A DNA stretch of 20,433 bases from a virus: positions 1-20,433 of IMG/VR virus record IMGVR_UViG_3300009059_000078; one strand, given 5' to 3'. The notes under the pieces were generated by a model. It did no database searches. It saw nothing but the letters and a program-made list of their open reading frames with translations, and was not told the origin of the DNA. Positions 1 through 20,433 of this stretch are shown in pieces. A program made the translations under genes and the position numbers. Position 1 is the stretch's first letter. Every line of letters starts with the position of its first letter.

Positions 1-2292
1 ACTTTAGGTGCCGGTACTACTGATGCCTGGTTATTCAATTATGGTGTTGGTATTGGTTCTACTCAAGTTCCTAATGGAGTTCGTTTGGCAGTCGGTGGAG
101 TTCATATTACCGATAGTCAAATTACCGCAACCAGATTTAATGGAACTGCTACAAATCTTGATATTAATGGATTACCTACTGTTACAGACCCTCAAAGTAG
201 TGATTTTATTGCTCTTTATGATGTAACTGGAAATGTTGTAGGAAAGGCAACGATACAGAATGCCGCTCTTCAGGGTGTTCAAGGTACTCAAGGACTCCAG
301 GGTACAGGAAATCAGGGTACTCAAGGTACTCAAGGAACACAAGGACTCCAGGGTACAGGAAATCAAGGAACTCAAGGATTACAGGGAACTCAAGGAACTC
401 AAGGACTCCAGGGTACAGGAAATCAGGGTACTCAAGGAACTCAAGGTACTCAAGGTACTCAAGGACTCCAGGGTACAGGAAATCAAGGTACTCAAGGTCT
501 TCAGGGTGCAAGTGATGGTGGATTTGTGGTATTTGATGACACCACAACAAATTCAAACTGGTATGTTGGAATTATTTCTGTCACATCAGGAATCGCCAAA
601 ACTGCTCAGGTTTCTTCAACAAAACTTCAATTCAATCCCTCTACTGGAGTACTTGGAATTGGTACAGTAATTGATATAATTCCTTATGATACTCTAAACT
701 CAGGCACCTTATCTTGGGAAGGTTCTGCTGGTCAGTTATTCAGTATTACAAATAATCTCACCAGTGGTTCTATCTTCTCTGTTAATGATGTTTCTGGTAT
801 TCCAAGTATCGATGTAGATGCGAATGGAACGATACAACTTGGACCTTATGGTGGAAATATAGGATTGGGAACAACCAATCCAACATCAAAACTTCACGTT
901 CAAGGAGATGTAAGAATTACCGGTGTTTCTACTTTCGGTGGATTGGTAGAACTTGATGGTGCTTTGAGAGATATCAATAATAATGTAGGTGCTGCCGGTA
1001 GTGTTTTAGTATCAACAGGTGCTGGAGTTTCTTGGACTACTCCTTTTGCTGCTGGACTTCAAGGACTACAAGGAACTCAAGGTCTTCAGGGAACTCAAGG
1101 ACTTCAAGGTCTAAGTAATCAAGGTGTTCAAGGTACTCAAGGATTGCAGGGACTTCAGGGACTTCAAGGTTCTGGTACTCAAGGTACTCAAGGACTTCAG
1201 GGTACTCAAGGATTGCAGGGAACTCAAGGACTTCAAGGTCTAAGTAATCAAGGTGTTCAAGGTACTCAAGGACTTCAGGGTACTCAAGGTGTTCAAGGAC
1301 TTCAAGGACTTCAGGGTTCTGGTACTCAAGGTACTCAAGGACTTCAAGGTACTCAAGGATTGCAGGGAACTCAAGGACTTCAAGGTCTAAGTAATCAAGG
1401 TGTTCAAGGTACTCAAGGACTTCAAGGTACTCAAGGATTGCAGGGAACTCAAGGACTTCAAGGTTCTGGTACTCAAGGTACTCAAGGTCTTCAGGGTACT
1501 CAAGGTCTTCAGGGTACTCAAGGACTTCAAGGTCTAAGTAATCAAGGTGTTCAAGGAACTCAAGGTCTTCAGGGTACTCAAGGACTTCAGGGTACTCAAG
1601 GACTTCAAGGTCTAAGTAATCAAGGTGTTCAAGGAACTCAAGGTCTTCAGGGTACTCAAGGACTTCAGGGTACTCAAGGACTACAGGGTACAAGTGATGG
1701 GGGGGTTACGGTATTTGATAACACCACAACAAATTCAAATTGGTATGTTGGAATTCTTTCTGTCACATCAGGAATTGCTAGAACTTCTTATATTTCTTCT
1801 ACAAAACTTGTATTCAATCCTTCATCCGGTAATCTTGGTATTGGAACCACAAATCCAACAACAACAGTATCCGTTGCTGGTTCTTTCACTGCAACTGATA
1901 CTCGTATCCAATCTCTTGCAGAAAAATCAATACGTGTAAGCGGAAATACTGTAAGTTTGGTTTATAATATTGGTGGTGGTAATATTGCTATTTGTACAAA
2001 TCCAACAGGACCAATCACACTGAATGTAACTGGTATTCCAACTGATAGTACTTTTGATAACAGTGTTCTTACATTTACAGTTGTTGCAATTCAAACTTCA
2101 ATTGGATATGCATGTACCACAGTAAATTTAAATGGTACTGCAAGAACTGTAAGATATCCTGGTTCTGTTGTCTCAACTGCTTCTACAACTTCTTATGATA
2201 TTTTTAACTTTACTGGCATTAACACAATAGGTTCTGCTAGTACTACTGCAAATTATCAAGTTCTTGGTATTGTGAATGGTAACTTCAAATGA
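1..2292 (+). CDS. Collagen-like tail fibre protein, 5' end outside window
   Basis: The reading frame is open from base 1, so this is the C-terminal part (about 763 residues) of a larger gene; the first start-like codon, TTG at 85, has no support as a real start. Order seen: a Gly/Thr-rich beta-type segment, a first Gly-X-Gln block (271-507), a non-repetitive module containing TTTNSNWYVGI, a segment with IGTTNPTSKLHV typical of phage fibres, a second and longer Gly-X-Gln block (1054-1689), a second copy of the NSNWYVGI module, and a beta-rich C-terminal domain. Cyanophage fibre and structural proteins commonly carry such GTQ/GLQ repeats, which are expected to form trimeric rods. The stop overlaps the start of the next gene (ATGA), so the two are probably co-translated. 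The assignment as a fibre is inference from composition and context; which fibre (long, short or whisker-like) cannot be told. Confidence 0.8.
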   Translation, partial: TLGAGTTDAWLFNYGVGIGSTQVPNGVRLAVGGVHITDSQITATRFNGTATNLDINGLPTVTDPQSSDFIALYDVTGNVVGKATIQNAALQGVQGTQGLQGTGNQGTQGTQGTQGLQGTGNQGTQGLQGTQGTQGLQGTGNQGTQGTQGTQGTQGLQGTGNQGTQGLQGASDGGFVVFDDTTTNSNWYVGIISVTSGIAKTAQVSSTKLQFNPSTGVLGIGTVIDIIPYDTLNSGTLSWEGSAGQLFSITNNLTSGSIFSVNDVSGIPSIDVDANGTIQLGPYGGNIGLGTTNPTSKLHVQGDVRITGVSTFGGLVELDGALRDINNNVGAAGSVLVSTGAGVSWTTPFAAGLQGLQGTQGLQGTQGLQGLSNQGVQGTQGLQGLQGLQGSGTQGTQGLQGTQGLQGTQGLQGLSNQGVQGTQGLQGTQGVQGLQGLQGSGTQGTQGLQGTQGLQGTQGLQGLSNQGVQGTQGLQGTQGLQGTQGLQGSGTQGTQGLQGTQGLQGTQGLQGLSNQGVQGTQGLQGTQGLQGTQGLQGLSNQGVQGTQGLQGTQGLQGTQGLQGTSDGGVTVFDNTTTNSNWYVGILSVTSGIARTSYISSTKLVFNPSSGNLGIGTTNPTTTVSVAGSFTATDTRIQSLAEKSIRVSGNTVSLVYNIGGGNIAICTNPTGPITLNVTGIPTDSTFDNSVLTFTVVAIQTSIGYACTTVNLNGTARTVRYPGSVVSTASTTSYDIFNFTGINTIGSASTTANYQVLGIVNGNFK
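271..507 (+). repeat. Collagen-like Gly-X-Gln repeat block 1
   Basis: About 79 residues of Gly-X-Gln triplets, mostly GTQ and GLQ, interrupted four times by the motif TGNQ. At DNA level this is a 9-nt unit of the type GGTACTCAA or GGACTCCAG. There is no proline or lysine in the block. It encodes part of the fibre rod; antisense open frames across it are artefacts of the repeat. Confidence 0.9.
508..664 (+). repeat. Duplicated post-collagen module, copy 1
   Basis: About 52 residues directly after block 1 (SDGG, TTTNSNWYVGI, SVTSGIA, SSTKL, FNPS, LGIGT). A clearly homologous copy follows block 2. Each rod therefore ends in the same kind of cap, suggesting a duplicated rod-plus-cap unit. Confidence 0.8.
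1054..1689 (+). repeat. Collagen-like Gly-X-Gln repeat block 2 with higher-order repeats
   Basis: 212 residues of Gly-X-Gln triplets. Superimposed is a higher-order pattern: five copies of GLSNQGVQGTQG alternate with three copies of GSGTQGTQG, giving long near-identical DNA segments. Such DNA is prone to unequal recombination that changes rod length. No proline or lysine occurs in the block. Confidence 0.9.
1690..1854 (+). repeat. Duplicated post-collagen module, copy 2
   Basis: Second copy of the SDGG / TTTNSNWYVGI / SVTSGIA / SSTKL / FNPS / LGIGT module, following collagen-like block 2. It contains a run of seven G bases (1699-1705), unusual in this AT-rich sequence. Confidence 0.8.
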
Positions 2293-2990
2293 GTTTTTTG
2301 AGTAAAAGTTTTGCTATTTCAACCACATATCCAAAAATTGTTACAAATGATCTTGTCTTAAATCTGGATGCAGGACAACAAAATTCTTATCGTGGTTCGG
2401 GAACCATCTGGACTGATTTGAGTGGTAATAGGAATAATGGAACTCTTATAAATGGACCGACTTACAGCAGCGCCAATGGAGGTCATTTGCTTTTTGATGG
2501 AACTAATGAACGTTTAGACCTAGATTCTGATTTGAATTTATCCACTAACACCGGATTTACTATGTGTTTGTTTTTACAACAAACAATTCCACAAACAGGT
2601 ACTGGATGGAACTATTTTTTCAATAGAATAGATCCATTTATTGAGATAGGAGCATATGGAACTGCAGGCACAACATTTTATTTTAAGGATAATAACATAC
2701 CTGTTGATGTTACCTCCGGAAATGTTACTACATCATGGTCTTATATTGCTTTTGGTACAAATCCAACCACAAGAACTCCTTTTATACACCGATTTAACTC
2801 CAGTGGATATGCCTTAACTACAAGTGCAACGGCATTTTCTAATACAACATTATCATTTAGAACGATGTTTACTGGTGCGGCGGCCAACTATGCAGCAAAA
2901 GTCGCTACTATTCAGGCATACAACAGAGTACTCACCGCAACAGAAGTCACACAAAACTTCAACGCTCTTCGTAGGCGTTTCGGTATATGA
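2289..2990 (+). CDS. LamG/concanavalin-like jelly-roll structural protein
   Basis: 233 residues. The segment LVLNLDAG, then TIWTDLSGN and NNGTL, and the ending IQAYNRVLTATEV are typical of LamG-like (concanavalin A fold) domains in cyanophage fibre-associated proteins, which often end with a short basic tail like the LRRRFGI seen here. The start ATG overlaps the stop of the fibre gene (ATGA), indicating translational coupling and probably a partner of the fibre, for example a tip or receptor-binding adhesin. The domain fold is recognised from motifs; the carbohydrate-binding role is inference. No terminator is evident behind it. Confidence 0.7.
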   Translation: MSFLSKSFAISTTYPKIVTNDLVLNLDAGQQNSYRGSGTIWTDLSGNRNNGTLINGPTYSSANGGHLLFDGTNERLDLDSDLNLSTNTGFTMCLFLQQTIPQTGTGWNYFFNRIDPFIEIGAYGTAGTTFYFKDNNIPVDVTSGNVTTSWSYIAFGTNPTTRTPFIHRFNSSGYALTTSATAFSNTTLSFRTMFTGAAANYAAKVATIQAYNRVLTATEVTQNFNALRRRFGI

Positions 2991-3029
2991 CCCCCATCGC
3001 TACCGAGTACGACCTGCCAGAACCATCTA

Positions 3030-3058
3030 TTGACACTTAAGAACTAATCTGTTATAAT
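3030..3058 (+). promoter_or_regulatory. Consensus sigma70-type promoter upstream of the glycan module
   Basis: TTGACA (3030-3035), a 17-bp spacer and TATAAT (3053-3058) match the bacterial housekeeping consensus exactly. It lies in the gap between the fibre genes and the module starting at about 3147, so the module can be read early by host RNA polymerase, independently of the late fibre genes. Confidence 0.85.
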
Positions 3059-3146
3059 AAATTTTATGATTGTGAGTATATGATGCATCCATTTTATAAT
3101 TACACTATTGATAAATTTACTGAGAAATAATACTTTATTAATTATT

Positions 3147-4127
3147 ATGTTTATGAACTTTGTAAAACTTGCCTTGGAAAATGGTGGAATCGTAAAACCA
3201 TTAATGATTCCTTCAGAAGATTTTATGGGACCTTCTCTAACCAATCCATCAATATTGGTTGTGGATGGAAGTATCATAGTTAATATCCGAAATATAAATT
3301 ATACTTTATATCATTCGGAGTTGGATAGATTTGAGCATATATGGGGACCTATGGTGTATATTCATCCAGAAAATGATATGCATCTTCGTACTTGGAATTA
3401 TGTTGCACAATTAGATGGAGATTTAAATATTATACATTATTCTAAAATTGATACTTCAAGATTTGATACATACGAACCACAATGGGAATTTGTTGGATTG
3501 GAAGATGGTCGCTTAATACATTGGAATGATAAGATATATCTTTGTGGAGTGAGAAGAGATTTGGATACGATTGGGACTGGAAGAATGGAAATTTCAGAAC
3601 TTGAATTTGCTGATGATAAAGTCATAGAAGTATCAAGATTTAGAATTCCAGGACCACCTCCGGATAATGAGTATTGTATGAAGAATTGTACTCCTATAGA
3701 GGATAAACCTTTTCATCTAATGAAATGGACTAATTCTACTTGTATTATGAAGTTCAATCCAAATGGTGAAGAAACTCAGGTATTTGAAACTAATCAATAT
3801 ACTCCAGGATTTAATGATATGAGAGGTGGGTCTCAAGTCATTAAATATAAGGATGGATATCTAACCATCATTCACGAAACACAATTGTATAGTTCTGAAT
3901 TGGGAAGAAAGAATGGTACATACCGACATAGATTTGTATATTGGGATAGTGAGTTTAAGTCTCAAAAATTTTCTAAACTATTTTCATTCTTAAATATGAA
4001 AGTAGAATTTTGTTGTGGTTTAGCAAAATATAATAATAGTTATTTGATTACTTTTGGTGCGGTAGATAATGCCGCTTATGTTTTAAAAATTTCAGAATCT
4101 TTTTTGGAGGACTTTATCAATGAATGA
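3147..4127 (+). CDS. Beta-propeller glycosidase-like protein (GH130/GH43-like)
   Basis: 326 residues from ATG 3147; ATG 3153 is equally possible and an in-frame TTG lies at 3108, and no Shine-Dalgarno helps decide. The chain has repeated beta-strand/turn segments with evenly spaced aromatic residues, and the motif GLEDGRLI near residue 116. That motif resembles the G-x-E-D-x-R signature of five-bladed propeller glycosidases and mannoside phosphorylases (GH130 and relatives). No signal peptide is evident, so it would act in the cytoplasm or be packaged. It is first in a plus-strand module; its stop overlaps the next start by 8 bp. The propeller assignment is moderate; substrate and even catalytic activity are unknown. 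It could be a sugar-binding or inactive relative. Confidence 0.5.
   Translation: MFMNFVKLALENGGIVKPLMIPSEDFMGPSLTNPSILVVDGSIIVNIRNINYTLYHSELDRFEHIWGPMVYIHPENDMHLRTWNYVAQLDGDLNIIHYSKIDTSRFDTYEPQWEFVGLEDGRLIHWNDKIYLCGVRRDLDTIGTGRMEISELEFADDKVIEVSRFRIPGPPPDNEYCMKNCTPIEDKPFHLMKWTNSTCIMKFNPNGEETQVFETNQYTPGFNDMRGGSQVIKYKDGYLTIIHETQLYSSELGRKNGTYRHRFVYWDSEFKSQKFSKLFSFLNMKVEFCCGLAKYNNSYLITFGAVDNAAYVLKISESFLEDFINE
4106..4110 (+). promoter_or_regulatory. Strong Shine-Dalgarno for the 1071-residue gene
   Basis: GGAGG nine bases before ATG 4120, inside the end of the propeller gene. It fixes the start and indicates efficient coupled translation; most core genes in the window have no such site. Confidence 0.75.
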
Positions 4128-7100
4128 ATTAGTATTATTTGCAACTGATACGGAAAATCCTGAAAAAAATTATAACCTTGCCGAATGGTATGATAATCAG
4201 GGACATAATGCATCCGCACATACTTATTATTTGAGGGCAGCAGAAAGAGCAGAAAATAAACTCCTTGCTTATACATCACTTCTTCGTGCATCAATTTCTT
4301 GTAGAAAACAAGCAACAAGAGAAGTGACGGAAAAATCATTAATTCATAGTGCCTTGTCCATTCTACCGGAAAGACCAGAAGCATATTATTTCTTATGTTT
4401 AATCTATGAAAAAAAACAAGAATGGGATCAAGTTTATACTTATTCTATCCTTGGTTTAAATTGTTATGATAAAGAAATTGAACCAATTAATATTCCAGAC
4501 TATGAAGGAAGATATCTTTTAGTATATCAAAAAGCAATTTCTTCTTGGTGGTGGGGTAAGATGAAAGAATCTAGAGATTTATTTCATTCCCTTGTTGATG
4601 AATATTGGAACGATATGAATTCTGAATATCGGTTCTTGGTTGAAGATAAAATTATGCATATTGGTCTTGGACCAAATTCTCAATCTGCAGTATATTTTGA
4701 TAAGACAAAATTTAATCAATTGAGATTTAAGTTTAAAAATTCTGATACAATCGAAAAAAATTATTCACAAGTTCTTCAGGATATATTCGTTCTTTCTGTA
4801 TTGAACGGAAAAAACAATGGAACTTTTCTTGAAATAGGAGGAGCAAAACCCTTTGATAGAAACAATACCGCTCTTTTAGAAGAGAAATTTAACTGGAGAG
4901 GTGTTTCAATTGAATTAGATGAAACATTTGTAAAAGAATATACGAAAGAAAGACCAAAAACTAAAGTATTGAATCAAGATGCTTTGGATATAAATTATGA
5001 AAAACTCCTAAAGGAAAATTTTCAAGAAACCGCAATTGATTATCTTCAACTGGACATAGAACCAGCAAGAAATACTTATGAATGTATGTTAAAAATACCA
5101 TTTGATAAGTATAAATTTGCGGTTATTACTTATGAACACGATTATTATATTGATGTGACCAGATCATATCGTCAAAAATCAAGAGATTTCTTGAAAAGCA
5201 AAGGATATGTTTTAGTTGTTAATGATATATCTCCAGATGGAATTTCTTCATTTGAAGATTGGTGGGTTCATCCTGATTTAGTGAATGAACGAATTATTAA
5301 TATTATGAAAGATAAAAATGAAGATACAAAAAATGCAGAAGATTATATTTTTTGTAATAAATTTTATTCCGAGTTTGAAACTGACAAATATCTGCGTGAA
5401 AATTTTTTCCCAGATTTAGGTTATAAGGGGATAATGGTTGAAGTTGGTGCTGGACCTCAAGAATTCATAAGCAACTCGAAACATTTTAGAAATTATGGAT
5501 GGAGAACAATTGCAGTCGAACCTAATCCAAAATTTGTAAAGCAGCACAGAGATAATAATAGTGAAGTATATCAGTATGCTTGTTCTAATGAAGAGAAAGA
5601 AACAACTTTTACTATCAATTACAATAACGATAATTGGTACTCTCAAGAAAATGATGAGGTGAGTTTTTCTTCACTGGGAATAAAGTATGATAATGTTCCG
5701 GAGCATAATACTCAAGAAGTTATTGAAGTACAGACGATTAAACTGAATACTTTATTGGATAAAATAGATGTAAGCAGTATTGATATATTATCAATAGATA
5801 CTGAGGGTTGGGAACTTGAAGTTATGATGGGTTTTGACCAAGAAAAATATCTTCCGAAGGTAATTGTATTGGAAAATTTTCAAAATAATTTAAATTACGA
5901 ACCTTTTATGAATGATAGAAATTATATAAAACATTCTCAACTTGGATATAATGAAATTTATGTGAGAGAAAAGTTGACTTCGGAAGAAAATGAAAAAAAA
6001 GAGAGTGAAGTTATTTCTAATTATCCAACTGCTCCAGAATTTGATTGGGGAAATCTTAGTGAAGAATATGTGCAATTATTTACGAATGAAAATTTTGTTC
6101 ATAGAACATATGAAAAACATCAAGAGGTAAAACCTAATGATATCGTGTTTGATTTTGGTGCGAACTATGGATCATTTACTTATTCAATTTTAGATAAAAA
6201 ACCAAAAGAAGTTTATTGTATTGAACCATCTAATACTATTATAGATTCTTTACTAAAAAATGTTTCTCACGGTCCAGTGACTTTTATTAATAAAGCAATT
6301 TCGGATAAAGAAGAAATAAAATCAATACCCGAAAATGGAGTTTATATATATGACCATGAAGGAAATTCATATTCTACAACTACATTTGAACAAATTATTA
6401 AGGAGTATAATATTTCTAAAATTGATTTCTTAAAATTCGATTGTGAGGGTGGGGAGTATTCAATCTTTACAAAGGATAATTATGAATTCATTCGAAATAA
6501 TGTTACAAATTTTGCCGGCGAATGGCATATTAATGATCATCAAAATGCTGTAGAGCGATTTATTGAATTTCGTAATTTGTATTTGAATGATTGTTCAGAT
6601 CTTCATGTATATGAAAGGAATGGTAAAGATGTAACTAAAGATATTTTTAATGATCAATACTTGTATGATTTTAGAGACTGGTGGAAACCTACTTGTCTTG
6701 GTCAGTTTATGATTTATTTTTCATATGGATCCACATCTAAGTTTGATTTAATGACAAATTCAAAATCAACCTCATGGATTGTAGATAATTTTTATGATAA
6801 TCCGGATGAAATTCGTAAATTTGCATTAGAACAAGAATTTGCCGAGGGTGGATATGGCAGAGGTTTTATTGGAAGACGCACAGAACAGCAATTTTTATTC
6901 CCAAATCTCAAAGAAAAATTTGAAGAAATTATAGGCAGAAAAATAACTGCTTGGCAAGAGCACGGAATGAACGGAAGATTTCAAATTGCTTGGTCAGGAG
7001 AACCACTGGTTTATCACTGCGACAGTCAAAAGTGGGGAGGAATGTTATATCTGACTCCTAACGCACCTTTTCAGTGCGGAACTACATTATATGCCCATAA

Positions 7101-7335
7101 GCAAACGAGAGCACGAACTTATTATGAGGAAGGTTGGGATGCTGCCTGGAAAGATATTCCTGGAGAATGTCATTTAGATGGAACTCCTTGGGAACCCGTG
7201 GATGTTCTTGGAAATGTATACAATCGCCTTGTAATTTTTGATGCGAGTGCTATTCATTCTGCCTCCGAATATTTTGGAACAGTTATGGAAAATGCAAGAC
7301 TATGGCAAATGTTTTTCTTCGATACGGAGGACTAA
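4120..7335 (+). CDS. TPR - three FkbM methyltransferases - DUF6445-like dioxygenase fusion
   Basis: 1071 residues. An N-terminal TPR-like helical region (about 1-120; AEWYDNQGH, AYYFLCLIYE) is followed by three class I SAM-dependent methyltransferase domains of FkbM type. Domain 1: FLEIGGA near 236 and LQLDIEPA. Domain 2: MVEVGAGP near 438 and SIDTEGWELE near 560. Domain 3: VFDFGANYGS near 676 and KFDCEGGEYS near 773. The C-terminus (about 883-1071) resembles the DUF6445 2-oxoglutarate/Fe(II) dioxygenase-like family, with a possible metal triad H966-x-D968 and H1046, and R1060 for 2OG. FkbM enzymes O-methylate sugars or small molecules. The start is set by GGAGG at 4106-4110. The protein probably works with the GT25 protein that follows, on one glycan or glycoprotein. 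Family calls are by motif; substrate and order of reactions are unknown. Confidence 0.7.
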   Translation: MNELVLFATDTENPEKNYNLAEWYDNQGHNASAHTYYLRAAERAENKLLAYTSLLRASISCRKQATREVTEKSLIHSALSILPERPEAYYFLCLIYEKKQEWDQVYTYSILGLNCYDKEIEPINIPDYEGRYLLVYQKAISSWWWGKMKESRDLFHSLVDEYWNDMNSEYRFLVEDKIMHIGLGPNSQSAVYFDKTKFNQLRFKFKNSDTIEKNYSQVLQDIFVLSVLNGKNNGTFLEIGGAKPFDRNNTALLEEKFNWRGVSIELDETFVKEYTKERPKTKVLNQDALDINYEKLLKENFQETAIDYLQLDIEPARNTYECMLKIPFDKYKFAVITYEHDYYIDVTRSYRQKSRDFLKSKGYVLVVNDISPDGISSFEDWWVHPDLVNERIINIMKDKNEDTKNAEDYIFCNKFYSEFETDKYLRENFFPDLGYKGIMVEVGAGPQEFISNSKHFRNYGWRTIAVEPNPKFVKQHRDNNSEVYQYACSNEEKETTFTINYNNDNWYSQENDEVSFSSLGIKYDNVPEHNTQEVIEVQTIKLNTLLDKIDVSSIDILSIDTEGWELEVMMGFDQEKYLPKVIVLENFQNNLNYEPFMNDRNYIKHSQLGYNEIYVREKLTSEENEKKESEVISNYPTAPEFDWGNLSEEYVQLFTNENFVHRTYEKHQEVKPNDIVFDFGANYGSFTYSILDKKPKEVYCIEPSNTIIDSLLKNVSHGPVTFINKAISDKEEIKSIPENGVYIYDHEGNSYSTTTFEQIIKEYNISKIDFLKFDCEGGEYSIFTKDNYEFIRNNVTNFAGEWHINDHQNAVERFIEFRNLYLNDCSDLHVYERNGKDVTKDIFNDQYLYDFRDWWKPTCLGQFMIYFSYGSTSKFDLMTNSKSTSWIVDNFYDNPDEIRKFALEQEFAEGGYGRGFIGRRTEQQFLFPNLKEKFEEIIGRKITAWQEHGMNGRFQIAWSGEPLVYHCDSQKWGGMLYLTPNAPFQCGTTLYAHKQTRARTYYEEGWDAAWKDIPGECHLDGTPWEPVDVLGNVYNRLVIFDASAIHSASEYFGTVMENARLWQMFFFDTED
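7326..7330 (+). promoter_or_regulatory. Shine-Dalgarno that decides the GT25 gene start
   Basis: GGAGG seven bases before ATG 7338. It rules out the upstream in-frame ATG at 7302, which lies inside the preceding gene and lacks a site. Confidence 0.75.
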
Positions 7336-7337
7336 TA

Positions 7338-9506
7338 ATGAAAAACAAATTAACTAATTTTCCACCAGTTTATTATATTTCTTTAAGTGATTCTATTAAT
7401 AGACAACAATCATTTGAAAATCAATTTCTTTCAAATGAAATTGTAAATGTAAAAATGATCGAAGCATATGATGGTAGAAAAATTAATTATTGTATAGAAA
7501 ATGATACTGTTGATGGAGTTTATTTTCATCAAATGGACTCTGGTGGAATTGCAGCAGCAATTTCACATTTAAAAGCAATTGGAGAGTGGTACAATAGTTC
7601 AGATTCTGAGTATGCAATCTTCTTTGAAGATGATATGTCAATACAATCTGTAGATGATTGGAATTTTTCTTGGCAAGATTTTGTAAGTGCCCTACCAAAA
7701 AATTGGAAAGCAATTCAATTATCTTTAATTAAGGAACATGGGATTGAAGATAATGATATGAAATTGAATCAAAGGGAATGGTGGAATTGGTCTGCTGGAT
7801 CCTATTTAATTAGAAGAAATTATGCTAAAGAATTAATTGAATATTTTTATCAAGAAAATAAATATTATCTAAAAATCAAAGATTATGATGTAATTCCTTG
7901 CATAGAGTATTGTTTGTTTTCATTAGCAAATATGGATGCATATACAATTCCATTATTTTATGAAAATACAAACTTTGTATCAACTTTTTATCAGCATTTT
8001 ATTGAACAAACTCACAAAGGGTCTCAAATTGATTCTTCTAATTATGTTAAATATTGGTGGAAAATAAAAGGTCGAGATAAAAATTTAGATGATTTAAATC
8101 TAAAAGTATTACCTCATAGCAATACAATTAATCACATATGCCAAAACTCAGAATTTGGAGAAGAGTGGTTTTCTTATCCAAATTTATATAAGTCTATGGT
8201 TGAAAAATTTCCTTCCGGTAGTAAATTCGTAGAAGTTGGTTCATGGAAAGGAAAATCTTCTGCATATATGGCAGTAGAAATTGCAAATTCTAATAAGAAT
8301 ATTGATTTTTATTGTGTGGATACTTGGGAAGGAAGCATAGAACATAAAAATAATACAGAAATTTCTATGTTGTATGATATATTCTTGAGTAATATGAAAC
8401 CAGTTGAATCTTATTACACCCCATTAAAAATGAAATCATTAGATGCAGTATCTAGATTCGGGGATCATTCCTTGGATTTTGTGTTTATAGATGGTTCTCA
8501 TGAATATGAAGATGTAAAAGAAGATATTAAAGCATGGTTACCTAAAGTAAAACCTGGAGGAATACTTGCTGGACATGATTATTATATTGAAGGAACTGAT
8601 TGGTTTCCTGGAGTTAAGCAAGCTGTAAATGAAGAACTTTCTGGATTTGAAACAGCAGAAAAATGTTGGATTTTTCAAGTCCCCAATGAGATTACTATTA
8701 CTGAAAAATTAAAAAACTTTCCTTCAGTTAATTTTATTAGTATTGAAGAATCTCAAGAACGTAGAGATGTTCTTTATGAAATGTTTGAAAAATATGGAAT
8801 TTCTAATGTAACACCCCATATTTACAAAAGATATAGTGATGAAGATCATAAAATTATTGAGGGACCTTTAACTGCTCACATTAGTAACGGTCCAGTCACT
8901 TCACATTTAAAAGCAATTAGAGAATGGTATGAAAGTACGGATGAAGAATATACAATCATTTGTGAAGATGATTTTACTTTTGATACTGTAAAATATTGGA
9001 ACTTTACTTGGGATAAATTTTTTAATTCTTTGCCAGAGAATTGGAATATTGTTCAATTATGTTTAATTAGGGAAGATATGTTTTGCTTCTTTAATCCAGA
9101 AGTCAAATTGAGAGACCGGTGTTGGTGTGATTGGTCTTGCTGTGCATACTTAATCAGTAGAAAACACGCAGAAAATTTAATAAAAAATTATTATCCAGAT
9201 GATTATATTCATTTAGAATATAAAGGAACTGATAAAGAACTTAGAGAAAGAGAAGGAACTTTCAATTGTATTGGAGTATTTGCTTATTGGTTTTGCCTCC
9301 CTTCTGCGGAAAATATAATTTATTCTCCTTTTGAAGGAATTCAAGGAGGAATTTATACTTTTCCATTATTTGTTGAAAATGTTTCTTTTAATTCTACTTG
9401 GAGTGGGACAACTGATAATTGGTTAAATGTAAAATGTCATGATGAAATTATGAATTGGTGGAAGACAAAGGGACAAAATAAAAATTTAGAAGATTTTAAG
9501 TTATAA
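7338..9506 (+). CDS. GT25 - methyltransferase - GT25 fusion protein
   Basis: 722 residues from ATG 7338. Residues about 1-265 look like a family 25 glycosyltransferase (VYYISL start, SHLKAI, FFEDDMS near 95). Residues about 290-440 are a class I SAM methyltransferase of the Methyltransf_24 type (FVEVGSWKGKSS near 296, FVFIDGSHEYED near 380, KPGGILAGHDY). Residues about 461-722 are a second GT25-like domain (VNFISI, SHLKAI, ICEDDFTF near 540). The two GT25 halves are obviously homologous and both end in a WWK-x-KG-x-x-KNL-x-D segment. GT25 members act in LPS/LOS synthesis and, in eukaryotes, as collagen galactosyltransferases. A cytoplasmic enzyme is expected, as no signal or membrane segment is seen. 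It closes the module, with no start overlapping its stop. Donor and acceptor are unknown. Confidence 0.7.
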   Translation: MKNKLTNFPPVYYISLSDSINRQQSFENQFLSNEIVNVKMIEAYDGRKINYCIENDTVDGVYFHQMDSGGIAAAISHLKAIGEWYNSSDSEYAIFFEDDMSIQSVDDWNFSWQDFVSALPKNWKAIQLSLIKEHGIEDNDMKLNQREWWNWSAGSYLIRRNYAKELIEYFYQENKYYLKIKDYDVIPCIEYCLFSLANMDAYTIPLFYENTNFVSTFYQHFIEQTHKGSQIDSSNYVKYWWKIKGRDKNLDDLNLKVLPHSNTINHICQNSEFGEEWFSYPNLYKSMVEKFPSGSKFVEVGSWKGKSSAYMAVEIANSNKNIDFYCVDTWEGSIEHKNNTEISMLYDIFLSNMKPVESYYTPLKMKSLDAVSRFGDHSLDFVFIDGSHEYEDVKEDIKAWLPKVKPGGILAGHDYYIEGTDWFPGVKQAVNEELSGFETAEKCWIFQVPNEITITEKLKNFPSVNFISIEESQERRDVLYEMFEKYGISNVTPHIYKRYSDEDHKIIEGPLTAHISNGPVTSHLKAIREWYESTDEEYTIICEDDFTFDTVKYWNFTWDKFFNSLPENWNIVQLCLIREDMFCFFNPEVKLRDRCWCDWSCCAYLISRKHAENLIKNYYPDDYIHLEYKGTDKELREREGTFNCIGVFAYWFCLPSAENIIYSPFEGIQGGIYTFPLFVENVSFNSTWSGTTDNWLNVKCHDEIMNWWKTKGQNKNLEDFKL

Positions 9507-9512
9507 TGATTG

Positions 9513-9519
9513 TTAAATA
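9513..9519 (+). promoter_or_regulatory. Late promoter-like element before glutaredoxin
   Basis: TTAAATA, one base off the cyanophage late motif CTAAATA, 20 nt before the ATG at 9540. The leader has no Shine-Dalgarno. Confidence 0.45.
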
Positions 9520-9539
9520 CTTTTTTACTTAATAAAAAT

Positions 9540-9776
9540 ATGAACTTTACCATATATTCTAAAGAAAATTGTCAATATTGTCACAAGATTAAGAAAGTTC
9601 TTGAGTTGACAGGAAGTAACTTTGTGGTGTATAATCTTGAAGAACACTTTACAGCAGATGAGTTTTATGCCGAGTTTGGTGAAGGTTCCACATTCCCTCA
9701 AGTTATCTGTAATGATAAAAAATTAGGAGGAGCTTCAGAAACGGTTAAGTTCCTTCAGGAAAATCATATTGTTTAA
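9540..9776 (+). CDS. grx: Glutaredoxin
   Basis: 78 residues, a usual length for a phage glutaredoxin. The dithiol active site CQYC is at residues 11-14 after the strand FTIYSKEN, the cis-proline motif TFPQV is at 51-55, and the glutathione-binding GGASE follows at 63-67. The protein would supply reducing power for ribonucleotide reductase during phage DNA synthesis. ATG 9540 is chosen because the upstream in-frame TTG (9510) lies before the putative late promoter. The stop overlaps the next ATG by one base (TAATG), suggesting coupling. Confidence 0.85.
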   Translation: MNFTIYSKENCQYCHKIKKVLELTGSNFVVYNLEEHFTADEFYAEFGEGSTFPQVICNDKKLGGASETVKFLQENHIV

Positions 9777-9952
9777 TGTCTAACCTAAATAACAATATCA
9801 CACCAAATCGTGGTATTGAGTTAATATTAAGCGGAGGAAAACAAAAGAAATCGCAACCTTTTGGTATTATTTACGAAAAGTTAATTCTTCTCTTTAAGAA
9901 AGAAATAACCATCTACTTTGAATTATCGATCAAAACTCGTAAGATCGAATAA
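9776..9952 (+). CDS. Small conserved-type hypothetical protein (58 aa)
   Basis: Starts at ATG 9776, sharing one base with the glutaredoxin stop (TAATG), and ends at TAA 9950. 58 residues beginning MSNLNNNITPNRGIE, with a basic, hydrophobic C-terminal half (EKLILLFKKEI, IYFEL, IKTRKIE). No function is recognised. The tight coupling and the next start 21 bases on, preceded by a good ribosome site, argue it is a real gene. Confidence 0.6.
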   Translation: MSNLNNNITPNRGIELILSGGKQKKSQPFGIIYEKLILLFKKEITIYFELSIKTRKIE

Positions 9953-9973
9953 CTTCCTCACCGGAGAAAACAA

Positions 9974-10243
9974 ATGTTAGCTACAAGTTTAGTTTTCGGT
10001 TCGTTCATTATCATAATGTTTTTTGTTGTGGGAATACTGATTGGATGGGTTTCCAGAGAGTATATGATGAATTATCGTGAGATACCCAGACAGCATCCAG
10101 AACTCTTTGATAGAGACGGAAACTTGATCGCTGATGAAGTGGTTTCTTTAAGTGTTTCGCCAGATTTTTATGAAGGATTTCAACAAGAATATGGGGGTCT
10201 GTTTAATGATGATGACGATGATGACGATGATGATGAAGAATAA
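9974..10243 (+). CDS. Small membrane protein with poly-Asp C-terminus
   Basis: 89 residues. Residues about 8-26 form one transmembrane helix (FIIIMFFVVGILIGWV), followed by a charged domain (REIPRQHPELFDRDGN) and an extreme acidic tail of nine Asp and two Glu. The likely topology is a membrane anchor with a soluble acidic domain. GGAG at 9963-9966 is a well-placed ribosome site. Similar small proteins occur in cyanophages, but no function is known. The acidic tail could bind cations or basic proteins or mimic DNA, which is speculation. The tail is encoded by a GAT/GAC triplet tract. Confidence 0.7.
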   Translation: MLATSLVFGSFIIIMFFVVGILIGWVSREYMMNYREIPRQHPELFDRDGNLIADEVVSLSVSPDFYEGFQQEYGGLFNDDDDDDDDDEE

Positions 10244-10246
10244 TCA

Positions 10247-10253
10247 CTAAATA
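10247..10253 (+). promoter_or_regulatory. Late promoter element
   Basis: CTAAATA, 29 nt before ATG 10283, just after the stop of the membrane-protein gene. It matches the T4-like cyanophage late motif. Confidence 0.55.
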
Positions 10254-10282
10254 TTTTCAACTTATTATTTAATAAAATAACT

Positions 10283-10879
10283 ATGACCGCGACAAAAGCA
10301 AAAACACCAATTACAAAACCAAAGGTATCGCAATCCGTACCTGCAGTTGATAGTCTTCCAGCGAACCCATTTGTCTTTGAGGTTCTTAATCTTGTATCAA
10401 AACAAAGAACTAATCTAAAGAAAGTTGAGGTTCTTCAACGATATGAAGACCCATCATTAAAGTCCATTCTAATTTGGAACTTTGATGAGAGTATTAAATC
10501 ATCTCTTCCCGATGGAATTGTTCCTTACTCAAGTGTTGGGGAACAAGGTTCTTTTAGTGGAACACTATCCGGCAAAATTGAAGATGCCGTTGGTAAAATG
10601 GAAGAACTTAATTCCCGATCACTGGGATCACAAGATCAGGGAAGATCATCTATTCGCAAAGAATATACAAAGTTTTATAATTTCATCAAGGGTGGAAATG
10701 ATGGATTGAGTTCTCTTCGTAGAGAAACGATGTTTATTAATGTTCTCGAAGGTCTTCATCCTCTTGAGGCAGAAATCCTTTTTCTTGTCAAAGATAAGAA
10801 ACTCGAAACTAAATATAAGATAACAAAAGAGATTGTCTCACAGGCATATCCCGATATTAAATGGGGAGGTCGTTCGTGA
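10283..10879 (+). CDS. Conserved T4-like phage protein (possibly DUF6433)
   Basis: 198 residues. A Thr/Lys/Pro-rich flexible start is followed by a conserved region: NPFVFEVLNLVSKQR, VLQRYEDPSLK, ILIWNFDESI, then a helical C-terminus with LHPLEAEILFLVKDKKL and the end PDIKWGGRS. This pattern resembles a family of unknown function conserved in T4-like phages (I believe DUF6433); the match is from memory. A late promoter lies upstream. The stop overlaps the next gene's start, and the ribosome site of the next gene is inside this gene's last codons. Confidence 0.65.
   Translation: MTATKAKTPITKPKVSQSVPAVDSLPANPFVFEVLNLVSKQRTNLKKVEVLQRYEDPSLKSILIWNFDESIKSSLPDGIVPYSSVGEQGSFSGTLSGKIEDAVGKMEELNSRSLGSQDQGRSSIRKEYTKFYNFIKGGNDGLSSLRRETMFINVLEGLHPLEAEILFLVKDKKLETKYKITKEIVSQAYPDIKWGGRS
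10863..10869 (+). promoter_or_regulatory. Shine-Dalgarno that decides a GTG start
   Basis: GGGGAGG, with six bases between its end and GTG 10876. It favours the GTG start that overlaps the upstream TGA stop (GTGA) over the in-frame ATG at 10861, which has no site. Confidence 0.7.
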
Positions 10880-11229
10880 GTAGACTTCGTGATGTAGTTG
10901 AGAGAGAAAAAAATACGGAAACACTAATGAACTGGTCCCCCGAAGAAAAAAAGTCACTTCCACCACAATATAGTTGTGAGGTATTAGTTTCTGATGGTTC
11001 AGTTGATGATGTGAGGTCTCCCAATTATCCAAGTGATGCCTATATTGTATTTTATGAAATTGATGGCAAAAAGCATCTGGACTTATGTAGAGGAAAGAGA
11101 GTAAGTATCTTTGATATGTATTATGATAAGTTTGGTGCCGGAGTGATTAAAAAAATTGATTTTGGATGTGGAAAAATAAATCCAAGATCGTGGGGTTATA
11201 AACCAGCCGAAAGAAAAAGGCGAAAGTGA
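10876..11229 (+). CDS. Hypothetical protein (117 aa)
   Basis: 117 residues from GTG 10876 (122 if ATG 10861 is used). The sequence is MSRLRDVVEREKN, then NWSPEEKKSLPPQY, a beta-rich centre (AYIVFYEIDGKKHLDL), VSIFDMYYDKFG, and a basic tail (PAERKRRK). No family is recognised. It is coupled to the preceding conserved gene by a GTGA overlap, so the two likely work together. The basic tail could contact nucleic acid, which is only a guess. A strong terminator follows at 11269. Confidence 0.65.
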   Translation: MSRLRDVVEREKNTETLMNWSPEEKKSLPPQYSCEVLVSDGSVDDVRSPNYPSDAYIVFYEIDGKKHLDLCRGKRVSIFDMYYDKFGAGVIKKIDFGCGKINPRSWGYKPAERKRRK

Positions 11230-11268
11230 TTTCCCAGAAGGGCGAAAAAATCTCCCCAAAAGGTTTTT

Positions 11269-11299
11269 AAGAGAGAATTGACTAATTCTCTCTTTTTTT
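11269..11299 (+). terminator. Rho-independent terminator
   Basis: An 11-bp perfect stem (right half AATTCTCTCTT), a GACT loop at 11280-11283 and a T run through 11299. It ends the 9513-11229 unit, and its loop is part of the next promoter. Confidence 0.85.
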
Positions 11300-11306
11300 G
11301 TATAAT
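11278..11306 (+). promoter_or_regulatory. sigma70-type promoter nested in the terminator
   Basis: TTGACT (11278-11283), a 17-bp spacer and TATAAT (11301-11306). The -35 box covers the terminator loop and the spacer is its 3' stem plus T run. It drives the small genes, thyX and probably phoH. Confidence 0.8.
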
Positions 11307-11328
11307 AGGAACAGTATGAACTCGTTAA

Positions 11329-11475
11329 ATGGATAGAGATAAAATTAAATTGATTTTGAGAAATATGGAACTTCTTCTCGATAGTCTTAAGGTAGAGATT
11401 TTAACCGACGAGACATATAAAATATCTGATATTGTTCCATTAGAAGAAGATTATGATGAGGTTTTTGGAGAATGA
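11329..11475 (+). CDS. Small acidic hypothetical protein (48 aa)
   Basis: ATG 11329 to TGA 11473-11475. 48 residues (MDRDKIKLILRNMELLLD ... DYDEVFGE): an amphipathic helix and an acidic end. It is the first gene after the promoter at 11278-11306, and its stop overlaps the next start (ATGA). No family is recognised; support is the promoter position and the coupled frame. Confidence 0.55.
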   Translation: MDRDKIKLILRNMELLLDSLKVEILTDETYKISDIVPLEEDYDEVFGE

Positions 11476-11636
11476 GTAAGAGAGCACGGCAACTGGTAAA
11501 ACTTTTAGAGAAACTGATTAGACAGGATCATCTTTATAGTGACGAACAACTGAAACAAATGAAATCACAATTGCGGGTGATTAAGGAAGAACTGGCAATT
11601 CTTGAGACAAAAACATCAAAAGGATTTGGAAAATGA
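11472..11636 (+). CDS. Small basic helical hypothetical protein (54 aa)
   Basis: ATG 11472 to TGA 11634-11636. 54 residues, predicted as two helices (MSKRARQLVKLLEKLIRQD, then LYSDEQLKQMKSQLRVIKEE), rich in Lys/Arg and possibly coiled-coil. It joins both neighbours by ATGA overlaps, so it is translated between the 48-residue gene and thyX. Similar short proteins before thyX or replication genes are familiar from cyanophages; function unknown. Confidence 0.6.
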   Translation: MSKRARQLVKLLEKLIRQDHLYSDEQLKQMKSQLRVIKEELAILETKTSKGFGK

Positions 11637-12388
11637 AACCGATTAAAGCAAAAGACCTTCTGGAACTGGATCATCGTATGCAGGTTGTGATGATCCGTCA
11701 GACACAACTTCCACAAACTCTTGTATGGCAGGCAGGTAAAAATGATTATAGTGAAGAACCAATTCACACCAAGTTTCCTCCAAATGAGAAGGAATGTGGT
11801 GAGTGGGCGGTAGAGCACCTGCTTGCGAATGAAAGAGGGCACTGGGGACCATTAGAGCATCCTTCCATTACTTTGGATTGTGTTGGGTTCGTTCATAATG
11901 TAATGGTTCAGGCAAGAACTCATCGTATTGGAGTTTCTTTTGACGTACAATCGCAAAGATATACTGGTCGTCGCGTACTGAAGGTTGCTATAGGAGAACT
12001 TAAACCCGAAGAGGTCTTCTATGTGCGTCCAGAAGGTCTCTACCTTGACCGTAAAGGGCACAAGTATGAATGGACGAAGAATGACTACGAAAGGCAGTTA
12101 AAGTTCTGTCTGGCGGCATCTGAGAGGTTTGCGGAGGGTTATAATACTCGGGGTATGGCAGAAGAACATTTAAGAGACTATCTTCCTCAAAATATTCGCC
12201 AGAACTTTGTGGTTACATTTTCTCTTCGTTCTGCCCTACACTTTCTGGACTTAAGAGCAAAGTTAGACGCTCAAGTAGAAATCCAAGCATTAAGTGAAGG
12301 AATGGTGTCAGTAATGAGAGAATGGGTTCCAGAAATCTTTGGTTATTATGAAGATCGCAGATTACACAAAGCGCGTCTCGCTCCCTAA
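11633..12388 (+). CDS. thyX: FAD-dependent thymidylate synthase ThyX
   Basis: 251 residues. ThyX converts dUMP to dTMP with methylene-tetrahydrofolate, FAD and NADPH, supplying thymidine for phage DNA. The signature region is RTHRIGVSFDVQSQRY (95-110), the cyanobacterial/cyanophage variant of RHRxxS...SxRY with one extra residue. RGHWGPLEHPSI (68-79) is also typical, as is the C-terminal LRSALHFLDLR segment (about residues 199-209) in the substrate site. The start overlaps the stop of the 54-residue gene (ATGA). Transcription is likely from the sigma70 promoter at 11278. Length and motifs look intact. Confidence 0.93.
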   Translation: MKPIKAKDLLELDHRMQVVMIRQTQLPQTLVWQAGKNDYSEEPIHTKFPPNEKECGEWAVEHLLANERGHWGPLEHPSITLDCVGFVHNVMVQARTHRIGVSFDVQSQRYTGRRVLKVAIGELKPEEVFYVRPEGLYLDRKGHKYEWTKNDYERQLKFCLAASERFAEGYNTRGMAEEHLRDYLPQNIRQNFVVTFSLRSALHFLDLRAKLDAQVEIQALSEGMVSVMREWVPEIFGYYEDRRLHKARLAP

Positions 12389-12391
12389 ATA
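12385..12391 (+). promoter_or_regulatory. Late promoter element overlapping the thyX stop
   Basis: CTAAATA, with the thyX TAA stop inside it, 21 nt before ATG 12413. The leader has no Shine-Dalgarno. Confidence 0.5.
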
Positions 12392-12412
12392 TTTTGTAAA
12401 TTATTATACCTT

Positions 12413-12655
12413 ATGTGCCCGACTTATAGATTTGAGAATACAGAAACAGGAGAAATCTTCGAGAAATGGATGTATATGGCAGAAAAAGAACCATATCTCA
12501 AAGAAAATCCTTATATTAGACCTCTTATTCCAACACAAATGAATGTTGGAGAAGCGGGGGATTGGCGGGACAAATTAACCGCCAAGCACCCTTCGTGGAA
12601 CGATGTTTTGGGTCGTGCCCAAAAGATGCCAGGATCAACTGTAAAAAAACTCTAA
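12413..12655 (+). CDS. Conserved cyanophage small protein (80 aa)
   Basis: 80 residues starting MCPTYRFENTETGEIFEKW. The start recalls FmdB-type zinc-ribbon proteins (MPTY-type start), but the CxxC ligands are missing, so no zinc ribbon can form. Then come KEPYLKENPYIRPL and a C-terminus with HPSWNDVLGRAQKMPGS. Related sequences occur in T4-like cyanophages without known function. It sits six bases before phoH and is presumably co-transcribed. Confidence 0.65.
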   Translation: MCPTYRFENTETGEIFEKWMYMAEKEPYLKENPYIRPLIPTQMNVGEAGDWRDKLTAKHPSWNDVLGRAQKMPGSTVKKL

Positions 12656-12661
12656 CCACTT

Positions 12662-13414
12662 ATGGCAAGAAGAAAAAGAGCAGAGCAACCAATCGGTGTT
12701 GGTCTTACCACTCGTCAAGCAAAGCGTAAAAAACCTTTAAATGGTGAATATCTAATAGATATTGACCCACTTACAGACAATCAAAAAAAACTTTTTGATT
12801 CTTATGCGGAACAGAAACATTTAGTTGCCTATGGATGTGCCGGTACTGGTAAAACTTTCATCACTCTTTATAATGCTCTTCGTGAGGTTTTAGATGAAAA
12901 AACACCTTACGAAAAAATCTATCTTGTCCGTTCGTTAGTTGCCACAAGAGAAATTGGATTTCTTCCCGGTTCTTATGATGACAAATCTGACATTTACCAA
13001 ATTCCTTATAAGAATATGGTGAAGTATATGTTCCAAATGCCAAGTGATGTAGATTTCGATATGCTTTATGGTAATCTTAAGTCACAAGAAACAATTAAGT
13101 TCTGGAGCACTTCATTTTTAAGAGGAACCACGCTTGATAATTCTATTATTATTGTAGATGAGTTCCAAAATATGTCATATCACGAACTTGACTCCATTAT
13201 CACTCGTGTTGGTGAAAACTCCAAGATTATGTTCTGTGGTGATGCGTCTCAATCAGATTTACAAAAAACAAATGAGAGAAATGGTATTATTGATTTTATG
13301 ACGGTCTTGCGTAAAATGCCATCTTTTGATATAATTGAGTTTGGTGTCGATGATATTGTTCGTTCTGGACTTGTCAAAGAATATATTATTGCGAAATTAG
13401 AAGCAGGTTTTTAA
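12662..13414 (+). CDS. phoH: PhoH-like P-loop ATPase
   Basis: 250 residues. Walker A GCAGTGKT at 58-65, Walker B IIIVDE at 162-167 followed by FQNM, and GDASQSD near 225 are the PhoH/superfamily 1 helicase-like core, preceded by a basic N-terminus (MARRKRAEQ). PhoH-like genes are nearly universal in marine T4-like phages. Their role is unsettled: RNA metabolism or phosphate stress have been proposed. The last base of the stop is the first base of the next ATG (TAATG), so the exonuclease gene is translationally coupled. Confidence 0.9.
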   Translation: MARRKRAEQPIGVGLTTRQAKRKKPLNGEYLIDIDPLTDNQKKLFDSYAEQKHLVAYGCAGTGKTFITLYNALREVLDEKTPYEKIYLVRSLVATREIGFLPGSYDDKSDIYQIPYKNMVKYMFQMPSDVDFDMLYGNLKSQETIKFWSTSFLRGTTLDNSIIIVDEFQNMSYHELDSIITRVGENSKIMFCGDASQSDLQKTNERNGIIDFMTVLRKMPSFDIIEFGVDDIVRSGLVKEYIIAKLEAGF

Positions 13415-14094
13415 TGTTTAATCATCTTGATGTTGAGTTGCCAAAACTCGAAAGAGAAACAATCGATGGAGTTCGTTACTATGATGTTACTGATGGAGAT
13501 AAACTTCTAAAATTAGTTTCAATCACCTCTGTTACTAGTCATTTTAATCGTGAAATATTTGTCAAATGGCGTAAAAGGGTTGGTGAGGATGAGGCGCAAA
13601 AGATCACTAAAGCGGCTACTTCTCGTGGCACGGATATGCATTCTCTTGTGGAAAACTACCTTTATAATAAAACTCTGCCGTCAGTTCCGCCTTTGCCGGA
13701 TTTTCTTTTTAAGATTGCGAAGGCGGAACTGAATAAAATTAATAATATCCACTGCCTTGAGGGACCACTTTATAGTCTCCAACTTGGAGTTGCCGGAACA
13801 ACCGATTGTATTGCCGAATATGATGGTGAACTCGCTGTAATTGACTTTAAGACTTCTAAAAAACCAAAACCAAGAGAGTGGATTGAGAACTATTTCGTCC
13901 AAGCGATGTTTTATGGTATGGCATATTATGAAATGACGGGAACTCCAATTAAGAAACTTGTGATTATTATGGCATGTGAAGATGGTGAGTCCGTTGTCTA
14001 TGAAGAAAGTGACCTAAAAAAGTATATGAAATTAGTGGTTAAGTATATCAAAAAGTTTGTGAATGATAAACTTGAACTCATGGGGGTTGACTAA
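13414..14094 (+). CDS. Cas4/RecB-family PD-(D/E)XK exonuclease
   Basis: 226 residues with the nuclease motifs in order: H76 in RGTDMHSLVE, E116 in CLEGPLYS, D131 in AGTTDCIAEYDG, D144 and K146 in AVIDFKTSKK, and Q163/Y167 in FVQAMFYGMAYYE. This matches the Cas4/RecB/MGME1 branch of PD-(D/E)XK exonucleases, which process DNA ends in a metal-dependent way. No iron-sulphur cysteine cluster is seen, which favours the MGME1-like type over true Cas4. It is coupled to phoH (TAATG). A role in phage recombination or host DNA degradation is inference. Confidence 0.8.
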   Translation: MFNHLDVELPKLERETIDGVRYYDVTDGDKLLKLVSITSVTSHFNREIFVKWRKRVGEDEAQKITKAATSRGTDMHSLVENYLYNKTLPSVPPLPDFLFKIAKAELNKINNIHCLEGPLYSLQLGVAGTTDCIAEYDGELAVIDFKTSKKPKPREWIENYFVQAMFYGMAYYEMTGTPIKKLVIIMACEDGESVVYEESDLKKYMKLVVKYIKKFVNDKLELMGVD

Positions 14095-14120
14095 TACATT
14101 ATTTTAAGTTATACTAAATA
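14087..14120 (+). promoter_or_regulatory. Overlapping sigma70-type and late promoters before gene 33
   Basis: TTGACT (14087-14092), a 17-bp spacer and TATACT (14110-14115) form a near-consensus sigma70 promoter. The late motif CTAAATA (14114-14120) shares its last two bases. Gene 33 starts 16 nt later. The -35 box overlaps the exonuclease stop codon. Confidence 0.65.
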
Positions 14121-14136
14121 TAAAATACATTAAATT

Positions 14137-14466
14137 ATGCCAAACATTTTGGAAAGTCTTTTAGAGATTAAAATAGAAAACATGAAATTAGATCCCCCAG
14201 ATTTAGAAAAATATAACGAGCAATTAGAAAAGCAAATTAATGAAAAGTTTCTTTCTCCATCCAAGTTTTCACTCGAAATTGAGAATATAGTTGTTGAGGA
14301 AAAATGTAATTATATCGACGCTATTATTATGTTTTGCGAACAAAATAATATTGAAATCGAATCAGTAACTAAACTGATCTCAAAACCATTAAAAGATAGA
14401 TTAAAGTATGATGCGATGAATCTTAATTTTATGAAGAAAACTTCGAAAGCCAAATTGCCTATCTAA
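14137..14466 (+). CDS. 33: gp33, late-transcription co-activator
   Basis: 109 residues, close to the 112 of T4 gp33. The central part (SLEIENIVVEEKCNYIDAI, MFCEQNNIEIE, then a C-terminal helix) aligns with the T4 region EKMVEEFGMSYLEA / FLEENSIPE, which forms the helices bound by the RNA polymerase beta flap. In T4, gp33 links the sliding clamp to polymerase at late promoters together with gp55. Gene order 33-59-32 is the T4 order, which supports the call. Its stop overlaps the gene 59 start (TAATG). Confidence 0.8.
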   Translation: MPNILESLLEIKIENMKLDPPDLEKYNEQLEKQINEKFLSPSKFSLEIENIVVEEKCNYIDAIIMFCEQNNIEIESVTKLISKPLKDRLKYDAMNLNFMKKTSKAKLPI

Positions 14467-15053
14467 TGTCCCCCTTTGAAACTTATCAGGCATATTTGGG
14501 ACTGAAAAATCATTTCAGTAATCCCAAATATGATTACTTTAAATATAAAAAAACAAGAGCAACACTAACTTCTTTCAATAAACGCAAAGACAAATACTTC
14601 TTCGAGAAATCTTCAAGAAAATATAATGACAAAGAAATTGTAGATTTTTTAGTATCAAACTTTATAGCGGCAGACAATCCCCAGAGCATATGGATCGGGC
14701 ACATTATCAATTCTGGAGAAAGAACATACGCAGAATGGATGAAAAGACAACAGAGTTTAACCTACTTATTCAAAGAACAATCAACGGCATTATTCTCGGG
14801 AAAAGAATTAAAAAGTGTCTTCGACTGCTCGAAGGGTCATCCAATTATTCTAAAGACATTCTTAAGAAATGATATATCAATTGAGAATATGGTAATATAT
14901 GATACAATATTTTCATTTTCTAAAGAGTATGATAAAAAACTTATAGACCCTATATGGGAAATGACATCTCTTAAAATTAAAAAATATAAACCTTTTATAC
15001 ATATTGATATATTCTATTATAAAAAACTATTGCGGGACATTATTAATGAGTAA
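14466..15053 (+). CDS. 59: gp59, helicase loader
   Basis: 195 residues (T4 gp59 has 217). The segment KRKDKYFFEKSSRKYND, with IVDFLVSNFIA and IWIGHI, matches T4 gp59 around RRDKYFFQKLSEKY and AWIGDI. gp59 binds forked DNA and gp32 and loads the gp41 helicase for recombination-dependent replication. The chain is basic and helical throughout. It is coupled to gene 33 by TAATG and overlaps the next gene by 8 bp. Confidence 0.88.
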   Translation: MSPFETYQAYLGLKNHFSNPKYDYFKYKKTRATLTSFNKRKDKYFFEKSSRKYNDKEIVDFLVSNFIAADNPQSIWIGHIINSGERTYAEWMKRQQSLTYLFKEQSTALFSGKELKSVFDCSKGHPIILKTFLRNDISIENMVIYDTIFSFSKEYDKKLIDPIWEMTSLKIKKYKPFIHIDIFYYKKLLRDIINE

Positions 15054-15375
15054 TTTTTTTAATTCTGAACTGGTTCAGAAAGAACTAAAAGAAATTAATG
15101 AACTTTCAGAAACTCTTTATGAGAGACTGTTTTCATTTACTATGGGTCCTCGTGAAGAAAAAATAGAACATATTAATAAAATGACGGAACTTCTTGAAAA
15201 ACAGCAGATTATGTATACGAGAATATCATTATCTGATGATCCGGAAGCAATTGAAATCAGAGAAAATCTAAAGAAGTCAGTTGTCATTATGGGATTCGCC
15301 CAAGATACTGATATGAGTATTCTCTTTGGTAATATGAAACAAACTATTGAATCCCTTAAAAATTATCTTGACTGA
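15046..15375 (+). CDS. DUF1825 protein shared by cyanobacteria and cyanophages
   Basis: 109 residues from ATG 15046, which overlaps the end of gene 59 by 8 bp; an in-frame upstream start at 15004 lies deeper in gene 59 and is unlikely. The start SNFFNSELVQKELKEI, a long helical middle (MTELLEKQQIMYTRISLSDDPEA) and the end MSILFGNMKQTIESLKNYL resemble DUF1825, a small helical family known mainly from cyanobacteria. Function is unknown. Its place between genes 59 and 32, where T4 has nothing, suggests a link to replication or late transcription. Confidence 0.7.
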   Translation: MSNFFNSELVQKELKEINELSETLYERLFSFTMGPREEKIEHINKMTELLEKQQIMYTRISLSDDPEAIEIRENLKKSVVIMGFAQDTDMSILFGNMKQTIESLKNYLD

Positions 15376-15381
15376 TTGGTA

Positions 15382-15388
15382 ATAAATA
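15382..15388 (+). promoter_or_regulatory. Late promoter-like element upstream of the split hairpin
   Basis: ATAAATA seven bases after the DUF1825 stop. A transcript from here would contain the right arm and part or all of the left arm of the hairpin. Confidence 0.4.
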
Positions 15389-15425
15389 CAAATGCCTGAT
15401 CGGGTGACACTTTTCAGGTTAGATT

Positions 15426-15449
15426 GGAGTGCTTCGGTGCTCCTTTCTT
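15426..15449 (+). terminator. Hairpin terminator with UUCG tetraloop
   Basis: GGAGTGC (15426-15432), TTCG loop, GTGCTCC (15437-15443): a 7-bp stem with two G-U pairs on a C(UUCG)G tetraloop, then TTTCTT. It would end transcripts of the 33-59-DUF1825 unit, though the T run is short. Confidence 0.65.
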
Positions 15450-15450
15450 G

Positions 15451-15458
15451 TATAAATA
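15451..15458 (+). promoter_or_regulatory. Perfect T4 late promoter for the homing endonuclease
   Basis: TATAAATA, identical to the T4 late consensus, 24 nt before ATG 15483 and directly behind the terminator. Initiation a few bases downstream removes the left arm of the hairpin. Confidence 0.75.
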
Positions 15459-15482
15459 CTTATGTCACCCGATTAGAGAAGA

Positions 15483-16133
15483 ATGAAAAAGTATTTTTAT
15501 GTCTATTACTCTTATGAAGAGTTTGGTAATGGATATATTGGAAAAAGAGAATGTAAATGTCTTCCAGAAGAAGATATAAATTATTTTGGAAGTTTTAGAG
15601 ACAAAACTTTTAAACCAACTCAAAAAATCATTTTAGAAACTTTTGATAGCGTAGAAGATGCACTTGAGGCAGAATGTGTTCTTCACGACTTTTATGAAGT
15701 AGATAAAAATCCTCATTTTGCCAACAAAGCAAGGCAAACTTCTAAAAAGTTTTATTATATTACTCCAAGTGAAAATATGATTGGCGAAAATAACCCAGCA
15801 AAAAGACCAGAAGTTAGAAAGAAAATATCAGATTCTGCTAAAAATAGAAAAGCATCTGAAGAAACCAAAAGAAAAATGAGTAAATCACATATGGGAAGAA
15901 TATCTCCAAAAGGAATGCTTGGCAAAAAACTTACAGAAGAGCAAAGGGAGCAAATACGAGAAAGAAAAGTAGCAAGAGATAATAAAACTTGGGTAATGAA
16001 AGATCCGGAAGGAAAAATACATACCGCAAATAATCTCAAATATTTTTGCGAACAAAATAATCTCACCGATTCAGCTATGCATCATGTAATTTGTGGTAAA
16101 AGAAATCACCATAAAGGTTGGACGAGGGCTTGA
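15483..16133 (+). CDS. GIY-YIG homing endonuclease with NUMOD motifs
   Basis: 216 residues. The N-terminal GIY-YIG domain has YVYYSY (6-11), GYIG (17-20) and the catalytic-type R22, with a Glu in ALEAECVLHDF (60-70) as the metal ligand. The middle (about 100-160) is rich in Lys/Arg, with NUMOD3-like DNA-binding repeats (KKISDSAKNRKAS, KRKMSKSHMG). The C-terminus (WVMKDPEG, NNLKYFCEQN, HHKGWTRA) is a helix-turn-helix-like NUMOD1/IENR-type domain. It is a free-standing mobile gene inserted between the DUF1825 gene and gene 32, which in T4 directly follows 59. Expression is probably restricted to late infection by the hairpin and late promoter ahead of it. It looks intact. Confidence 0.85.
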   Translation: MKKYFYVYYSYEEFGNGYIGKRECKCLPEEDINYFGSFRDKTFKPTQKIILETFDSVEDALEAECVLHDFYEVDKNPHFANKARQTSKKFYYITPSENMIGENNPAKRPEVRKKISDSAKNRKASEETKRKMSKSHMGRISPKGMLGKKLTEEQREQIRERKVARDNKTWVMKDPEGKIHTANNLKYFCEQNNLTDSAMHHVICGKRNHHKGWTRA

Positions 16134-16158
16134 CATCCCTTTATAAATCTTCTATAAT
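16130..16158 (+). promoter_or_regulatory. Consensus sigma70-type promoter for gene 32
   Basis: TTGACA (16130-16135), a 17-bp spacer and TATAAT (16153-16158). The -35 box includes the endonuclease stop codon. It gives gene 32 its own early promoter with a leader of roughly 37 nt. Confidence 0.85.
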
Positions 16159-16177
16159 AAAGATGTCATAAAAACAA

Positions 16178-16201
16178 ATCCAATTTATCCAAAAAATCCA
16201 A
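16178..16201 (+). promoter_or_regulatory. Phased ATCCAA repeats in the gene 32 leader (putative operator)
   Basis: ATCCAA occurs at 16178, 16187 and 16196, an exact 9-nt period running up to the start codon at 16202. The leader from about 16167 to the ATG has no G, so no Shine-Dalgarno and little structure. T4 gp32 represses its own mRNA by cooperative binding to an unstructured leader; this could be the equivalent site. Confidence 0.5.
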
Positions 16202-17113
16202 ATGTCATTTGCAAATCTTAAAAAACAATCCAAACTAGGTTCTTTAACTGAAAAACTAGTTAAAGAAGTTCAAAAAATGAATAATAGTAGTAGTTCGGGG
16301 GATGAGCGTTTCTGGAAACTCGAATGCGACAAAGCAAATAATGGTTATGCGGTAATTCGCTTTCTTCCTGCTCCTGATGGAGAAGACCTGCCGTTTGTAA
16401 AACTTTATAGTCACGCATTTCAGGGAACCGGAGGTTGGTATATTGAAAATAGTAGGACTACTATTGGAGAAAAAGATCCAGTTTCGGAATATAATTCTGA
16501 ACTTTGGAATAATGGAACTGACGCTGGTAAAGAAATTGCTCGCAAACAGAAGCGCAAACTGACGTATATTTCCAACATTTATGTCGTAAAAGACCCCGCT
16601 AATCCAGAAAACGAAGGTGGTGTTTTTCTGTATAAGTTCGGCAAAAAAATCTTTGACAAACTTACTGCGGCGATGCAACCTGAGTTTGAGGATGAGGAAT
16701 CAATTGACCCATTTGACTTCTGGAAAGGTGCTAACTTTAAACTGAAGGCAAAGAATGTTGCCGGATATCGTAACTATGATTCGAGTGAGTTTGCTGTTCC
16801 TGGACCTCTTCTGGATGATGATGATGCTCTGGAGGCACTATGGAAGAAGCAGAACTCTCTCGCTGAACTTGTTGCCCCAAGTCAGTTTAAGTCTTATGAA
16901 GAACTGAAGACTCGTCTTGATTCTGTTCTTGGAACTAAAGGTTCTCGTCGTACTGATGAAGAAGTTAATGATGAGGATGACTATCGTGGTTCGGCACCAT
17001 CACTCACCGAGGATCTTCGTGGAGAACTCAATAGTCTAAAATCATCTCGCTCTGTTGCGGTTGATGATGAGGATTTTGACGAATTGTCATATTTCGCAAA
17101 ATTAGCAGAATAG
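16202..17113 (+). CDS. 32: gp32, single-stranded DNA-binding protein
   Basis: 303 residues (T4 has 301). The N-terminal basic stretch KQSKLGSLT (8-16) corresponds to the LAST motif for cooperativity. FWKLECDKANNGYAVIRFLP (37-56), GGWYIENS, YISNIYVVKDP, NEGGVFLYKFGKKIFDKL and FDFWKGANFKLKAK match the OB-fold core. An acidic C-terminal tail, used for protein contacts, ends the chain. The T4 zinc ligands (one His, three Cys) are reduced to H71; the three Cys positions read S84, D92 and S95, and the only Cys in the protein is C42. It coats ssDNA in replication and repair and works with gp59. A terminator follows directly. Confidence 0.93.
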   Translation: MSFANLKKQSKLGSLTEKLVKEVQKMNNSSSSGDERFWKLECDKANNGYAVIRFLPAPDGEDLPFVKLYSHAFQGTGGWYIENSRTTIGEKDPVSEYNSELWNNGTDAGKEIARKQKRKLTYISNIYVVKDPANPENEGGVFLYKFGKKIFDKLTAAMQPEFEDEESIDPFDFWKGANFKLKAKNVAGYRNYDSSEFAVPGPLLDDDDALEALWKKQNSLAELVAPSQFKSYEELKTRLDSVLGTKGSRRTDEEVNDEDDYRGSAPSLTEDLRGELNSLKSSRSVAVDDEDFDELSYFAKLAE

Positions 17114-17120
17114 TTTAGTA

Positions 17121-17145
17121 AAGGGGAGATTTCTCCCCTTTTTTT
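17121..17145 (+). terminator. Terminator after gene 32, shared with convergent gene 53
   Basis: AAGGGGAG / CTCCCCTT with a 4-nt loop, then a T run to 17145. The stop codon of the minus-strand gene 53 (17144-17146) lies in the T run. In the reverse direction the stem is followed by only three T (TTTACT), so leftward termination is probably weaker. Confidence 0.85.
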
Positions 17146-17791
17146 ATGGCATCGTGACTCTTGTATTCTCGGTGCGAATTAATTTTTTATTAATATATTG
17201 AGAAGACTTTTCATAATACATAATCTTTTTCATATCATTTAGATATTGTTGTAAATAATCCGTTCTTAAAAGATAGATTGTCCTATTTGCCTCATTTTTT
17301 CTAGTTTGATATACATAATTACTAATCCCAACAACCGGATTTAATGTTGCCAAGTAATCATTTGGTTTTGGAATAGTAAAGTTAGAATCAACAATCTTAC
17401 CAGATGGAAGTATAAGTCGTCCATTAGAATCTTTGACTTCTGTGGTTTCATAATGATGTATGGCATTTAGGTCATTTCCATAAACTTCTTCCGCATATGT
17501 GTATAAGTCTTTATTAGAAAGAGGCCATTCATCTCTGACATTTATAATACCTGCGGTCAATAAAACAACCCAGTCATAATCTGCTTTTCCATAAACTTCT
17601 TCGGCAACAGTATCGGGTCTTGCTCCTTCTGGAATCTGATACTTATTAAACAGAGTAAAAACATTTTTTAAGTCATCACGAAGTTTTATACGACGAAATA
17701 AATTCTTTGCCCTTACATAATTCTGTGAGGAATTACTATCGGCAAAAGGTGATTGATACTCTAAATCTGGAAGCTCTCTAAAATAAGACAT
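17144..17791 (-). CDS. 53: gp53, baseplate wedge protein
   Basis: 215 residues (T4 gp53 has 196). The start MSYFRELPDLEYQSP, then RAKNLFRRIKLRD, and the region DTVAEEVYGKADYDWVVLL with INVRDEWPLS are typical of the gp53 family in T4-like cyanophages. gp53 is an inner baseplate wedge component that helps join wedges around the hub. It is last in the leftward operon, one base after the gene 48 stop. It ends in the bidirectional terminator facing gene 32. Confidence 0.82.
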   Translation of the reverse strand: MSYFRELPDLEYQSPFADSNSSQNYVRAKNLFRRIKLRDDLKNVFTLFNKYQIPEGARPDTVAEEVYGKADYDWVVLLTAGIINVRDEWPLSNKDLYTYAEEVYGNDLNAIHHYETTEVKDSNGRLILPSGKIVDSNFTIPKPNDYLATLNPVVGISNYVYQTRKNEANRTIYLLRTDYLQQYLNDMKKIMYYEKSSQYINKKLIRTENTRVTMP

Positions 17792-17792
17792 A

Positions 17793-18770
17793 TCAGTAAC
17801 CTACTGCTTGAAGACCAACACTACTATTATAATCTTCATTATAAATTGGATTGAGTTCGGTAAAACTAAGAGACAATTTCATATGAACCGGAGTTTTATC
17901 CGCATAAGTCGCATATGAACCAGAACCCGTATAATTCATACCCATACTTGTCAAAGCACAGGGTTTAAATTTGTTTAGATAAGGATGCTCCTGACTTCCA
18001 CTCTTATATTTTAGGAGGAAAACATTCGGCGCTTTAATGAATAATCCAGCCCCTTCAGTATTACTGCCAGTTCTAGGTGCCATAGATTGCTTAAAGACTC
18101 TTATAATTTCTTTAACGACATTAGATTCTTTTTCGTCTCTTGGAGCAAAATCAAAATCAAATTGAAAAGTCCTTAGATTGACACCACTGAAAAGTAATTC
18201 TAGATTTGGATTTAAAACTTGACCCGTTGCTCTTGATATAAGTGATTCTGGAGATACGTTTGCCCCTAATGTGTTTATTAACTCTGCGCTAAAATAACTC
18301 GTAACTAAATCTTGTCCCCCACCTTGGATTGCAACATTCTTTGCGGTTGTTCCCATAGATTTAAAAGCATCAATAATACCTTTTCCCAAATTACTACTTG
18401 TAAGAACATTTCCTATGTTCGTTACTCCTGCAGCTTGAAGAGCATTTAAACTATCTCCATTACCCCAATCAACTTGATTTGTATCTCCAATATTTGATGG
18501 TATTGGTAGTTGTATTGTTTGTTTTGCTTTTTGATTAGATTGTTGTATTGCTTCTGTTTGAGATCTTAATTTAAGATTATCTTGCCCCAATGTTAATTTA
18601 TTGGCAACATACTCAATCACACCTATTTCTAGGTAATCATCATTTTTTCCAATACTTTTCTGTGGATATCTAAGAGGTGCCACAGACGAGGAAAGTTTTG
18701 CAGAAGCAGACGCCGCAATTCTTTCCGCATTTGGCGATAAACTTGCTGATACGTTAAATCCGTTTACCAT
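17793..18770 (-). CDS. 48: gp48, tail tube/baseplate cap protein
   Basis: 325 residues (T4 gp48 has 364). An Ala/Ser-rich N-terminus is followed by a helical middle, and then the conserved C-terminal tube-like domain: LRTFQFDFDFAPRDEKES, FIKAPNVFLLKYKSG, LNKFKPCALTSMGMNYTG, and TPVHMKLSLSFTELNPI. These match gp48 of T4-like cyanophages. gp48 sits on the baseplate hub and, with gp54, starts tail tube growth. A late promoter-like element precedes it, and gene 53 follows after one base. Confidence 0.78.
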   Translation of the reverse strand: MVNGFNVSASLSPNAERIAASASAKLSSSVAPLRYPQKSIGKNDDYLEIGVIEYVANKLTLGQDNLKLRSQTEAIQQSNQKAKQTIQLPIPSNIGDTNQVDWGNGDSLNALQAAGVTNIGNVLTSSNLGKGIIDAFKSMGTTAKNVAIQGGGQDLVTSYFSAELINTLGANVSPESLISRATGQVLNPNLELLFSGVNLRTFQFDFDFAPRDEKESNVVKEIIRVFKQSMAPRTGSNTEGAGLFIKAPNVFLLKYKSGSQEHPYLNKFKPCALTSMGMNYTGSGSYATYADKTPVHMKLSLSFTELNPIYNEDYNSSVGLQAVGY

Positions 18771-18779
18771 TTATCTTTT

Positions 18780-19127
18780 TTAGTTATTTATCTTGATTTG
18801 TCCGAAAGGCATTCTTCTTAAATCACCAAGCTCATTTTTATTCACAATATGTAGAGGTCCAATCACTTCCTCAAGAGTATATTGTCGTTTTTCCCCCCAG
18901 TGGAAGTTAATACCACTAAATCCCCAAGAATAAACATTTGTAACGGCAACCAACGGATTTGCATCATATCTTATACCCGGTGTCTTTGGTTTATAAACAA
19001 AAGTATAGATATTACCTGCTTCTGGAGAACCGGTGGTTTGTTTTAATACATCAAGTATCTCCAACATTAAATCATCGGCATCTTCTGTTCCATATAATTT
19101 TTTAAGTAGGGGTTTGATGCGGTTCAT
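18780..19127 (-). CDS. Conserved hypothetical protein between genes 4 and 48
   Basis: 115 residues. A helical N-terminal part (RIKPLLKKLYG, DDLMLEILDVLKQ) is followed by a beta-rich part (NIYTFVYKPKTPGIRYDANPL, SWGFSGINFHWGEKRQYTLEEV). I associate the YDANPL/WGF/HWG pattern with a cyanophage protein in this position, but no function is known. It overlaps the gene 4 stop (ATGA) and ends nine bases before gene 48, so a structural or assembly role in head or baseplate is likely by context only. Confidence 0.65.
   Translation of the reverse strand: MNRIKPLLKKLYGTEDADDLMLEILDVLKQTTGSPEAGNIYTFVYKPKTPGIRYDANPLVAVTNVYSWGFSGINFHWGEKRQYTLEEVIGPLHIVNKNELGDLRRMPFGQIKINN
18785..18791 (-). promoter_or_regulatory. 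Late promoter-like element before gene 48
   Basis: ATAAATA on the minus strand, 14 nt before the gene 48 ATG and inside the end of the upstream 115-residue gene. It could give separate late transcription of 48-53. Confidence 0.45.
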
Positions 19128-19567
19128 TTTTTGGAAATCCCCAATTCATTTTCCGTGAGAACTCTAAAGGTCCATCCTTTGTCCTTACAATATTCTCTTG
19201 CTGCTTCCCATTTTGATTGGTTCTTGGCATACTCATATGCTTCATAGATGTATCCTTTGGTCTGCCTTTTTGGTTTTGGTGGTGGCATCGTTTGCTTATA
19301 AGGTTTAATCTCAATCAAATATTTTTTAATGCTTCCATCTGGTTCCTTGACTTTTATATAAGCATCGGGAAAATATCTATGAACTTTACCATCTATCGGG
19401 GAACGATAAGGAATGGCAAGTTCTTCGGAGGCATATTCTAAAATATTTTCATTCGTATCACAATATTTGAGAAACTTCAGTTCCCACAGAGACCGGTAGA
19501 TAATATTTGTCGGGTCTCCAACATACTTTTCCGGAAATGATGGTTTAAACTTTCCCTTATAAGACAT
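19124..19567 (-). CDS. 4: gp4, head completion nuclease-like protein
   Basis: 147 residues (T4 gp4 has 150). IIYRSLWELKFLKYCD, ASEELAIPYRSPIDGKVHRYFPDAYI and YLIEIKP match T4 gp4 and the TnsA-like PD-(D/E)XK fold, with E29, D68, E86 and K88 as probable catalytic residues. In T4, gp4 finishes the packaged head before tail joining. The basic segment PPPKPKRQTKG could contact DNA. It is first in the leftward operon 4 - 115-residue gene - 48 - 53, behind the minus-strand late promoter at 19601-19607. The nuclease role in completion is inference. Confidence 0.85.
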   Translation of the reverse strand: MSYKGKFKPSFPEKYVGDPTNIIYRSLWELKFLKYCDTNENILEYASEELAIPYRSPIDGKVHRYFPDAYIKVKEPDGSIKKYLIEIKPYKQTMPPPKPKRQTKGYIYEAYEYAKNQSKWEAAREYCKDKGWTFRVLTENELGISKK

Positions 19568-19574
19568 CTAAATA
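19568..19574 (+). promoter_or_regulatory. Rightward late promoter for gene 54
   Basis: CTAAATA directly beside the gene 4 start codon, 34 nt before the GTG at 19609. It points toward and through the opposing late promoter. Confidence 0.6.
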
Positions 19575-19600
19575 CTTATACTATTAAGACTCATAAAAGG

Positions 19601-19607
19601 TATTTAG
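19601..19607 (-). promoter_or_regulatory. Leftward late promoter for the gene 4 operon
   Basis: TATTTAG on the plus strand, i.e. CTAAATA on the minus strand, 33 nt before the gene 4 ATG. It ends one base before the gene 54 GTG start at 19609. Confidence 0.6.
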
Positions 19608-19608
19608 A

Positions 19609-20367
19609 GTGCCTAGTATCCGCAGAATATCCGACTTTAAACCACTCTTTACGAATCTCGCCCAGAGCTCACACTTTCAGGTTGTGTTTGGTGGTCTGCC
19701 CGGTCCACTTTTATCGCATCTTGCGATAAGAGGTGTTGACCCATTATTTATTAGTAATGAAGCCGGATTACTTTGTTTTTCGGCATCACTACCCGGAACT
19801 TCTTTGGCAACTGCCGAGGTTACAAATAATTATACCGGGGTAAATGAAAGAGTCGCTCATCGTAGAATCTTTACAGAAATCGGTCTAGAATTTTATGTGG
19901 ATAGTGATTATAAAACTTTAAAATTTATAGAGCACTGGATGGAATTTATTTCCAGTGGGTCTAATGAGAATCCATCCGTTGACGGTTACTATTTTAGGAT
20001 GAGATATCCAAAGGACTATAAGAGCAATATGACTAAAATTATTAAATTTGACCGAGATTATAACGCAGAAATTGAATATAATTTCTTTGGACTTTTTCCA
20101 CTTTCTTTGAGTTCTATACCAGTTCAGTATAGTGGTTCTGATGTATTAAAAGTAAATGCAACATTTAATTATGAACGATATGTTTGTGGCAGAACATTAA
20201 GTTTGGATTTTATACAAAATAATGACAATAATAAACTTTTCAATAGTGATACTGGCGAATCTAATACTCAAAGAGTTGTTTATAGACCCGGTTCCACACT
20301 TGGAGAAAGTGGTGTAAGGGGTGTTATTCTTACTCCAGGAAATGTAAATCCAAGAATTGTAACATAA
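19609..20367 (+). CDS. 54: gp54-like baseplate tail-tube initiator
   Basis: 252 residues from GTG 19609, with AAAAGG eight bases upstream. The fold reads as tail-tube-like: SHFQVVFGGLP, LCFSASLPGTSLATAEV, then RRIFTEIGLEFYVDSDYKTL, WMEFISSGS, FRMRYPKDYK, and FFGLFPLSLSSIPV with a final strand LKVNATFNYERYV. This set is found in gp19/gp54-type proteins, and the location beside 48 and 53 favours gp54, which starts the tube on the baseplate. It is shorter than T4 gp54 (320). An alternative would be another tube-like baseplate protein. Confidence 0.6.
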   Translation: MPSIRRISDFKPLFTNLAQSSHFQVVFGGLPGPLLSHLAIRGVDPLFISNEAGLLCFSASLPGTSLATAEVTNNYTGVNERVAHRRIFTEIGLEFYVDSDYKTLKFIEHWMEFISSGSNENPSVDGYYFRMRYPKDYKSNMTKIIKFDRDYNAEIEYNFFGLFPLSLSSIPVQYSGSDVLKVNATFNYERYVCGRTLSLDFIQNNDNNKLFNSDTGESNTQRVVYRPGSTLGESGVRGVILTPGNVNPRIVT

Positions 20368-20370
20368 ATA
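20364..20370 (+). promoter_or_regulatory. Late promoter-like element overlapping the gene 54 stop
   Basis: ATAAATA with the TAA stop inside it, 29 nt before the ATG at 20400. A second candidate TTAAATA lies at 20391-20397 but is too close to the ATG. Confidence 0.45.
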
Positions 20371-20399
20371 AGTTTATCTGAACTTTATAATTAAATAAA

Positions 20400-20433
20400 A
20401 TGCCGCTCCCCCGTATTACAACGCCAATTTACG
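20400..20433 (+). CDS. Baseplate hub protein, N-terminal fragment (gp26-like?)
   Basis: Only eleven residues are inside the window (MPLPRITTPIY). The start resembles the gp26-type baseplate protein of T4-like cyanophages, which begins MPLPK-I-x-TP-x-YE. Position after gene 54 fits a baseplate gene. The fragment is too short for a firm call. Confidence 0.45.
   Translation, partial: MPLPRITTPIY

Follow-up and report, generated by a model that had tools for sequence, protein, structure and literature searches.

The stretch of DNA analyzed here (the window) is one IMG/VR virus record of 20,433 bases which, judged by its gene content, is a fragment of a T4-like cyanophage. On the + strand, the gene for the gp59 helicase loader (14466–15053; Pfam T4_Gp59_N/C) is followed by a DUF1825 gene (15049–15375; Pfam DUF1825, E 1.7e-12), by the leader that is the subject of this study, and by a free-standing homing-endonuclease gene (15483–16133) that is GIY-YIG-like by motif and contains a NUMOD3 repeat. 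A consensus sigma-70-type promoter, probably that of gene 32 (16130–16158, + strand; TTGACA-17-TATAAT, 12/12), overlaps the stop codon of the endonuclease gene with its -35 box, and gene 32 itself, encoding the single-strand DNA-binding protein, is located at 16202–17113 (+ strand; Pfam gp32, E 2.9e-49). It should be noted that gp59, taken for the upstream neighbor of the leader in a preliminary description of this locus, is indeed present, but one gene further up; the immediate neighbor is the DUF1825 gene. Elsewhere in the window, positions 85–2292 hold a 735-codon ORF with many collagen-like GTQGLQG repeats.

The endonuclease protein matches the PHROG homing endonuclease family phrog_314 (E 2.6e-24) and Pfam NUMOD3 (E 1.5e-6), whereas the Pfam GIY-YIG model did not match it at E 0.1. 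The assignment to homing endonucleases holds, while the GIY-YIG label given to the gene earlier rests only on a YVY...YIG motif recognized by eye. The nearest named relative found was the Synechococcus phage S-SRM01, with 79.3% DNA identity over 14900–16400, 82.9% amino acid identity between the two endonucleases, and identical gene order. In S-SKS1, P-SSM2 and three single-cell AG-345 records, the DUF1825 gene adjoins gene 32, and both the endonuclease and the leader are absent from this junction. This is the pattern expected of a homing endonuclease, with the site occupied in the carrier and empty in relatives (there are no data on cleavage). Because the endonuclease-free relatives are without such a leader, the comparison of these junctions suggests that it probably arrived together with the endonuclease.

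The leader is built around an inverted repeat of 14 bp (93% complementary, one G-U, arms 53 nt apart), with the left arm, CTGATCGGGTGACA, at 15396–15409 and the right arm, TGTCACCCGATTAG, at 15463–15476 on the + strand; both arms are supported by the inverted-repeat search and by covariation. Between the arms, the terminator scan found an inner UUCG hairpin (15426–15443) which, together with the adjoining TTTCTT, resembles an intrinsic terminator (15426–15449), and a perfect late-promoter motif, TATAAATA, occupies 15451–15458 (P2, predicted +1 at G15464). A weak, purine-rich Shine-Dalgarno-like sequence, AGAGAAG (15475–15481), overlaps the end of the right arm shortly before the ATG at 15483. 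These four elements had been reported in the preliminary description, and all were recovered, the repeat at exactly the same coordinates. That account left out three things: a second late-promoter-like motif, a small hairpin in which most of the left arm is held, and the way the whole arrangement has spread as a module. The second motif, AATAAATA, is located at 15381–15388 (P1), with its predicted +1, G15394, beside the left arm. The small hairpin (15395–15418), supported by the fold and by covariation of its pairs 4 and 5, is formed by CCTGA (15395–15399) and TCAGG (15414–15418), and its loop contains most of the left arm. In the S-SRM01 leader, the arms and the promoter are nearly identical to those of the window; the inner hairpin has quite a different sequence and is still a hairpin.

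The length of the repeat alone is unexceptional, since the 10.4 kb between positions 10000 and 20433 contain 5 inverted repeats of this kind (12 nt or longer, within 120 nt), and that of the leader is not the longest; it is conservation and not length that raises it above chance. The terminator scan gave 6 such sites in 6.5 kb, compared to 3.7 expected. The two strands of the window together contain 6 copies of the late-promoter core ATAAATA, compared to 10.75 expected, and two of these copies fall in the leader (15382–15388 and 15452–15458). The fold of 15380–15500 has a predicted energy of -37.8 kcal/mol (z = -5.1), and none of 200 shuffles was as good. No Rfam model reached the gathering score in the window, nor in a set of the window plus five module loci.

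A protein search of IMG/VR with the window endonuclease yielded 48 loci. The leaders of these relatives fall into three arm classes, each self-complementary, and TATAAATA lies between the arms in nearly all of them. We counted by script 45 leaders, i.e., those of the window and of 40 of the 48 loci, plus L001, L008, L054 and L057; the last two belong to the 48 loci, with a moved start, and thus 42 of the 48 were covered. Arms with at least 8 Watson-Crick pairs around TATAAATA were found in 34 of the 45 leaders (18 distinct sequences), two leaders are truncated by the contig end, and nine fail the threshold (L008, L030, L037, L043-L045, L046, L054 and L057), with 7-bp arms visible by eye in L043-L045. 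A lack of both arms in relatives of the gene, which would have refuted the proposed switch, is therefore not what we found. In the homologue L037, which lacks the module, an AT-rich inverted repeat covers the ATG and there is no internal TATAAATA, as judged by eye.

A left-arm pattern search revealed further copies, also preceding other endonucleases. A pairing-free pattern was also used, consisting only of the promoter motifs and the small CCT/AGG hairpin; at least 120 stretches, mostly from IMG/VR, were fetched. Among the 137 distinct matches listed for this pattern, the predicted duplex was below -14 kcal/mol in 95%, compared to 12% when the right arms were shuffled. When P1 was not required and P2 was relaxed, 131 of 176 candidates paired, compared to 7.0 by shuffling; one of the 131 (L199 at 2618) was dropped as a chance match, which left 130 modules. 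With GCT/AGC instead of CCT/AGG in the pattern, at least 8 Watson-Crick pairs were present in 80 of the 89 distinct sequences listed, compared to 22.4 after shuffling; the shuffled figure is high because arms are common to many of these copies.

We aligned 78 non-redundant copies, all of which had been chosen for at least 8 Watson-Crick pairs; the fraction of paired cells in this alignment, 89.2%, is therefore conditioned on that choice. The arms co-vary, which is the outcome that the preliminary description had hoped to see in a comparison of the leader among relatives: both partners have changed in 12 of the 14 stem pairs, with a covariation score of 0.592, compared to 0.197 for shuffled arms and at most 0.118 for slid ones. 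At least 51 different 15-nt left arms occur in the cassette, and 40 different 8-nt arm tips were counted. In a rigid count at 12 stem positions of the 78 copies, G-U occupied 60 cells and A-C only 3; this excess points to RNA of the + strand, although it was somewhat favored by the helix search, which permitted G-U and not A-C. From these alignments, we conclude that the long stem is an RNA stem of the + strand.

Transcription starts were placed by the spacing of T4 late promoters, which puts the +1 of P1 at the base just 5' of the CCT of the left arm. In 39 of 40 modules fetched without requiring P1 (related sequences, not independent), TAAATA lies exactly 6 nt 5' of CCT, and the +1 of P1 is a purine in 129 of 130 modules. 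In the 78 copies, a T is found at -1 in 68 cases for P1 and in 72 for P2, and a purine at +1 in 77 cases for each; at unpaired TATAAATA sites, used for comparison, the corresponding numbers are 60/132 and 104/132. The consensus of P1, often NCTAAATA, is weaker than that of P2, which reads TATAAATA in 127 of the 130 modules, most of them fetched by a pattern that demanded this sequence. The accessible part of one study gives the cyanophage late motif as NATAAATA (PMC2984593). The possibility that P1 is an intergenic by-product was considered and is not supported, as a second leader family (see below) has no P1 at matching spacing.

Pairs 4 and 5 of the small hairpin co-vary, with 75 and 63 of the 78 copies paired, respectively, and none of 2000 shuffles as high, whereas pairs 6 and 7 show no excess over shuffling in the same copies. 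The first three pairs were set by the search pattern and carry no evidence; at the sequence level, the case for this hairpin rests on pairs 4 and 5 plus the GCT/AGC forms. The inner hairpin had been proposed to act as a terminator and as a second barrier; a terminator-like hairpin is present, but it is not universal, as 22 of the 130 modules have a poor T-tract (only 3–4 T in the best 8 of the last 12 nt before P2), which weakens the view that a terminator is indispensable.

An ORF of at least 60 codons follows the module in 125 of the 130 cases. Two modules without such an ORF, L160 and L169, are perhaps remnants of nuclease loss. Matches of the 125 proteins were to PHROG family 314 (99 proteins), Pfam NUMOD3 (73), Pfam GIY-YIG (PF01541; 7), HNH_3 (3), endonuclease VII (1) and TnpB-type families (2), the last two being OrfB_IS605 proteins with Cas12f1-like_TNB (L199 and L217). 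These TnpB-type genes lie under the cassette in cyanophage-like contigs, at L199:3958-5151 (+) and L217:8052-9245 (-). Grouping by blastp gave 8 unlinked groups (105, 11, 2, 2, 2, 1, 1 and 1 proteins), and 6 of 51 arm types were found with more than one group. In a tree of 25 endonucleases related to that of the window, with long end branches at L040 (short) and L102, the leader class changes at least 8 times, where the minimum is 3 and the shuffled value is 10.8. As 8 changes are fewer than the shuffled value, exchange is likely but not free, and the cassette appears to have been exchanged between nucleases.

At least one further, non-nuclease protein similar to S-SRM01 (E 1e-10) is encoded in 115 of 120 module loci, those of S-SRM01 included, and, as far as searched, the cassette is confined to T4-like cyanophages. 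The tight pattern matched 12 stretches in GTDB bacterial and archaeal genomes, with 7 Watson-Crick pairs at best and none reaching 8; these matches were all taken as chance. In blastn searches of 50,697 phage records with a class-B leader and an L097 leader, no isolate with the cassette beyond S-SRM01 was found; a weak match of 26 nt was seen in S-N03. The family-1 pattern, run over 8 isolate records, was positive in S-SRM01 alone, three times.

Some GCT-type modules precede short proteins whose C-terminal parts resemble homing endonucleases, whereas their N-termini are different and no catalytic domain was recognizable. Those at L332:5694-6155, L340:6448-6786 and L359:2512-2991 match PHROG 314; those at L352:3647-4063 and L384:7720-8118, judged by eye only, match no family. 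We also observed the second leader family, which follows the same logic: TGGGCAGCAAC, a loop with the left arm, GTTGCGTAAGTCCCA, a late promoter, and a right arm ending near the ATG. It was found at L145:2065-2093, L218:3233-3260 and other IMG/VR stretches (61 in all), as well as in L009 (phage Sf-CH5). At least 9 Watson-Crick pairs are present in 44 of its 45 distinct copies, compared to 18.4 after shuffling, the arms being alike. P1 is not conserved in this family: TAAATA occurs in 13 of 44 copies, 11 of them at a spacing that gives T at +1. A separate stretch, ACGCAAGTAAGTCGCGGAACGGAGCG, is common to the endonuclease leaders of Sf-CH5 (L009, approximately 2480–2540) and S-B43 (L010, approximately 2450–2510).

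In the complete genome of S-SRM01, we tested 97 NATAAATA sites, and 10 had flanking arms with at least 10 Watson-Crick pairs, compared to 0.8 expected. These 10 sites represent 9 places (two sites at one of them), all of which precede nuclease-type genes; the hairpin-led genes of the homing type number seven in this phage. Seven of the genes match PHROG nuclease families (18053, 48536, 51291, 62515, 192466, 126172 and 142306); 77663 matches only unnamed families, which 51291 and 62515 match as well, and 56059, for which no family match was obtained, is regarded as GIY-YIG-like because of its motif and its resemblance to other module proteins. When 9 Watson-Crick pairs were allowed, 12 sites were found, compared to 2.7 expected, and the two additional sites are not before nuclease genes. 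Four annotated nuclease genes of S-SRM01 (91021 on the minus strand, 122512, 209850 and 211986) have no such leader. A fifth annotated nuclease gene, that of the psbA intron (207752), has TATAAATA in an imperfect hairpin directly ahead of its start (approximately 207700–207752) that was invisible to the scan and is close to the classic intron arrangement of T4. In the annotated record (MW015081.1), the starts of CDS 51291 and 192466 are placed inside the hairpin leader, and an ATG after the right arm would give the usual endonuclease N-terminus; at 126172 and 142306, which are endonuclease VII genes, the late-promoter motif lies in a hairpin of 17 bp and 10 bp, respectively, that reaches the start region. 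A word search of the published S-SRM01 description (PMC8557907), limited to its accessible part, found homing endonucleases mentioned and no promoter or hairpin.

The anatomy of the leader, its conservation, the covariation of its arms and its association with nuclease genes are direct observations. We consider it probable, as part of one explanation, that positions 15381–15482 are one copy of a portable regulatory cassette placed before selfish nuclease genes of T4-like cyanophages. The mechanism that we infer by comparison, and in which we have good confidence, is a T4-type switch in cis, such that read-through RNA hides the start region and late RNA does not. For I-TevI and other endonucleases of T4, the early read-through RNA is untranslated, with a hairpin over the ribosome site, and expression comes from a late promoter that omits the left arm, according to the accessible parts of two papers (PMC2988022, PMC3014915). 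In the cyanophage leader, RNA reading in from upstream would contain both arms, and their pairing would bury the region before the start codon; part of this RNA should already end at the inner hairpin. Once the late sigma system is active, transcription from P2 would start at the second base of the right arm, and the resulting mRNA, without the left arm, would be translatable, so that the nuclease would be withheld until late infection. Early read-through, termination at the inner hairpin, the activity of P1 and P2, and the repression and release of translation all remain inferences.

Both transcripts were folded, as suggested earlier for a check of this switch. The 14 nt before the ATG are predicted to be less accessible in the read-through RNA than in the P2 RNA in 74 of 78 copies, with mean unpaired probabilities of 0.34 and 0.57, respectively. 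For the leader of the window, to which that of L012 is identical, the values are 0.18 and 0.42; this difference is moderate, and the ATG itself is not freed. Several other points speak against the switch: the Shine-Dalgarno-like site is weak, the stem stops 6 nt short of the ATG, the P2 RNA of the window is itself predicted to pair around the ATG, the T-tract of the inner hairpin is poor in 22 of the 130 modules, some genes have no such leader (9 of 45 relatives without arms at the threshold, and the four nuclease genes of S-SRM01), and the two sites added in S-SRM01 at 9 Watson-Crick pairs lie away from nuclease genes. Of the two sequence tests for a T4-type leader, that of a stable hairpin reaching the translation start region is met by the fold, the inverted repeat and the covariation, and that of a late promoter between the arms is met by motif and spacing, the start site being a prediction. 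On the whole, the switch proposed in the preliminary description is supported by comparison, i.e., by arms in 34 of 45 leaders, covariation and the predicted accessibility, with its mechanism inferred. The cis switch leaves P1 unexplained, as P1 would make an untranslatable RNA.

Other explanations were also considered. It is common for a terminator to stand directly before a promoter, and the hairpins might only insulate, with the inner terminator and the long stem ending upstream transcription or protecting the mRNA, without any control of translation; this reading would leave unexplained why the outer arms co-vary across approximately 50 nt and why they reach so close to the start codon (to within 10 nt), and we regard it as unlikely. 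We find it harder still to believe that the inverted repeat acts as DNA, i.e., as a binding site of the endonuclease (autorepression as by I-TevI), as a cruciform, or as a mobility end. The module does travel with mobile genes, and the operator bound by I-TevI lies over the late promoter of its own gene (PMC2988022, accessible part), but the excess of G-U over A-C cells (60 versus 3) has no reason at the DNA level. In addition, one arm can be found with several protein groups that are not linked to each other (this holds for 6 of 51 arm types), and among homologous endonucleases the arm class varies (8 changes in the 25-row tree). The arm is therefore hardly the recognition site of the protein; there could still be an operator in another part of the leader.

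A reading that would give P1 a role is tentative. Here, P1 is a real late promoter, and an RNA of approximately 57 nt, ending at the inner hairpin, binds in trans the P2 mRNA of the same module and damps the nuclease late in infection; such an RNA may act in addition to the cis switch. A short RNA up to the inner hairpin is predicted as the simplest use of P1. In the window, it would span the 57 nt of 15394–15450 (+ strand) and be antisense to the beginning of the P2 mRNA, with a predicted fold of -22.7 kcal/mol, the arm tip in a loop, and predicted binding to the P2 mRNA of -15.2 kcal/mol; across the 130 copies, its length, measured to P2, is 46–67 nt. This reading is favored by the fixed spacing of P1, seen in 39 of 40 copies that were fetched without requiring it, by its -1 T/+1 purine signature, shared with P2, and by the lack of a conserved P1 in the second leader family, in which arms and a late promoter are present. 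The 7-nt arm tip is predicted to be more unpaired than paired in the short RNA of all 78 copies, and the median predicted binding energy is -14.2 kcal/mol for cognate pairs, compared to -1.9 kcal/mol for non-cognate ones. Six S-SRM01 modules are predicted to bind their own mRNA at -12.6 to -16.0 kcal/mol and each other's no better than -8.5, which would make them mutually orthogonal. However, the short RNA is predicted by sequence only, P1 and the terminator being recognized by motif, and there are no transcript data; the weaker consensus of P1 and the 22 of 130 copies with short T-tracts, which may not terminate, also count against it. Differing arms give orthogonality under any model, and a cross-reaction (-13.3) is predicted between the window RNA and the S-SRM01 module that belongs to its arm class. 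No arm is shared within any of 11 same-locus pairs (9 loci), which is uninformative because only 4% of non-cognate pairs bind at -10 or better; avoidance of shared arms within a genome was therefore set aside for lack of power.

Antisense RNAs that control plasmid copy number diversify into orthogonal pairs. By extension, the cassette could be a plug-in device with two promoters: the antisense RNA made from P1 would present its recognition stretch in a loop and match precisely the 5' end of the mRNA made from P2, and in read-through RNA the arms would pair in cis as well. With arms diversifying into orthogonal pairs, each nuclease would be subject to silencing by its own kind, and in a co-infected cell the resident copy could shut down a newcomer. 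We consider this elaboration rather doubtful. Returning to the cis switch, the portable hairpin cassette is a promising timing device that is experimentally unproven. In T4-like cyanophages, one cassette with at least 51 left arms serves different nuclease groups, TnpB among them, and different sites. This suggests that, for selfish nucleases to persist in these genomes, expression generally has to be late and damped. The cassette represents a natural library of matched RNA pairs for testing control in cis and in trans; it would also offer late-gated, orthogonal RNA switches for cyanobacterial work and a sequence signature by which nuclease genes that were mis-started or overlooked could be found.

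This version of the cassette was not found in word searches of the literature, with most subscription papers beyond their scope. The leaders of I-TevI, I-TevII, I-TevIII and segB of T4, and of mobE of Aeh1, likewise cover the ribosome site of the read-through RNA with a hairpin and have a late promoter that omits the left arm and a homing-endonuclease gene downstream (PMC2988022, PMC3014915, in their accessible parts). The cyanophage cassette differs from these leaders by a second late-promoter-like motif at the left arm, a left arm held in a small hairpin, a terminator-like hairpin between the arms, and the use of one cassette for many loci and several nuclease groups. The segG gene of T4 is likewise a free-standing GIY-YIG-type gene beside gene 32, with gene 32 promoters within it, much as the gene 32 promoter of the window overlaps the endonuclease stop codon; however, segG is counted among the promoter-less cassettes, whereas the window gene has its own late promoter and hairpin and follows DUF1825 (PMC2988022, as far as its accessible text goes). 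In T4, the initiation regions of genes e, soc and 49 are structured and follow the same cis logic, which the endonuclease VII genes of S-SRM01, with a late-promoter motif in a hairpin, resemble; the T4 genes are the phage's own, with individual hairpins and no shared cassette in the part of the source available (PMC3014915). The CfrI antisense RNA of cyanophage S-PM2 (psbA/F-CphI) is a non-coding RNA linked to a homing endonuclease, as is predicted here, but it is approximately 225 nt long and antisense to the gene, whereas the RNA predicted here is approximately 57 nt long, comes from the same strand and would act via the inverted repeat (PMC2984593, accessible part). Thus, hairpin-gated endonuclease leaders of the T4 type have already been described for single genes, and, within the literature accessible to us, the shared cassette is a new version of them.
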